A DNA stretch of 51,180 nt from an uncultured Ruminococcus sp. (GTDB taxonomy: Bacteria > Bacillota > Clostridia > Oscillospirales > Acutalibacteraceae), in the NCBI GenBank assembly GCA_902766885.1, contig CACXFS010000056.1, forward strand, positions 1-51,180, in the 5' to 3' direction. This document shows, one piece after another, positions 1 to 51,180 of the stretch; the stretch's first letter is position 1, and each line of letters starts with the position of its first letter. Both the position numbers and the translations under genes were made by a program. The notes below the pieces were generated by a model. The model had not been told where the DNA came from, did no database searches, and was given only the letters and a program-made list of their open reading frames with translations.

Positions 1-96
1 CCATATAAGTGGAAGTTGTACAAGAGGTGAGTCCTACCGTATAAGTGGAAGTTGTACAAGAGGTGAGTCCTACCGTATAAGTGGAAGATTTTGATG
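1..96 (+). ncRNA. toxI: ToxI-like antitoxin RNA repeats of a type III toxin-antitoxin system (array cut by the window start)
   Basis: Tandem repeats with an exact 36-nt period and no spacers: a partial unit at 1-24, a full unit at 25-60 and a last unit at 61-96 that diverges after about 27 nt. Each unit carries AGGTGA, then CTACC, then TAAGTG. As I recall, the same ordered blocks form the pseudoknot of the Pectobacterium ToxI repeat. A terminator follows directly and then a ToxN/AbiQ-type gene, the standard toxI-terminator-toxN layout. In this family the toxin cuts the repeat transcript into 36-nt units that bind and silence it. The promoter and further repeats lie outside the window. Confidence 0.88.
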
Positions 97-99
97 TAA

Positions 100-130
100 A
101 GAGGGCTGGTTTTCAGTCCTCTTTCGTTTT
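100..130 (+). terminator. Intrinsic terminator between toxI and toxN
   Basis: A 9-bp stem (100-108 with 114-122, one G-T pair) with a 5-nt loop is followed by TTCGTTTT. In type III systems a leaky terminator at this position sets the ratio of antitoxin RNA to toxin mRNA. Its presence here supports the ToxIN assignment. Confidence 0.85.
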
Positions 131-144
131 AAGGGATGATACAT

Positions 145-699
145 ATGAAACAATTAAGACTTAAGCTGTATACGATAGATATGAAGTATGTCCGAAATCT
201 CGCCAAAGCGGATAATAATGTAATGTCCGTATCGCCGCAAGTCAATAAAAATATTAGACCTTTCGTTGGTATTTTAATTTTGTTGGATGAGAAAAAGTAT
301 TGTATTCCCTTATCTTCTCCAAAGAAGAAATTTGAAAGTAAGAAGAATACAGTAGATTTTATAAAAATTACTCATCCTACAATAAAAAATGAAAAAGGAG
401 CAAATAAGGTTATCGGCGCATTAAATATAAATAATATGTTACCGATAGATGAGTCATTACTTACTCCTATAGATATGAAAATTCACGGGAACGATTCTCC
501 GCAGACTATTGCGTATAAGGAGCTTTTAAAAGATCAGCTTGCATTTTGTCAGAGCAATAAAGAGTTAATATTAAAAAGGGCAAATAAACTATACGATATA
601 GTAGAAAATCATCCCGATAAAAATATTAACCTGGTTAAACGCTGTTGTCAATTTGCAAAGCTTGAACGAGTTTTAAGTGATTACCTTAATAAAAAATAA
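145..699 (+). CDS. toxN: Type III toxin, ToxN/AbiQ family endoribonuclease
   Basis: A 184-aa protein. The N-terminus reads LKLYTIDMKYVRNL, followed by a segment PFVGILILLDEKKYCIPLSSPKKK, here quoted in parts: PFVGILILLDE and PLSSPKKK. This is the family's conserved pattern of a small beta-barrel ribonuclease (Y-I/D-KY, then GI..., then PL-SPK). The next block, IGALNINNMLPI, also fits. ToxN cleaves cellular and antitoxin RNAs and can kill phage-infected cells. I chose ATG 145 because AAGGGA at 131-136 is 8 nt away; ATG 136 overlaps that SD. The 36-nt repeat array and terminator immediately upstream make the family call firm. Its position on an integrated element suggests a defence or maintenance role. 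Confidence 0.9.
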   Translation: MKQLRLKLYTIDMKYVRNLAKADNNVMSVSPQVNKNIRPFVGILILLDEKKYCIPLSSPKKKFESKKNTVDFIKITHPTIKNEKGANKVIGALNINNMLPIDESLLTPIDMKIHGNDSPQTIAYKELLKDQLAFCQSNKELILKRANKLYDIVENHPDKNINLVKRCCQFAKLERVLSDYLNKK

Positions 700-725
700 A
701 ATATACTACGATATAAATTACCCTT

Positions 726-757
726 AAGCTGTTGCAGAAATGTGACAGCTTTTTTAT
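726..757 (+). terminator. Terminator after toxN
   Basis: A 7-bp perfect stem (726-732 with 745-751) with a 12-nt loop runs into a T-rich tract. Confidence 0.7.
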
Positions 758-774
758 TTAGCAGGAGGTATGCA

Positions 775-942
775 ATGCAAAAAATGACAGACAGAGATTA
801 TGTTGATAAGGAACATAAAATAGATTTGCCGGAGATGAATGCTACCATATACTTTTTAAAGCATAGCGAAACATCGGGAATAAAACAGGCGCAGGAATTA
901 CTTATAAACGCTTATGAAAAGAGAATAGGCTCTGTGCAGTAG
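775..942 (+). CDS. Small unknown protein on the integrated element
   Basis: A 55-aa reading frame starting at ATG 775, 6 nt after a perfect AGGAGG (763-768). An upstream in-frame ATG at 742 lies inside the toxN terminator and is rejected. The product is polar with a predicted C-terminal helix (IKQAQELLINAYEKRIG). The stretch YFLKHSETSG weakly recalls small TnpW-type accessory proteins of mobile elements, but I do not claim homology. It sits between toxN and the recombinase module and is probably element cargo or a regulator. Function unknown. Confidence 0.55.
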   Translation: MQKMTDRDYVDKEHKIDLPEMNATIYFLKHSETSGIKQAQELLINAYEKRIGSVQ

Positions 943-1075
943 ATATATTTTTTTATATTAGCTTTTTAAAAGTAGGTCTGGATATAATGAATATTTGTGA
1001 TATAATTGAATTGAGCAAAAGCTCACCTCAATTACAATCAGATAGTCGGTACTTAATTAGAGAAAGAGAGGGAAA

Positions 1076-1273
1076 ATGAATTTACCGACTATACTAAAGA
1101 AAACTGAATATATTAGCTTTTCGGTTGGTTTGAATATGAAGAAAAAGAATAAAATTCGTATGCTGCTCGCCAATGTATACGAACTAAAAGATGATGTTCT
1201 TTTTCAACATATGTTGTATTCAAAGTCCTACAGTTTACTTGATGGAAAGTTTAATGGAAAGGATAAGTTATGA
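1076..1273 (+). CDS. Small basic protein translationally coupled to the serine recombinase
   Basis: A 65-aa Lys-rich protein starting at ATG 1076 after GAGAGAAAGAGAGGG. Its stop overlaps the recombinase start by 4 nt (ATGA at 1270-1273), so the two are very likely co-translated. I do not recognise the sequence. Small genes upstream of large serine recombinases are sometimes recombination directionality factors, but nothing here shows that. The upstream region has a TATAAT at 1001-1006 and a 7-bp inverted repeat (1009-1015 with 1027-1033) that could serve as promoter and operator. Confidence 0.55.
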   Translation: MNLPTILKKTEYISFSVGLNMKKKNKIRMLLANVYELKDDVLFQHMLYSKSYSLLDGKFNGKDKL

Positions 1274-2904
1274 ATACAGTTACAACCGAAAATAAGATGA
1301 TTAAAACCGTTTATTGTCTGTACAGAGTTTCAACAGCAGGACAAGTAGATAAAGACGATATACCGATGCAAAAACAAGCTTGCAGAGAATTTGCTAAGAA
1401 TCAGACAGGTTGGGTTATTAAGCAAGAGTTTATGGAAAAAGGTATCTCAGGATTTAAGGTGTCAGCAGATGACAGAGATGCAATTCAAGAGCTTAAAGCC
1501 GCAGCTGAAAGAAAAGAGTTTGATATATTGCTCGTATTTATGTTTGACAGACTTGGTCGACGCCAAAATGAAACACCATTTATAGTTGAATGGTTTGCTC
1601 AACAAGGTGTAGAGGTATGGAGTGCAAAGGAAGGTCAGCAAAGATTTGAAAGCGAAGCTGATTATCTTATAAACTTTATGCGATTTTGGGCGGCAAATGG
1701 TGAAAGTCGCAAAACGTCGATGCGTGTAAAAACTCGTCTTCATCAGTTAGTTGAAGAAGGCTGTTATACCGGGGGAACAGTTCCGTTTGGATATGATCTT
1801 GTAAATAGCGGAGTTACAAACAAAAAAGGTAAGGAATTAAAAACTTTAGCTGTCAATCCAATAGAAGCAAGTATCGTTCAAGTAATATTTGATAAAACCG
1901 TAAACGAAGGCTATGGCTCTTATGTAATGGCTGAATATGTCAACGATCGAAAGATTCAAACTCATAACGGAAGTAGATTTCAGGCAAATACAATTAAGCG
2001 TATTTTGAGAAATGAAATGTACTGCGGATTTTATGTAAGAGGCGGAGTGAAATCTCCAAGGCAAGAACATTTGCAGATAATAGACGATAATACTTGGGAA
2101 CAAGCTCAAAGAATTCTCAAGCAAAGAGAATATAAAAATAAAGAGAAAACCCAGGTATGCGCAAGGACAAAAAGCGAAACTTTACTTGCAGGCAATTTAT
2201 ATTGCGGTCATTGCGGAAGTAAACTATATGCATCATCATATAATGATACATATACAACTGCGAACGGTGAAAGAAAATCTGTGAAGCGATACAGATATCT
2301 TTGTGCAGGACGAGCGATGCATAGAAATGAATGCGACGGTCAAACTGCATATACGGCAAATAAGGTTGACACAATCGTGTTGGAAGCGATGAAACAATGC
2401 TTTGAAAAAATAAAGGCAACACCAAAGGATGTTGCACTTGAACAAAGGTATAAAGCTGAGCTTGCATTAACTCGAAAGGCAATAAAGCAACTTCAAAAAG
2501 AAACTGAAACTCAAAAGAGAAAGCTTGGCGATTTAACGGAAGAAATCGCAAATGCACTCGTAGGGGATAGTAAATTTACCCCGGATATATTAGCGGTTGC
2601 AATAGAAAAATGCAAATCAAAAATTTCAGATAATGCAAAGATGATAGCAGAAAAAGAAGCCTTGTTTAAAAATCAAGAGCAAATAATAAATAAGCTCGAC
2701 TTTCATTATAATCAATTTTTGAGTTGGGCAAAAGAGTTTGATAAGCTCAATGCGCAGGAGAAGAAAATGATATGCTGCTCACTATTTAAGGAAATTAGTA
2801 TTAGCAGAGATTATAGAATAGAATTTCTTATGGAATCAGCTTATGAACAATTCCTGCAAGATACCACTCAAATGAATGTTGATGGTAAAGCAATAGTGTG
2901 TTAA
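1270..2904 (+). CDS. Large serine recombinase (site-specific integrase)
   Basis: A 544-aa protein with the resolvase/invertase catalytic domain at about 12-160, holding the YRVS motif with nucleophile Ser21 and the FDRLGR segment. The recombinase domain follows (about 175-280). A zinc ribbon has Cys312, Cys315, Cys345 and Cys355. A long charged coiled coil covers about 370-450. This is the usual architecture of phage and transposon integrases that join attP and attB. The gene ends only 60 bp from a broken tRNA-Asn, the expected arrangement at the edge of an integrated element. It probably mediates integration and excision of the element that carries toxIN. Confidence 0.95.
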   Translation: MNTVTTENKMIKTVYCLYRVSTAGQVDKDDIPMQKQACREFAKNQTGWVIKQEFMEKGISGFKVSADDRDAIQELKAAAERKEFDILLVFMFDRLGRRQNETPFIVEWFAQQGVEVWSAKEGQQRFESEADYLINFMRFWAANGESRKTSMRVKTRLHQLVEEGCYTGGTVPFGYDLVNSGVTNKKGKELKTLAVNPIEASIVQVIFDKTVNEGYGSYVMAEYVNDRKIQTHNGSRFQANTIKRILRNEMYCGFYVRGGVKSPRQEHLQIIDDNTWEQAQRILKQREYKNKEKTQVCARTKSETLLAGNLYCGHCGSKLYASSYNDTYTTANGERKSVKRYRYLCAGRAMHRNECDGQTAYTANKVDTIVLEAMKQCFEKIKATPKDVALEQRYKAELALTRKAIKQLQKETETQKRKLGDLTEEIANALVGDSKFTPDILAVAIEKCKSKISDNAKMIAEKEALFKNQEQIINKLDFHYNQFLSWAKEFDKLNAQEKKMICCSLFKEISISRDYRIEFLMESAYEQFLQDTTQMNVDGKAIVC

Positions 2905-2964
2905 AATTAAAGTATAATGCACGATATATACTTTATGATTTACCGTGTAAAGAAATACACCATC

Positions 2965-3021
2965 GAGAGCGCATGACTGTTAATCATGATGTCACTGGTT
3001 CGAGCCCAGTTGGGGGAGCCA
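2965..3021 (+). tRNA. 3' fragment of tRNA-Asn(GTT), probable attachment-site junction
   Basis: From 2965 the sequence matches bacterial tRNA-Asn: the distal D-stem GAGCGC, an anticodon arm with GTT at 2979-2981, variable loop, a T-arm with GGTTCGAGCC, and an acceptor strand ending in CCA at 3019-3021. The acceptor 5' strand and the proximal half of the D-arm are missing; no sequence upstream can pair with GGGGGA. The break lies 60 bp after the serine recombinase, so this is best read as the right junction of the integrated element. The other half should lie at its left end. Confidence 0.82.
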
Positions 3022-3024
3022 CGA

Positions 3025-3055
3025 AGGTTCGTAGAGCAATCTATGGACCTTTTTG
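3025..3055 (+). terminator. Terminator of the tRNA-Asn locus
   Basis: An 11-bp stem with two G-T pairs (3025-3035 with 3040-3050), loop GCAA, followed by TTTTTG. It sits 3 nt after the tRNA CCA and belongs to the original host tRNA transcript. Confidence 0.85.
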
Positions 3056-3111
3056 TTTTTATATTTGAAATTATCAAGCTAATAATTATTGTTAGAAAAA
3101 GCTGAAAATTT

Positions 3112-3141
3112 TTGCAATATGACCTGTAAATATATTATAAT
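3112..3141 (+). promoter_or_regulatory. Promoter for the PHP/phosphatase pair
   Basis: TTGCAA (3112-3117), 18-bp spacer, TATAAT (3136-3141), about 58 bp before the first start codon. Confidence 0.6.
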
Positions 3142-3198
3142 AAAAATATGAATTACTGACTTGCTGTACTAAGTTATTATTTGAAAGGATGTTGCAAA

Positions 3199-4053
3199 GT
3201 GATTGATTTACATGCTCATACAACGATATCAGATGGAATTTATACGCCTGATGAATTAATTAACAAGGCTATTGAAAGCGGGCTTACTGTACTGTGTATG
3301 ACTGACCATAATGCTCTGAATGATGACCTGAATAAGCTAAGAAGCAAATATCCTCAAATAACACTTCCTACGGGCTGTGAGTTTTCCTGCCACTACAAAA
3401 CTATTAAGGGGCGTGTTGTGCAGCTTCACATTGGGGGAATCGGCTTTGATATGAATGATAATGATATCAGAAGAATTATAAGGCATAATCAAAGCAGTAT
3501 GCGTCCGTACGTTGAGAGGGTTTTATCTAAACTGCAGGAAAACTGCGGAATTCATTTGTGTACTTATGATGAGTTGATTGCAGGAAATGGGAAATCGAAA
3601 ACTGTCGGAAGAAAGCACATTGCTGTTGAGATGGTGCGACAGGGAATAAGTGTTGACGTTGACGACGCATTTGATACTTATCTCGGAAAGAATAAGCCTG
3701 CGTTTGTTTCCAATGCACCTTACTTTGTTCCACTTTCTGAGGTTATTTCTGCCGTAACGAGTGCAGGCGGAATAGTTTCATTATGTCATCTGTTTGAATA
3801 CAAGCTTGATGATGAAGAAACAGATGATTTACTTAAATATTTTAAATCATTATCACACAATCAGGGTGCTATGGAGGTTTACTATTCATCATACAGCGAT
3901 GAACAGAGAGGAGTTCTCAAATTGCTTGCTGACAAACACAATCTATTATATTCTGCGGCTTCTGATTTTCACGGTGACGGTAAGGTAAAAGAACTTGGAA
4001 AATACCCTGATGAAATTTTTGAAAAAATGCTAAAGATTATGAAGATGAGGTAG
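3199..4053 (+). CDS. PHP-domain metal-dependent phosphoesterase
   Basis: A 284-aa protein opening with IDLHAHTTISDGIYTP, the first metal-binding motif of the PHP superfamily. MTDHN follows about 30 residues later and a terminal SDFHGD completes the metal cluster. The length and single-domain layout match the TrpH/YciV group, whose members hydrolyse 3',5'-nucleoside bisphosphates or short RNAs. The substrate here is unknown. I place the start at GTG 3199, 7 nt after AAAGGATG; the earlier TTG 3181 would overlap that SD. It is followed 7 nt later by a phosphatase gene, probably in one operon. Confidence 0.9.
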   Translation: MIDLHAHTTISDGIYTPDELINKAIESGLTVLCMTDHNALNDDLNKLRSKYPQITLPTGCEFSCHYKTIKGRVVQLHIGGIGFDMNDNDIRRIIRHNQSSMRPYVERVLSKLQENCGIHLCTYDELIAGNGKSKTVGRKHIAVEMVRQGISVDVDDAFDTYLGKNKPAFVSNAPYFVPLSEVISAVTSAGGIVSLCHLFEYKLDDEETDDLLKYFKSLSHNQGAMEVYYSSYSDEQRGVLKLLADKHNLLYSAASDFHGDGKVKELGKYPDEIFEKMLKIMKMR

Positions 4054-4060
4054 AATTTTA

Positions 4061-4756
4061 ATGATTTATGTTACTTCTGATTTACACGGATATCATCTTG
4101 AAAAAATTAAAGAGATGTTCGGTAAAGTAGGTTTTTCAGATGGTGATTTTTGCTTTGTTCTCGGTGATGTAATCGACAGGGGCGAGGATGGAATAAAAAT
4201 TATAAAATGGCTGATGAGTCAGCCTAATATTGAATTAATCTTAGGTAATCACGAGGCAATGATGCTCTCCTGCGAGTTTTTATTTGATGAAATTACAGAA
4301 GAATCAATCATCAAGCTCACAGGCAGTAAACTTGATTTATACCTTAACTGGGAGCAAAACGGAGCAAGACCGACAATTAACGCTTTGTATTCAACTCGAC
4401 CGAATGAAATAAAGTACATTCTTGAGTATCTGCACGAAGCACCTCTTTACGAAACGGTCAGCGTTGGCGGAAAAGATTTTCTGCTGTCACACAGCGGACT
4501 TAAGAATTTCGAAAAAAATAAAAAGCTTTCGGAGTATTCCGATGATGATTTCTTATGGAACAGACCGAAGATTGATGACAGATACTTTGATGATGTTATA
4601 ACAGTATTCGGGCACACACCGACAATTATTTACGGCGAGATGTATAAGGGTAAGGCGATTGTTACCGACACGTGGATTGATGTTGACGCAGGTGCAGCCT
4701 GCGGATTTTCGCCAATGTTATTACGACTTGACGATTTAAAGGAGTTTTATTTCTAA
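4061..4756 (+). CDS. Calcineurin-like (PPP-family) metallophosphatase
   Basis: A 231-aa protein with the complete PPP signature: SDLHG (Asp7, His9), GDVIDRG (Asp36, Asp39), GNHE (Asn63, His64), a later HSG, and GHTP. These residues bind two metal ions. Bacterial PPP enzymes include protein Ser/Thr phosphatases and symmetrical diadenosine tetraphosphatase-like hydrolases; the sequence alone does not separate these. It lies 7 nt after the PHP gene and ends before a bidirectional terminator. Confidence 0.9.
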   Translation: MIYVTSDLHGYHLEKIKEMFGKVGFSDGDFCFVLGDVIDRGEDGIKIIKWLMSQPNIELILGNHEAMMLSCEFLFDEITEESIIKLTGSKLDLYLNWEQNGARPTINALYSTRPNEIKYILEYLHEAPLYETVSVGGKDFLLSHSGLKNFEKNKKLSEYSDDDFLWNRPKIDDRYFDDVITVFGHTPTIIYGEMYKGKAIVTDTWIDVDAGAACGFSPMLLRLDDLKEFYF

Positions 4757-4774
4757 ACTGATAAACTATATAAC

Positions 4775-4811
4775 AAAAACAAGCAGGTCATATATGAACT
4801 GCTTGTTTTTG
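4775..4811. terminator. Bidirectional terminator between convergent genes
   Basis: A perfect 12-bp stem (4775-4786 with 4799-4810) with A and T tracts on both flanks. It serves the phosphatase on the plus strand and the ligase operon on the minus strand. Confidence 0.85.
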
Positions 4812-4890
4812 CTTTATATATCAACTGTGAAACTGTCGGGAAAACAGTTTTTATAAAATGTACTGTATGCCCAAATTGCTTATAGTGATT

Positions 4891-6276
4891 TCAGTTTTTT
4901 GCGTATTCTGCAATAATATCCTCAAGTTTTACTCCTCTGTTTTTTAATTCAATCATATTCTTTGCGGGATTTGTCTGTAAACATATCCTCTGATAAAGAG
5001 GCTCTAAGAGTTTTTCCTCTCCATGATTTCGATTAGAAAGTCCGTCATACGCAAGGTCAACTACCTGCTTTGCAAGGCTATACAGCTTGTCTTTATCAAT
5101 AAATTCGGGAAAATCTCGTTTTATCAGTATTTTCCTTAATTCTCCCGAGGTGTAGCCGTGATGATAAATTACTCTGTCATTTTCAAGTATCTCTGAAAGC
5201 TCACTCAGCCTGTCCATAAGTCCAACGTGAAAAGCCGCCACGCAAAGGCTGTCACGAATCGGCTGACAGCATACACTGCGAAATTCAATTGTACCTCTGA
5301 ACGTGAGGTCAATAAACTTGAATGTGCGCAGATATTCCAAATCTTCAAAACGAGGTTCTATTTCAATTTTTCTGTAAATTCCGTTGTCAAAATACTCGCC
5401 TGTTACCGATTGCCTGTTAAAATACTCGTCAAGCCTTATCGGTGCAAAATTAATGTATTTGCCGTCCCTCTCAACACAGTAAATGCTTGTGGTTTCAATG
5501 TACGACAGAATGTCATCTACGCTTTCAAATTCACAGTTATACATTCCTACATTATGCGGATTGATTCCGTGTGTGCTGTTCTCCCAGAACATATCACGAC
5601 AGCAGAGTGTGTTTTCATCTTCACCGAGCAGAACGGAGTTTGAAAACAAAAGCGCCTTAATCGGCTCAAGCCTTGAAAACGTGTTCAGCGTAAGCGCAAG
5701 CTTGTCGTACTCAACGTCAAGCTGTACCTGTGATGCACTCGAAAATGTGCCGTATTCGGGGTAGCGGTGAAAATGCATCGGTAAATCAAGATATTTCTTA
5801 TACGAGTTCAGGTGATGAAAAAGCATACGGTAGCGTCCGTTCGGAATAGGCACGTTGTGATTATAGTTGCGGTAAGGATTTATACCCATTCCCGTAAGAG
5901 TATAATTGTATTCCTTTAGCTCATTTTGAAGAAAATCGTAATATTCGGAAAATCGCTTTTGAATTATATACAAATTCTGCTCTTTGCCAAACGAAAGCTC
6001 GAGGTTGTTGTAGGAACAGTCGTAGGACAGAATATCACCGTTAACTGCGTTTTGTGCCGAGAATATGTTTCCGTCGTCATCAGTGCCGGCAACGGCAAAC
6101 TTAAAATGCGATATAAAGCGTTTTGTTATTTCGTGAATTACCTCAAAATCAACGGCTTTTTTTGATAGATTTACAATCGGCATTTCAATTTCAACGCCGA
6201 TATATTTTTCACGTTTCTTCTTTGTCGGCTCTATGTAGCGCTTGTGTAGTTGTTGTCTGATAAGCTGAAGTTCCAT
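4891..6276 (-). CDS. Second glutamate-cysteine ligase-like protein (GCS2/plant-type carboxylate-amine ligase)
   Basis: A 461-aa protein. YIGVEIEMPI near residue 30 fits the acidic metal-binding strand of the GCS2 family (G-x-E-x-E). GMGINPYRNYN with PNGRYRML about 35 residues later mirrors the substrate-binding region of plant and EgtA-type gamma-glutamylcysteine synthetases, and SSASQVQLDVEYD also fits. The family joins the gamma-carboxyl of glutamate to an amine with ATP. I moved the start from 6396 to ATG 6276, which has AAGGAG 7 nt upstream and lies 10 nt after the amidotransferase stop. It is the third gene of a tight operon whose first gene is an unrelated glutamate-cysteine ligase, so its acceptor may not be cysteine. 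Confidence 0.75.
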   Translation of the reverse strand: MELQLIRQQLHKRYIEPTKKKREKYIGVEIEMPIVNLSKKAVDFEVIHEITKRFISHFKFAVAGTDDDGNIFSAQNAVNGDILSYDCSYNNLELSFGKEQNLYIIQKRFSEYYDFLQNELKEYNYTLTGMGINPYRNYNHNVPIPNGRYRMLFHHLNSYKKYLDLPMHFHRYPEYGTFSSASQVQLDVEYDKLALTLNTFSRLEPIKALLFSNSVLLGEDENTLCCRDMFWENSTHGINPHNVGMYNCEFESVDDILSYIETTSIYCVERDGKYINFAPIRLDEYFNRQSVTGEYFDNGIYRKIEIEPRFEDLEYLRTFKFIDLTFRGTIEFRSVCCQPIRDSLCVAAFHVGLMDRLSELSEILENDRVIYHHGYTSGELRKILIKRDFPEFIDKDKLYSLAKQVVDLAYDGLSNRNHGEEKLLEPLYQRICLQTNPAKNMIELKNRGVKLEDIIAEYAKN

Positions 6277-6286
6277 AGCGTGCTCC

Positions 6287-7060
6287 TTACAAATCCGAGA
6301 AAATCTGATACAGATATTTAAGTGTTTCTTCGTTGTCGAAAAATTCATTTTTGTGGTTTGTGCCGCTGAAAGCAAGCTTGCCGTTTCTGAAAGCAAAAAG
6401 TGTGTTCAGCGGAAGTTTTTTCCAGTCCTCGTACGAAAGCGGCAGAGTTGAAAAAATGATTCCGTTGTCGCTTTCAAGGTAATTCAAAGAGTCGGCATAA
6501 TTTGTGTGAGCGTACATATATTCACCGTCAAAAATCAGCAGATTAAGCTTGTTTTCTTTCGACATATCACTTACAATGCTGTCAAGCAGAGAAAACCTTT
6601 CGTTAGCGTTCAGCGGACTTTTCGTTGCTTTCTGCGCATTATTAATCTGCTCGATAATATATAGAAGTATCCGTTCGCTGTCGGTATCGCCCGTTTGCTT
6701 TTTAAGAAATTTGCAAAGCGGCGGATAGTCAAAAATCGTGCCGTTGTGAATAAGCGTCCAGCGCCTTGAAGAATTATCGGTCTTTGAATACGGGTGGCAG
6801 TTTTTGTATTCAATGTTGCCGATTGTTGCATAGCGGATATGCGCAAGTGCGGTTTGTGTGACAATCGGCTGAGATAAACGCTCTCTGAGATAACGGCTCG
6901 TTGTCGCCTGAATCGGCTCTTTTTCAATGTTTATGTTATTTCCGTCAGCCAGAGCAAGTCCCCAGCCGTGAGGGTGGTTGTTGCTGTGACTGTAAAAGGT
7001 TTTCAGATAGTCGTTTATGCAGGCTTCGTTTTCAAAGCTAATTCCTAAAATTTCGCACAT
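6287..7060 (-). CDS. Class II (Ntn-type) glutamine amidotransferase, YafJ/EgtC-like
   Basis: A 257-aa protein beginning Met-Cys-Glu-Ile-Leu-Gly. Removal of Met would expose Cys2, the nucleophile of class II glutaminases. AHIRYATIGN, NCHPY and LIHNGTIF are the glutaminase-domain motifs of this family. There is no synthase domain, so it resembles YafJ and EgtC; EgtC removes a gamma-glutamyl group during ergothioneine synthesis. The start at 7060 is fixed by the required N-terminal Cys and by CAGGAGTG just upstream. Its SD lies inside the end of gshA (1-nt gap), so translation is coupled. Inferred role: hydrolysis or transfer of a gamma-glutamyl group made by the flanking ligases. Confidence 0.85.
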   Translation of the reverse strand: MCEILGISFENEACINDYLKTFYSHSNNHPHGWGLALADGNNINIEKEPIQATTSRYLRERLSQPIVTQTALAHIRYATIGNIEYKNCHPYSKTDNSSRRWTLIHNGTIFDYPPLCKFLKKQTGDTDSERILLYIIEQINNAQKATKSPLNANERFSLLDSIVSDMSKENKLNLLIFDGEYMYAHTNYADSLNYLESDNGIIFSTLPLSYEDWKKLPLNTLFAFRNGKLAFSGTNHKNEFFDNEETLKYLYQIFSDL

Positions 7061-7061
7061 T

Positions 7062-8342
7062 TTAATCACTCCTGTCTGCATATTTAAGCGAAAGGTGAAT
7101 ACCGTTTTCTACATAATTTTTGCTGTAGCTTTTACGGATTATTTCAACATAGCGTTTGCTTTTATCGCAAATTTTATTCTTCTGATAATCAATAATATTC
7201 AGTGCTTTTTCCTGATTATATTTTTCAAAAAATTTCTGCATATCACAAAGCACATTCAGAGCGGCTGACTTTACCGGTATTTTTTCACTGTCAAAGCTGA
7301 TAAGCGTATTTTCATCGTCATATTTTGATGCCTGCTTAATATTTTTTATTGCGCAAATCTGCTCGCTTTCCGAGAAATTTTCATCTTTAAGCGAAGTGAG
7401 ATAGAGTATGAGCATATGAAGAAAATCTATATCCTCCTTAAAAATACCGACAGGGGATAGGGGATTTAAGTCAAGCATACGCAGTTCAATGTGGTTTACT
7501 CCCGCTTTTTCAAGATTTTCAATTGAATTTGCACCGTGAGGTTTCAGCCTTATCGGGTAATAAAGTTCAGATGCTGATTTCAGTAAGCCGTCAGCTATGT
7601 ACTTCTGAATATCGGCAACGTAGCTTTCAAGACTGTCGTAATTTAAAATCGGTATAAACTCGTTCCAGTAGCCGATTTCACTGCATCTTGCAGACGAAAA
7701 CGGCGTTATAACGTCCTTTCCGATTGCGCTGTAGTCAAAAAATGAGCCGTCCATTATCGGACTTGCGGCTGTAAGATATACAATCAGCCAGCTGTATTTT
7801 GTCATTTTTTTAGCAAGCTCAAGGTAGAGGTTGTTATTGTAATCGGTAAAGGAATTAATTTTGCTGTCCTTAAATCCGCAATCCAAAAGCTCGTCGGCAA
7901 AGGAAAAGTTGAAGTGGATTCCCGAAAAAAGCATTTTTTTCTTACCGTATTTTTCGGCAAGGTACTTTCTGTATATTTCCTTGCCTTTCAGACTGCCCTT
8001 AAAGCTTGCAATCGGAATGTCGCTTTCACCTTTTACGTAGGGCGGATTTGAAAACATCCATAAAATTTCACTTTCTGTTTCAAGGCATTTTAATTTCTGC
8101 ACGACAGTATTGTGCAGTGCAGAAAGCTGGCTGTAAACAGAGCCTGTGTCGTCAAAAACGTCGGTGACGATTTCAATCTGATTTTCGCAGAAATCCCTGT
8201 CAATGTGCGGATTGTGTCCGAATGGGTGAGGGGTGTGGGAGAGAAAACCGTCTGTTTTTACCCTCAGGCTCTCTTTCTCAATTCCGAAACTGCCCTTATA
8301 CATATTCTTTATGATATTTTGATTGTCAAAGTTAAAACTCAT
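7062..8342 (-). CDS. gshA: Glutamate-cysteine ligase, type I (GshA / GshF N-terminal type)
   Basis: A 426-aa protein with GSFGIEKESLRV near residue 20, the glutamate- and metal-binding signature of type I ligases. FCENQIEIVTD, FSGIHFNFSF and IELRMLDLNPLSPVG are further family motifs. It makes gamma-glutamylcysteine from Glu, Cys and ATP. The C-terminal ATP-grasp domain of bifunctional GshF is absent, and no glutathione synthetase is present in the window. Start ATG 8342 is preferred over TTG 8357 because homologues start close to this point; its SD is weak. It leads a three-gene operon with the amidotransferase and a second ligase, behind a consensus promoter. Confidence 0.9.
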   Translation of the reverse strand: MSFNFDNQNIIKNMYKGSFGIEKESLRVKTDGFLSHTPHPFGHNPHIDRDFCENQIEIVTDVFDDTGSVYSQLSALHNTVVQKLKCLETESEILWMFSNPPYVKGESDIPIASFKGSLKGKEIYRKYLAEKYGKKKMLFSGIHFNFSFADELLDCGFKDSKINSFTDYNNNLYLELAKKMTKYSWLIVYLTAASPIMDGSFFDYSAIGKDVITPFSSARCSEIGYWNEFIPILNYDSLESYVADIQKYIADGLLKSASELYYPIRLKPHGANSIENLEKAGVNHIELRMLDLNPLSPVGIFKEDIDFLHMLILYLTSLKDENFSESEQICAIKNIKQASKYDDENTLISFDSEKIPVKSAALNVLCDMQKFFEKYNQEKALNIIDYQKNKICDKSKRYVEIIRKSYSKNYVENGIHLSLKYADRSD

Positions 8343-8461
8343 AGTAATCCATCTCAAATCTAATTGATTGCGAGAAAATATCCTCTATATCTGTTTATTC
8401 AAGTTTTATGTCTTTGTTAACAAAAATAATGAATAACATATAATGCCTATATGAATAGTAA

Positions 8462-8495
8462 GTATTATAATACACTTTCATACTCCTTTTGTCAA
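8462..8495 (-). promoter_or_regulatory. Promoter and palindromic operator of the ligase/amidotransferase operon
   Basis: On the minus strand TTGACA (8490-8495), 17-bp spacer, TATTAT (8467-8472). A perfect 12-bp palindrome GTATTATAATAC (8462-8473) covers the -10 box and could be a repressor site. The transcript would start near 8460, giving a 5' leader of about 118 nt. Confidence 0.75.
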
Positions 8496-8525
8496 GAAAA
8501 AAAGAAATTATTGTAAAAAGAAAAG

Positions 8526-8575
8526 AGGTTGTACTAAAGCTCAACGGTCAAACCGCTGTTTAAGTACAACCTTTT
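8526..8575. terminator. Branched bidirectional terminator after the Rrf2 gene
   Basis: A 10-bp perfect outer stem (8526-8535 with 8563-8572) encloses a small CGGT/ACCG hairpin (8545-8555). On the minus strand it is followed by a pyrimidine-rich T tract, and on the plus strand by TTTTATTT. It ends the Rrf2 transcript. Confidence 0.8.
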
Positions 8576-8616
8576 ATTTCTGTTATCTAAAATTCCGACT
8601 TTTTCAATCAACTCGG

Positions 8617-9054
8617 CTATATGACATAATCATTTGCAAGCCTGTCCTTCTGCATATCAATAATATCCTGTAAGGTGATTCCGTCAAGATAATCGCAGAT
8701 AACCTTGTTAAGCCCTTTCCAGATTGGCAGGGTGGGACATTCGCCGCTTCGTTCACAACCTACGGGATTGTAGTCAAGGCAGGCTACGGGAGCAAGACTG
8801 CCCTCGGTAAGACGCAAAATATTACCGACTGTGTATTTGTCGGGAGCTTTGGCAAGCCTGTAACCGCCCTGATAGCCTCTGTTTGTATTGAGAATATCAG
8901 ACCTGTTGAGAATCGGTACAATCTGTTCAAGATATTTTTTCGAAATATTCTGACGAGCTGCAATATCCTTGAGCGCAATGTATCCGTCATTCTGATGCTG
9001 TGCAAGGTCAATGAGCATACGCAGAGCGTATCTTCCTTTTGTTGAAATTTTCAT
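8617..9054 (-). CDS. Rrf2-family transcriptional regulator (CymR/IscR-like)
   Basis: A 145-aa protein starting MKISTKGRYALRMLIDLA, the hallmark N-terminus of the family. A winged helix with KKYLEQIVPIL (recognition helix) and GGYRLAK (wing) follows. Three cysteines lie in C-x7-C-x5-C after ACLDY, close to but wider than the Fe-S ligand spacing of IscR. Relatives include CymR, which senses cysteine status with CysK, and IscR. A second paralogue at 13402-13827 has the same cysteine spacing. The -35/-10 spacer contains CCTACTAA, also found at the metY promoter, so autoregulation is likely. Confidence 0.9.
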   Translation of the reverse strand: MKISTKGRYALRMLIDLAQHQNDGYIALKDIAARQNISKKYLEQIVPILNRSDILNTNRGYQGGYRLAKAPDKYTVGNILRLTEGSLAPVACLDYNPVGCERSGECPTLPIWKGLNKVICDYLDGITLQDIIDMQKDRLANDYVI

Positions 9055-9076
9055 ACTATCAACCGCCTTTGATTGC

Positions 9077-9202
9077 TAAGGACCACTGAATAAATCACAC
9101 AGATAAGTTGTTTGCACATCTTGCTTGCATGTTTTCCGTCAGCTTGCCCAAAAAAATCTGACAGCCCAATATGCACAAACGAGTTAATCAGTGTTTTCCT
9201 AA
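9077..9202. mobile_element. MITE-like inverted-repeat element in the 5' leader of the Rrf2 gene
   Basis: About 126 bp framed by imperfect terminal inverted repeats (TAAGGA..CACTGAATAA at the left, TTAATCAGTG..TCCTAA at the right). Internal stems pair GTTTG-type and GTCAG/CTGAC segments. There is no coding capacity. It lies between the promoter (9207-9235) and the start codon, so the mRNA would fold it into a branched hairpin. It could be a small non-autonomous insertion element or a structured leader; a genome-wide copy search would decide. Confidence 0.5.
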
Positions 9203-9206
9203 TACA

Positions 9207-9235
9207 ATAATAACATATATTTAGTAGGCATTCAA
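9207..9235 (-). promoter_or_regulatory. Promoter of the Rrf2 gene with CCTACTAA operator-like box
   Basis: Minus strand TTGAAT (9230-9235), 17-bp spacer, TATTAT (9207-9212). The spacer contains CCTACTAA, shared with the metY promoter region, so bound regulator would block RNA polymerase. Confidence 0.65.
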
Positions 9236-9245
9236 GGGAAATTGT

Positions 9246-10670
9246 TTACAGCGGACGTGTGATTTTATTTGTCGCAGTAATAAGGCGGCACTGACTTAGC
9301 CCGTCAAAAATTACCGATACCTTTTTGGTGTAGCTTTCACTGTCTACGTTTTCGTCAATAACAAAGCTTGCATTGTGTTTTCTCAGAAGCTGGGCGGTAG
9401 TCATAAGTCCGATACCGCTTCCGCCTGTTTTCTTATGTGTGGTAATTCTCCTTTTGCCGAGATTGTCAATAACCTTTTTTTCAAACGGAATACCGCTGTC
9501 ATAAACGCTGATAATAAAGCTTTCGGTTTCCGTGCCGAGCACAACCAAAACATTTCTCTTTTTTGCTTCACGAACGGCGATAAGTGCGTTTTCACCGAGG
9601 TCAAGGATAAGGGTGTTCAAATCATTTTCGCAAATCAAATCTTTTGCAGACTCTTTTATGTCACAAGTAACCGACAAATCAAATGAAACATTGTCTTTAT
9701 TTGCCCTTTTCATAAGGTATTTAAGGCTTGCGTCTATTGAGAAAATCCCTGTTTGTGCAAGGGTTTTGTGCAGATTTTCGTAATCAGTTAAAATTGTGCT
9801 TCTTTCAGAAGACATAGCCTTGAGCTGAGTAAGCAGAGCTTGTGACTTTTCCTTTTGCTCGTCGGGAGAATTGCAGGCTAAAATTTCCTCAACAGCCGAC
9901 TCCATTGCCGGAATCAGCTTGTTATCACGGTGAATAATGCTTGATAATTCGTCGTTGTTTTGCTTTAATTTCTGATTAATTTCCTGCTGTTCGGCAAGAG
10001 ATTTTTCAAGTATCTCAACGTTGCGCTTATAAACCTTTTCGAGATAGATGTTTGTAATGTGCTTTTTCCACCAGAACAGCAACAGCAGACCGATGATAAT
10101 TACACAGAACAGAATTATTGTTCCTATGAAATAAGGATTTTTTTCGTTGTTGAACAGAGATGCGAGCAACAGCAGTGACAGGCTTATTAAAACTCCCAAA
10201 TCACTTGTTAACTTTGACTTATATGCCGCAATACCTTTTTTGAACCTTTTTATTTTAAATAGAAGAAGACACAGTACAGTTTGAAAAATTCCAATAAAGA
10301 AAAATGAAATGATGTTTAATGCGCTGTTATCAAGTCGGCTGAATAAAATATATGCAGCAGGAGCAGTTATGAAACTTGAAATTATGTAAGTCAAGTAGCT
10401 TATGCCAACGGATATTGTAGTAAAGGAAAACGCATTGGTAATAGGTATTTTGCAGAATAAATAAAAAATAACGGTAAGTAAACAAATGATAATAATTAAG
10501 GTAAGATGAATGTAATTTTCTCTTGTTAAATATACGATAAAAGTTAATGGGATTGCAAGAAACAAGTATATAGCTTTTTGTAGTTTACTGAAAGTTATAT
10601 TTTGTAATTTTACAAAGATGTAGATACTGCAAAGAATAATGAAAAAATACTTTAATGCAACGCTAATCAT
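9246..10670 (-). CDS. GHKL-type membrane sensor histidine kinase
   Basis: A 474-aa protein. The first 205 or so residues hold about six hydrophobic membrane segments, ending in the WWKK boundary. A coiled coil (about 210-290) leads to a C-terminal GHKL ATPase with DLGENA (N box), YDSGIPF (G1) and GGSGIGLMTT (G2). This architecture matches peptide-sensing AgrC/ComD-like kinases and other unorthodox sensors. No canonical H-box with HE(L/F)RTP is visible; IIHRDNK near 247 is the likely phosphoacceptor region. A Spo0A-like regulator lies upstream on the same strand, with a plus-strand micro-ORF between them. SD CAGGAGG precedes ATG 10670. Confidence 0.88.
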   Translation of the reverse strand: MISVALKYFFIILCSIYIFVKLQNITFSKLQKAIYLFLAIPLTFIVYLTRENYIHLTLIIIICLLTVIFYLFCKIPITNAFSFTTISVGISYLTYIISSFITAPAAYILFSRLDNSALNIISFFFIGIFQTVLCLLLFKIKRFKKGIAAYKSKLTSDLGVLISLSLLLLASLFNNEKNPYFIGTIILFCVIIIGLLLLFWWKKHITNIYLEKVYKRNVEILEKSLAEQQEINQKLKQNNDELSSIIHRDNKLIPAMESAVEEILACNSPDEQKEKSQALLTQLKAMSSERSTILTDYENLHKTLAQTGIFSIDASLKYLMKRANKDNVSFDLSVTCDIKESAKDLICENDLNTLILDLGENALIAVREAKKRNVLVVLGTETESFIISVYDSGIPFEKKVIDNLGKRRITTHKKTGGSGIGLMTTAQLLRKHNASFVIDENVDSESYTKKVSVIFDGLSQCRLITATNKITRPL

Positions 10671-10721
10671 CTTATCCTCCTGAAAAAAACCTACATTTTT
10701 TACCGATAAACTGACAATACA

Positions 10722-10792
10722 TACAAATTTAAAAATATGCCTCCTTTTCTTAAAATTTTGTTATAGCTAATAGCAAATTTTGAGAAGGAGGC
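10722..10792 (+). promoter_or_regulatory. Weak promoter and 54-nt hairpin sequestering the SD of the micro-ORF
   Basis: A long imperfect hairpin spans 10739-10792; its arms GCCTCCTT and AAGGAGGC pair perfectly at the base. The right arm contains AAGGAGG (10785-10791), the SD of the following 14-codon ORF, so translation would be blocked when folded. A weak promoter (TTTACC at 10699-10704, 17 bp, TACAAA at 10722-10727) would start transcription just before the hairpin. Confidence 0.5.
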
Positions 10793-10799
10793 TTTGAAT

Positions 10800-10844
10800 A
10801 TGCTGGAATACTGGATTTGGTTTATTTCATTATTTGGTATCTGA
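10800..10844 (+). CDS. 14-codon micro-ORF MLEYWIWFISLFGI between kinase and regulator
   Basis: ATG 10800 lies 8 nt after a perfect AAGGAGG and encodes a hydrophobic, Trp-rich 14-residue peptide. A terminator follows 4 nt after the stop, so the unit reads as a complete tiny gene on the strand opposite its neighbours. Its position between a GHKL kinase and its regulator invites the idea of a signal or membrane peptide. An alternative is a relic of dprA, whose N-terminus in clostridia can look like YWIWL...GI. No longer frame continues beyond the stop. Function unknown. Confidence 0.4.
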   Translation: MLEYWIWFISLFGI

Positions 10845-10848
10845 TTTT

Positions 10849-10884
10849 AAAAAACGGGTTGCATAAAAATGTAACCTGTTTTTT
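10849..10884. terminator. Bidirectional terminator between micro-ORF and response regulator
   Basis: A stem of 12 bp with one G-T pair (10849-10860 with 10873-10884) has A6 and T6 outer ends, so it can act in both directions. It overlaps the stop codon of the regulator gene. Confidence 0.75.
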
Positions 10885-11668
10885 AATACTCATTTTTTAT
10901 CTTGTTTGCGTAGTAAAATATAAATTCCGTAAGTGTCGGCACACCCTTTGACGAGCTGATTTTAGCTGTGTAGTTTGTAAGCAGGTCGTCAATGCTTGAC
11001 GTTGCCCACGCCCGGTTAATAGCGTTCTGCATTGCCCGCTCAACACTGCATTCGGTTTTGCCGTACTTTTTGGCAATAATACTGCAAAGGTTCTGCGTAG
11101 GCTCTTTAATTGTAATCAGAATTGCGTCAGTCAGGTATTTATATCCGACAGCTTTCTGATTAACACCGATGAGATTAAGCTCTGCAATAATTCGCCTTGT
11201 AATTCTCTTGTGATAGTATGCAGGTGATTCAACTTCTTCTGAATCATCTATATGAGTTTGTTTTCTGCTCTTTATTACCGGAGCGAGCATTCGCAGAAAA
11301 TCAATTACCGACTTTTCACTGTACCCCTCCTGATGCTTAGACATAATATAGTCAGCACCAAGCTGTCTTGCAGTTTCATAAGTAACAGCGCTTGAGTTGT
11401 TGGTGGTTATAAGAATATACGGTACCTTGCTGAGCGACATATCCTTGATTCCGCTTAAAACATTCAGCCCGCTTCCGCTGCCTTGATGAAGCTCCAAATC
11501 AAGAATTACAACGTCAGGCAGAGTGTCACGAATATAATCAAGTGCTTTAAAGGCATTGTTTGTCACTCCGACAAGTATCATATCGTCAGAATTATCGGCA
11601 AGATTTATAATTTGTTTGCAGGCGTATTGGTCATCTTCAACAAGAAGTATTGATAGTTTATTGTCCAT
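10883..11668 (-). CDS. Spo0A-like response regulator (REC + Spo0A-type DNA-binding domain)
   Basis: A 261-aa protein. The receiver domain at 1-125 has LVEDD (acidic pocket), VVILDLEL (phospho-acceptor Asp), LITTN and MSKH (Lys). The C-terminal 110 residues match the Spo0A effector domain: LIGVNQKAVGYKYLTDAI, then IAKKYGKTECSVERAMQNAI, then AWATSSIDDLL and PTLTEFI. Spo0A controls entry into sporulation. Whether this is the main Spo0A or a paralogue is unclear; the usual neighbour spoIVB is absent and a GHKL kinase is nearby, which favours a paralogue. ATG 11668 with GAGG upstream is chosen; the longer frame to 11764 runs through the promoter. Confidence 0.88.
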   Translation of the reverse strand: MDNKLSILLVEDDQYACKQIINLADNSDDMILVGVTNNAFKALDYIRDTLPDVVILDLELHQGSGSGLNVLSGIKDMSLSKVPYILITTNNSSAVTYETARQLGADYIMSKHQEGYSEKSVIDFLRMLAPVIKSRKQTHIDDSEEVESPAYYHKRITRRIIAELNLIGVNQKAVGYKYLTDAILITIKEPTQNLCSIIAKKYGKTECSVERAMQNAINRAWATSSIDDLLTNYTAKISSSKGVPTLTEFIFYYANKIKNEY

Positions 11669-11715
11669 AGCAGCCTCGATAATGTTGATTATGCATGATA
11701 TTTTCTGTTGAGTAT

Positions 11716-11765
11716 ATAATATCACATTTTTCAACAAAAAGCAACAAAAAGCAACAGGAAACAAT
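11716..11765 (-). promoter_or_regulatory. Promoter of the Spo0A-like gene with 10-bp-spaced direct repeats
   Basis: Minus strand TTGCTT (11739-11744), 17 bp, TATTAT (11716-11721). On the plus strand CAAC/CAAT occurs at 11732, 11742, 11752 and 11762, exactly 10 bp apart within A-rich repeats. Sites on one helix face overlapping the -35 suit binding by a response-regulator multimer, possibly autoregulation. Confidence 0.5.
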
Positions 11766-11898
11766 ATTATTGACTAAATTTATTTGTTTTTGTTCTGAGG
11801 TAAAATAATATGTAAATAGAAAAATTGTGTTTTATTTATCAAAAAATATCCCTGCAAATAAATTTATTAATGAAATAAATCTTGGGTGATAAAAATAT

Positions 11899-12264
11899 AT
11901 GGAAAAAACGTTCGGTTCGTTCATTTATAAAAAAAGAACACAAAAGCATATTTCACTTCGTGGACTTGCGAAGATGATTGATGTATCGCCGGTGTATGTT
12001 TCAAGTATGGAAAGGGGCAAACGTGCCGCACCGACATATCCTGTTCTGATGAAAATTGCAAATGCGCTTATACTAAGTGAAGAAGAAAAGACTGTAATGT
12101 TCGATTTGGCGGCAAAATCGAAAAAATCCTTGTCATTGGCTGAAGATTTGCTTGAGTACATTAACGGTAACGAAATTGTTCACAAGGCTTTGAGAACGGC
12201 AAAAAAGTGCAATGCTACCGATGAGGACTGGCAGAATTTTATTGACAGCATTTCGGAAAAATAA
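11899..12264 (+). CDS. XRE-family helix-turn-helix regulator
   Basis: A 121-aa protein. Residues 1-70 form the Cro/CI helix-turn-helix: FGSFIYKKRTQKHISLRGLAK, quoted in parts as FGSFIYKKR and SLRGLAKMIDVSPVYVSSME, with conserved RG and P-x-Y-P-V-L positions. The C-terminal half is a charged helix region without a known sensor fold. It stands alone with its own terminator. The SD is weak (GGTGATAAA). Probably a transcriptional repressor of unknown target. Confidence 0.85.
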   Translation: MEKTFGSFIYKKRTQKHISLRGLAKMIDVSPVYVSSMERGKRAAPTYPVLMKIANALILSEEEKTVMFDLAAKSKKSLSLAEDLLEYINGNEIVHKALRTAKKCNATDEDWQNFIDSISEK

Positions 12265-12279
12265 ATACGTTTAAATTTT

Positions 12280-12306
12280 AGGCGCTCGGTTACGGGCGCT
12301 TTTTTA
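12280..12306 (+). terminator. Terminator after the XRE gene
   Basis: A GC-rich stem (AGGCGCTCG with CGGGCGCT, one bulge) is followed by six T residues. Confidence 0.75.
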
Positions 12307-12402
12307 CTTTATAGTTATGCCGTCCCTGATAATCGAAAATTTTCTGCAAATAATATGTTTGACTGCAAGGTACATATTCTCTAAATTTTCGGAGGCGGTA
12401 CA

Positions 12403-13335
12403 ATGAACATATTCACGTCGGTGATTTTTCAGATTGCCGTTCTGTTTTCTTTTATCCTTATCGGTTTTATCCTTTGCAGGCTCAATTTACTTCCGAGGGA
12501 AGCGTCAACCGTATTTTCAAGGCTTGAAAACAGAATTTTAATGCCTGCTGTTGTAATCAATACTTTTCGGACAAACTGCACGATAGAAAATATCACCCAT
12601 AAGTGGGTGTTTATCGCCTACAGCGCAGTTATTCTTGCGTTTTGTATTCTTGTCGCTTTCATAGTCAGCCGTTTCCTCGGCAAAACGCCGTATCTTCAGA
12701 AAATATACAGGTACTCAATTGCAGTTTCAAACTTCGGTTTTGTCGGTACGGCTATGGTTTCGGGAATTTACGGAGCAGACAGCATTGAACTTTTCGACTA
12801 TCTTATGTTTACTCTGCCGCTGAATATGTTTACCTATTCAATCGGAATTGCGTGGCTCGTTCCTAACGGAGGCAGGGTGTTTTCATTTAAAACATTTTTA
12901 AATCCGATTTTTGTGTCGCTGTTTATCGGTGCGGCGCTCGGCTTGCTCAATCTTCCTAAAACCGAGCTTGTCACCTCGGTAATTTCATCAGCGGCCGGCT
13001 GTATGTCGCCGATTGCTATGATTCTGACGGGCTTTGTTATCGGCGGTTACAGACTGCCTGAGCTGTTCAGACATTGGCAAACCTATGTTGTTGCAGGAAT
13101 AAGGCTTGTTGCTTTGCCTGCCGTTGTTGTCACTGTTTTAAAGCTGTTGAATACTCCGCAGGAAATAATAATTGCAACGCTCTGTGCTCACGCAATGCCG
13201 CTTGGCTTAAATACAGTCATAATGCCGTCGGCATACGGTGAAAATCCGGAAACAGGTGCAAGTATGGCGCTTGTGTCGCAAATCTGCTCTGTGTTTACAA
13301 TTCCGACTTTATTTTTTATTTTCGGATACGCATAA
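12403..13335 (+). CDS. AEC-family (auxin efflux carrier-like) membrane transporter
   Basis: A 310-aa integral membrane protein with about ten hydrophobic helices. Family features include the N-terminal GFILCRLNLLP, the RLENRILMPAVV helix break, SNFGFVGTAMV and MPLGLNTVI near the end. Bacterial members export or import small carboxylates such as malate. SD GGAGGCGG precedes ATG 12403. It lies just upstream of the second Rrf2 regulator on the same strand, but that gene has its own promoter, so co-regulation is uncertain. Confidence 0.88.
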   Translation: MNIFTSVIFQIAVLFSFILIGFILCRLNLLPREASTVFSRLENRILMPAVVINTFRTNCTIENITHKWVFIAYSAVILAFCILVAFIVSRFLGKTPYLQKIYRYSIAVSNFGFVGTAMVSGIYGADSIELFDYLMFTLPLNMFTYSIGIAWLVPNGGRVFSFKTFLNPIFVSLFIGAALGLLNLPKTELVTSVISSAAGCMSPIAMILTGFVIGGYRLPELFRHWQTYVVAGIRLVALPAVVVTVLKLLNTPQEIIIATLCAHAMPLGLNTVIMPSAYGENPETGASMALVSQICSVFTIPTLFFIFGYA

Positions 13336-13364
13336 TTGACAAGGCGTAAATATTGTGATATTCT
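13336..13364 (+). promoter_or_regulatory. Promoter of the second Rrf2 gene
   Basis: TTGACA (13336-13341) starts directly after the transporter stop, 17-bp spacer, TATTCT (13359-13364). Confidence 0.7.
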
Positions 13365-13401
13365 TAAATCATAGTAATTATATATGAATTAAGGTGATGA
13401 C

Positions 13402-13827
13402 TTGAAAATTTCAACAAAAGGGCGCTACGCAGTCAGACTTATGGTAGATTTAGCGCAGAACGATAACGGCGAGAATATCTCGCTTAAGGATATTGCAAAA
13501 CGTCAGAATTTGTCACTGAAATACCTTGAACAGATTATTACGGTGCTTACAAAGGCAGGTTATGTCATTAGCACACGAGGTTCAAACGGCGGCTATCGCC
13601 TTACGCACAAGCCTGAATATTATACAGTAGGGATGATTTTACGCCTTACCGAGGGCAGTCTGGCTCCTGTTTCGTGCCTTGACGGCGATATGAACACCTG
13701 CGAGCGCAGAGAAAATTGCGGTACTCTGTTTGTGTGGGAGGAACTTTACAAGGCTATCTGCGGTGTGGTTGATAACATAACAATTGCCGATATTATAAAT
13801 AAAGGTGCAGATAACTATATAATATAG
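13402..13827 (+). CDS. Rrf2-family regulator, likely controlling cysteine synthesis (CymR-like)
   Basis: A 141-aa protein. The start is a TTG at 13402 preceded by AAGGTGAT; the resulting MKISTKGRYAVRLMVDLAQ is the canonical family N-terminus, quoted to 19 residues. Winged-helix elements SLKYLEQIITVL and NGGYRLTH follow. Cysteines lie as C-x7-C-x5-C, as in the paralogue at 8617-9054, and the segment VGMILRLTEGSLAPV is nearly identical between them. It lies 0.4 kb upstream of metY-cysK on the same strand. In Bacillus, CymR binds CysK and represses sulfur genes, which makes this a strong candidate regulator of metY-cysK. Confidence 0.9.
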   Translation: MKISTKGRYAVRLMVDLAQNDNGENISLKDIAKRQNLSLKYLEQIITVLTKAGYVISTRGSNGGYRLTHKPEYYTVGMILRLTEGSLAPVSCLDGDMNTCERRENCGTLFVWEELYKAICGVVDNITIADIINKGADNYII

Positions 13828-13875
13828 AGTGCATATTATCCGTGCCTATGGTTAATATGTTTATTTCTGAACAAT

Positions 13876-13952
13876 GTAGGGAACGGTCTTGACCGTTCCG
13901 CCTCCTCATATGTTAGCTGTAACCCAACGGAACAGTCAAGACTGTTACCTAC
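13876..13952. repeat. Dispersed intergenic palindrome (GGAACGGTC family), copy 1
   Basis: A 77-nt element beginning GTAGGGAACGGTC and ending in a CTAC with inverted symmetry. Each arm is itself palindromic (GAACGGTC/GACCGTTC). The right arm is decayed (GGAACAGTCAAGACTGTTACC). A better copy is at 16739-16817. The rest of the 396-bp interval holds the metY promoter and leader. Confidence 0.8.
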
Positions 13953-13972
13953 AGTTAAACTTTAAATAAATC

Positions 13973-13988
13973 ATACTAATTAAGTAGG
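13973..13988 (+). promoter_or_regulatory. Candidate Rrf2 operator upstream of the metY -35
   Basis: An imperfect palindrome TACTAATTAAGTA with CCTACTT on its complementary strand, resembling the CCTACTAA box downstream and the one in the other Rrf2 promoter. It lies 30 bp before the -35. Confidence 0.45.
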
Positions 13989-14017
13989 AAAAATATGAAA
14001 TATTTTTAAAAAACCTA

Positions 14018-14072
14018 TTGACAAATAAAAATAGTGTGGTATTATATAGGTACAAAAGCAAATCCTACTAAT
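14018..14072 (+). promoter_or_regulatory. metY-cysK promoter with CCTACTAA box at the start site
   Basis: TTGACA (14018-14023), 16-bp spacer, TATTAT (14040-14045). CCTACTAAT (14064-14072) lies about 12-20 nt after the expected start, a typical repressor position. The leader to metY is about 170 nt. Confidence 0.75.
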
Positions 14073-14101
14073 CTAATGGGAAATATAGGAATGGTGATTT
14101 T

Positions 14102-14146
14102 ATGATAATTTTTGCAAAACGATGTTGTTTTGATACCCGAATGTGA
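14102..14146 (+). CDS. Cys-codon leader peptide MIIFAKRCCFDTRM
   Basis: A 14-codon ORF in the metY leader, from ATG 14102 to TGA 14146, after GGTGAT. It contains two adjacent Cys codons (14123-14128) although the genes downstream make cysteine and homocysteine. Leader peptides with runs of the controlled amino acid are the hallmark of ribosome-mediated attenuation. The Cys codons lie in the 5' arm of a potential stem (14121-14133), so a stalled ribosome would prevent that stem. Low-cysteine stalling as the trigger is inferred. Confidence 0.5.
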   Translation: MIIFAKRCCFDTRM

Positions 14147-14216
14147 TGCTTAAGGCAAACAGATTTTCAAAACTTTAAAACATCTTAAACTATCAAAATA
14201 ACATTGAAAAGAGGAT
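14121..14216 (+). promoter_or_regulatory. Putative attenuator with two exclusive pairings before metY
   Basis: Stem A pairs 14121-14133 (GATGTT, GTTTTGA) with 14167-14184 (TCAAAAC, AACATC) around a 5-nt bulge. Stem B pairs TTTTCAA (14164-14170) with TTGAAAA (14204-14210), which touches the metY SD AAGAGGAT (14209-14216). The two share 14167-14170, so only one can form. The region is AT-rich, so chance pairing is possible. Confidence 0.4.
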
Positions 14217-14223
14217 TTTAATT

Positions 14224-15519
14224 ATGAGCACATTAAAAGAAAGAAAATTACAGTTTGAAACAATTCAGCTTCACGCAGGACAGGAACAGCCCGACCCCGT
14301 AACTGATGCAAGAGCAGTTCCGATTTACGCAACAACGTCTTACGTTTTTCATAACAGCCAGCATGCCGCAGACCGTTTTGCTCTCAGGGACGCAGGCAAC
14401 ATCTACGGCAGACTTACAAACCCCACGCAGGATATTTTTGAGCAGAGAATTGCCGCTTTAGAGGGCGGCTCGGCGGCTCTTGCAGTTTCCTCGGGTGCGG
14501 CGGCTGTTACATACACAATTCAGGCGCTCGCAAAAGCAGGCGACAACATTGTAGCCGCAAAGACTATTTACGGCGGCTCGTACAATCTGCTTGAGCACAC
14601 ACTCCCTGCTTACGGAATTACAACAACATTTGTTGACCCCGACGAGGAAGGTGCATTTGAAAACGCAATTGACGAAAACACAAAGGCTATCTACATTGAA
14701 TCCCTCGGCAACCCGAATTCAAACATTATCGACTTTGAGAAGGTTGCAGAGATTGCACATTCACACAATATTCCGCTTGTTGTTGACAGCACATTTGCTA
14801 CTCCTTATCTTTTAAGACCGTTTGAATTTGGCGCAGATATCGTAGTTCATTCGGCAACAAAGTTTATCGGCGGTCACGGTACAGCTATCGGCGGCGTAAT
14901 CGTTGAGAGCGGAAAGTTTGACTGGAAGGCTTCGGGCAAGTTCCCGCAGTTTGCTGAGCCCAACCCCTCTTATCACGGCGCAGTATTTACAGATGCGGCT
15001 CCCGGTGCGGCATTTGTAACATACATTCGTGCAATTTTACTTCGTGATACAGGCGCAACTCTTTCGCCCTTCCACGCATTTATCTTCTTACAGGGACTCG
15101 AAACGCTGTCACTTAGAGTTGAACGTCACGTTGAAAACGCACTCAAGGTCGTTGACTTCTTAAAGTCCAACCCGAAGGTTGAAAGCGTTAATCACCCGTC
15201 ACTTGCCGACAGCAAATATAATGACCTCTACAAAAAGTACTTCAAAAAGGGCGCAGGCTCAATCTTCACCTTTGAAATCAAGGGCGGAGCAGAGGAAGCA
15301 AAGAAGTTTATTGACCACCTTCAGGTGTTCTCACTCCTTGCAAACGTAGCAGACGTAAAATCGCTTGCAATTCACCCTGCATCAACTACCCACTCACAGC
15401 TCAACGAAACCGAGCTTGCAGAGCAGGGAATCAAACCTAACACAATCAGACTTTCTATCGGCACAGAGAATATCGACGATATTATTTATGACCTTCAGGA
15501 AGCATTCGATGCAATTTAA
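14224..15519 (+). CDS. metY: O-acetylhomoserine sulfhydrylase (aminocarboxypropyltransferase)
   Basis: A 431-aa PLP enzyme of the Cys/Met metabolism family. [15 protein letters not shown] and [11 protein letters not shown] open the protein as in MetY. SSGAAA holds the cofactor phosphate, DSTFATPY follows, and [10 protein letters not shown] contains the PLP lysine. The C-terminus has the usual [14 protein letters not shown] and IRLSIGTE. It makes homocysteine from O-acetylhomoserine and sulfide. The length fits MetY rather than the shorter MetB/MetC. It is the first gene of an operon with cysK and lies behind an Rrf2-type operator and a Cys-codon leader. Confidence 0.95.
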
Positions 15520-15546
15520 TTTATAGTTTGGAAAGGATAGATAGTT

Positions 15547-16476
15547 ATGTCAAAAGTATATAACAGCGTTACGGAACTTATCGGAAAAACACCTCTTATT
15601 GAGCTTAAGAATATTGAAAAGAAAAATTCACTTAATGCAACAGTTGTTGCAAAGCTTGAGTATTTCAACCCCGCAGGCAGTGTAAAGGACAGAATTGCAA
15701 AGGCAATGATTGAGGATGCAGAGGCAAAGGGAATCCTCAAAGAGGGTGCAACAATTATCGAGCCCACATCGGGCAATACGGGTATTGGTCTTGCGTCGGT
15801 TGCAACCGCAAAGGGCTACAGGACAATTCTCACAATGCCCGAAACGATGAGCATTGAAAGAAGAAATCTGCTTAAAGCCTACGGTGCAGAAATTGTGCTC
15901 ACAGACGGAAGCAAGGGAATGAGCGGCGCAATTGCAAAGGCTGACGAGCTGAAAAACGAGATTGACGGCGCAGTTATTCTCGGTCAGTTTGTAAATCCTG
16001 CAAACCCCGAAACTCATTTTAAAACAACAGGCCCCGAAATCTGGGAGGATACAGACGGTAAGGTTGACATTTTTGTAGCAGGCGTCGGCACAGGCGGCAC
16101 ATTGAGCGGCACAGGCAAGTATCTCAAGTCGCAGAATCCCGACGTAAAGGTTGTTGCAGTTGAGCCTGAAACATCTCCCGTACTTTCGGAAGGTCACGGC
16201 GGACCGCATAAAATTCAGGGTATCGGCGCAGGCTTTGTGCCCGAAACTCTTGATACACAGATATATGATGAAATTGTAAAGGTACCCAACGAGTCTGCGT
16301 TTGAAACAGCAAATTCTATTGCAAAGACAGAGGGAATCCTCGTAGGAATTTCATCGGGTGCGTCGCTCTGGGCGGCTTTACAGCTTGCACATCGCCCCGA
16401 AAATGCAGGCAAAACAATTGTTGCTATTTTCCCCGACACAGGTGAGCGTTACCTTTCAACAGGAATTTTCAGCTAA
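15547..16476 (+). CDS. cysK: Cysteine synthase A (O-acetylserine sulfhydrylase)
   Basis: A 309-aa PLP enzyme. [21 protein letters not shown] with the PLP lysine, [11 protein letters not shown] and GVGTGGT are all present, and the C-terminal [12 protein letters not shown] matches CysK, including the region that contacts serine acetyltransferase and CymR. It converts O-acetylserine and sulfide to cysteine. It sits 27 nt after metY with SD GGAAAGGAT and ends in a strong terminator. The serine acetyltransferase partner is encoded elsewhere in the window (46762-47409). Confidence 0.96.
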
Positions 16477-16510
16477 ACTACAGACAGAAAACATATTGAC
16501 ATATTATAAT

Positions 16511-16557
16511 AAGCTGTTCCGACAAACGTTAAGTCGTGTTGTCGGAACAGCTTTTGC
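16511..16557 (+). terminator. Terminator of metY-cysK
   Basis: A perfect 15-bp stem (16511-16525 with 16539-16553) followed by TTTTGC. Confidence 0.9.
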
Positions 16558-16738
16558 TTTGAAAAAATAATATCTTACAAAAAATGCTTAAAATATTGCA
16601 ATATATCCAAAGATAAAATATAATCTATGTAGGAACATGTAATTCAAAATAAAATGCAAAAAACAGATGAACAATGACGTAGTACGGTGTTAATTCTAAA
16701 ATTTATCAATTTTGTTATGAAAATAACCACACTCAAAT

Positions 16739-16817
16739 GTAGGGAACGGTCTTGACCGTTCCGAGTCGGTTAAGGGTTGGCTTGTAAATCAGCGGAACGG
16801 TCAAGACCGTTCCCTAC
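16739..16817. repeat. Dispersed intergenic palindrome (GGAACGGTC family), copy 2
   Basis: A 79-nt element with near-perfect 24-nt inverted arms, each arm itself a palindrome (GGAACGGTC TT GACCGTTCC). It is best preserved here; a decayed copy is at 13876-13952. No ORF. The 549-bp gap between cysK and the MoxR gene otherwise holds only AT-rich sequence, the next repeat, and the region before the MoxR start. Confidence 0.85.
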
Positions 16818-16883
16818 ACTGATTAATAACAAAAGCTGATTTTATATTTCATACAATATGTGTATTTTTAGGGTTAACATTGT

Positions 16884-16965
16884 AGTAGGGGACTGCTTAC
16901 CAGACGTCCCATTCACAAAATTGCATTACAATTTTTGTGCGGACACGGCACGCCGTGTTCCTACG
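16884..16965. repeat. Dispersed GTAGGGGAC...GTGTTCCTAC intergenic repeat
   Basis: It starts GTAGGGGAC and ends GTGTTCCTAC, with GGACACGGCACGCCGTGTTC near the right end and a central arm pair CAAAATTGCATTACAATTTTTG. The same layout appears inside the element at 38733-38820, so this is a mobile or recombining intergenic unit. Confidence 0.75.
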
Positions 16966-17025
16966 CAATCGTTAATAAATACTTAGCGCAAAATAATAAT
17001 TTAAAACGTTTATAAAAGGTGAATT

Positions 17026-17952
17026 ATGAACAACTTTCAATTAATTGTGAATGAAGTAAAAAAGGCGGTGAACGGCAAGGACAGGGCGATTGTAACCTCG
17101 CTCCTTGCAATTCTTGCTAACGGAAACATACTTATTGAGGATATCCCCGGCGTGGGAAAAACTACAATGGCGGTGGCATTTTCAAAGGCGCTCGGTCTTA
17201 AATACAACCGTGTGCAGTTTACTCCCGATACTTTGCCGTCAGACATAACGGGCTTTGCCGTTTACAACAAGGACAGCGGAAAAATCACCTTCAACAAGGG
17301 CGCAATTTTCTGCAACCTTTTCCTTGCAGACGAGCTTAACAGAACCTCAAGCCGTACTCAGGCGGCTTTGCTTGAGGCAATGGAGGAACAGCAGGTAACT
17401 GTTGAGGGAAGCTCCTATCCGCTTGAACGCCCATTTTCGGTTATCGCAACGCAGAATCCTGCCGGTGCGTCGGGAACTCAGCTTTTGCCTGATTCGCAAA
17501 CCGACCGTTTTATGGTTCGTATTTCAATGGGTTATCCCGATAACGAGTCGGAGTGCAAAATGCTGTTAAACCGCAGTCACATCAATCCGCTTGATGAAGT
17601 AAACTGCGTTGTGACAAAGGAGCAGCTTGTTGGAATGCAGAATGGTGTAAAAGAAGTTTTTGTAAAAAGAGAAATTGCCGAGTATATCGTTTCGCTTGTG
17701 TCGGCAACGAGAAACAGTAATCTGATTCAAAGAGGTGCAAGTCCGAGAGCTACGCTTTCACTTACCGATATGGCAAAAGCAGCAGCTTATGCCGCAGGCA
17801 AGGATTATGTTACTCCGCAGGATATTCAGAATGTGTTCCTGCCCACACTCGGTCACAGGATTATCTTAAGCTCCGAATCGGTTTCAAGACACCTCAGCAG
17901 CGAACAGGTGCTAAAGCATATTATGTCAAAGGTAAGAGCGCCGAGGATTTAG
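17026..17952 (+). CDS. MoxR-type AAA+ ATPase
   Basis: A 308-aa AAA+ protein. Walker A is DIPGVGKTT (Lys45), Walker B is LFLADELNRTS, and the sensor region is VIATQNPAG. The lid domain with RGASPRATL is typical of MoxR. These ATPases act as chaperones for von Willebrand or DUF58 protein partners. SD AAAGGTGA precedes ATG 17026. It is followed after 2 nt by a DUF58 protein and then by a membrane transglutaminase, the classic three-gene MoxR module of Firmicutes. Its client is probably one of these two. Confidence 0.95.
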   Translation: MNNFQLIVNEVKKAVNGKDRAIVTSLLAILANGNILIEDIPGVGKTTMAVAFSKALGLKYNRVQFTPDTLPSDITGFAVYNKDSGKITFNKGAIFCNLFLADELNRTSSRTQAALLEAMEEQQVTVEGSSYPLERPFSVIATQNPAGASGTQLLPDSQTDRFMVRISMGYPDNESECKMLLNRSHINPLDEVNCVVTKEQLVGMQNGVKEVFVKREIAEYIVSLVSATRNSNLIQRGASPRATLSLTDMAKAAAYAAGKDYVTPQDIQNVFLPTLGHRIILSSESVSRHLSSEQVLKHIMSKVRAPRI

Positions 17953-17954
17953 TT

Positions 17955-18920
17955 ATGATAAAAAATATTATAATTTACCTTTTGTTGCTTATCTCAGCCT
18001 TTGTTTTTAACATATTTTATTTCGGTTGGTTTTCGTGGTTTCTGCTTGTGTTGACAATTGCAGTTCCGCTTGTGTCGCTGATAGTCAGTCTGCCGTTTAT
18101 GATTAGCAGTACAGTAAACGGTATCCTTGTTTTTACCCACGACAGTATAAAAGTCGGTGATGATTTTTATGTAGGTGTTACGGGCAAAAAGGGGAAAACG
18201 GTGTTCTGCCCTCGTATAAAAATTAAGCTGAGTATTGAAAATGAATTTTGTAATCTTAGCGAAAAGCTGAAAATTTTGTATTCGGGCACGCTGAAAAAGC
18301 CTTTTTATACCAAAAATAACAGACTTTCCAAGCACTGCGGCTCTGTAAATATTACAGCGAAATATGCAAAAATCTACGATTTTATGGGGATTTTCTTTAT
18401 CCCGATAAAGCTTGACTGCAACATAAGCTGTGATATTATGCCAAAGACAAAAAAGCCCTCAGTTCTGCCCGACAGCAGTAAAATTTCAATTTTAGGCTAC
18501 AAACCGAAAAACGGTGGCTTTTCGGACTATTACGAATTAAGGCAGTACCAAAGCGGCGACAGCCTTAAAAATATCCACTGGAAGCTGTCTTCGAAATATG
18601 ACGATTTGATTGTGCGTGAGCCGAGCACTCCGATTTACAGACAATTCTATGTCAGGCTGTTGTTTACTCAGACTCCCGACACAAATGACGATATTCTGGC
18701 TCGGTTTATGTACGTCTGCGATTACCTGAACAAAGGCGGTGCACCATGCCTTGTATTTAATGACGGCAGAGAAATTTCCGCAATTTCAAATCCCTCAGAG
18801 CTCAAAGAGTTTATCAATGCTTTATACAGAAATCAGCCTTACAATACTCACTTTGCCGACTCAGCTCCCTCGCTTGTGTATGCAATCGGGGAGAGTGGTG
18901 AGGAGGTGAGCGGCATATGA
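17955..18920 (+). CDS. DUF58 membrane protein of the MoxR cluster
   Basis: A 321-aa protein with two hydrophobic helices in the first 60 residues, then a beta-rich region. The DUF58 core carries YYELRQYQSGDSLKNIHWKLS, quoted in parts as ELRQYQSGD and IHWKLS, followed by DLIVREP. This motif defines the family and sits in a vWA-like fold. It starts 2 nt after moxR and overlaps the transglutaminase start by 4 nt (ATGA), so all three are coupled. Function in bacteria is poorly defined; a cell-envelope role is inferred from neighbours. Confidence 0.92.
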   Translation: MIKNIIIYLLLLISAFVFNIFYFGWFSWFLLVLTIAVPLVSLIVSLPFMISSTVNGILVFTHDSIKVGDDFYVGVTGKKGKTVFCPRIKIKLSIENEFCNLSEKLKILYSGTLKKPFYTKNNRLSKHCGSVNITAKYAKIYDFMGIFFIPIKLDCNISCDIMPKTKKPSVLPDSSKISILGYKPKNGGFSDYYELRQYQSGDSLKNIHWKLSSKYDDLIVREPSTPIYRQFYVRLLFTQTPDTNDDILARFMYVCDYLNKGGAPCLVFNDGREISAISNPSELKEFINALYRNQPYNTHFADSAPSLVYAIGESGEEVSGI

Positions 18921-21112
18921 AGAACAAAAGCGAATTTTTCGTAAGCTCAGGTGTTTCACTGACTCTTGTGCTTTCTCTGCTATGGTGCTTTTCGTCCTCA
19001 TTTTCTGTTACTGCGTCACCCTTCGTTGTCGTAACGTCAAGCTTGATTTTCACCTCGTATTTTGCACTTATTGCAAAGCTTGTAAAGCGGAAATTAACCT
19101 TTCTGATATGCCACCTTGTAACGGCGGCGGTGTTTGTTTTTACGGTGCTGTTTTCGCTTGAATCATTGCTTTCGCAGTTAAACTATGCAGTAAATTGCGT
19201 GCTTGAAATCTATTCAAAATATCTGCCTTGTCCGACTTCGGTAATCTTTTCTTCAACGAAATCAATCAGTGCAGACTATTTATTCGTTCTGCTTTCATTT
19301 TTGCTGTGCGATGCTTTTGTAAATTCACTCGTGCGTATAAGGCGGATTTTCCCGATTATTATTATTTCGGTGATAGTACTTGTTCCGTGCTTTATTATTG
19401 TAGATACGCTCCCGTCGCTTGTGCCTTTGGTAGTTGCTGTTTCACTGCTTTTTGCGCTGTATATCACTTCATTTGTACGCAGAAAAAATCCTGCGCAGAG
19501 CGGAGCGGTAATGCTCGGTGTAACTGCCGTTATTCTGGTTGTTTCAATAATCATCTGCCGTATATTTCCTGTCGAGAATTATAAAAGGTATGACTGGCAG
19601 GACAAGATGTTGAATTTTGCCGAGAATATAACAGGCTTAAAAGGCGGACAAAGCTCTGATTTGCAGATTTCTTCCGTCGGTAATTTTATAGACGATACCG
19701 AGGACCTTTCACACCTCGGTAAGATTGAACAGCAGGGCAAAAAGGTAATGAGAATCCTCACAGACAAGGGAGGAACAATGTACCTCAAGGGTGTTTCGTA
19801 TGCAAACTACTCGGATAACAAGTGGTCAATTCTCACCGACGAGCAGAACGAGTCACGCCCGCAGGATTACAACTCCTTTACTATGGCTAAGAACGGCAAC
19901 GAAACAACATCGTCATTGAGCATAATTACTGAAAACGGAGAAAGTATTATGTATACTCCGTATTTTACAAAGGAAATTCCGAATGATTTCGAAACCGTCA
20001 GTGATGTGCTTGTAAAAAACAAATTCAAATATGTTTCCTATGAGCTCAGTTACTTGCCGTATTCCGAAAACGAGGTTTATTATTCAAGCGCAACCTCGTC
20101 TTATTATGATTACAAGGATTTTGTCTATGATATCTACACTAAGATTCCCGAGAACACAAGCGAAAAGCTGATTGAAATCGGCGAACAGAACGGAATATAT
20201 TTACCGAGAGTCGGTGGAGATGAAAACGAGGACAGTTCTTTATACGGCTATAAAACGAATGCGCAGTTTGCTCAGCTTGTAAAGGACTTTGTTTCATCAC
20301 GCGGCTACTATTCTCTTGATGCAGAGCATATGCCCGAGGGAGAGGACTTTCCCGTATGGTTTCTTACAGAGGCAAAGTCGGGCTACTGCGTTCACTATGC
20401 GGCTGCTGCAGCGGCAATGCTCAGAGCTTACGGTGTGCCGACAAGATACGTTACGGGCTACCTTGTCAATGCAAAGGCAGGGGAGTGGGCGGTTGTTACA
20501 TCCGACAACGCACACGCATGGGTTGAGTACTTTGACGATGAAATGGGTTGCTGGATTCCTCTTGACGCAACACCTGCATCATTTGTGCCTGCTCAGAATA
20601 ATTCGAATACAGACGAAACTAAAGCAACGCAGGAAAACTTGCAAACCGAGCCTGCAACTACTGTTTCACAATCAGCAACAACGGCTGCTCAGAACACTTC
20701 CGAAATGCCTTCTGTAACAAATAATAATTCTGCTAAAGAAAATACCGGCTACGGAGCATTTGAGATAGCAATAGCAGTAATAATCGTATTGCTGTTGTTG
20801 ATTGCGGCTATATTAATCAGGCGAAAAATCCTGCTGTTAGTACGAAATAATCATTTTTCAAAGGGCAGGAATAACAGTCGTGCGATTTATATTTACCGCC
20901 ACATTGAGTCGCTCGGGAGATTTTCAAATAACGTAATTCCCGATGAGATAAAGGAAATTGCTCTCAAAGCAAGGTTCAGCAGTCATACGATAAGTTCAGA
21001 TGAGCTTAAAATGCTTATGTCTTATCACGACGACGCTGAAAAGGAGCTTTTGCGCAACAGCTCAAAAATCAAGAGGTTTTATTTTAAATTCATTCTTGTT
21101 CTGACAAAATAA
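18917..21112 (+). CDS. Membrane transglutaminase-like protein (TgpA type)
   Basis: A 731-aa protein with about six membrane helices in residues 1-215. An extracellular region follows, holding a transglutaminase-like fold with catalytic Cys491 (SGYCVHYA), His533 (NAHAWVEY) and Asp550 (PLDATP). A Thr/Ser/Gln-rich linker (about 560-605) leads to a last membrane helix near 615-640 and a cytosolic tail with a DUF4129-like YRHIESLGRF segment. This matches TgpA-like proteins encoded with MoxR and DUF58. They probably modify or cleave peptides at the outer face of the membrane. Confidence 0.93.
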   Translation: MKNKSEFFVSSGVSLTLVLSLLWCFSSSFSVTASPFVVVTSSLIFTSYFALIAKLVKRKLTFLICHLVTAAVFVFTVLFSLESLLSQLNYAVNCVLEIYSKYLPCPTSVIFSSTKSISADYLFVLLSFLLCDAFVNSLVRIRRIFPIIIISVIVLVPCFIIVDTLPSLVPLVVAVSLLFALYITSFVRRKNPAQSGAVMLGVTAVILVVSIIICRIFPVENYKRYDWQDKMLNFAENITGLKGGQSSDLQISSVGNFIDDTEDLSHLGKIEQQGKKVMRILTDKGGTMYLKGVSYANYSDNKWSILTDEQNESRPQDYNSFTMAKNGNETTSSLSIITENGESIMYTPYFTKEIPNDFETVSDVLVKNKFKYVSYELSYLPYSENEVYYSSATSSYYDYKDFVYDIYTKIPENTSEKLIEIGEQNGIYLPRVGGDENEDSSLYGYKTNAQFAQLVKDFVSSRGYYSLDAEHMPEGEDFPVWFLTEAKSGYCVHYAAAAAAMLRAYGVPTRYVTGYLVNAKAGEWAVVTSDNAHAWVEYFDDEMGCWIPLDATPASFVPAQNNSNTDETKATQENLQTEPATTVSQSATTAAQNTSEMPSVTNNNSAKENTGYGAFEIAIAVIIVLLLLIAAILIRRKILLLVRNNHFSKGRNNSRAIYIYRHIESLGRFSNNVIPDEIKEIALKARFSSHTISSDELKMLMSYHDDAEKELLRNSSKIKRFYFKFILVLTK

Positions 21113-21115
21113 AAC

Positions 21116-21166
21116 AGGACTGCACAACTTACGTGAAACTTTACTGTAGTTGTGCAGTCCTTTGTG
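21116..21166 (+). terminator. Terminator of the MoxR cluster
   Basis: A perfect 14-bp stem (21116-21129 with 21148-21161) followed by TTTGTG. Confidence 0.85.
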
Positions 21167-21198
21167 TTTCTTTAATAGAAAATACTCCGAAATGCTCG

Positions 21199-21310
21199 TC
21201 GAGATACTCGAATTTTGGAACATAATAGGTTAGCTGTTATGTAACAGTCGGGCAGGGTAAGCTCGGTAATATCAAGCTGTCTGCTCAATTTACGTGTCGA
21301 GGTACTCGAC
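21199..21310. repeat. Dispersed TCGAG/CTCGA hairpin repeat
   Basis: Two hairpins with TCGAG/CTCGA arms (21199-21211 and 21296-21310) frame a TCGGGCA...CTGTCTGCTC segment. The right one overlaps the stop codon of the next minus-strand gene. Related modules occur at 22285-22369, 38500-38514, 46648-46662 and 51014-51028. The right half is nearly identical in inverted orientation at 46648-46690. Confidence 0.7.
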
Positions 21311-21609
21311 TAGCTTGCGTAATATGACGCTATGTTCTGCAATTTTCTGCGAGCAGTTGAAATATGCCGTGAAACCGTTGAGGCGTTAAGACCAAGCTCT
21401 GATGCAATTTCCTTTTGCTTTTTATCATTAAGATAGTACTCTGTAAGGCATATTCTCTGCATATCCGTAAGCTCCGTTACAATAGCCTTTGAAATGATTT
21501 CTTTCATTTTTTTACGACTTTCAGAATTAGTCGTGCCGTTCGGATTAAAGCTTGAAAAAAGAATTTTGCTTGTGTTCTCATTTGTAAAATGTATGATTTT
21601 CGTTTTCAA
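21310..21609 (-). CDS. Small sigma-70 region 4-like HTH protein
   Basis: A 99-aa protein whose C-terminal half reads as sigma region 4: LTDMQRICLTEYYLNDKKQ, then KEIASELGLNASTVSRHIS, then ARRKL. No region 2 is present, so it cannot be a full sigma factor; it is more like the small sigma-like regulators found in phages and mobile modules. It follows directly (0-nt gap) the 68-aa gene upstream on the same strand. The pair is transcribed from a consensus promoter with an SOS-like box. Target unknown. Confidence 0.75.
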   Translation of the reverse strand: MKTKIIHFTNENTSKILFSSFNPNGTTNSESRKKMKEIISKAIVTELTDMQRICLTEYYLNDKKQKEIASELGLNASTVSRHISTARRKLQNIASYYAS

Positions 21610-21816
21610 TTAAGCCACTCCCTTGTGCCTTTCAAGCAGATGATTTGCAATATCAAGACATTCGTTGTAGTACGTTCGGTATTTTGCAATCTTCAGATTA
21701 AGCTCTTTTTGCTCGTAAGGAGTTTTGCCTTTGCGCTCTTTTTTCAGTTTTTCTATAACAATGGCAATTTCAGCCGCTGTGTTGTAATATTCCTGTGACC
21801 ATTCAAAATAATTCAT
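21610..21816 (-). CDS. Small helical protein upstream of the sigma-like gene
   Basis: A 68-aa, highly charged helical protein (EIAIVIEKLKKERKG, then ELNLKIAKYRTYYNE). It starts at ATG 21816 after GGAGGAAGA; a TTG three bases earlier is less likely. I do not recognise it. It is immediately followed by the sigma-like gene, which suggests the two work together, for example as a helical binding partner. An upstream overlapping frame to 22019 is rejected because the promoter lies inside it. Confidence 0.65.
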   Translation of the reverse strand: MNYFEWSQEYYNTAAEIAIVIEKLKKERKGKTPYEQKELNLKIAKYRTYYNECLDIANHLLERHKGVA

Positions 21817-21936
21817 CAATTTTCTTCCTCCGCATCATTCATTTTCTTTGAAACAGACGGGGCTTTCTGTTTCGGGAAAGCATTAAAGCAAATCTGAAAT
21901 AATAAATACGCTTGCTTTATTTGCTTGCCTAATTTA

Positions 21937-21987
21937 ATTATATTTTGAATTTCTGCGTTTTTCAAGAGAAAATAGAACGAATGTTCG
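21937..21987 (-). promoter_or_regulatory. Promoter with SOS (LexA)-like box for the sigma-like pair
   Basis: Minus strand TTGAAA (21960-21965), exactly 17 bp, TATAAT (21937-21942). AGAACGAATGTTCG at 21974-21987 on the plus strand matches the Gram-positive LexA consensus CGAACnnnnGTTCG in 9 of 10 fixed positions. It lies 8 bp upstream of the -35, which is not the most common repressing position. Confidence 0.6.
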
Positions 21988-22037
21988 AAAAATAAAACCA
22001 AACACCACCATTGTGTCATTGTCAGTACAATGCCTGT

Positions 22038-22066
22038 GAATATTATTCAGTATCAGAATAATATTC
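22038..22066. repeat. Perfect 11-bp inverted repeat between divergent promoters
   Basis: Arms GAATATTATTC (22038-22048) and GAATAATATTC (22056-22066) are exact reverse complements around 7 nt. It could be an operator or an AT-rich hairpin. The 563-bp gap between the small minus-strand gene and the MATE gene otherwise holds the promoters and leader listed here. Confidence 0.5.
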
Positions 22067-22169
22067 AGTATATTTTTATTAAAGCAATAGTTCCAAATTG
22101 TGCGTCACTTCCTAAAACCTGTTTACAAAAATTTTTTAAAATCCTCCGATTTTTCTGCAAACTTAACTA

Positions 22170-22198
22170 TTACATAATTTTGAGGAATAATGTATAAT
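22170..22198 (+). promoter_or_regulatory. Promoter of the MATE gene leader
   Basis: TTACAT (22170-22175), 17-bp spacer, TATAAT (22193-22198). The transcript would start near 22205. Confidence 0.65.
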
Positions 22199-22209
22199 AA
22201 AAATAAATC

Positions 22210-22258
22210 GTGTAGCTTTAAAGCATAAATCCGGATTGCTTTAAAGCTGCACTTTTTT
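22210..22258 (+). terminator. Strong terminator a few nt after the promoter, upstream of the MATE gene
   Basis: A 15-bp stem with one G-T pair (22210-22224 with 22238-22252) is followed by six T. It begins about 5 nt after the predicted start. Either most transcripts end as a tiny hairpin RNA, or this is an attenuator that must be bypassed to express the MATE gene. Confidence 0.75.
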
Positions 22259-22284
22259 GTTTTTAGAAAGATATTTCGAAACGG

Positions 22285-22369
22285 TCGGGCAAAACAGGTT
22301 TGGCAATTTTAACCTGTCTGCCCGAATTGGGTGCAGGGATACTCTGCTTGGGTGTCGATGCACTCGACA
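22285..22369 (+). promoter_or_regulatory. Two further hairpins in the MATE 5' leader (dispersed repeat module)
   Basis: Hairpin 1 pairs TCGGGCA..AACAGGTT (22285-22300) with AACCTGT..TGCCCGA (22311-22325). Hairpin 2, TGTCGA/TCGACA (22353-22369), directly abuts the SD AGGAGG of the MATE gene. The module resembles the repeat at 21199-21310, so it may be an inserted repeat co-opted as a leader rather than a known riboswitch class. Confidence 0.55.
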
Positions 22370-22379
22370 GGAGGTAAAA

Positions 22380-23798
22380 ATGAAGAATATTGTAGAAGAA
22401 ACAAGACAAATGAACAAGATGGGCACTGCCGACATCAAAAAGCTTATGCTTTCTATGGGATTGCCGATGATTGTTTCAATGGCGCTTCAGGCGGTTTATA
22501 ATATAGTTGACAGCTACTTTGTAAGCTGTATGCCCGATACTGCCGAAGTTCAGCATATGGGCGATTTAGCGGTAAATGCGCTTACGCTTGCCTTTCCTGT
22601 TCAGATGCTTATGATAGCAATAGGAGTCGGAACAGGCGTAGGTATCAACGCAATTCTGTCAAGAAGTCTTGGTGAGGGTGACAGTGAAAAATGCAGTAAA
22701 ATTGCAGGCAACTCAATTTTCCTTGGCTTGTGTATGTATGTAGTGTTTTTGCTGTTCGGACTTTTCGGAGTTGACGCATATATCGGCTCGCAGACAGACA
22801 ATCAGCAGATTATTTCAATGGCGACGTCATATCTCAGAATTTGCACAATCGGCTCATTCGGTGTAAGTATGTATATTACCTACGAAAAGCTGTTGCAGGC
22901 TACAGGCAAGACAATGCAGTCTACTATTGCTCAGATAGCAGGTGCGCTGACAAATATTATCCTTGACCCGATTATGATTTTCGGTTGGTGCGGATTACCC
23001 GAAATGGGAATTGACGGTGCCGCATATGCCACAATTATCGGTCAGTTCGTATCATTTGCACTCGACGCAGTATTCCATTACGTCTGCAATTCAAAGGATT
23101 TCAGCGCAAATATAAAGTACGTAAAGCCGCAGCTTAATATCATCGGTCAGATTTACCGTGTAGGTGTTCCTGCAATTTTAATGCAGGCGCTTATGTCATT
23201 CCTCACATACGGCGTGAATGTAATCTTTGCAAACGTTTCAACCGAAGCGGTAACTGCATACGGAATTTACTACAAAATCCAGCAGTTCGTATTCTTTGCC
23301 GCATTCGGAATGAACAACGCTATGATTCCGATAATTGCGTTCAACTATGGAATGAAGAGTAAAAAGCGCATAAATCAAGGCATAAAATACGGAATGATTT
23401 ACACGCTTATCATAATGTTTCTGGGAGCAATTCTCTTGCAGGTGTTTGCAAATCAGATTCTCGGAATTTTTTCACTTTCAGACAAAACAAGAGAGCTTGC
23501 AATTCTGGCTATCAGAATAATCACACTCGGTTACATTTTTGTCGGTGCAAATATTGCGTATCAGGGAATTTTTCAGGCTCTTGGATGTGGTGTAAGTTCT
23601 CTGGTGCTTTCGTTGATAAGGCTAATTGTTGTTCCTCTGCCGCTTGCTGCAGTGTTCACCTGCTTTCCAAATGCCGAAACGCTTATATGGGTTGCATTCC
23701 CTGTCGGAGAGCTTTCAGCGTTTCTGATTGCGCTGATGATGATGAAGTTTATCGGAAAACGCAAGATTTCCCCGATAAAAGCAAGTGTTCAGGCATAA
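22380..23798 (+). CDS. MATE-family multidrug/metabolite efflux transporter
   Basis: A 472-aa membrane protein with about 12 hydrophobic helices. PMIVSMALQAVYNIVDSYFV is the first helix of the family, quoted in 20 residues. GVGTGVGINAILSR and the repeated pattern in the second half, GMNNAMIPIIAFNYG, are further signatures. MATE transporters expel cations or metabolites using Na+ or H+ gradients. ATG 22380 has AGGAGG 6 nt upstream; the longer frame from 22257 runs through the leader hairpins and is rejected. The substrate is unknown. Confidence 0.93.
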   Translation: MKNIVEETRQMNKMGTADIKKLMLSMGLPMIVSMALQAVYNIVDSYFVSCMPDTAEVQHMGDLAVNALTLAFPVQMLMIAIGVGTGVGINAILSRSLGEGDSEKCSKIAGNSIFLGLCMYVVFLLFGLFGVDAYIGSQTDNQQIISMATSYLRICTIGSFGVSMYITYEKLLQATGKTMQSTIAQIAGALTNIILDPIMIFGWCGLPEMGIDGAAYATIIGQFVSFALDAVFHYVCNSKDFSANIKYVKPQLNIIGQIYRVGVPAILMQALMSFLTYGVNVIFANVSTEAVTAYGIYYKIQQFVFFAAFGMNNAMIPIIAFNYGMKSKKRINQGIKYGMIYTLIIMFLGAILLQVFANQILGIFSLSDKTRELAILAIRIITLGYIFVGANIAYQGIFQALGCGVSSLVLSLIRLIVVPLPLAAVFTCFPNAETLIWVAFPVGELSAFLIALMMMKFIGKRKISPIKASVQA

Positions 23799-23975
23799 TA
23801 ATCCGATAAAATTATTGCATCATTTTTGTATCATTTGTCGGGTGGTCAAAATTGAAATATGCTCAAAAGTAGTTTTTTGAGGGATTGCAGAAAAATAATG
23901 CACAAAATAGACTTAAAATTATTGTGCACATTGTCATTTTGCCTGTTGAGAAAAGACAAATCCGCCTTTATCCAC

Positions 23976-24004
23976 TTGAAATAAGGTCGAAAAAATAGTA
24001 TAAT
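23976..24004 (+). promoter_or_regulatory. Consensus promoter of the orphan small RNA
   Basis: TTGAAA (23976-23981), exactly 17 bp, TATAAT (23999-24004). No gene follows, only a hairpin and a strong terminator. Confidence 0.75.
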
Positions 24005-24010
24005 ATATGA

Positions 24011-24091
24011 AAATGAAATGCTCACATTGAACATTCATTTTCATAAAACACACAATCGCAAAACAGACCGTCGGGAGACGGTCTGTTTTGC
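24011..24091 (+). ncRNA. Candidate orphan small RNA (about 80 nt)
   Basis: A consensus promoter is followed by a hairpin (AAATGAAATG with CATTCATTT, about 24011-24041), an unpaired CA-rich linker, and a perfect 13-bp terminator stem (24060-24072 with 24077-24089, loop GGGA) ending in TTTTGC. No ORF longer than 7 codons is present. This is the layout of an intergenic regulatory RNA. It does not match an RNA family I recognise. The rest of the 625-bp gap holds the Bax-inhibitor remnant and two minus-strand terminators. Confidence 0.6.
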
Positions 24092-24113
24092 TTTATGATT
24101 TAATTGTAAAAAA

Positions 24114-24135
24114 CGGCTGCCGATATCAGCAGCCG
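24114..24135 (-). terminator. Terminator behind the Bax-inhibitor remnant
   Basis: A 7-bp CGGCTGC/GCAGCCG stem. On the minus strand it is followed by TTTTTTAC, so it belongs to the truncated gene just upstream. Confidence 0.7.
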
Positions 24136-24149
24136 AAATTTTTGATAAA

Positions 24150-24353
24150 TTACTTATTTTTGCTAAGCGTGAGAAGTAAATCGAGAACTTTTAGATAAAT
24201 CCAGATTACCGTGAATGCAAGACCGAAAGCGGCGCTCCATTCGTATTTTTTGGGCAGATTGTTTTCAACGTTTTTTTCAATGGTATCGAAATCAGTAAGC
24301 AAAAAGAGCGTTGCGGTGATGATTCCTAAAACGGAAAAGCCGATTGAAAACAG
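24150..24353 (-). pseudogene. 3' remnant of a Bax inhibitor-1/YccA-family membrane protein
   Basis: A minus-strand frame of about 66 codons to TAA at 24150 reads LLTDFDTIEKNVENNLPKKY, then EWSAAFGLAFTVIWIYLKVL and DLLLTL. This is the C-terminal end of the BI-1/YetJ family: the DFD(T/N)IE motif, the EW-x-AAFGL helix and the terminal IWIYL helix. The five or so N-terminal helices are missing, and the homology begins exactly at the terminator of the M23 gene. A deletion has removed the start. There is no SD or start codon, so it is probably not expressed. Confidence 0.8.
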
Positions 24354-24378
24354 CGGTGCTTGATTTAAGCACCGCTGT
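24350..24378 (-). terminator. Terminator of the M23 peptidase gene
   Basis: A perfect 12-bp stem (24350-24361 with 24367-24378), loop of 5 nt. On the minus strand it is followed by TTTTC, so it is moderate in strength, and it merges into the Bax-inhibitor remnant. Confidence 0.7.
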
Positions 24379-24423
24379 AATAAGCTATTTGATTAATTTG
24401 CGTTTGAGAAACTCAACCTCGAC

Positions 24424-26013
24424 TTATGATACAAACTGCAAAGGATTGAGCTTGTTTGAATTATAGATAATTTCAAAATGGAGGTGAGGTCCCGTTGAAT
24501 TACCCGTTGAACCAACATATCCTATTGTGTCGCCCTGAGAAACGTGCTGACCGTAAGATACTGCAACTGAACTGCAGTGACCGTAAAGAGTCTTATAGCC
24601 GTTGCCGTGGTCGATGATTACATAGTTACCGTAGCCGTCGCCGTTGTCGCCTGCCTGAACAACTGTTCCGCCGTCAGATGCGACAATGGGCTGTCCGTAA
24701 ACTCCGCCGGCTGAAATATCAATGCCCCAGTGCATTCTGCCCCAACGCCACTCATATTCGCTTGTGATGTTGTGGGTGTAGGGGAGAGGCCAGCAGAATG
24801 TGCCCGAAGTAGAGCCGGAAGAACTTGATTTTGAGCTTGAACTGCTGTCTTCAACAATTCCGTCCTTTGAGCCCCTTACAACAACCTCGTCAACTGCCTT
24901 TGTAATAACCTTGCTGTCGGTTTCAACAGCGTCCGTCTGCATACCGTCGGTAAATGTGGTGCGGATTGTAACTTCTTCCTTGCCGTTTTTGCCTTCAGTC
25001 TTTACTTTTTTATAAGATGATGACTGCGAATCGTCATATTCTGTCTTGATTTCGTAGTCAATTTCTCGTGTGTAAACAATATCGGTTGAAAGTGCAATTG
25101 AGAACTTGCCCTCAGCGGCAGTCATAATTTCAGAAACTGTCATAATCTCATCTTGTGAAAAACTTCCGCCCTTTACAACAACGTCATTTGCAAATTCTGT
25201 TGTTGTTTCGTCGTCGTAGCCCTCTTTGTAGTCGGTAAGAACCTTATCAAGAGCGGCATTAAGTGCGTCGGTTTCGCTTGTTGCACCGATAAGCTTGCCG
25301 TCAATGTAAAGTCCAGAACATCCGTTGCCGATGTTATCGTTCATAAGCGCCTTTGTAATTGAAGCATATGCGCCCGAACCGAGAGTGCTTGTTGCCTCAT
25401 CTGCTGTTGCAGAGAAAACTGCGCCGGAATTTACGGCAGTATCTTCACTGATTTCGTTATTGCTGTCTGTCGGAGCAGTTTTAACCGAAGATGAACTGGT
25501 GATAACCTTTGTCACATTTTCGGGAGCGTCAAGTGCGCTTGCCACTGTCACGCAGGAAAGCATAATTGCCGATGCGCAGGCAACAACTGCAAGAACAGCC
25601 TTTTTCTTAAGTATTGTATGCGCACGGTAAGTTGTTGTAGGAGCGCTGTGAGCGTGTTTTTTGTTGCCCGAAATAACTGAAATTCCCGAAACAGCGTCTT
25701 TTAATGAGCCGGAAAACTCACCTTTTGCACCATTTCTGTTTTCGGTATAGCACCTGTCAAGAACCGAGGGAGATTTTTTAGCCTTGGCTGTTTTAGCGGC
25801 AATTCTGTCTGATGTTTTGCCGATGAAATGTGCAGATACCTCGGAAACCTTTTTGGAAACTGATTTAGCAAGGTAAACCGACGCTCTTTTTACGAATCGT
25901 ATTGTTTTGAAAGCGACAGACGGCTGAGTGGATTTTCTTGTCGCTTTTTTCTTTTCTGTTGAAAGACTTTCTATTTCATTGAAACCTTCCAAACCAATGA
26001 ACTTTGTCTTCAA
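24424..26013 (-). CDS. Membrane-anchored M23 peptidoglycan endopeptidase with G5 domain
   Basis: A 529-aa protein. A long basic cytosolic region (1-145) precedes one membrane helix (about 139-160, AVLAVVACASAIMLSC). A G5 domain lies at about 340-395 (KVKTEGKNGKEEV to DEVVVRGSK), then a Ser-rich linker and a C-terminal LytM/M23 domain. The latter has HWGIDISAG (metal His and Asp), the YGNYVIIDHGNG strand, LYGHC and GPHLHFEI (catalytic and metal His). It cuts peptide cross-links in peptidoglycan. The start is TTG 26013 with AGGAGA 7 nt before. The upstream promoter carries a WalR-like box. Confidence 0.92.
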   Translation of the reverse strand: MKTKFIGLEGFNEIESLSTEKKKATRKSTQPSVAFKTIRFVKRASVYLAKSVSKKVSEVSAHFIGKTSDRIAAKTAKAKKSPSVLDRCYTENRNGAKGEFSGSLKDAVSGISVISGNKKHAHSAPTTTYRAHTILKKKAVLAVVACASAIMLSCVTVASALDAPENVTKVITSSSSVKTAPTDSNNEISEDTAVNSGAVFSATADEATSTLGSGAYASITKALMNDNIGNGCSGLYIDGKLIGATSETDALNAALDKVLTDYKEGYDDETTTEFANDVVVKGGSFSQDEIMTVSEIMTAAEGKFSIALSTDIVYTREIDYEIKTEYDDSQSSSYKKVKTEGKNGKEEVTIRTTFTDGMQTDAVETDSKVITKAVDEVVVRGSKDGIVEDSSSSSKSSSSGSTSGTFCWPLPYTHNITSEYEWRWGRMHWGIDISAGGVYGQPIVASDGGTVVQAGDNGDGYGNYVIIDHGNGYKTLYGHCSSVAVSYGQHVSQGDTIGYVGSTGNSTGPHLHFEIIYNSNKLNPLQFVS

Positions 26014-26038
26014 AATAATTTCTCCTATCTCATTAACC

Positions 26039-26097
26039 GTTACATTTTTGTAACAAACTCAACATCTTAATTATATCAAATTGTAACGAATTTGCAA
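26039..26097 (-). promoter_or_regulatory. Promoter of the M23 gene with a WalR-like box
   Basis: Minus strand TTGCAA (26092-26097), 16 bp, TATAAT (26070-26075). Downstream, TGTTAC-AAAAA-TGTAAC (26039-26055 on the plus strand, read on the minus strand) matches the WalR consensus TGTWAH-N5-TGTWAH perfectly; it is also a hairpin-forming palindrome. WalR controls cell-wall hydrolases in Firmicutes. The site lies within the first 25 transcribed nt. Confidence 0.6.
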
Positions 26098-26184
26098 TAA
26101 GAGAATTAAAAAACGTAACCTTTAACAGAAAATTCACCAAATACAGATTAAAATATCTGCCAAAATGCACAATATTTCTTCAAA

Positions 26185-26640
26185 TTAATTATACTCTAAG
26201 TTATCAATTTTATAATCTTTCAACAAAGAGTAATATTCTTTTAAAGCAGAAACAGCGCCGTTTTTGTCGTGTTCCTTGTAATTTCCGCACTCTATTGCCG
26301 TTGTTCCCGGAATTTCTCCAACGTGCTCACTGCACTTTTTAACAGTTTCCTTTATAAGGTCAAGTGCCTGCTGATGAGTTAAATTTCTCACAAGAAAATA
26401 AAAGCCTGTCCTGCACCCCATAGGACCGAAATAAATTACGTTGTCTGCATACTCGCTGTTGCGTGCATAGGTTGCAAAAAGGTGCTCTATAGTGTGCATA
26501 ACGGGATTTGGCAGAAACGGAGGAGTGTTCGGTTTTACAAAACGCATATCATATGTCGTGATGTCGCCGTCAATTCGTGAAATATATACTCCCGGATTTA
26601 AAGTGTTGTGATTAACGGTAAAGCTTGCAATTCTTTTCAT
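26185..26640 (-). CDS. luxS: S-ribosylhomocysteine lyase (AI-2 synthesis)
   Basis: A 151-aa protein. The metal ligands His49 and His53 (HTIEH) and Cys118 (ECGNYKEH) are present, as is the catalytic Cys76 in FGPMGCRTGFY. LuxS splits S-ribosylhomocysteine into homocysteine and the AI-2 precursor DPD, recycling methyl-cycle sulfur. It follows the GH25 gene by 28 nt with SD AAAGGA, so it may be co-transcribed with it. It links to the metY and cysK sulfur metabolism elsewhere in the window. Confidence 0.97.
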   Translation of the reverse strand: MKRIASFTVNHNTLNPGVYISRIDGDITTYDMRFVKPNTPPFLPNPVMHTIEHLFATYARNSEYADNVIYFGPMGCRTGFYFLVRNLTHQQALDLIKETVKKCSEHVGEIPGTTAIECGNYKEHDKNGAVSALKEYYSLLKDYKIDNLEYN

Positions 26641-26668
26641 TATAATGTCAGTCCTTTAATATTTAATA

Positions 26669-27568
26669 TCAGTCATAATCGGCTACGTTTGTAAAGCAGA
26701 CGTTCAAATCTACCGCACCTTCAATTCCGTCGATAGTACCCGTTGCGGAATATTGCCACATAGAAAACTCATAATAAAATGTAGGTACATTTGCGTATTC
26801 GCAGTACCATATGTCTATGTCGGCAAGGCGTGAGAGGTCATATTTGAAGTACAGCTCACGGCTCGGGGAATAGAGAATTGGCGTATAGCCAAGCTCTTTT
26901 ACTCTGTCGCAGAAAGCTCTTGCGCACTCGGTAGCCTGATTTGCGCTTACATTGTCTGTTCGTGCGTCGTCATCCTTGATGATTTCCCAGTCATAAGCAA
27001 CGGGATAGTCAAGCTTTATGTCGCCGAGAACTGTTTTTACATAGTCAGCTTCTTCAATTGCTTCTTCTGTGCTGATTGCCTGCGAGAAGAAATAAGCACC
27101 GACTTTGATTCCCTCTGCTTTAGCGCCGTTTATGTATTCAAGCGCTCTTTCGTCTGTATACATTTCACCGCTCTCGCCGTAGCCTCTGCCGCCTACTCTT
27201 ATCATAGCAAAGTCAATTCCGCTTTCCTTGACCTTTTTCCAGTCAATGTCGCCGCTGTACGAGGATACGTCAATTCCCTCGGTTGAGGCTGATTTTCCGT
27301 TTTCACTATAATATTTAAGGTTTGAATCAGCAGTGAAACCGTTGTTATCAAGCTTGTTTACGGGAACTCCGTCGAGCTCGGTAATCCAGATTTCACCGAG
27401 GGTGCTGTCGTTTATGTGAATTTTATTTCCTGTTGTTTTAACGGTTGTGTCTGTGGCGGCTGTAGCAGTCTGCGAGCTTGAACTGCTGCTGTTTTCGTCA
27501 GAACATCCGCACAATGCCGCAGAAACCAGCATAGCAGATGCAATAAGCATGCAGGTAATCCTTTTCAT
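26669..27568 (-). CDS. GH25 lysozyme-like lipoprotein
   Basis: A 299-aa protein with a lipoprotein signal peptide (lipobox LCGC, lipidated Cys22), a Ser/Thr-rich linker (about 27-50) and a short beta region. The GH25 barrel covers about 97-295: GIDVSSYSGDIDWKKV with the catalytic Asp, FAMIRVGGRG, VGAYFFSQAIS, DYPVAYDWE with catalytic acid residues, and DIWYCEYA near the end. GH25 muramidases hydrolyse peptidoglycan. Membrane anchoring suggests remodelling of its own wall. luxS follows on the same strand. Confidence 0.94.
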   Translation of the reverse strand: MKRITCMLIASAMLVSAALCGCSDENSSSSSSQTATAATDTTVKTTGNKIHINDSTLGEIWITELDGVPVNKLDNNGFTADSNLKYYSENGKSASTEGIDVSSYSGDIDWKKVKESGIDFAMIRVGGRGYGESGEMYTDERALEYINGAKAEGIKVGAYFFSQAISTEEAIEEADYVKTVLGDIKLDYPVAYDWEIIKDDDARTDNVSANQATECARAFCDRVKELGYTPILYSPSRELYFKYDLSRLADIDIWYCEYANVPTFYYEFSMWQYSATGTIDGIEGAVDLNVCFTNVADYD

Positions 27569-27673
27569 ATTAATTTCTCCGTTTCCTTATTATATATTTA
27601 TAAAAACCCTTGAAATTATTAAAAGCATATCATATTTTTGTTTTTATGTAAATAAATTAAGTCGAAATTTGTA

Positions 27674-27702
27674 TTGAAAATTATGTGAAGATTAAGTATA
27701 AT
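27674..27702 (+). promoter_or_regulatory. Consensus promoter of the 102-aa unknown gene
   Basis: TTGAAA (27674-27679), exactly 17 bp, TATAAT (27697-27702). It overlaps the nominal start of the longest frame (27685), which shows that translation begins further downstream. Confidence 0.75.
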
Positions 27703-27780
27703 AGATATATTATCCATCAAAAACCATATTTGAAAAATTGTGGATACAGATTTGTGTTTTATGAAAGGTTGGTGAAACGG

Positions 27781-28089
27781 GTGAAAAATGTCGGCGTCAG
27801 CGGTTACCGCAGAAAAACTAAAGAACAGCTTTTGAAAGAAATCGACGCCTGCAAATCACTCAGCCAGCTTTTTGCTTTGATTCAGCACGAGGGAATTGTA
27901 ATGAGAATGTATAGCCAGCCGGGTGCGTCAAACCTTACTCCGAAAAAGCTTTATCCTAAGGAAATAATTAACAACAAAGAGGACACCCCCCTTGAACGCC
28001 TGCGATTAAGGGTGAGAAAAGCTGTTGAGCAGTATGACGAGAGAGTTCCGTCAAGCTCTTGTCCCGATAACCCAAACGGCAAAAAATAA
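27781..28089 (+). CDS. Small basic protein of unknown function
   Basis: A 102-aa protein. The longest frame starts at 27685 inside the promoter, so I use GTG 27781, about 10 nt after AAAGGTTGG; GTG 27772 is also possible. The sequence opens KNVGVSGYRRKTKEQLLKEI and continues with an amphipathic helix, then RLRLRVRKAVEQYDE, and ends PDNPNGKK. It is rich in Lys and Arg and lacks a signal peptide, so it may bind nucleic acid, but I do not recognise the family. Confidence 0.65.
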   Translation: MKNVGVSGYRRKTKEQLLKEIDACKSLSQLFALIQHEGIVMRMYSQPGASNLTPKKLYPKEIINNKEDTPLERLRLRVRKAVEQYDERVPSSSCPDNPNGKK

Positions 28090-28295
28090 AATTAATTGTT
28101 AAATTATAATTCGAGAAACGCATAATAATCTTCTTTTATCTAAAAAAGTAATTATTCGTACAAAAATTATTAATTTGCACCTAAAAAATATAAAAAATTT
28201 ACATAAAAAACTCTTTATTTTTTGGAAAAATTATTATATACTATTGTTATTAAATATCGTTTAGCGATGATATATTGGTGAAAGAGGGAATAAGA

Positions 28296-29801
28296 ATGAA
28301 AAATAAGTTTAAACGTGTTTTTTCAGCTTTGCTTGCGGTGATAACGGTGTTTTCCGCTACTGCGGTGTTTGGCACAAGTACATATGCGGCTGAAAGCGAA
28401 ACTTTGCCTGTTGTGTCGGGTGAAACTGTTGAAACAGCTACTGAACCTGCCGAATCTACGGAGCCTGCAACTGCCCCGTCAACAGCTGTGACCGAACCTA
28501 CTACTCAGCCTGCTACCGTTGTGACAACTGCTCCGGCAACTGAGCCGACTACAAAGCCTGCTCCGAAGGTAGGTAATGTTAAGAACATAGTTAAAACAAG
28601 CTTTTTAACCGACCAGATAACCCTTACATGGGATAAGGTAAGCGGAGCGTCGGGATACTATATATATTACAAAAATGCCGATAACTCAAATACTTTCAAG
28701 AAGATTGCCGAGGTTAAGTCAAATACCTGCACGGTTAAAAAACTTTTGCACACAACGCAGTATCATTTCAAAATATCTGCATACGTTGTTCAGGACGGTG
28801 TAAAATACGAGGGTGCAGGCACAGTTAAAAAGACTGCCACACAGCCCGGCAAAGCAGAAAATCTGAGAATGAAGCGTTCTTCAAGCGTTATTGAATTTGC
28901 ATGGAACCGCAACTCAAAGGCAACGGGATATAAAATCTACCGTGCAAGCGGCAGCACAAACGGAAAATACGTGCTTTATAAAACAATCAGAGGCAACAGC
29001 ACAACTACTTTTACAGACAAGAATATCGAACTCGGCAGAGCGTATTATTACTGCGTAAAGCCTTTCCGTGAGCTTTACAATACTTCATATACCGCTCCCT
29101 CGGCAGACATAAAATTCATCTGCGGTATGAGCGCACCTGATTATTCTATGACCTCTCAGCTTTCAAGAGTAAGCCTTTCGTGGAATAAGAACAAGTATGC
29201 CACAGGTTATGACATTTACTATTCTACCTCAAAGGACGGAACTTTTAAAAAGCTCGGAAGTACAACAAACAATTACTTCAATACAGTAAAGCTTTCTAAC
29301 AAAAAGACTTACTACTTCCGTGTTCAGCCCTATAAGCTAAACGGAGCGAATAAAACAAAGGTTGTAGGCACTTACGCCACACGTTCAAAGACCGTAACAA
29401 AAGATGCATACGGTGTAAGCGTGGGAAATACATATATTGAAATCAGCCTCAAACAGCAGCATATGTGGTATTATCGCAACGGTGAGCTTTATTGCCACAC
29501 AGACGTTGTAACGGGTAATGACGATGGTTATCACAACACGCCGAAGGGAGCCTTTTCAATCTGGCAGCGTCAGTCACCGACAACGCTTGTAGGTGCAGGT
29601 TATGCGTCATATGTAAACTACTGGATGGCGTTTACGTATAACGGCGTGGGAATCCACGACGCAAGCTGGCGCTCAAACAGCGAGTACGGCGGAACAACCT
29701 ATAAGGGCAACGGCTCGCACGGCTGTGTAAACACACCCTACAACGCAGTAAAGAAGATTTATCAGAAAGCAGGAATCGGAACAAGAGTTGTTGTTTACTG
29801 A
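28296..29801 (+). CDS. Secreted L,D-transpeptidase (YkuD) with fibronectin-type repeats
   Basis: A 501-aa protein. A signal peptide (1-32, ending STYAAE) is followed by a Thr/Pro/Glu/Ala-rich linker (about 35-92). Three fibronectin type III-like repeats follow (about 93-185, 186-275, 278-365), each with a Y-x-IYY or GYKIYR strand. The C-terminal YkuD domain (about 372-501) has His454 (GIHDASW) and SHGCVN with nucleophile Cys477. It forms 3-3 cross-links or attaches proteins to peptidoglycan outside the cell. Start ATG 28296 lies after AAAGAGGG. The 185-bp AT-rich gap upstream shows no clear gene. Confidence 0.94.
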   Translation: MKNKFKRVFSALLAVITVFSATAVFGTSTYAAESETLPVVSGETVETATEPAESTEPATAPSTAVTEPTTQPATVVTTAPATEPTTKPAPKVGNVKNIVKTSFLTDQITLTWDKVSGASGYYIYYKNADNSNTFKKIAEVKSNTCTVKKLLHTTQYHFKISAYVVQDGVKYEGAGTVKKTATQPGKAENLRMKRSSSVIEFAWNRNSKATGYKIYRASGSTNGKYVLYKTIRGNSTTTFTDKNIELGRAYYYCVKPFRELYNTSYTAPSADIKFICGMSAPDYSMTSQLSRVSLSWNKNKYATGYDIYYSTSKDGTFKKLGSTTNNYFNTVKLSNKKTYYFRVQPYKLNGANKTKVVGTYATRSKTVTKDAYGVSVGNTYIEISLKQQHMWYYRNGELYCHTDVVTGNDDGYHNTPKGAFSIWQRQSPTTLVGAGYASYVNYWMAFTYNGVGIHDASWRSNSEYGGTTYKGNGSHGCVNTPYNAVKKIYQKAGIGTRVVVY

Positions 29802-29822
29802 TAAAAGTTTAATTACAAAGAT

Positions 29823-29853
29823 AAACGGCAAAGCTTCATTGCTTTGCCGTTTT
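29823..29853 (+). terminator. Terminator of the L,D-transpeptidase gene
   Basis: A perfect 12-bp stem (29823-29834 with 29841-29852) with a 6-nt loop, ending TTTTGTG. Confidence 0.85.
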
Positions 29854-29858
29854 GTGCG

Positions 29859-30665
29859 TTATTGAGTTGCTGTTGTGCTTTGTTTAGCTGTTGACGAGCT
29901 TTGTTTCGGGCACATTTTGCCGTCAACGTCGGTATAGTATTCGCCTTTTAGCAGGATTTGTGAAATCGGAACGATTTCGTAGCCCTTTTCCTTGATACCC
30001 TCAATTACCATAGGAAGTGCCTCGGGGGTGTTCTTTGCTCCGTTGTGCATAAGAATGATACTGCCGTCTTTGAGCTTATTTACTACATTTTTGGTAATCT
30101 GCTCGGGCGTGGGGTCTTTCCAGTCGAGCGAGTCAACATCCCACTGAACGCAGTACATATTACAGCCGTTAACCGACTTTACCACGTCGTTGTTATAGTC
30201 GCCGTAGGGCGCACGGAACAGGGTAGGTGTTTTGCCCGTAATCTTCTTGATTTTCTCGTTGCAGGACTGAATCTGTCCCGTCATATCCGACGTTGACATC
30301 TGCGTCATATGTGGGTGGGTGTCGCTGTGGTTGCCTATGTCGTGCCCTTTTTCGGCAATTTCCTTCACGCTTTCGGGGTATTTGTCAACCCAGTCGCCTA
30401 CAAGGAAAAACGTCGCCTTTACCTTATATTTATCAAGAATCTGAAGTAAATCATCGGTTTGCTCGTTGCCCCAGGCGGCGTCAAACGAAAGTGCAACCTG
30501 CTTTTTGTCGGTTTCCACATAGTAAATGGGGATTTCGCGGGGCGTTGAAGCGGTCTGAACCGCCCTGACAGTAGAAGTTATTGCAATTGCCGCCGTAGCT
30601 GCACCGATTAAAAGGCAGAATCCGATTGAAATAAGACTGCGCTTTGTGAGAATTAATAAACGCAT
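29859..30665 (-). CDS. Polysaccharide deacetylase, PdaB-like (NodB fold)
   Basis: A 268-aa protein with an N-terminal membrane anchor (about 10-30). A NodB domain has ALSFDAAWGNEQTDDLL (catalytic Asp and metal Asp), HDIGNHSDTHPHM (metal His pair), FRAPYGDYN and IILMHNG. The SFDAAWG variant is typical of the sporulation-linked PdaB group rather than generic chitooligosaccharide deacetylases (TFDDGP). It probably de-N-acetylates peptidoglycan during spore formation. A strong SD (GGAGGGG) precedes ATG 30665. Confidence 0.88.
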   Translation of the reverse strand: MRLLILTKRSLISIGFCLLIGAATAAIAITSTVRAVQTASTPREIPIYYVETDKKQVALSFDAAWGNEQTDDLLQILDKYKVKATFFLVGDWVDKYPESVKEIAEKGHDIGNHSDTHPHMTQMSTSDMTGQIQSCNEKIKKITGKTPTLFRAPYGDYNNDVVKSVNGCNMYCVQWDVDSLDWKDPTPEQITKNVVNKLKDGSIILMHNGAKNTPEALPMVIEGIKEKGYEIVPISQILLKGEYYTDVDGKMCPKQSSSTAKQSTTATQ

Positions 30666-30728
30666 AAAATCCCCTCCGATAAATTGTATGAGAAAGGAAT
30701 CTTTATTATGAAAGGTATTTTAATTCGG

Positions 30729-30950
30729 CGGTGTGCCACCGCAGGCAAATCGAGTGGCAAAATTGGATTATTTTGAAAAAATGTATGCCCGAATTATAGA
30801 TTGATAAATAGATAACGTTTCGGAACGGCTTCCCAGATGTTCCATTAACAAAATAGATGACGTAAAGTAGTATCCTGCGTTAGAGTTAGATAAATTTATG
30901 ACTCCCGAGATACCGAGCTATAATCCATAGCCGATTTATATAACGGACTA
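30729..30950. repeat. Dispersed intergenic repeat, partial copy of the 450-bp element
   Basis: A 222-bp stretch without ORFs. It shares long blocks with 38500-38925 and 51030-51180: GGCAAATCGAGTGG, GATTGATAAATAG, GACGTAAA.TAGTATC, ATGACTCCCGAGATACCGAG and TATAACGGACTAAAAA. The inner palindromic blocks found at 38600-38820 are missing, which suggests a shorter base form of the element. It makes up most of the 350-bp gap before the zinc-ribbon gene. Confidence 0.75.
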
Positions 30951-30958
30951 AAAAGAAA

Positions 30959-30984
30959 ACACGGCAGATAAAAACCTGCCGTGT
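30959..30984 (-). terminator. Terminator of the zinc-ribbon gene
   Basis: A 9-bp stem ACACGGCAG/CTGCCGTGT. On the minus strand it is followed by TTTTCTTTTT. Confidence 0.8.
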
Positions 30985-31015
30985 ACAGTGCAAAAATATT
31001 ATAATTAAAAATATA

Positions 31016-31297
31016 TTATTCAGCAGCTGCTTTTCTCTTTGCGAAGCAATCGCTGCAGTAATAGCTCTTGCCCTCCATTGGCTGGAAAGGAATCTTTGCA
31101 GGGCCGCCGCATTCAGCACATGTTGTTTCAAAATACTGACGTTCTGCTTTAGCAGCGTTCTTGCGTGCCTGTCTGCATTCCTTGCAACGCTGCGGCTCAT
31201 TTACAAAACCTTTTTCAGCGTAAAATTCCTGCTCGCCTGCAGTGAAAACAAATTCGTTTCCACATTCTTTGCAAATGAGTGTCTTGTCTTCGTACAT
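31016..31297 (-). CDS. Small double zinc-ribbon protein
   Basis: A 93-aa protein with two treble-Cys modules. LICKECGNEF plus RCKECRQ form the first ribbon, and TTCAECGGPAKIPFQP plus YYCSDCF form the second. This is the family annotated as probable zinc-ribbon domain proteins in clostridia. Function is unknown; nucleic-acid or ribosome binding is a guess. SD GAGAGG precedes ATG 31297. It lies downstream of the sigma-H-like gene on the same strand with its own terminator. Confidence 0.88.
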   Translation of the reverse strand: MYEDKTLICKECGNEFVFTAGEQEFYAEKGFVNEPQRCKECRQARKNAAKAERQYFETTCAECGGPAKIPFQPMEGKSYYCSDCFAKRKAAAE

Positions 31298-31364
31298 TGG
31301 TTTTTACCTCTCTTTTGGCATAATTAGAATTTCGCCCCGTGCGGAGTTGCACCGCATAAACTAT

Positions 31365-31952
31365 TCAGGACATATTGATATTGCAGATTTTTCTGCGAGC
31401 CCTTTGCAGAGCATTGTCAGCGGATTTTTCAGGGATTGAAAGCTTTTTGGCAATCTCCTTGTAGCTTAATCCGTTGCCGTAAAGCATAACAACCTCAAAT
31501 TCAGTCTTTGAAAGTACGTTTTTAAGTTTGTCAAGCACCATTTTAAGGTGCTCACGGCACATTATAAGCTCCTCAGGTGACTGCGACAAATCTTCAAGCG
31601 TATCGCCCAGTTCGTCAAGCTGGACAAGAGCCGATTTCGGAACAGCCTTTTGCGAACTGCTTTTGCGGATTATTGAGATGAATCTGCGTTCAACAACAAC
31701 CGACATATAGTTTTTAAAACCCGAACTTCCGTTTTCGTCAAAGGTGCGGCAAGCGTATAAAAGTGCAAGCAATCCTTCCTGAACAAAATCATTCTGCTCG
31801 TAACCCTCGGCGGAGTATTTTCGTGCAATAAAGTTAATAGTGTTCAGATAGCGCATTGCAAGCTCGTTAAAAGCATTATCGTCACCGTTCTTTGAAAGCC
31901 TTGCAAGGGTGTTGTCGTCGAGTGAATTGTAGGGGGTTGTGCTTTCACTCAT
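31365..31952 (-). CDS. RNA polymerase sigma factor, sigma-H-like (sigma-70 family)
   Basis: A 195-aa protein. Region 2 includes ARKYSAEGYEQNDFVQEGLL, quoted in 20 residues, with the core-binding DFVQEGLL, and YMSVVVERRFISIIRKSSSQ for -10 contact. Region 4 reads LSKTEFEVVMLYGNGLSYKEI, quoted here as SKTEFEVVMLY and SYKEIAKKLSIPEKS, an HTH. The spacing and the RRFISIIR segment match Spo0H/sigma-H of clostridia, which drives early sporulation and competence genes. SD GAGGTGAG precedes ATG 31952. Confidence 0.85.
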   Translation of the reverse strand: MSESTTPYNSLDDNTLARLSKNGDDNAFNELAMRYLNTINFIARKYSAEGYEQNDFVQEGLLALLYACRTFDENGSSGFKNYMSVVVERRFISIIRKSSSQKAVPKSALVQLDELGDTLEDLSQSPEELIMCREHLKMVLDKLKNVLSKTEFEVVMLYGNGLSYKEIAKKLSIPEKSADNALQRARRKICNINMS

Positions 31953-31988
31953 TTTCTCACCTCTTACAATACAATCTATTCAAGTAAT

Positions 31989-32017
31989 AATATAGTACAA
32001 AAAGGGCAGAATGTCAA
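31989..32017 (-). promoter_or_regulatory. Promoter of the sigma-H-like gene
   Basis: Minus strand TTGACA (32012-32017), 17 bp, TATATT (31989-31994). Confidence 0.7.
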
Positions 32018-32112
32018 CGGGAGTTTTGTATTTTCTGTAAAATTGCATTATAAAGATAATAAAATTTATGCAAAATAGATAAGAAAATGTCGAAAATATG
32101 CTTGCGCCGCAC

Positions 32113-32141
32113 TTGTAAAATATTATGTAAAATGATATAAT
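32113..32141 (+). promoter_or_regulatory. Promoter of comM
   Basis: TTGTAA (32113-32118), 17 bp, TATAAT (32136-32141), 36 bp before the start codon. Confidence 0.65.
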
Positions 32142-32176
32142 TTTCTCAAAGATTTATAAAGGGAGCAAAGCAGTTT

Positions 32177-33709
32177 ATGGTTGTACGGTGTAACAGTTTC
32201 GGAATAAACGGAATGGACGGCTACAAGGTTGAAATTGAAGCCTCAATGCAGAGTGGTTTGCCCGGCTTTGATATGGTCGGACTTCCCGATGCCGCAGTGC
32301 GTGAAAGCCGTGACAGAGTTAAAAGTGCGCTCAAAAACTGCGGTTTCAAGCTGCCTTCTTCACATATAATTTTAAATCTTGCGCCTGCTGACATAAAAAA
32401 GGAAGGTCCGATTTATGATTTGCCGATTTGCGTAGCACTTTTAAAGCTGACAGGGCAGATAGTTTCTGACATTTCCGACTGCGCTTTTATCGGCGAGCTG
32501 TCGCTCAGCGGTGAAACGAGGAGCATTAATGGCGTTTTACCAATGGTAATAAAAGCGAGAGAGTGCAAAGTCAAAAAAATATTTGTCCCTGCCGAAAATA
32601 TCAGCGAGGCGTCAGTCGTTGACGGAATTGAGGTTTATCCCGTCAGAGAAATAGTACAGCTTAAAAATATCCTAAACGGTCAGGAAAGTATGGAGCCTGC
32701 AACACCAAAGGCGCATAACGCAGAACATTATGACGGATTTATTCCGGACTTTTCGCAGGTAAAAGGACAGTTTGAGGCAAAGCGAGCGCTTGAAATTGCC
32801 GCCGCAGGAGGTCATAATATCCTGCTAATCGGTCCTCCGGGTTCGGGCAAAAGTATGCTTGCAAAACGTCTGCCGTCAATTCTGCCCGATATGACGTTTG
32901 ATGAGATGATTGAAACTACGAAAATCCACTCAATTGCAGGTACATTGCATATTGACGGACTTGTTGAAACACGACCTTTCCGCTCGCCGCACCACACTGT
33001 AACGGCTGTCGGACTCGGCGGAGGAGGAACGGGTACAATTAAACCGGGTGAAGTTTCGCTTGCACACAACGGCGTGCTTTTCCTTGATGAACTGCCTGAG
33101 TTTTCACGCAACGTGCTTGAGGTTTTAAGACAGCCGATTGAGGATTCGCAGATTACTATTTCTCGTTCGGGGCAGAACTGCACATATCCCTGCTCAATTA
33201 TGGTCGTTGCGGCCATGAATCCCTGTCCGTGCGGATATTACGGCGACGGTACAAACCGCTGTACCTGTTCGGACGTAAAAATAAAGCGTTATCTCAACAG
33301 AATTTCGGGACCTTTGCTTGACAGATTTGATATTCACGTTGAAGTACCACCCGTTAAGTTCGATGAACTGCGAAGCTCTGAAATTACCGAAAGCTCGGCT
33401 GAAATAAAAAAGCGTGTTGACGGCGCAAGAAAAATCCAGCGTGAACGCTTTAAGGGCAGTTCAACGCTCTGCAACGCAAAAATCAACGCAGAGCAGTTTG
33501 AAAAAGCCTGCATAATCGACAAGGCGGCGGAAAAGACGCTAAAGGACGCATTCGAAAGTCTCGGACTTACCGCAAGAGCGTATGACAGGGTGCTTAAGGT
33601 TGCACGAACAATTGCAGACTTGGAGCAGTCGGAGGTAATCCGCTCCGAGCACGTTCTCGAAGCCGTTCAGTACAGAAGCCTTGACAGAAAATACTGGTCG
33701 GCAACGTAA
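32177..33709 (+). CDS. comM: ComM/YifB-family Mg-chelatase-like AAA+ ATPase
   Basis: A 510-aa protein. The N-terminal S5-like domain (1-170) opens with SGLPGFDMVGLPD, a ComM hallmark. Walker A GPPGSGKSM lies near residue 218-226, Walker B is VLFLDELPEF, and AAMNPCPCGYYGD is the zinc-bearing insert of the family. ComM is a helicase that promotes branch migration during natural transformation and recombination. In clostridia dprA often follows comM, but here it does not. SD AAAGGGAG lies slightly far (12 nt) from ATG 32177. Confidence 0.94.
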   Translation: MVVRCNSFGINGMDGYKVEIEASMQSGLPGFDMVGLPDAAVRESRDRVKSALKNCGFKLPSSHIILNLAPADIKKEGPIYDLPICVALLKLTGQIVSDISDCAFIGELSLSGETRSINGVLPMVIKARECKVKKIFVPAENISEASVVDGIEVYPVREIVQLKNILNGQESMEPATPKAHNAEHYDGFIPDFSQVKGQFEAKRALEIAAAGGHNILLIGPPGSGKSMLAKRLPSILPDMTFDEMIETTKIHSIAGTLHIDGLVETRPFRSPHHTVTAVGLGGGGTGTIKPGEVSLAHNGVLFLDELPEFSRNVLEVLRQPIEDSQITISRSGQNCTYPCSIMVVAAMNPCPCGYYGDGTNRCTCSDVKIKRYLNRISGPLLDRFDIHVEVPPVKFDELRSSEITESSAEIKKRVDGARKIQRERFKGSSTLCNAKINAEQFEKACIIDKAAEKTLKDAFESLGLTARAYDRVLKVARTIADLEQSEVIRSEHVLEAVQYRSLDRKYWSAT

Positions 33710-33824
33710 TAATGTTTGAAACAAAATCAATTAAAAAATTCCTTTTAAACACTGTTTTTATATGGTATAATAAACTTGCAGATTCCTGCAAGAATTTAAA
33801 TTATAACCTCGGAGGTAAAAAATT

Positions 33825-34022
33825 ATGGCTATAACTAAAAATTCAATCATCGGTGACGTTCTTGACAAGCACCCCGAAACAGCAGAGCTTTTCTTCAGCA
33901 TCGGTATGCACTGCCTTGGCTGTCCTGCATCAAGAGGCGAAACAATTGAAGAAGCTTGTATGGTTCACGGCGCAGACGTTGACGCACTGGTTGATTCTCT
34001 CAACGAAGCTGTCGGCGAATGA
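33825..34022 (+). CDS. DUF1858 small CxxC protein
   Basis: A 65-aa protein matching DUF1858: IGDVLDKHPETAELFFSIGM, then HCLGCPAS with two cysteines, then ETIEEACMVHG. The fold is a helical bundle related to hybrid-cluster and ScdA N-terminal regions, and the CxxC may bind metal or act in redox. SD GGAGGTAAAAA precedes ATG 33825, and its stop overlaps trmK by 4 nt. The leader contains a short hairpin (CTTGCAG/CTGCAAG, 33775-33792) behind a TATAAT box. Confidence 0.9.
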   Translation: MAITKNSIIGDVLDKHPETAELFFSIGMHCLGCPASRGETIEEACMVHGADVDALVDSLNEAVGE

Positions 34023-34690
34023 GTAATTCATCATCACAGCTTGATAATCGACTAAAGCTCTGCGCAGACTTTGTCCGAACCGGTGCAAAGCTTGCTGACA
34101 TCGGCACAGACCATGCGTATTTACCCGTGTGGCTGTGCCGTATTGGCAGATGCCCAAGCGCAGTTGCCGCTGACATTAACCCCGAGCCGCTAAAGCGTGG
34201 ACAGACCACGATTGTTGAATCGGGAATGAGCGGCAGAATTGAAACTCGTTTAAGCGACGGGCTCAAGGCAATAAAGCCCGATGAAGCCGACGATATTGTC
34301 ATTGCGGGAATGGGCGGCGAGCTGATTGCAAAAATCCTCTCCGAGTGTTCTTTTGCAAATGACAGCTCAAAGCATTTTATTTTACAGCCCATGACAAAGA
34401 GCGAGGTTCTCATTGCGTGGTTGTGCGAAAACGGCTTTAAAATACTCAAGCAGGACTGCTGTGTTGCGTCGGGAAAATGCTATACGGTACTCCTTGTAAA
34501 ATACAGCGGTGAAAAGCACAGTGCCGACGAGCTTTACTGCTATCTCGGAGAGCTTTCGCCCAAAAATAATGAAACGCATCTTCGCTTTGTTGAAAGTCAT
34601 TTAAGCAGACTTTCAAAACAAGCTGTCGGAGATGTGCGCTTTGCTGTGCTTGCAGATAAGATACGGGAGAAAACTTATGACAACGATTAA
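34019..34690 (+). CDS. trmK: tRNA (adenine22-N1)-methyltransferase
   Basis: A 223-aa SAM-dependent enzyme. LADIGTDHAYLPVWL is the SAM motif I of TrmK; AADINPEPLKRG and IVIAGMGGELI are later motifs, and LQPMTKSEVL is typical of the family. It methylates A22 in the D-loop of tRNAs with purine at this position. It overlaps DUF1858 by 4 nt and the Nif3-like gene by 14 nt. The trmK-Nif3 pairing is widespread in Firmicutes. Confidence 0.95.
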   Translation: MSNSSSQLDNRLKLCADFVRTGAKLADIGTDHAYLPVWLCRIGRCPSAVAADINPEPLKRGQTTIVESGMSGRIETRLSDGLKAIKPDEADDIVIAGMGGELIAKILSECSFANDSSKHFILQPMTKSEVLIAWLCENGFKILKQDCCVASGKCYTVLLVKYSGEKHSADELYCYLGELSPKNNETHLRFVESHLSRLSKQAVGDVRFAVLADKIREKTYDND

Positions 34691-35435
34691 TGAAATTCTG
34701 ACTTTCTTTGAAGGCTTTGCTCCGACCGACAGCGCAATGGATTTTGACAACGTCGGACTTCTTGTGGGCGACAAAAAATCAAAGGTGACAAAAGCGCTTG
34801 TTTCGCTCGACATTACAGGCGAAGTGGTAAGCGAAGCTCAAAAGCTCGGCTGTGAGCTGATAATAAGCCACCACCCTGTTATTTTTAATCCGCTAAAAAG
34901 GCTTGATTCAAACAGTGCGCCTTATCTTCTGGCAAAGTACGGAATTTCTGCGCTCTGTATGCATACAAATCTTGATTTAAGCGAGAATTTCGGAGTGAAT
35001 ATCTGTCTAGCAAATGCAATAGGTGTGAAAAATACCGTAAAAAGTGACAAGGGCGAGTGCTTGTTTGTGGGCGAGCTTGAAAAGGAAACCGAGATGAAAT
35101 CCTTTGCCGAAAACGTAAAATCAGCACTTGACTGCAACGGACTGCGCTATACTGACGTTAAGAAAAGCGTCAAAAAGGTAGCCGTTTCTTCGGGTGCTGG
35201 AGGCTCGGAAATTTTTTCAGCGGCACAAATCGGTGCAGACGTGCTTGTAACTGGCGAGATAAAGCACCACGAAATCAACGCCGCAAACGAGCTTTGCATA
35301 AATATTGTTGACGCAGGGCACTTCAAAAGTGAAGATATTGTAATTTTACCGCTGATAAATAAGCTTTCGGATAATTTTTCAGACGTTATTTTTACAAAAT
35401 CGAAAGCATATTCGGATAAAGTTAAATTTATTTAA
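34677..35435 (+). CDS. Nif3-like dinuclear metal centre protein
   Basis: A 252-aa protein of the Nif3/YqfO family. PTDSAMDFDNVGLLVG opens it, LIISHHPVIF carries metal-binding His residues, and MHTNLD and DAGHFKSE supply further metal ligands near the end. The family forms hexameric toroids with a two-metal site; a GTP cyclohydrolase-like role has been proposed but not settled. I chose ATG 34677 with GGGAGAAA upstream over a longer frame at 34632 that runs inside trmK. Confidence 0.93.
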   Translation: MTTINEILTFFEGFAPTDSAMDFDNVGLLVGDKKSKVTKALVSLDITGEVVSEAQKLGCELIISHHPVIFNPLKRLDSNSAPYLLAKYGISALCMHTNLDLSENFGVNICLANAIGVKNTVKSDKGECLFVGELEKETEMKSFAENVKSALDCNGLRYTDVKKSVKKVAVSSGAGGSEIFSAAQIGADVLVTGEIKHHEINAANELCINIVDAGHFKSEDIVILPLINKLSDNFSDVIFTKSKAYSDKVKFI

Positions 35436-35464
35436 CCGAATATTCATATAACATAAAATATTTA

Positions 35465-35493
35465 TTGCATAATTTGTAACTTTTTGATATAAT
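35465..35493 (+). promoter_or_regulatory. Promoter of trmB
   Basis: TTGCAT (35465-35470), 17 bp, TATAAT (35488-35493), 59 bp before the start codon. Confidence 0.65.
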
Positions 35494-35552
35494 AATACGG
35501 TGAATAACAATATGTAGTGGTGTGCCCAATTGATGGGTGCAAATGAGGAAAT

Positions 35553-36230
35553 ATGAGAATCAGAAAAAAGAAATGGGCTGAGCCCGAGCTTGCTGTCTGC
35601 GACTTCTTTGTGAAAAATCCCGAGAAGCATACGGGACAGTGGAAAAAAGCTTTTAAAAAGGAACAGCCGCTCTACCTTGAAATCGGCTGCGGCAAGGGCG
35701 GATTTGCAGGCAGACTTGCGCTTGAAAATCCCGACAAAAATATAATTGCTCTCGACATAAAAATTGATATGCTCGGCGTAGGCAGGCGTACAATCGTAAA
35801 GCTGTTTGAGGAAAACGGCAAAACGCAGGACGATATTACAAACCTTCTGCTTGTAAATTACAACGTGGAACAGCTTGACAAAATCATCACAGCAGACGAT
35901 GAAATTGAAAGGCTTTACATTAATTTCTGCAACCCGTGGCCTCGCCCGAAGCATAAGAAACGCAGACTTACATACTACAAAAAGCTTGAAATGTATAAAA
36001 AGTTTCTGAAAAAGGACGCTGAAATCCGTTTCAAAACCGACGATGATGAGCTTTTTGACGAAAGTCTGGAGTATTTTAAGCAGAGCGGATATGAGATAAC
36101 CTATCTCACACGCGATTTGCACAACAGCGACGTAAAGGATAATATCGAAACCGAGCACGAAAAAATGTTTTCGGCAGAGGGAATAAAGATTAAATATCTG
36201 ATTGCAAAGCAGAAAACAATTGACGATTAA
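35553..36230 (+). CDS. trmB: tRNA (guanine46-N7)-methyltransferase
   Basis: A 225-aa protein with LEIGCGKGGFAG (SAM motif I), IALDIKIDMLG, and INFCNPWPRPKHKKRRL, the TrmB-specific catalytic segment (NFxDPWPKxxHxKRR in other species; here Cys-Asn replaces Asp just before PWP). FKTDDDELFDESL follows. It methylates G46 in the variable loop of tRNAs. SD GAGGAAAT lies next to ATG 35553. A terminator overlaps its stop codon. Confidence 0.94.
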   Translation: MRIRKKKWAEPELAVCDFFVKNPEKHTGQWKKAFKKEQPLYLEIGCGKGGFAGRLALENPDKNIIALDIKIDMLGVGRRTIVKLFEENGKTQDDITNLLLVNYNVEQLDKIITADDEIERLYINFCNPWPRPKHKKRRLTYYKKLEMYKKFLKKDAEIRFKTDDDELFDESLEYFKQSGYEITYLTRDLHNSDVKDNIETEHEKMFSAEGIKIKYLIAKQKTIDD

Positions 36231-36240
36231 CAATTGTTTT
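36213..36240 (+). terminator. Terminator overlapping the trmB stop
   Basis: A 10-bp stem AAAACAATTG/CAATTGTTTT around 8 nt. The stem is AT-rich, so termination may be partial. A remnant of the GTAGGGACAC...GTGTCCGC repeat follows at about 36276-36302. Confidence 0.6.
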
Positions 36241-36348
36241 TGAGAATCAGCGTTGTTGTTATCGCAACGTTAACATAGGGACACTGAGTGCCGTGTCCGC
36301 AGTATTGTCGTTTTTATTTGTAAATTATATTCGGAAGGAGGCTGTCGT

Positions 36349-37692
36349 TTGAAAATTAAAAATATACTTTCAGCTTTTTTAATTGTCGCATTAACTGCCG
36401 TTTCAACGGTTGGTTGCAATATCACAGACGTAGGCTCCGACAGCCTTTTGCGACCGCCCAAAACAATGGGCGATGAAGCCGAAATTGAACAGCTTATTGC
36501 CGATACTGCCAAAAACGGCTACACCTTAAAATATCCAAAAAGCGGCAGCTACCGCAGTGCGATTATTATGTCTGACCTTGACGGTGACAAAGTTGACGAG
36601 GCTGTTGCCTTTTACCGTGAGGGCGAGGACGTTGCAAGGATACATATGCTCGTTATGTACTCGGACGAGAATGAATGGAAACTTTCATCCGACAGCATAA
36701 CCGAAACAACAGACATTGACTGCGTTGATTTTGCCGACGTTTCTGGCAGTGATACGCTTGAGATTCTTGTGGGATATTCAACCTACACACAGAATATAAA
36801 TCTTTTGTCCTGCTATTCGTATTCCGACGGCAAAACCGAGGAGATTAAGTCCGGTCAGAAGTATTCCGCATTCTACTGCGGAGATTTCAACTCCGATGAC
36901 AAAGACGAAGTTATGACGCTCTCGCTTTACACCTCGGAGAACGAGGCAAGCGCCTCAATGCTTGAGTATGACGAAAGCAAAAATTCACTCTATTCAAAAG
37001 CTATAGTTGCAATGGACCCGAACGTTATTAAATTCAGAAATGTTGTCACCTCAGATATCGGCAGTGCAACGCAGGGAATCTTTGTTGACGGAGAATTTGC
37101 AACAGGGGAAATCAATACCCAGATAATCTATTACAACAAGGAGCTTTCTCTGTTGAGAAATCCCCTTTTCAAGGAAAAGACGAAGAACTTTACCCAGCGA
37201 AACTGCAACGTAATCTGTGCCGATATAGACAACGATATGACGGTGGATTTTCCTTCGGTGCAAAAACTTCCGCATTCCGATAAGGAGCCTGCCGAGACGG
37301 TTGCAGACAAAATAACGTGGAATTCATTTTCTGCTGAAAACGAGTCCTTTGTGCCGGAGTGCAGTATGGTAGCAAACTATAACTTCGGTTTTACAATAAA
37401 ACTGCCCGACAGCTGGCTTGCAGACTCGGTGACGGCAATTAATTCAACAAAAGATAATACAACTGCTTTTTACGAGTGGAAAAAATCCGCTCTCGGTGAT
37501 AAGCTTTTTGAAATAAAAGTTTTTGACGCCGCCGAATGGGAAAAAGGCAGAGATAACGATGATTATACCCTTATATATAAGGATAACAGATACGCATATG
37601 CGTTTATAAATTCAGATACGGACAGTCAGTTTGCAATGACAGACGACGAAATTAAAAAGTCGTTTGCCATTCTTACCGAGACATATGTCTGA
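36349..37692 (+). CDS. Lipoprotein with VCBS/FG-GAP-like repeats
   Basis: A 447-aa protein with a lipoprotein signal (STVGC, lipid at Cys23) and TTG start after AAGGAGG. At least three segments resemble Ca-binding beta-propeller loops (SDLDGDKVDEAVAF, GDFNSDDKDEVMTL, ADIDNDMTVDF), suggesting a propeller fold in residues 55-310. The C-terminal part is a separate region with GFTIKLPDSW. It directly precedes an OmpR-type response regulator, with a 25-bp gap, so it may act as an extracytoplasmic partner of that two-component system. Exact function unknown. Confidence 0.85.
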   Translation: MKIKNILSAFLIVALTAVSTVGCNITDVGSDSLLRPPKTMGDEAEIEQLIADTAKNGYTLKYPKSGSYRSAIIMSDLDGDKVDEAVAFYREGEDVARIHMLVMYSDENEWKLSSDSITETTDIDCVDFADVSGSDTLEILVGYSTYTQNINLLSCYSYSDGKTEEIKSGQKYSAFYCGDFNSDDKDEVMTLSLYTSENEASASMLEYDESKNSLYSKAIVAMDPNVIKFRNVVTSDIGSATQGIFVDGEFATGEINTQIIYYNKELSLLRNPLFKEKTKNFTQRNCNVICADIDNDMTVDFPSVQKLPHSDKEPAETVADKITWNSFSAENESFVPECSMVANYNFGFTIKLPDSWLADSVTAINSTKDNTTAFYEWKKSALGDKLFEIKVFDAAEWEKGRDNDDYTLIYKDNRYAYAFINSDTDSQFAMTDDEIKKSFAILTETYV

Positions 37693-37717
37693 TTTTGCGA
37701 AAATTGGAGGTTTTGTT

Positions 37718-38428
37718 ATGAAGAAAATACTTGTTTGCGAGGACGAGTCTGCAATCCGTGACTTTGTTGTAATCAATCTTACACGTGCAGGCTACGACGT
37801 TGTTGAGGCTGACTGCGGAGAAATGGCTTTGCAGAAGTACGACGAAAACGACGGTGACTTTGACGTTGCAATTCTTGACGTTATGATGCCGGGAATCGAC
37901 GGATTTCAGGTTTGTAAGGAACTGAGAAACCGCAACGGCGGAATCGGAATTATTATGCTTTCTGCAAAAACGCAGGAAATGGATAAAGTAACGGGACTTA
38001 TGCTCGGTGCAGACGACTACGTTACAAAGCCGTTTTCACCCAGCGAACTGCTCGCAAGAGTTGATTCGCTCTACAGACGTGTGGCTCTTGCACAGTCGCA
38101 CTCCGAGAATAACTTTAAAGAGGAACTCAAGTCGGGAGAGTTTACGCTCAATCTGCGCAACCGTGCACTGCTTAAAAACGGCAAGATGATTGAGCTTACT
38201 CAGGTTGAATTTCAGATTATGGAATACTTCTTCTCAAATCCCGGCGTTGCTCTCGACAGAATCGATATTCTCAATCACGTATGGGGCGACGCTTATGTGG
38301 GCGAGGATAAAATCGTAGACGTTAACATCAGACGTTTAAGAATGAAGGTCGAAGACGAGCCTTCAAACCCCAAGCATATTATCACAGTCTGGGGACTCGG
38401 CTACAAGTGGGATTCAGGTGCTAACTGA
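37718..38428 (+). CDS. OmpR/PhoB-family response regulator
   Basis: A 236-aa protein. The receiver has VCEDE (acidic pair), AILDVMMPGIDG (phospho-Asp), LSAKT and KPFSPSELLARV (Lys). A winged-helix effector follows, with LTQVEFQIMEYFFSN, VGEDKIVDVNIRRLRMKVE and TVWGLGYKW. SD GGAGG precedes ATG 37718, chosen over 37664 inside the lipoprotein gene. The cognate kinase is 38983-40449, split from it by a repeat element. The system resembles PhoP/WalR-type pairs; a WalR-like box occurs at the M23 gene in this window. Confidence 0.94.
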   Translation: MKKILVCEDESAIRDFVVINLTRAGYDVVEADCGEMALQKYDENDGDFDVAILDVMMPGIDGFQVCKELRNRNGGIGIIMLSAKTQEMDKVTGLMLGADDYVTKPFSPSELLARVDSLYRRVALAQSHSENNFKEELKSGEFTLNLRNRALLKNGKMIELTQVEFQIMEYFFSNPGVALDRIDILNHVWGDAYVGEDKIVDVNIRRLRMKVEDEPSNPKHIITVWGLGYKWDSGAN

Positions 38429-38486
38429 TATAATTACATCAGACTGTATTTTTTATTAGCATAAATTATTAACTTATTTTATTAGA

Positions 38487-38937
38487 TAAACCATAATTCG
38501 CCGAGTGCCTCGGCGGGCAAATAGAGTGGAAAAATCGGATTGTATGGATAAAACGGTTGACCGAATTTCAAGTTGATATATAGGTGACGTATCGGGACGT
38601 CAGGGATGCCGTCCCCTACGGATATAGAGAAAACGTTTGTATTTCAATCGTAGGGACACGGCGTGCTGTGTCCGCATTGGCAATCAAACTTTACCGATTA
38701 AACTGTAGTTATAAAGGAAAACAAACCTTTCCGTAGGGGACGGGTTCCTACACGTCCCACACACATAAATAAATTGCATAGCAATTTATTTATGTGTGGA
38801 CACGGAGTGAGTGTCCCTACGTTGACAGATGACGTAAATTAGTATCTTGCCTAAGAATCAGAAAAATGTATGACTCCCGAGATACCGAGTTTTAAATTAT
38901 TTCCGACTTTTATAACGGACTAAAAAATTATGGTTTA
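38487..38937. mobile_element. MITE-like composite repeat inserted between response regulator and kinase
   Basis: A 451-bp non-coding element with 12-bp perfect terminal inverted repeats, TAAACCATAATT (38487-38498) and AATTATGGTTTA (38926-38937). Inside are the GCCGAG/CTCGGC hairpin (38500-38514), a block shared with the copy at 51001, GTAGGGACACGG...GTGTCCGC, and GTAGGGGACGG...GTGTCCCTACG around an AT-rich palindrome. No transposase. The arms are also found, without inner blocks, at 30729-30950. It occupies nearly all of the 554-bp gap and separates a two-component pair. Confidence 0.75.
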
Positions 38938-38982
38938 GCTTATTAAGGAATATATTAAATTCAATAAAAGGGAGGTAACAGA

Positions 38983-40449
38983 ATGTTCAAGGGCATAACA
39001 AAACGCTGGATGCTTAACACGCTCAGCGTAATACTTACAATTATTATATCAATTGTTGTCTGCCTTATCTTTCTTGTTACCTACCTTTTTCAGAGCAGTG
39101 TTGAACAGAGCCTGAACAACGCCGCCAGCGAGCTTTCACTCGTTTTTTCGGGATATACAAGTGACAGTTCAACGAGCTTTGCATCATCTGCAAGAGATTA
39201 TGTTGAAAACTTCAAGAAAAAAGAGCAGATGGAGGTTATGGTAATCAACTCAACAGGCAGGGTTGTTATGACTTCAACGGGTTTTATCCCCTCCGACGAT
39301 ACAAAGCTTACCGATTTTGATCAGGCAAAGGAGAGCAGTGACGGCTGTGCTTTCTGGAACGGCAAGTTAAGCTCCGGCGAAAGCGCAATGAGTGTAACAC
39401 GCATCATAACAAACGACAGCGGTACGGTTGTCGGCGCAATCCGCTACATAGTTTCAATGGACCCCATCAACAGCAGAATTATGCTCATTTCGGGACTTAT
39501 AATTGCCCTCGGTCTTGTGATTATTTCGCTTGTAATAATTTCGGGACTTACATTTATCCGCTCAATTGTAAAGCCGATTCGCAACCTTTCGCTTATTGCG
39601 GCGCAGATTGCGCACGGTGACTTTTCCGCTTCTGAAAAAATTGAGCACAAATACGACGATGAAATCGGTGACCTCTGCGACGCCGTCAGCGATATGGCTA
39701 AGGATTTGCAGACCACCGAGCAGATGAAAAACGACTTTATCTCCCGTGTTTCTCACGAGCTGAGAACACCCCTCACCGCAATCAAGGGCTGGGCTGAAAC
39801 AATGCAGCTTTCCGAAAGGGGAAAGCTTGACCGCAAAACCTTTGACAAGGGTATGGGAGTTATCATAAAGGAAAGTACAAGACTTACAAGCATTGTTGAG
39901 GAACTTCTCGACTTCAGCCGTATTCAGAGCGGCAGAATGGTACTTATGAACGAAAAACTCGACATACTTGCCGAGTTTGACGAAACCGTATATATGCTCA
40001 AAGAACGTGCCGTAAAGGAAGGTAAGCACCTGCTTTACGACGAGCCCGAGGCAGTTTATCCGCCCGTTTACGGTGACAGGAACAGACTCAAACAGGTTTT
40101 CCTTAATGTAATAGACAACGCATTGAAATACACGCCAAAGGGCGGAGTAGTTGCGGCTCAGGTTATCTACAGCAAGGACGAACCCGACATTATAAAAATT
40201 GTAATTACCGATACGGGCTGCGGAATTTCCGCCGAAGATCTGCCCAAGGTAAAGGAAAAATTCTACAAGGCTAACCAGACCGTCAGGGGTTCGGGAATCG
40301 GACTTGCGGTTGCAGATGAAATTATGAACCTCCACAATGGTTCACTCGACATAGAAAGCGGAGAGGGAGTCGGAACAACAGTAACGCTGACCTTCCCCGT
40401 ATACAAAGAGGGCGAGGCTCAGACAATGCCCGAAAACATAAAGCTTTGA
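38983..40449 (+). CDS. Sensor histidine kinase (HAMP-HisKA-HATPase)
   Basis: A 488-aa protein. Two membrane helices (about 13-36 and 162-190) frame an extracellular sensor of about 125 residues. A HAMP domain (about 190-245), a HisKA domain with FISRVSHELRTPLTAIKGWAE (quoted as SHELRTPL, phospho-His) and a HATPase with DNALKYT (N box), DTGCGIS (G1) and GSGIGLAV (G2) follow. No PAS domain is present. SD GGGAGGTAA precedes ATG 38983. It is the likely partner of the regulator at 37718-38428. Confidence 0.94.
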   Translation: MFKGITKRWMLNTLSVILTIIISIVVCLIFLVTYLFQSSVEQSLNNAASELSLVFSGYTSDSSTSFASSARDYVENFKKKEQMEVMVINSTGRVVMTSTGFIPSDDTKLTDFDQAKESSDGCAFWNGKLSSGESAMSVTRIITNDSGTVVGAIRYIVSMDPINSRIMLISGLIIALGLVIISLVIISGLTFIRSIVKPIRNLSLIAAQIAHGDFSASEKIEHKYDDEIGDLCDAVSDMAKDLQTTEQMKNDFISRVSHELRTPLTAIKGWAETMQLSERGKLDRKTFDKGMGVIIKESTRLTSIVEELLDFSRIQSGRMVLMNEKLDILAEFDETVYMLKERAVKEGKHLLYDEPEAVYPPVYGDRNRLKQVFLNVIDNALKYTPKGGVVAAQVIYSKDEPDIIKIVITDTGCGISAEDLPKVKEKFYKANQTVRGSGIGLAVADEIMNLHNGSLDIESGEGVGTTVTLTFPVYKEGEAQTMPENIKL

Positions 40450-40464
40450 TGAAAGGAAGTTTCA

Positions 40465-41460
40465 ATGGCTAAATCATGTTGTAAACAAACAAAGAAAATT
40501 ACGTCAATCGGCGGAAGTGCATTGATTGAAGGCATTATGATGCGCGGACCGAAGCGTACCACTGTATGCGTAAGAACAGGTGAAAATGAAATCTACAGTG
40601 AGGACATCAGCATTAACACATTAGCCTCAAAGTGCAAAATTTTCAAGTACCCGTTTTTAAGAGGTATTGCGGGACTGGTGGACTCAATGCGTTTGTCATA
40701 TAAATCTCTTATGCTTTCAGCCGACAAGGCAATTGAAGCAGGAGAAATTGAGGAGGAAGAGCCGTCTAAGTTTGAAAAATGGCTTGACGAAAAGTTCGGC
40801 GACAAGCTCGTAAAAATCCTTATGGTGTTTGCCTCAATCCTCGGCGTTGCGCTTGCAGTAGGACTTTTCTTTTTCCTGCCGTCGTTTTTGTTCGACCTTA
40901 CGGCAAACGTTGTTCCCGTATTTAAAGGTGACGGAGAAGTTGCAGTTTTCTGGAAGTCGGTGTTCGAGGGTGTTTTGAAAATTGTTCTTTTCCTGCTATA
41001 TATAGTGGTATGCTCGCAGATGACCGAAATGAAACGTGTGTTTATGTATCACGGCGCAGAGCACAAGACTATTTTTTGCTACGAAAATGAAGAAGAACTC
41101 ACCGTTGAAAACGTTAAAAAGCAAAGCCGTTTTCATCCTCGCTGCGGAACAAGCTTTATGGTGCTTATGCTGATTGTCGGAATCGTAATCGGTCTTTTCA
41201 TTCCCGTTGCACCTTTCGGAATTCCGGTTTTACGTCCCATAATCAAAATCCTGCTTTTGCCGCTCACCTGCGGAATCGGCTATGAGCTTATCAAAATCTG
41301 CGGCAAGCACGATAATGCGTTAACAAGAATAATCGCTGCTCCCGGACTCTGGGCGCAGAGAATTACAACAAAAGAGCCCGACGACAAGATGATTGAGGTT
41401 GCAATCGAAGCAATCAAGGCTGTAATTCCCGAGGACGGCTCGGACATAGTTTCTAAATGA
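40465..41460 (+). CDS. DUF1385 membrane protein
   Basis: A 331-aa protein of the DUF1385 family: GGSALIEGIMMRGPK opens it, PFLRGIAGLVDSM follows, and YHGAEHKTIFCYE plus SRFHPRCGTSF are the conserved metal-like motif. About four membrane helices lie between 117 and 275. The function is not established. In Firmicutes it is regularly encoded next to prmC, and here the two overlap by 4 nt. It starts 16 nt after the kinase stop with SD AAAGGAAG. Confidence 0.93.
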   Translation: MAKSCCKQTKKITSIGGSALIEGIMMRGPKRTTVCVRTGENEIYSEDISINTLASKCKIFKYPFLRGIAGLVDSMRLSYKSLMLSADKAIEAGEIEEEEPSKFEKWLDEKFGDKLVKILMVFASILGVALAVGLFFFLPSFLFDLTANVVPVFKGDGEVAVFWKSVFEGVLKIVLFLLYIVVCSQMTEMKRVFMYHGAEHKTIFCYENEEELTVENVKKQSRFHPRCGTSFMVLMLIVGIVIGLFIPVAPFGIPVLRPIIKILLLPLTCGIGYELIKICGKHDNALTRIIAAPGLWAQRITTKEPDDKMIEVAIEAIKAVIPEDGSDIVSK

Positions 41461-42302
41461 TGACCGTTAAGGAAGCATATAAAAAATGCAAGGAAATCCT
41501 TGCGGAGTCGGAAATCGAGGACGAAACATTTGAAGCACTCTGCCTTTTTGAAAAGGTAACAGGCTTTGACAGACTCGGCATAATCTCGCACGGAGATGAG
41601 CAGATAACCGATGAAAAGCTAAATGAGCTTTTAAGCCTTGTAAATAGGCGTTGCAAGCACGAGCCGTTGCAGTATCTTCTGGGCAGCTGGAGCTTTTGCG
41701 GCTTTGATTTCTGCGTTGGCAAAGGCGTGCTTATTCCGCGTGACGATACCGAGGTAGTAGTTAATCTCTGCATTGATTACCTTAAAAACAGCGAAAACAA
41801 AAAGGTGATTGATTTGTGCGCCGGCAGCGGAGCAATATCCGTTGTGCTTGAAAAGCTTGCAGATGCAGAGATCACTGCACTTGAGCTGAGCGATGATGCG
41901 TTTAAATTTCTTGAAAAGAATATTGAATTAAATAATTCAAAGGTAAAAGCCGTAAAGGGCAATGTCTTTAAATCCTTTTGCGACTTTGAAGATAACTCCT
42001 TTGATTTGATAGTTTCAAACCCGCCGTATATTAAATCCGACGATATTCAGACTCTACAGACTGAGGTTCAGCAAGAGCCAAGGCTTGCGCTTGACGGCGG
42101 AAAAAGCGGCTATGATTTTTACGAAGCAATCGTAAAGCACTGGAGTTCAAAGCTAAGGCACGGCGGTGCTCTTGCGTTTGAGCTCGGAGAAAACCAGAGC
42201 GATTATGTAGCTGAGCTTATGAAGTCGCAGGGGTTTGGAAATATCCGCACTTCCCTTGATTTGGGCGGAGTGCAAAGGGCAATAATCGGGACGATGCTCT
42301 AA
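41457..42302 (+). CDS. prmC: Peptide chain release factor glutamine methyltransferase
   Basis: A 281-aa protein. The N-terminal helical domain contains EPLQYLLGSWSFCG, VLIPRDDTEVVV follows, the SAM motif is IDLCAGSGAISV, and the active site is VSNPPYI. PrmC methylates the GGQ glutamine of release factors. It overlaps the DUF1385 gene by 4 nt; a second ATG three bases later is equally possible as start. Confidence 0.96.
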   Translation: MMTVKEAYKKCKEILAESEIEDETFEALCLFEKVTGFDRLGIISHGDEQITDEKLNELLSLVNRRCKHEPLQYLLGSWSFCGFDFCVGKGVLIPRDDTEVVVNLCIDYLKNSENKKVIDLCAGSGAISVVLEKLADAEITALELSDDAFKFLEKNIELNNSKVKAVKGNVFKSFCDFEDNSFDLIVSNPPYIKSDDIQTLQTEVQQEPRLALDGGKSGYDFYEAIVKHWSSKLRHGGALAFELGENQSDYVAELMKSQGFGNIRTSLDLGGVQRAIIGTML

Positions 42303-42306
42303 AAAT

Positions 42307-42369
42307 AGAAAATTTGTTCGATATTTTTCCCTCTTTTATATTGCAATTTTTATCTGTATATTTTATAAT
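42307..42369 (+). promoter_or_regulatory. recA promoter with degenerate SOS-like box
   Basis: TTGCAA (42341-42346), 17 bp, TATAAT (42364-42369). AGAAAATTTGTTCG (42307-42320) resembles the LexA consensus with two mismatches in its left half. Like the box at 21974-21987 it lies upstream of the -35. Confidence 0.6.
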
Positions 42370-42433
42370 CTTAAATGAAATATGAATCCGCAGGCTAATT
42401 TTATAGCAAATCGGATTTACGGAGGTATATGAA

Positions 42434-43552
42434 ATGGCAGTTGATAAGACAAAAGCGCTTGAAACGGCGCTCACACAAATTGAAAAACAGTTCGGCAAGG
42501 GTGCTGTAATGCGCCTTGGCGAAAATAAGCATATGAGCATTGACCATATTTCAACAGGTTCTCTGTCGCTTGACATTGCGCTCGGAATCGGCGGACTTCC
42601 ACGAGGAAGAATCGTTGAAATCTACGGTCCGGAATCCTCGGGTAAAACAACACTTTCACTCCACTGTATTGCAGAGGGACAGAAAAACGGCGGCAACGTT
42701 GCTTTTATCGACGTTGAACACGCTCTTGACCCAACCTATGCGGCGGCTCTCGGCGTTGACGTTGACTCACTTCTCGTTTCTCAGCCCGACACGGGTGAGG
42801 ACGCTCTCGAAATAGCCGAGGCTCTTATTCGAAGCGGTGCAATTGACGTTATCGTAATCGACTCAGTTGCGGCTCTTGTTCCGAAGGCTGAAATTGAGGG
42901 CGAAATGGGCGACAGCCACGTCGGCTTGCACGCAAGACTTATGTCGCAGGCTTTAAGAAAGCTTGCAGGCGCAATTTCAAAGTCAAACTGCGTTGCAATC
43001 TTTATCAATCAGCTCCGTGAAAAGGTCGGCGTTGTCTACGGTAACCCCGAAGTTACAACCGGCGGACGTGCGCTCAAGTTCTACAGCTCGGTGCGCATTG
43101 ACATCAGACGTGTTGAAACAATCAAGGTAAACGGCGAGATGATAGGCTCGCACACAAAGGCAAAGGTTGTTAAGAATAAAATTGCTCCGCCTTTCAGAGA
43201 GGCAGAGTTTGACATAATGTACGGCGAGGGAATTTCCCGTGAGGGCGAATTGCTCGACCTTTCCGTAAAGGCTGACGTTGTTCAGAAAGCAGGCGCATGG
43301 TTCAGCTACAAGGGCAACCGTCTCGGACAGGGACGTGACAAGGTTAAGGAGCTTTTAAAGACCGACAAGGAACTTGCAAAGCAGATTGAGGACGAATTGT
43401 GGGCAAATATCGACAAACTCTACGCCCGCAGAACGCCTGCACCAAAGGCAAAAATCACAGAAGTTCCTGCGGCAGAGCCGTCGGCAAAAACAGCACCTGC
43501 CGAAGCTGCAAAAAAGAGCAGTGCTAAAATCGACGTTTTAGTTGACGACTGA
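42434..43552 (+). CDS. recA: Recombinase RecA
   Basis: A 372-aa protein. Walker A is GPESSGKTT (65-73), then [29 protein letters not shown] quoted to 19 residues, and [17 protein letters not shown] with the L2 loop start. The C-terminus is Ala/Pro/Lys-rich, then acidic. RecA catalyses strand exchange and triggers LexA cleavage. SD GGAGGTA precedes ATG 42434. Its stop overlaps the recX start by one base. Confidence 0.98.
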
Positions 43553-44163
43553 TGCTGATAACTGCTATTGAGCCGAGAAGAAAGGCGATGAGTGCGCTGT
43601 ATATCGACGGCGAGTTTGTAATGAACCTCGACACACGCACGTTGATTGAAAACCGCTTTGACGTCGGCAGAGAAATTGACGATGACGATTTGCACGAAAT
43701 AATCAACCTCAGCAACGAAAGACGGGCAAAGGAAAAGGCACTCTGGCTGATTTCATACCGTGACCACTCAAAAAAGGAGCTTACCGACAAAATCAAGCGC
43801 ACCTGCGACGAGGAAAGCGCAGAAAAAGCCGTTGAGCGTATGGAGGAATTGGGGCTAGTAAACGACAGGGTGTTTGCCGAAACATACGCAAGAAAGCTGA
43901 TATTTACAAAGCATATGTCAAAGACAGCCGCATCATACGAGCTTGCCCGAAAGGGAATCGACAGAGAGCTTGCAGACGAAATTCTTGAAGGTATCGACGT
44001 TGACGAGAGGGAGCAGATTCGTGAAGTAATCGACAAAAAATACAGAAATTTAAATGACGAAAAGATAAAACGCAGGGCGTTTTCGGCTCTGCAAAGGCTC
44101 GGCTACCGTTTCGACGATATTCGTGCCGTACTTGAAGAATACACAGAGGAAGACTGCATATGA
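43552..44163 (+). CDS. recX: RecA regulator RecX
   Basis: A 203-aa protein rich in helical repeats: KALWLISYRDHSKKELTDKI, quoted in 20 residues, EELGLVNDRVFAETYAR and FSALQRLGYRFDDIRAVLEE are typical RecX three-helix repeats. It binds RecA filaments and limits their activity. The ATG shares a base with the recA stop (TGATG), so translation is coupled. The stop overlaps rimO by 4 nt. Confidence 0.95.
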   Translation: MLITAIEPRRKAMSALYIDGEFVMNLDTRTLIENRFDVGREIDDDDLHEIINLSNERRAKEKALWLISYRDHSKKELTDKIKRTCDEESAEKAVERMEELGLVNDRVFAETYARKLIFTKHMSKTAASYELARKGIDRELADEILEGIDVDEREQIREVIDKKYRNLNDEKIKRRAFSALQRLGYRFDDIRAVLEEYTEEDCI

Positions 44164-45488
44164 ATTATAAAGTCGGCATTGTGTCGCTTGGTTGTGCAAA
44201 AAATCAGGTTGACGCCGAAATGCTTCTGTTCACACTAAAAAACAGAGGCTTTACAATAGTAAATGACCCTGCGGACGCTGACGCAGTAATAGTAAACACC
44301 TGCGGATTTATTGACTCGGCAAAGCAGGAAAGCATTGACGAGATAATCGAGCTCGGTAAATTAAAGCAAGAGGGCACAATCAAGGCAATTATTGTGACAG
44401 GCTGTCTTGCCGAGAGATATAAAAATGAAATAACAAAACAGCTCTATGAGGTTGACGCCGCAATAGGAATAGGTGCAAATGAGAAGATTGCCGACGTTGT
44501 GCTTGAAGCCTTGAACGGCAAAAAGACCGAGCTTTTCCCCGATAAAGCACTTCTTCCCATGGAGGGCGGCAGAATTCAGTCAACGCCTTTCTACACAGCA
44601 TATCTAAAGGTTGCGGAGGGCTGCGACAACTGCTGTACCTACTGCGCAATTCCTCTTATAAGGGGACATTTCCGCAGCAGACAGCCCGACGAGGTAATAA
44701 AGGAAGCAGAACAGCTTGCCGCAAACGGCGTTAAGGAGCTTAACGTAATTGCGCAGGACACCACACGCTACGGTGAAGATTTGTTCGGCGAGCCGTACCT
44801 TGCAAAGCTTTTAAAGCGACTTTGCAAAATCGACGGCTTTAAGTGGATAAGGGTGCTCTACTGCTACCCCGACAGAGTTACCGACGAGCTCATCGACGTT
44901 ATCGCAGAGGAAGACAAAATTGTAAAGTATATCGACATTCCGCTTCAGCACTGCAACGGCGAGGTTTTGAAGAATATGAACCGCCGTGGCAACAGAGAAA
45001 GTCTTACAGCTCTGCTCAACAAAATAAAGGCAAAAATTCCGAACGTGATTTTCCGTTCAACATTTATAACCGGATTCCCCGGAGAAACCGAGGAGCAGTT
45101 TGAGGAGCTTGCGGATTTTGCCGCAGAAATTAAGTTCCAAAGGCTCGGCTGTTTCCCCTACTCAAAGGAGGAGGACACAAAGGCTGCTCTTATGGAAAAT
45201 CAGATTGACGATGACATAAAGCAGAAACGTGCTGACATAATTATGGAGCACCAGCAAAGCGTTATGGCTGAGTACTGCGAAAGCCTTATCGGTAGCGAGG
45301 TTGAAGTCCTCGTTGAGGGCTACGACAAGCTTGCAGAGTGCTTTTTCGGCAGAACCTACGCTGACGCACCCGAGGTTGACGGCTGTGTGTTCTTCACCTG
45401 CAACGGCGAAAAGCCAAAGGCAGGCGACTTTGTAAAGGTAAAAATCACCGACTATATGGGGTGCGACCCTGTCGGCGAGCGTGTCTGA
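44160..45488 (+). CDS. rimO: Ribosomal protein S12 methylthiotransferase
   Basis: A 442-aa radical SAM enzyme. The N-terminal UPF0004 domain holds three Fe-S cysteines (LGCAKNQVDAE, NTCGFID, TGCLAERY). The radical SAM motif is EGCDNCCTYCAIP with C-x3-C-x2-C. A C-terminal TRAM domain ends the protein. SLGCAKNQVD and IPLIRGHFRSR favour RimO over MiaB. It methylthiolates Asp in ribosomal protein S12. It is coupled to recX. Confidence 0.95.
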   Translation: MNYKVGIVSLGCAKNQVDAEMLLFTLKNRGFTIVNDPADADAVIVNTCGFIDSAKQESIDEIIELGKLKQEGTIKAIIVTGCLAERYKNEITKQLYEVDAAIGIGANEKIADVVLEALNGKKTELFPDKALLPMEGGRIQSTPFYTAYLKVAEGCDNCCTYCAIPLIRGHFRSRQPDEVIKEAEQLAANGVKELNVIAQDTTRYGEDLFGEPYLAKLLKRLCKIDGFKWIRVLYCYPDRVTDELIDVIAEEDKIVKYIDIPLQHCNGEVLKNMNRRGNRESLTALLNKIKAKIPNVIFRSTFITGFPGETEEQFEELADFAAEIKFQRLGCFPYSKEEDTKAALMENQIDDDIKQKRADIIMEHQQSVMAEYCESLIGSEVEVLVEGYDKLAECFFGRTYADAPEVDGCVFFTCNGEKPKAGDFVKVKITDYMGCDPVGERV

Positions 45489-45532
45489 GGTTAATTTATC
45501 CGACTATTATATAGAGTAGAAAGCAGGTAAAT

Positions 45533-45985
45533 ATGAAATCAATATGCGGTGCTGACTGCAAAAATTGCGGTTACGGAAAGAATAATAATTGCAAAGGCTG
45601 TACGGAATCAAAAGGTTGTCCTTTTGGCAAACAATGCTTTGTTTATAAATATATTAAAAACGGCGGAACAGAAAATTTTGATTTATTCAAAAAACATCTG
45701 GTTGACGAGTTTAATTCATTAAATGTCGCAGGTATGCCTAAAATTGATGACCTCTTTCCGATAAACGGTGCATACGTGAATTTAGCTTATCCGATGCCGA
45801 ACGGCAAAGCCGTTAAACTGCTTGACGACAACGATGTATATTTAGGCAATCAGGTAGAATGTGAATTTAACGACGGAGAATTGATTAAATGCTATGGCTT
45901 GGTTGCAGGACTTGATTTTTTACTGGTAAGCGAATACGGTGAAAACTGTTCATCTCCCGAAATTGTAGTCTTTAAGAGAAGATGA
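45533..45985 (+). CDS. DUF3795-type Cys-rich protein
   Basis: A 150-aa protein whose first 45 residues are Cys-rich: ICGADCKNCGYGKNNNCKGC, then KGCPFGKQCFVYKYI. This pattern is that of DUF3795, probably a metal- or Fe-S-binding module. The remaining 100 residues lack recognisable motifs. SD GCAGGTAAAT precedes ATG 45533. Function unknown. Confidence 0.8.
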   Translation: MKSICGADCKNCGYGKNNNCKGCTESKGCPFGKQCFVYKYIKNGGTENFDLFKKHLVDEFNSLNVAGMPKIDDLFPINGAYVNLAYPMPNGKAVKLLDDNDVYLGNQVECEFNDGELIKCYGLVAGLDFLLVSEYGENCSSPEIVVFKRR

Positions 45986-46054
45986 AATTTATTTTTGCAA
46001 TACATAAATCAAAATACATAAATCAAATTAATATATAATAATTGAGGTAACAAA

Positions 46055-46645
46055 ATGAATTTACCCAATAAACTGACAGTAGGACGAATAATTCTCGTTC
46101 CGTTTTTCGTTGCGGCAATGCTGATTGATTTTCCGCTTCATCACCTTGTCGCACTGATAATATTTGTAATTGCCTCGCTGACCGATATGCTCGACGGCAA
46201 AATTGCAAGGAAAAATAACCTTGTAACTGATTTCGGAAAGTTTGCAGACCCGCTTGCCGACAAAATTCTTGTACTTGCGGCACTTCTTTGCTTTGTGCAG
46301 AACGGTTACTGCGACTGCGTAGCCGTAATAATCGTGCTGTTCAGGGAATTTGCCGTAACGTCAATAAGGCTGACAGCCGCCGCAAAAGGCAAGGTTGTAG
46401 CCGCAAATATCTTCGGCAAAATCAAAACCGTATCGCAGATGATTGCGATAATCGCAATTCTTGTGATGCAGTTTGTGCTTGATTTGCCGTCAATCGGATT
46501 TGTGTTCCCATCGGGACTTTCCGATACACTAAGCGTAGTTTTCTTCGCAGTCGGAGAGGCTTTAATCTGGATTTCAACAATTTTTGCCGCAATTTCGGGC
46601 ATTATCTATATTATAGAAAACAAGCGCTTTATATCTGAAATGTAA
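46055..46645 (+). CDS. pgsA: CDP-diacylglycerol-glycerol-3-phosphate 3-phosphatidyltransferase
   Basis: A 196-aa membrane protein. The CDP-alcohol phosphotransferase motif runs DMLDGKIARKN, then DFGKFADPLADK, matching D-x2-DG-x2-AR-x8-G-x3-D-x3-D. NLPNKLTVGRIILVP is the usual PgsA N-terminus. It makes phosphatidylglycerol phosphate at the membrane. SD TTGAGGTAA precedes ATG 46055. Confidence 0.95.
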   Translation: MNLPNKLTVGRIILVPFFVAAMLIDFPLHHLVALIIFVIASLTDMLDGKIARKNNLVTDFGKFADPLADKILVLAALLCFVQNGYCDCVAVIIVLFREFAVTSIRLTAAAKGKVVAANIFGKIKTVSQMIAIIAILVMQFVLDLPSIGFVFPSGLSDTLSVVFFAVGEALIWISTIFAAISGIIYIIENKRFISEM

Positions 46646-46647
46646 AA

Positions 46648-46690
46648 GTCGAGTGCCTCGACACGCAAATCTAGCAGACAGCTCGATATT
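46648..46690. repeat. Dispersed GTCGAG/CTCGAC hairpin repeat
   Basis: The hairpin GTCGAG TGC CTCGAC lies three bases after the pgsA stop and continues into ACGCAAAT..GCAGACAGCT. In inverted orientation this nearly equals 21274-21310. It may act as a terminator-like stem but lacks a T run. Confidence 0.65.
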
Positions 46691-46761
46691 AATAAACCTT
46701 ATTTGCACGAACGTTTCGGAGCAATATCCTATAAAGTAAAAAACCGTTCGGAAGTGATAAT

Positions 46762-47409
46762 TTGTTCAGAACACTTAAATCCGACCTTAACGCTGTGCTC
46801 GAGCGTGACCCTGCCGCAAGAAACAGGGCAGAGGTATTCTTTCTATATTCGGGCTTTAAGGCGGTACGGTCACACAGAAAAGCCAACTGGTTTTACAGAC
46901 ACAATTTAAAATTTATCGCCCGCTGGATTTCACAGCGCAGCCGTCACAAGACGGGAATAGAAATTCACCCCGGTGCAACAATCGGAAAAGGCCTTTTTAT
47001 CGACCACGGAATGGGCGTTGTAATCGGTGAAACTACGGTAATCGGCGACAACTGCACTATCTATCAGAACGTTACCCTCGGCGGTACGGGCAAGGATACG
47101 GGCAAACGTCACCCCACTCTCGGCAACAACGTGCTTGTCGGCTCGGGCGCAAAGGTACTCGGACCGTTTACCGTTGGCGATAACGCACGAATTGCCGCAG
47201 GCGCAGTTGTGCTGAGTGAAGTTCCTGCAAATGCAACCGCCGTAGGCGTTCCTGCAAGGGTTGTAAAGGTAAACGGAATCAGGAGCGAAACGCTCGACCA
47301 GATTCACGTTTCCGACCCCGTTGCACTTGCACTTTGCAACCTTGAACACAAAATTAATCAGCTCAACGAGCAGATAGAAGAATTAAAAAAAGTCAACAGC
47401 AAGGAGTAA
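46762..47409 (+). CDS. cysE: Serine O-acetyltransferase
   Basis: A 215-aa protein. RDPAARNRAEVFFLYSGF is the N-terminal helical part of Firmicutes CysE. Left-handed beta-helix hexapeptide repeats include IHPGATIGKG, FIDHGMGVVIGET (catalytic His and Asp) and NVTLGGTGKD. It makes O-acetylserine, the substrate of CysK. Start TTG 46762 lies after GGAAGTGA. cysS follows after 5 nt, so cysteine supply and Cys-tRNA charging are co-expressed. Confidence 0.95.
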   Translation: MFRTLKSDLNAVLERDPAARNRAEVFFLYSGFKAVRSHRKANWFYRHNLKFIARWISQRSRHKTGIEIHPGATIGKGLFIDHGMGVVIGETTVIGDNCTIYQNVTLGGTGKDTGKRHPTLGNNVLVGSGAKVLGPFTVGDNARIAAGAVVLSEVPANATAVGVPARVVKVNGIRSETLDQIHVSDPVALALCNLEHKINQLNEQIEELKKVNSKE

Positions 47410-47414
47410 TCAAT

Positions 47415-48818
47415 ATGATTTTATATAACTCTCTCGGACAGACAAAACAGGAATTTGTTCCTCATACCCCCGGTAAGGTCAATATGTATACCTGCGGTCC
47501 TACCGTTTACCACTATGCGCACATCGGCAACCTCCGCACCTATATTATGGAGGATGTACTTGAAAAGTACCTGCGTTTTTCGGGATATGACGTTAACCGT
47601 GTTATGAATATCACAGACGTAGGCCACCTTTCGAGCGACGCAGATACGGGTGAGGACAAAATGCTTGCAGGTGCAAAGCGTGAGCACAAGACGGTGCTTG
47701 AAATTGCAAAGTTCTACACAGACGCATTTTTTGCTGACTGCGAAAAGCTAAACATCAAGCGTCCCGACGTTGTAGAGCCTGCAACAAACTGCATTGACAG
47801 CTTTATCAATATGATTTCTGTTCTGCTTGAGAAGGGTTATGCCTATATCGCAGGAGGAAACGTCTATTTTGATACTTCAAAGCTTGACTCCTACTACGTT
47901 TTCGGAAATATGAACGAGGAAGATTTAGCAGTCGGAGTTCGTGACAGTGTTGAGGAGGACGAAAATAAGCGCAATAAGGCTGACTTCGTGCTCTGGTTTA
48001 CAAAGTCAAAGTTTGAGTCGCAGGAGCTTAAATGGGAAAGCCCGTGGGGACTCGGCTATCCCGGCTGGCATATTGAGTGCTCGTGCATAAGCTACAAGCA
48101 CAACGGCGAGTATCTTGACATTCACTGCGGCGGAATTGACAACGCATTCCCGCACCACACAAATGAAATTGCACAGAGTGAAGCTTTCCTCGGTCATAAG
48201 TGGTGCAAATACTGGTTCCACGTTCTCCACCTAAATGACGCAAGGGGCAAGATGAGTAAGTCAAAGGGTGATTTCCTCACCGTTTCACTGCTTGAAAGCA
48301 AGGGTTACAATCCGCTTGTTTACAGAATGTTCTGCTTGCAGAGCCACTACCGCAAGCCGCTTACGTTCTCGTATGACAGCCTTGATAATACCGCAAAGGC
48401 GTACGACAAGCTTGTTAAGAGAATATCGTCACTCGACAGAAACGGCGAGGTTGACAATGCAAAGGCAGAGGAGCTTATCGGTTCATTCAAAGAGGCTCTC
48501 GACAATGATTTGAACACATCCTTAGGTCTTACCTGCGTTTACGACGCTTTAAAGGCTGACACAAACGACGCTACAAAGCTTTATGTAATTTCGGAGTTTG
48601 ATAAGGTGCTTTCTCTCGGACTTATCGGAGCAGAAAATGAAGAAACTGCTGAAAACGACAGCGAAGCAAACGCAGAAATTGAAGCTTTGATTGCACAGAG
48701 AACAAAGGCTCGTGCCGAAAAGGACTGGGCAACAGCCGACGCAATCAGAGATAAGCTCAAAGAAATGAAGGTTGTCGTTGAAGATACAAAAGACGGCATA
48801 AAGTGGCATTTTGAATAA
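47415..48818 (+). CDS. cysS: Cysteinyl-tRNA synthetase
   Basis: A 467-aa class I synthetase. YTCGPTVYHYAHIGNLRTY carries the first zinc Cys and the HIGH-type motif. GWHIECSCIS and HHTNEIAQSE supply the other zinc ligands, and GKMSKSKGD is the KMSKS loop. The C-terminal helical anticodon region is present, with an acidic insert near 410. SD AAGGAG precedes ATG 47415. It is coupled to cysE. Confidence 0.97.
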   Translation: MILYNSLGQTKQEFVPHTPGKVNMYTCGPTVYHYAHIGNLRTYIMEDVLEKYLRFSGYDVNRVMNITDVGHLSSDADTGEDKMLAGAKREHKTVLEIAKFYTDAFFADCEKLNIKRPDVVEPATNCIDSFINMISVLLEKGYAYIAGGNVYFDTSKLDSYYVFGNMNEEDLAVGVRDSVEEDENKRNKADFVLWFTKSKFESQELKWESPWGLGYPGWHIECSCISYKHNGEYLDIHCGGIDNAFPHHTNEIAQSEAFLGHKWCKYWFHVLHLNDARGKMSKSKGDFLTVSLLESKGYNPLVYRMFCLQSHYRKPLTFSYDSLDNTAKAYDKLVKRISSLDRNGEVDNAKAEELIGSFKEALDNDLNTSLGLTCVYDALKADTNDATKLYVISEFDKVLSLGLIGAENEETAENDSEANAEIEALIAQRTKARAEKDWATADAIRDKLKEMKVVVEDTKDGIKWHFE

Positions 48819-48831
48819 TTAATATAACAGT

Positions 48832-48855
48832 AGGGGCGACCATATGTGGTCGCCC
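48832..48855 (+). repeat. GGGCGACCA/TGGTCGCCC intergenic hairpin
   Basis: A perfect 9-bp palindrome with loop TATG after GTAG, similar in form to the other GTAGGG-starting intergenic repeats. It lies between cysS and the riboswitch and may help end cysS transcription, though no T tract follows. Confidence 0.65.
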
Positions 48856-48860
48856 TCGAC

Positions 48861-48991
48861 AGGGTATGGTTCCGATATTTAATCGGATAATTGAGAATTC
48901 GGTGAGAATCCGAAACAACAGTCATTACTGTATTTGACAGGCAATGTTATTAATTAGTTGCTGTCATAAGTCAGATCGCACCCCATACCCT
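48861..48991 (+). promoter_or_regulatory. Cobalamin riboswitch-like leader
   Basis: Closing stem P1 pairs AGGGTATGG (48861-48869) with CCATACCCT (48983-48991). Inside, a CCGAT/ATCGG hairpin is followed by GAATTCGGTGAGAATCCG (48895-48912), the core signature of the B12 riboswitch (GGTG-x-AA-x-TCC). ACTGT follows, then GACAG/CTGTC (48936-48940 with 48961-48965) and AAGTCAGA (48968-48975), the conserved 3' end. A terminator at 49074-49103 provides the off state. The downstream gene encodes a transcobalamin-like protein, which independently supports a corrinoid ligand. Confidence 0.85.
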
Positions 48992-49073
48992 TGGTTTTGC
49001 AATCTCGGACAAAGGAGAAAAGCAGCCGACATTAATTTGGTATTAGTATTACGCTTTGCCAAATCATTTTGGT

Positions 49074-49103
49074 GTGCTTTCCTTTTGAGGAAGGCACTTT
49101 TTT
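49074..49103 (+). terminator. Expression-platform terminator of the cobalamin leader
   Basis: A 10-bp stem with one G-T pair (49074-49083 with 49088-49097), loop TTTG, then six T. It stands 38 bp before the start codon and would stop transcription when cobalamin is bound. Confidence 0.85.
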
Positions 49104-49140
49104 GTGCCCTCTGATATATTTATAAGGAAAGGTGATTATA

Positions 49141-51003
49141 ATGAAAGAAAGAATCAAAAAACTAACCTCAATTTTGCTTGCGGCAATTATGGTGTCAACG
49201 CTCTTTACAGTGTCGCTCACAGCAAACGCCGCCGATGCCGACAAGGTGAGAGTAACGGTTAAAAACGAAGTGTATTCAACCGCAGACGGTGCAGTCTGGG
49301 ACGGAACTCTGCTTGACGAGTGGGTGAGCATTGACGAATCTTCAACAATGATGAGCGTGCTCGTTTCCGTTCTTGACAGTAAAGGCTACACACAGACGGG
49401 CGCAGAAAGCGACTACGTTACCGAAATCAACGGACTCAAAGCAGGCGATGCAGGCTATATGAGCGGCTGGATGGGCACAATCAATGACTGGTTTGCCGAC
49501 GAAGGCTACGGCGCATTCAGCGTGACAAACGGCACTCTTGAAAGCGGCGACGAATTGTGCTTTGTCTACTCAAATGCGTGGGGTGCAGATGTCGGAAGCC
49601 TTTGGGACAGTAATGATACTTCACTTGCTTCTCTTTCACTTGATAAAGGAACGCTTTCACCAGAATTTTCTTCTTCTGTAAAGGAGTACACACTCACTCT
49701 TGAAAATGAAACAGGCGTAGTTGTCACCCCAACAGCGGTCAACAAAAACTATCAGGTGAGAACATACAAAAACGAGTATACACCCACTGTTGACGGCTCG
49801 GAATTCAAGCGTTCATCAGCAATTGACGTTAAGGACGGCGACACAATTTATGTTGCTGTCGGCGACCCTGCGTGGCGTTCAATGAACTCAAGCGAAAGTG
49901 CAAACGTATATACAATTAATGTAAAGGTCAACGACAAGGTTGCAGAAAAGCTTGAAAGCACAGGCGAATATCTGCTTTCACAGGGAGTTCCCGGTGTAGG
50001 CTCTGTCGGCGGCGAATGGCGTGCACTCGGACTTGCAAGAGCAGGAAAAATCACAAGTGAACTTTCAGACGGTTATTATGAAAACCTTGTAAGTTATATT
50101 GAAGAAAACGGCAGTGCAAAGCTTGATGCAAGAAAATCAACAGAAAATTCAAGGGTAATTATTGCACTCTCTGCAATCGGCAAGGATGCAACAGACGTTG
50201 CAGGCTACAACCTTCTTGAGCCGCTTGCAGACTATGATTTTGTAACATGGCAGGGACTTAACGGACCTGTATTCGCACTGATTGCACTCGACACATACAA
50301 TTACGAAATTCCGAATTCTGGCGACGGTGTAACTCAGACGACACGTGAAAATCTCATTAATTATATTCTTGAAAGTCAGCTTGAAAACGGCGGCTGGACA
50401 TTCTTCGGAAGTACCGCTGACCCCGATATGACGGGTATGGCTATTCAGGCACTCGCTCCGTATTACAGCAAAAATGCCGACGTAAAAAATGCTGTTGACA
50501 AGGCACTTGATGTATTATCAGCTTCTCAGCAGGATAACGGCGGCTTTGCCTCATGGGGTACAGTGAATGTTGAAAGCTGTGCTCAAGTGCTCACTGCACT
50601 TGCAAGCCTTGGAATTGATGCCGATACAGACGAACGTTTTATCAAAAACGGCAACACACTTGTTGACGCAATTATGGAATTTTCGGTTGAAAACGGCTTT
50701 GCACACATAAAGGACAGCGCATATAATCAGATGGCAACCGAGCAGGCTTATTATGCGCTTGTGTCCTACAACAGAGTTAAAAACGGTAAAACCTCTCTTT
50801 ATGATATGTCAGACGTTAAGGAACTCAAATATGACGTGAACGGCGACGGAGTTGTAAATGTTCAGGACTGCACGCTGATTCAGAAATATTCGGCAGACCT
50901 TGCAGAGCTAACCGACGAACAACTTAAAAAGGCTGACTGCAACAATGACGGCATAGTGAATGTTATCGACGCAACAACACTCCAGAAAATTATAGCAGTA
51001 TAA
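49141..51003 (+). CDS. Secreted corrinoid-capture candidate: DUF4430 + alpha/alpha-toroid + dockerin
   Basis: A 620-aa protein. A signal peptide (1-30, ending TANA) is followed by a DUF4430 domain (about 60-147; GLKAGDAGYMSGWMGTINDW, then VYSNAWG), the fold of the transcobalamin C-terminal domain. A cadherin-like beta-sandwich (about 160-262) comes next. Prenyltransferase/squalene-cyclase-type helical repeats span about 265-550, with ESQLENGGWTFFG and ASQQDNGGFASWG. The end is a dockerin (about 564-620) with two Ca loops, DVNGDGVVNVQD and DCNNDGIVNVID. Human intrinsic factor combines an alpha/alpha-toroid with a DUF4430-like domain to hold B12; here the order is reversed. The upstream cobalamin riboswitch supports a B12 role. 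The dockerin would bind a cohesin. ATG 49141 with AAAGGTGA is chosen over GTG 49132. Confidence 0.85.
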   Translation: MKERIKKLTSILLAAIMVSTLFTVSLTANAADADKVRVTVKNEVYSTADGAVWDGTLLDEWVSIDESSTMMSVLVSVLDSKGYTQTGAESDYVTEINGLKAGDAGYMSGWMGTINDWFADEGYGAFSVTNGTLESGDELCFVYSNAWGADVGSLWDSNDTSLASLSLDKGTLSPEFSSSVKEYTLTLENETGVVVTPTAVNKNYQVRTYKNEYTPTVDGSEFKRSSAIDVKDGDTIYVAVGDPAWRSMNSSESANVYTINVKVNDKVAEKLESTGEYLLSQGVPGVGSVGGEWRALGLARAGKITSELSDGYYENLVSYIEENGSAKLDARKSTENSRVIIALSAIGKDATDVAGYNLLEPLADYDFVTWQGLNGPVFALIALDTYNYEIPNSGDGVTQTTRENLINYILESQLENGGWTFFGSTADPDMTGMAIQALAPYYSKNADVKNAVDKALDVLSASQQDNGGFASWGTVNVESCAQVLTALASLGIDADTDERFIKNGNTLVDAIMEFSVENGFAHIKDSAYNQMATEQAYYALVSYNRVKNGKTSLYDMSDVKELKYDVNGDGVVNVQDCTLIQKYSADLAELTDEQLKKADCNNDGIVNVIDATTLQKIIAV

Positions 51004-51180
51004 ACGATAATTTGCCGAGTGCCTCGGCAGGCAAATCGGCGGTGTGCCACCGCAGGCAAATCGAGTGGAAAAGTCGGATTGTTTTGAAAAAACGGTTGCC
51101 CGAATTATAGATTGATAAATAGGTAACGTTTCGGGACGTCAAGGATGCCGTCCCCTACGGATATAGAGGAAACGTTTGAA
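51001..51180. repeat. Copy of the 450-bp dispersed element, cut by the window end
   Basis: It starts TAAACGATAATT, sharing 11 of 12 bases with the terminal repeat at 38487, and overlaps the stop codon of the preceding gene. GCCGAG/CTCGGC (51014-51028), GAGTGGAAAA.TCGGATTG, TAACGTTTCGGGACGTC and GCCGTCCCCTACGGATATAG follow in the same order as at 38500-38635. An extra GGCGGTGTGCCACCGC block is shared with 30729. The right end is outside the window. Confidence 0.8.

Follow-up and report, generated by a model that had tools for sequence, protein, structure and literature searches.

Extracellular capture of vitamin B12 by Gram-positive gut bacteria has, to our knowledge, been little worked out. 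The animal carriers, intrinsic factor, transcobalamin and haptocorrin, consist of an N-terminal toroid followed by a C-terminal beta domain. Bacterial proteins with a toroid on either side of an SLBB (DUF4430) domain, secreted from the cell, were predicted to be B12 scavengers by Burroughs et al. in 2007 (PMC1796856); their operons contain genes for a CbiO-like ATPase and a CbiQ-like protein and may encode another SLBB protein as well. In the available text of that paper the word dockerin does not occur, and neither cobalamin riboswitches nor the CbrT S component are mentioned. CbrT is described as transporting both cobalamin and its precursor; in Lactobacillus delbrueckii its gene is part of nrdJ-cbrS-cbrT-pduO, and the ECF module that it uses is a shared one (PMC5997447). 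Gut Bacteroides carry surface-exposed B12 lipoproteins (PMC6143338). R. bromii is described as a keystone starch degrader that is unable to make B12 (PMC6231298, the latter point citing Ze et al. 2015), and the enzymes of its amylosome carry dockerins (PMC5814915).

Here we describe a locus that joins several of these features. The window, a stretch of 51,180 nucleotides of DNA from an uncultured Ruminococcus sp., ends shortly after a gene for a secreted protein. This relative of R. bromii appears to make a B12-catching protein that has two parts like the stomach carrier, is tethered by a dockerin and is shut down by ample B12. What is new is the dockerin, because a scavenger composed of a toroid and DUF4430 had already been predicted (PMC1796856). 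The initial annotation knew of no described link between a dockerin and vitamin capture. As far as the dockerin is concerned this stands, since no paper was found in the literature with a dockerin on a toroid/DUF4430 B12 scavenger, but the scavenger itself goes back to 2007. The locus supplies a definite, testable operon for the extracellular step of B12 capture, connects an importer of the ECF-CbrT type with extracellular proteins that resemble the human B12 carriers in build, and points to a use of dockerins outside polysaccharide breakdown.

Domain architecture of the window protein

The features of the locus are listed in Table 1. The window protein is 57-89% identical (best segment) to its counterparts at loci L029-L041, among which L034 and L036 hold R. 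bromii orthologs. The DUF4430 domain, helical toroid and C-terminal dockerin read from the DNA by the initial annotation were all recovered, the first and the last by Pfam and the toroid in a structure model with a mean pLDDT of 91.8. The twelve helices of the toroid span residues 266-547, with 360-369 taken as one, and its Pfam matches (SQHop_cyclase_C, 21.8 bits; Prenyltrans, 20.4 bits) all lie under their cut-offs. QGxNG, DPDxTGMA and ESxAQ are among the letters conserved in the toroid. The dockerin, which scores 48.1 bits in the genome-wide search, is well formed and keeps the loop pattern D-x-N-x-D-G...N..D in both loops (row L017). A cadherin-like domain that was absent from the initial annotation lies between DUF4430 and the toroid; its family, PF12733, passes in the R. 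bromii YE282 ortholog with 27.5 bits.

Table 1. Features of the window and of C35, a further contig of this genome
Feature	Position	Strand	Evidence
Cobalamin riboswitch aptamer (RF00174)	48851-49000	+	Rfam covariance model, 25-sequence alignment
Conserved segment AGGAGAAAAGCAGCC, proposed antiterminator 5' arm	49013-49027	+	same place in relatives
Intrinsic terminator hairpin, then TTTTTT	49074-49097	+	single candidate; shuffles average 0.3
Gene, secreted DUF4430-cadherin-toroid-dockerin protein, 620 aa	49141-51003	+	open frame (ATG 49141, stop ends 51003), domains
Signal peptide region	49141-49230	+	basic N terminus and helix 2-24, read by eye
DUF4430 (PF14478), transcobalamin-like SLBB beta domain	49342-49536	+	Pfam 31.5 bits, cut-off 23.8
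Cadherin-like beta sandwich	49627-49923	+	PF12733 18.4 bits, under cut-off 24.2
Alpha/alpha toroid, twelve helices	49936-50781	+	structure model, Foldseek toroid folds, sub-threshold Pfam
Type I dockerin (Dockerin_1, PF00404)	50830-50994	+	Pfam 44.0 bits, cut-off 22.9
Dispersed repeat ending the contig	51004-51180	+	at least 66 matches listed in genome
Anchored DUF4430 protein	C35 (locus L026) 253-1131		
EcfT	C35 (locus L026) 1135-2025		CbiQ 43.8 bits
EcfA-EcfA-S fusion	C35 (locus L026) 1998-4667		two ABC_tran stretches, ECF_trnsprt 46.6 bits

Likeness to the animal B12 carriers

Both domain folds of the window family are common to the animal carriers, although in the window protein the order of the domains is reversed and a cadherin-like domain and a dockerin are added. 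When the full window model was compared with known structures by Foldseek, terpene cyclases headed the list and transcobalamin ranked no higher than 27; the probable cause is the reversed order of the domains, which a sequential aligner cannot follow. A second model was therefore built, from the relative L094, which belongs to the same type of operon and has the order of the carriers, toroid then DUF4430. The first 15 matches of this model in the PDB are all transcobalamin, intrinsic factor or haptocorrin, with E values of 5.6e-10 to 1.3e-8; the next PDB match has 7.3e-5. The L094 beta domain superimposes on that of transcobalamin (5no0) with a TM score of 0.80 and an rmsd of 1.9. The two domains taken as one unit do not superimpose on the carriers (rmsd 11-14, TM 0.39-0.52), so the match gives no support to a transcobalamin-like closure. 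The two-domain likeness proposed initially is thus borne out by a relative with the carriers' domain order, but not by the top ranks of the window protein's own model. No B12 carrier was found when the PDB was searched with profiles of the DUF4430 family, of the toroid family and of both together; at the level of sequence profiles, terpene cyclases are the closer relatives of the toroid.

The leader RNA

A cobalamin riboswitch and a terminator had been proposed directly upstream of the secreted-protein gene, and both are found there. With default settings, Rfam reports no match in the window, because the riboswitch scores 27.8 bits and the gathering score of RF00174 is 31.5 bits. A permissive scan of the leader gave RF00174 over model positions 1-189 (E 2.4e-5 for the 401-base stretch scanned), which is also the only match in a search of the genome (E 2.9e-5). 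The conserved core and the B12 box (near 48968-48985) are present with covarying stems. The core can be aligned in 25 leaders, and 5 of the 12 predicted pairs show compensatory changes on both sides. The relatives were searched with Rfam at 50 of the 78 related loci, 19 of which bear a dockerin, and a match above the gathering score occurs somewhere in 34 of the 50 genomes. At 16 of the 19 dockerin-bearing loci the RF00174 match lies directly 5' of the gene or, where a split pair is present, of whichever gene comes first, and is the sole one found in the respective genome with stricter search filters. This mapping, given for the 19 dockerin-bearing loci, entered most of the RF00174 matches and compared coordinates without contig names. 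L029 and L045 have no Rfam match and L043 starts within the leader; the core motif was found by pattern in all three. The alignment, the covariation and the position ahead of the gene argue that the match in the window, despite its score, is not due to chance.

The segment AGGAGAAAAGCAGCC pairs better with the terminator arm of its own locus than with those of other loci (25 loci), a result equalled by 4 of 5000 shuffles in a comparison uncontrolled for relatedness. The 25 were drawn from 28 loci, since the pattern failed in L060, L076 and L090; the pairing is weak in L034 and L045. Local folding of 48999-49106 yields the terminator hairpin (z -3.59). No sigma-70-like promoter was found in 48780-49180.

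The probable downstream importer

The window contig ends 177 bases past the gene, in a dispersed repeat for which 40 of 173 first-look candidates were scored. Positions 51114-51180 are identical to the first 67 bases of contig C35, an overlap that sits within the repeat. The order of the window gene and the C35 genes is unbroken in L030, L031, L032 and L034, relatives that include R. bromii, and we infer that C35 adjoins the window gene downstream. The S part of the C35 fusion has CbrT (6fnp_A, E 1.8e-10) as its sole PDB match at E up to 1. Its score against PF07155, Pfam's model of riboflavin S components, lies above the cut-off too (39.4 bits, cut-off 26.7), but ECF_trnsprt fits better (46.6 bits). 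The initial annotation had looked for btuCDF downstream; because of the overlap with C35, the content of that contig and the unbroken order in relatives, the partner is taken instead to be an ECF-CbrT-type importer. A single BtuF candidate, a Peripla_BP_2 protein on another contig, C18, was set aside; by eye it has a peptidoglycan-binding part behind this domain, and no RF00174 match lies nearby.

Compared with the L. delbrueckii ECF-CbrT (6fnp, PMC5997447), the S component is related, and EcfT and two EcfA domains are also present. Here, however, the S component is fused behind the two ATPases, EcfT has its own gene, and extracellular proteins belong to the operon. The window protein, secreted and with a toroid beside its SLBB domain, has the make-up predicted by Burroughs et al. 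(PMC1796856). In relatives, a second SLBB protein and ECF-type genes follow without a break, as in the operons of that paper; in this genome such genes are reached only through the 67-base overlap within the repeat.

The search for related loci listed 80 matches, 78 of them distinct, which the tallies describe. Among these 78 loci listed, EcfT is found at 64, the S component at 60 and a DUF4430 frame at 77. A toroid frame with a dockerin is present at 37 of the 78, as detected with a profile built from 20 of the genome's 56 dockerin matches, the window's own among them; 32 of the 37 have EcfT and 29 the S component. The five dockerin-bearing loci without EcfT are all on contigs that end at most 460 bases from the gene.

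Probable surface tethers and cohesins

In relatives the same module ends differently. SLH domains are present in three of five dockerin-less toroid proteins examined, and a crude letter score (at least 15 of 18 hydrophobic letters near the end) finds a C-terminal hydrophobic helix at 20 of 40 dockerin-less loci, with L096, which ends in SLH domains, excluded. Since S-layer domains or a membrane helix can take the dockerin's place at the end of the module, several kinds of surface tether probably exist, of which the dockerin is one.

Dockerin matches in the genome number 56, including some half repeats, and the repeat pattern of the window dockerin is that of 19 others of the genome set side by side with it. 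Cohesins, whose availability had been assumed, are found elsewhere in the genome (two by Pfam). One is in a protein of 254 residues with a C-terminal membrane helix seen by eye, a large cohesin protein is on contig C82, and on contig C53 a dockerin protein of 1025 residues that contains repeated modules is encoded close to a cohesin protein. As in the amylosome of R. bromii (PMC5814915), a type I dockerin is thus borne by a secreted protein of R. bromii or its kin, but what the dockerin carries here is a putative vitamin-binding module; neither B12 nor cobalamin occurs in the available main text of that paper. Capture of B12 at the surface of a gut commensal, as proposed here, has its parallel in gut Bacteroides (PMC6143338), where the proteins are lipoproteins of another phylum.

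Proposed function

The window protein is likely to belong to an operon for the import of corrinoid (vitamin B12-type) and to capture the ligand outside the cell. At low corrinoid the leader RNA would form the antiterminator and the operon would be transcribed; when corrinoid is plentiful, the aptamer would favour the terminator and expression would stop. The secreted protein would bind corrinoid by its toroid, over which a DUF4430 beta domain would close as in intrinsic factor and transcobalamin, and the closing domain may be the protein's own or that of the neighboring membrane-anchored protein. The dockerin would plug the protein into a cohesin at the cell surface, a role that falls to S-layer domains or membrane helices in relatives. 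The ligand would then pass to the membrane-anchored DUF4430 protein and on to the CbrT-like S component, with import driven by EcfT and the two EcfA ATPases.

CbiC is absent, which is a point for corrinoid import. A point against it is that searches of this genome (92.6% complete) with PF02965, PF02310 and TIGR02504 found no B12-dependent enzymes: Met_synt_B12 had no match, and the sole match to the B12-binding domain is weak and lies within IMP dehydrogenase. NrdJ was found in none of 16 genomes, this one included.

It is most improbable that the toroid acts as an enzyme outside the cell, whether a squalene-hopene cyclase or a polysaccharide lyase by type, with a riboswitch that controls just the downstream transporter. 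Dockerins usually carry enzymes, profile matches in Pfam and the PDB point towards terpene cyclases, and there is a weak Pec_lyase match. However, DxDD, the acid motif of class II terpene cyclases, is found in none of 72 toroids, the window's included, and a terpene cyclase role was therefore rejected. Furthermore, the riboswitch lies directly 5' of the toroid gene, and CbrT-type ECF genes are found close to this gene at most of the 78 loci listed, all but one of which also have a DUF4430 frame. Rather unlikely, too, is a protein that captures another ligand, be it cobinamide, a different corrinoid, another tetrapyrrole or another vitamin, with B12 acting in regulation only. SLBB domains have been proposed to bind various ligands (PMC1796856) and the S component passes the riboflavin model as well, but CbrT is its only PDB match, and the architecture of the relative L094 matches that of the B12 carriers.

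With corrinoid import retained as the role of the operon, the dockerin might place the trap in a polysaccharide-degrading, amylosome-like scaffold and not on a plain wall tether, a possibility we consider doubtful. The number of dockerin matches in the genome, the scaffold-like proteins on C82 and C53, and the repeat pattern shared with 19 other dockerins are consistent with a scaffold. The SLH domains and membrane helices on the same module in relatives fit simple tethering, as does the 254-residue single-cohesin protein with its apparent membrane helix, which resembles the single-cohesin anchoring proposed for R. albus (PMC6118326). Tentatively, a shortage of corrinoid could lead to scaffold cohesins being loaded with B12-binding proteins, and in species that encode the DUF4430 and toroid halves separately, each with a dockerin, the two halves could then meet on the scaffold as an intrinsic-factor-like site.

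Phylogeny of the toroid

A tree was calculated for 71 of the 78 loci, with one toroid each, together with the window; L064, L066, L078, L099, L102, L103 and L106 were left out. L090, whose toroid frame missed the profile threshold, was labelled by hand as dockerin-bearing. The distribution of the dockerin on this tree needs two changes, of which the well-supported branches force one; 8% of 200 bootstrap trees have a single change.

Riboswitch leader

The window locus is very probably a conserved, riboswitch-controlled operon for corrinoid import; in Ruminococcus-type bacteria, its putative capture protein bears a dockerin. The features of the locus and of its surroundings are listed in the table. 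A cobalamin riboswitch had been proposed in the initial annotation, and the leader does match Rfam model RF00174 over the full length of the model, but with 27.8 bits the match lies below the gathering score of 31.5. It is the sole match in the whole genome of 2.02 Mb (E 2.9e-5). In an alignment with 24 leaders of relatives the core is invariant, the B12 box is present and 5 of the 12 predicted riboswitch pairs show changes on both sides. When 19 dockerin-bearing loci were sent to Rfam, the sole RF00174 match found per genome was directly 5' of the gene or gene pair in 16.

Features of the locus and related elements in the window
Feature	Position	Remark
Hairpin	48834-48855	perfect palindrome between cysS and the riboswitch (GGGCGACC...GGTCGCCC)
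Cobalamin riboswitch	48851-49000	RF00174 match
Conserved purine-rich segment	49013-49027	able to pair with the 5' arm of the terminator hairpin
Terminator hairpin and T run	49074-49097	3' of the riboswitch
Gene for secreted protein	49141-51003	signal-peptide-like start, DUF4430, cadherin-like domain, toroid, type I dockerin
Dispersed repeat, about 180 bases	51004-51180	behind the first gene of the operon
Dispersed repeat	38505-38639	
Dispersed repeat	30722-30827	

The layout of the leader is that of a switch working by transcription termination. Over 25 loci, the purine-rich segment pairs with its own terminator arm at -14.3 kcal/mol, compared to -13.3 kcal/mol for cross pairing; the own-pairing value was matched or beaten in 4 of 5000 shuffles, in which relatedness was not controlled. 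The pairing is weak in two of the related loci, L034 and L045. By analogy with known cobalamin riboswitches, a corrinoid would be the off-signal. No sigma-70-like promoter was found within 48780-49180. The palindromic hairpin, which has similar counterparts in loci L029, L030, L031 and L070, may represent the terminator of cysS, or else a dispersed repeat of small size.

Probable operon across two contigs

The window stops 177 bases past the gene, within a repeat, and shares its final 67 bases, without a mismatch, with the beginning of contig C35 of the same genome. C35 encodes, in this order, a DUF4430 protein with an apparent N-terminal membrane helix (read from the sequence), EcfT (CbiQ match, 43.8 bits) and an EcfA-EcfA-S component fusion. 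The overlap, together with relatives in which these genes are directly consecutive, suggests that C35 continues the window. In the related locus L030, the DUF4430 protein, EcfT and the S component are 92%, 93% and 98% identical to those of C35. The gap between the first two genes is 12 bases in L030. At least 66 matches of the repeat were found in the window's genome, some at contig ends.

The S component matches the ECF_trnsprt model with 46.6 bits, and the riboflavin S-component model passes too, with 39.4 bits. Compared with the PDB at E values up to 1, the S part matched a single chain, 6fnp_A (E 1.8e-10), which we take to belong to the entry for the CbrT complex. This complex is described in PMC5997447.

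Likeness to vitamin B12 carriers

The present idea goes back, in its core, to a prediction by Burroughs et al. (2007, PMC1796856), who described bacterial fusions of SLBB (DUF4430) domains and toroids in both orders, as well as operons with CbiO/CbiQ and at times a second SLBB protein. Key B12 synthesis enzymes were usually missing, a B12-scavenging role was predicted and the animal proteins were proposed to have been acquired from low-GC Gram-positives. The C terminus of animal transcobalamins is a DUF4430 domain (PMC4350170). The links to the riboswitch and to CbrT may also be known already. The word dockerin is absent from PMC1796856, and the open PMC literature yielded no paper combining a dockerin with a cobalamin riboswitch or with transcobalamin. 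The putative dockerin tether is thus what is new here and is worth a bench test.

Sequence profiles of DUF4430, of the toroid and of both together found no animal B12 carrier in the PDB; the toroid profile matches terpene cyclases. An AlphaFold2 model of the window protein, built from a 58-sequence alignment, has a mean pLDDT of 91.8, a pTM of 0.69 and a toroid of twelve helices. The likeness to intrinsic factor and transcobalamin claimed in the initial annotation is poorly borne out by this model, in which transcobalamin, whose domain order is the opposite, ranks only 27th (E 5.2e-4), below cyclases as well as other proteins of the toroid or complement type. The likeness does hold for a relative, L094 of Lysinibacillus contaminans, which has the same operon type and transcobalamin's domain order within one protein. 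Ranks 1-15 of the fold matches of the L094 model (pLDDT 86.2, linker below 50) are transcobalamin, intrinsic factor and haptocorrin, with E values from 5.6e-10 to 1.3e-8, and the first match beyond the B12 carriers has an E value of 7.3e-5. The beta domains of L094 and transcobalamin (5no0) superimpose with a TM score of 0.80 and an rmsd of 1.9. Because the two L094 domains differ in packing from those of the crystallized carriers, with an rmsd of 11-14 when both are superimposed, closure around a ligand stays putative. A terpene cyclase was considered and rejected, the DxDD motif being present in none of 72 toroids.

PDB entry 3u7z, RUMGNA_00854 of Ruminococcus gnavus, named putative metal-binding, ranks 19th for the L094 model and fits its DUF4430 domain (TM 0.81) as closely as the transcobalamin beta domain does. 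The protein may be a corrinoid binder.

Use and synthesis of vitamin B12

Searches of the window's genome, of which about 7% may be missing, gave no match to Met_synt_B12 or NrdJ. The only B12-binding domain match was weak and proved to be IMP dehydrogenase. The absence of any found corrinoid-dependent enzyme was counted against the reading as corrinoid import. With CbiC absent from the genome, this one marker does not point to de novo B12 synthesis. R. bromii expresses metH and, according to Ze et al. 2015 as cited there, is unable to make B12 (PMC6231298); cobalamin synthesis genes are reported as absent in the related Ruminococcoides bili (PMC9431564).

Relatives and probable surface tether

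A scan of the genome collection gave at least 78 distinct related loci, scored for gene content by profile and BLAST; the counts refer to the loci listed. A DUF4430 frame is present in 77 of the 78, EcfT in 64 and an S component in 60. The toroid frame carries a dockerin in 37, with EcfT in 32 of these and an S component in 29; in each of the five lacking EcfT the contig ends within 460 bases of the gene. Sixteen of the 37 are DUF4430-toroid fusions like the window protein. In another 18 (L045, L046, L048, L051, L053, L054, L055, L059, L060, L062, L070, L075-L079, L089 and L092) the DUF4430 and toroid genes adjoin, with one dockerin apiece, and such pairs might form a two-part trap assembled on a scaffold. 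Dockerin-bearing loci with a family label in the tree belong to Oscillospiraceae, except L054 (Lachnospiraceae), and include R. bromii YE282, ATCC 27255 and 5AMG. The window protein was matched in 40 of 59 sampled genomes, many matches being confined to the dockerin or to the toroid; one match spanned nearly the full length in six, the window's own counted.

The dockerin of the window protein, recognized in the initial annotation, is well formed and keeps the calcium-binding pattern in both loops. Among five dockerin-less toroid proteins, Pfam found SLH domains in three (L094, L086 and L096) and none in L063 and L052. In 20 of the 40 dockerin-less loci, a crude letter count places a hydrophobic stretch with a basic tail at the C terminus of the toroid protein, in some cases with sortase-like motifs. 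The C-terminal part is thus variable while the module and the operon are constant, and this favours a role of the dockerin in tethering the protein to the surface.

The surface anchor of the toroid module differs among Bacillota; C-terminal helices occur in L063, L067, L069, L072, L098 and others. One Lachnospiraceae genome has two close DUF4430-cadherin-toroid copies (L049 and L050) with no tether seen. Their loci have no EcfT or CbrT match, yet have an ABC ATPase match, and the proteins may be coupled to a different importer.

In R. bromii and R. albus, dockerins are reported to be numerous and cohesins scarce, and single-cohesin anchoring was proposed for R. albus (PMC6118326). The window's genome has 56 dockerin matches compared to two Pfam cohesins. 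The first, whose score equals the cut-off, belongs to a large protein on contig C82; the second belongs to a 254-residue protein with a C-terminal helix, encoded on contig C53. C53 also encodes a 1025-residue dockerin protein (L028 130-3207, minus strand), in which three repeated cohesin-like modules can be seen by eye; they gave no match to Pfam's cohesin model at E 0.001. Nearby stands the single-cohesin protein of 254 residues (L028 4691-5455, plus strand), and the two are perhaps a scaffold and its anchor.
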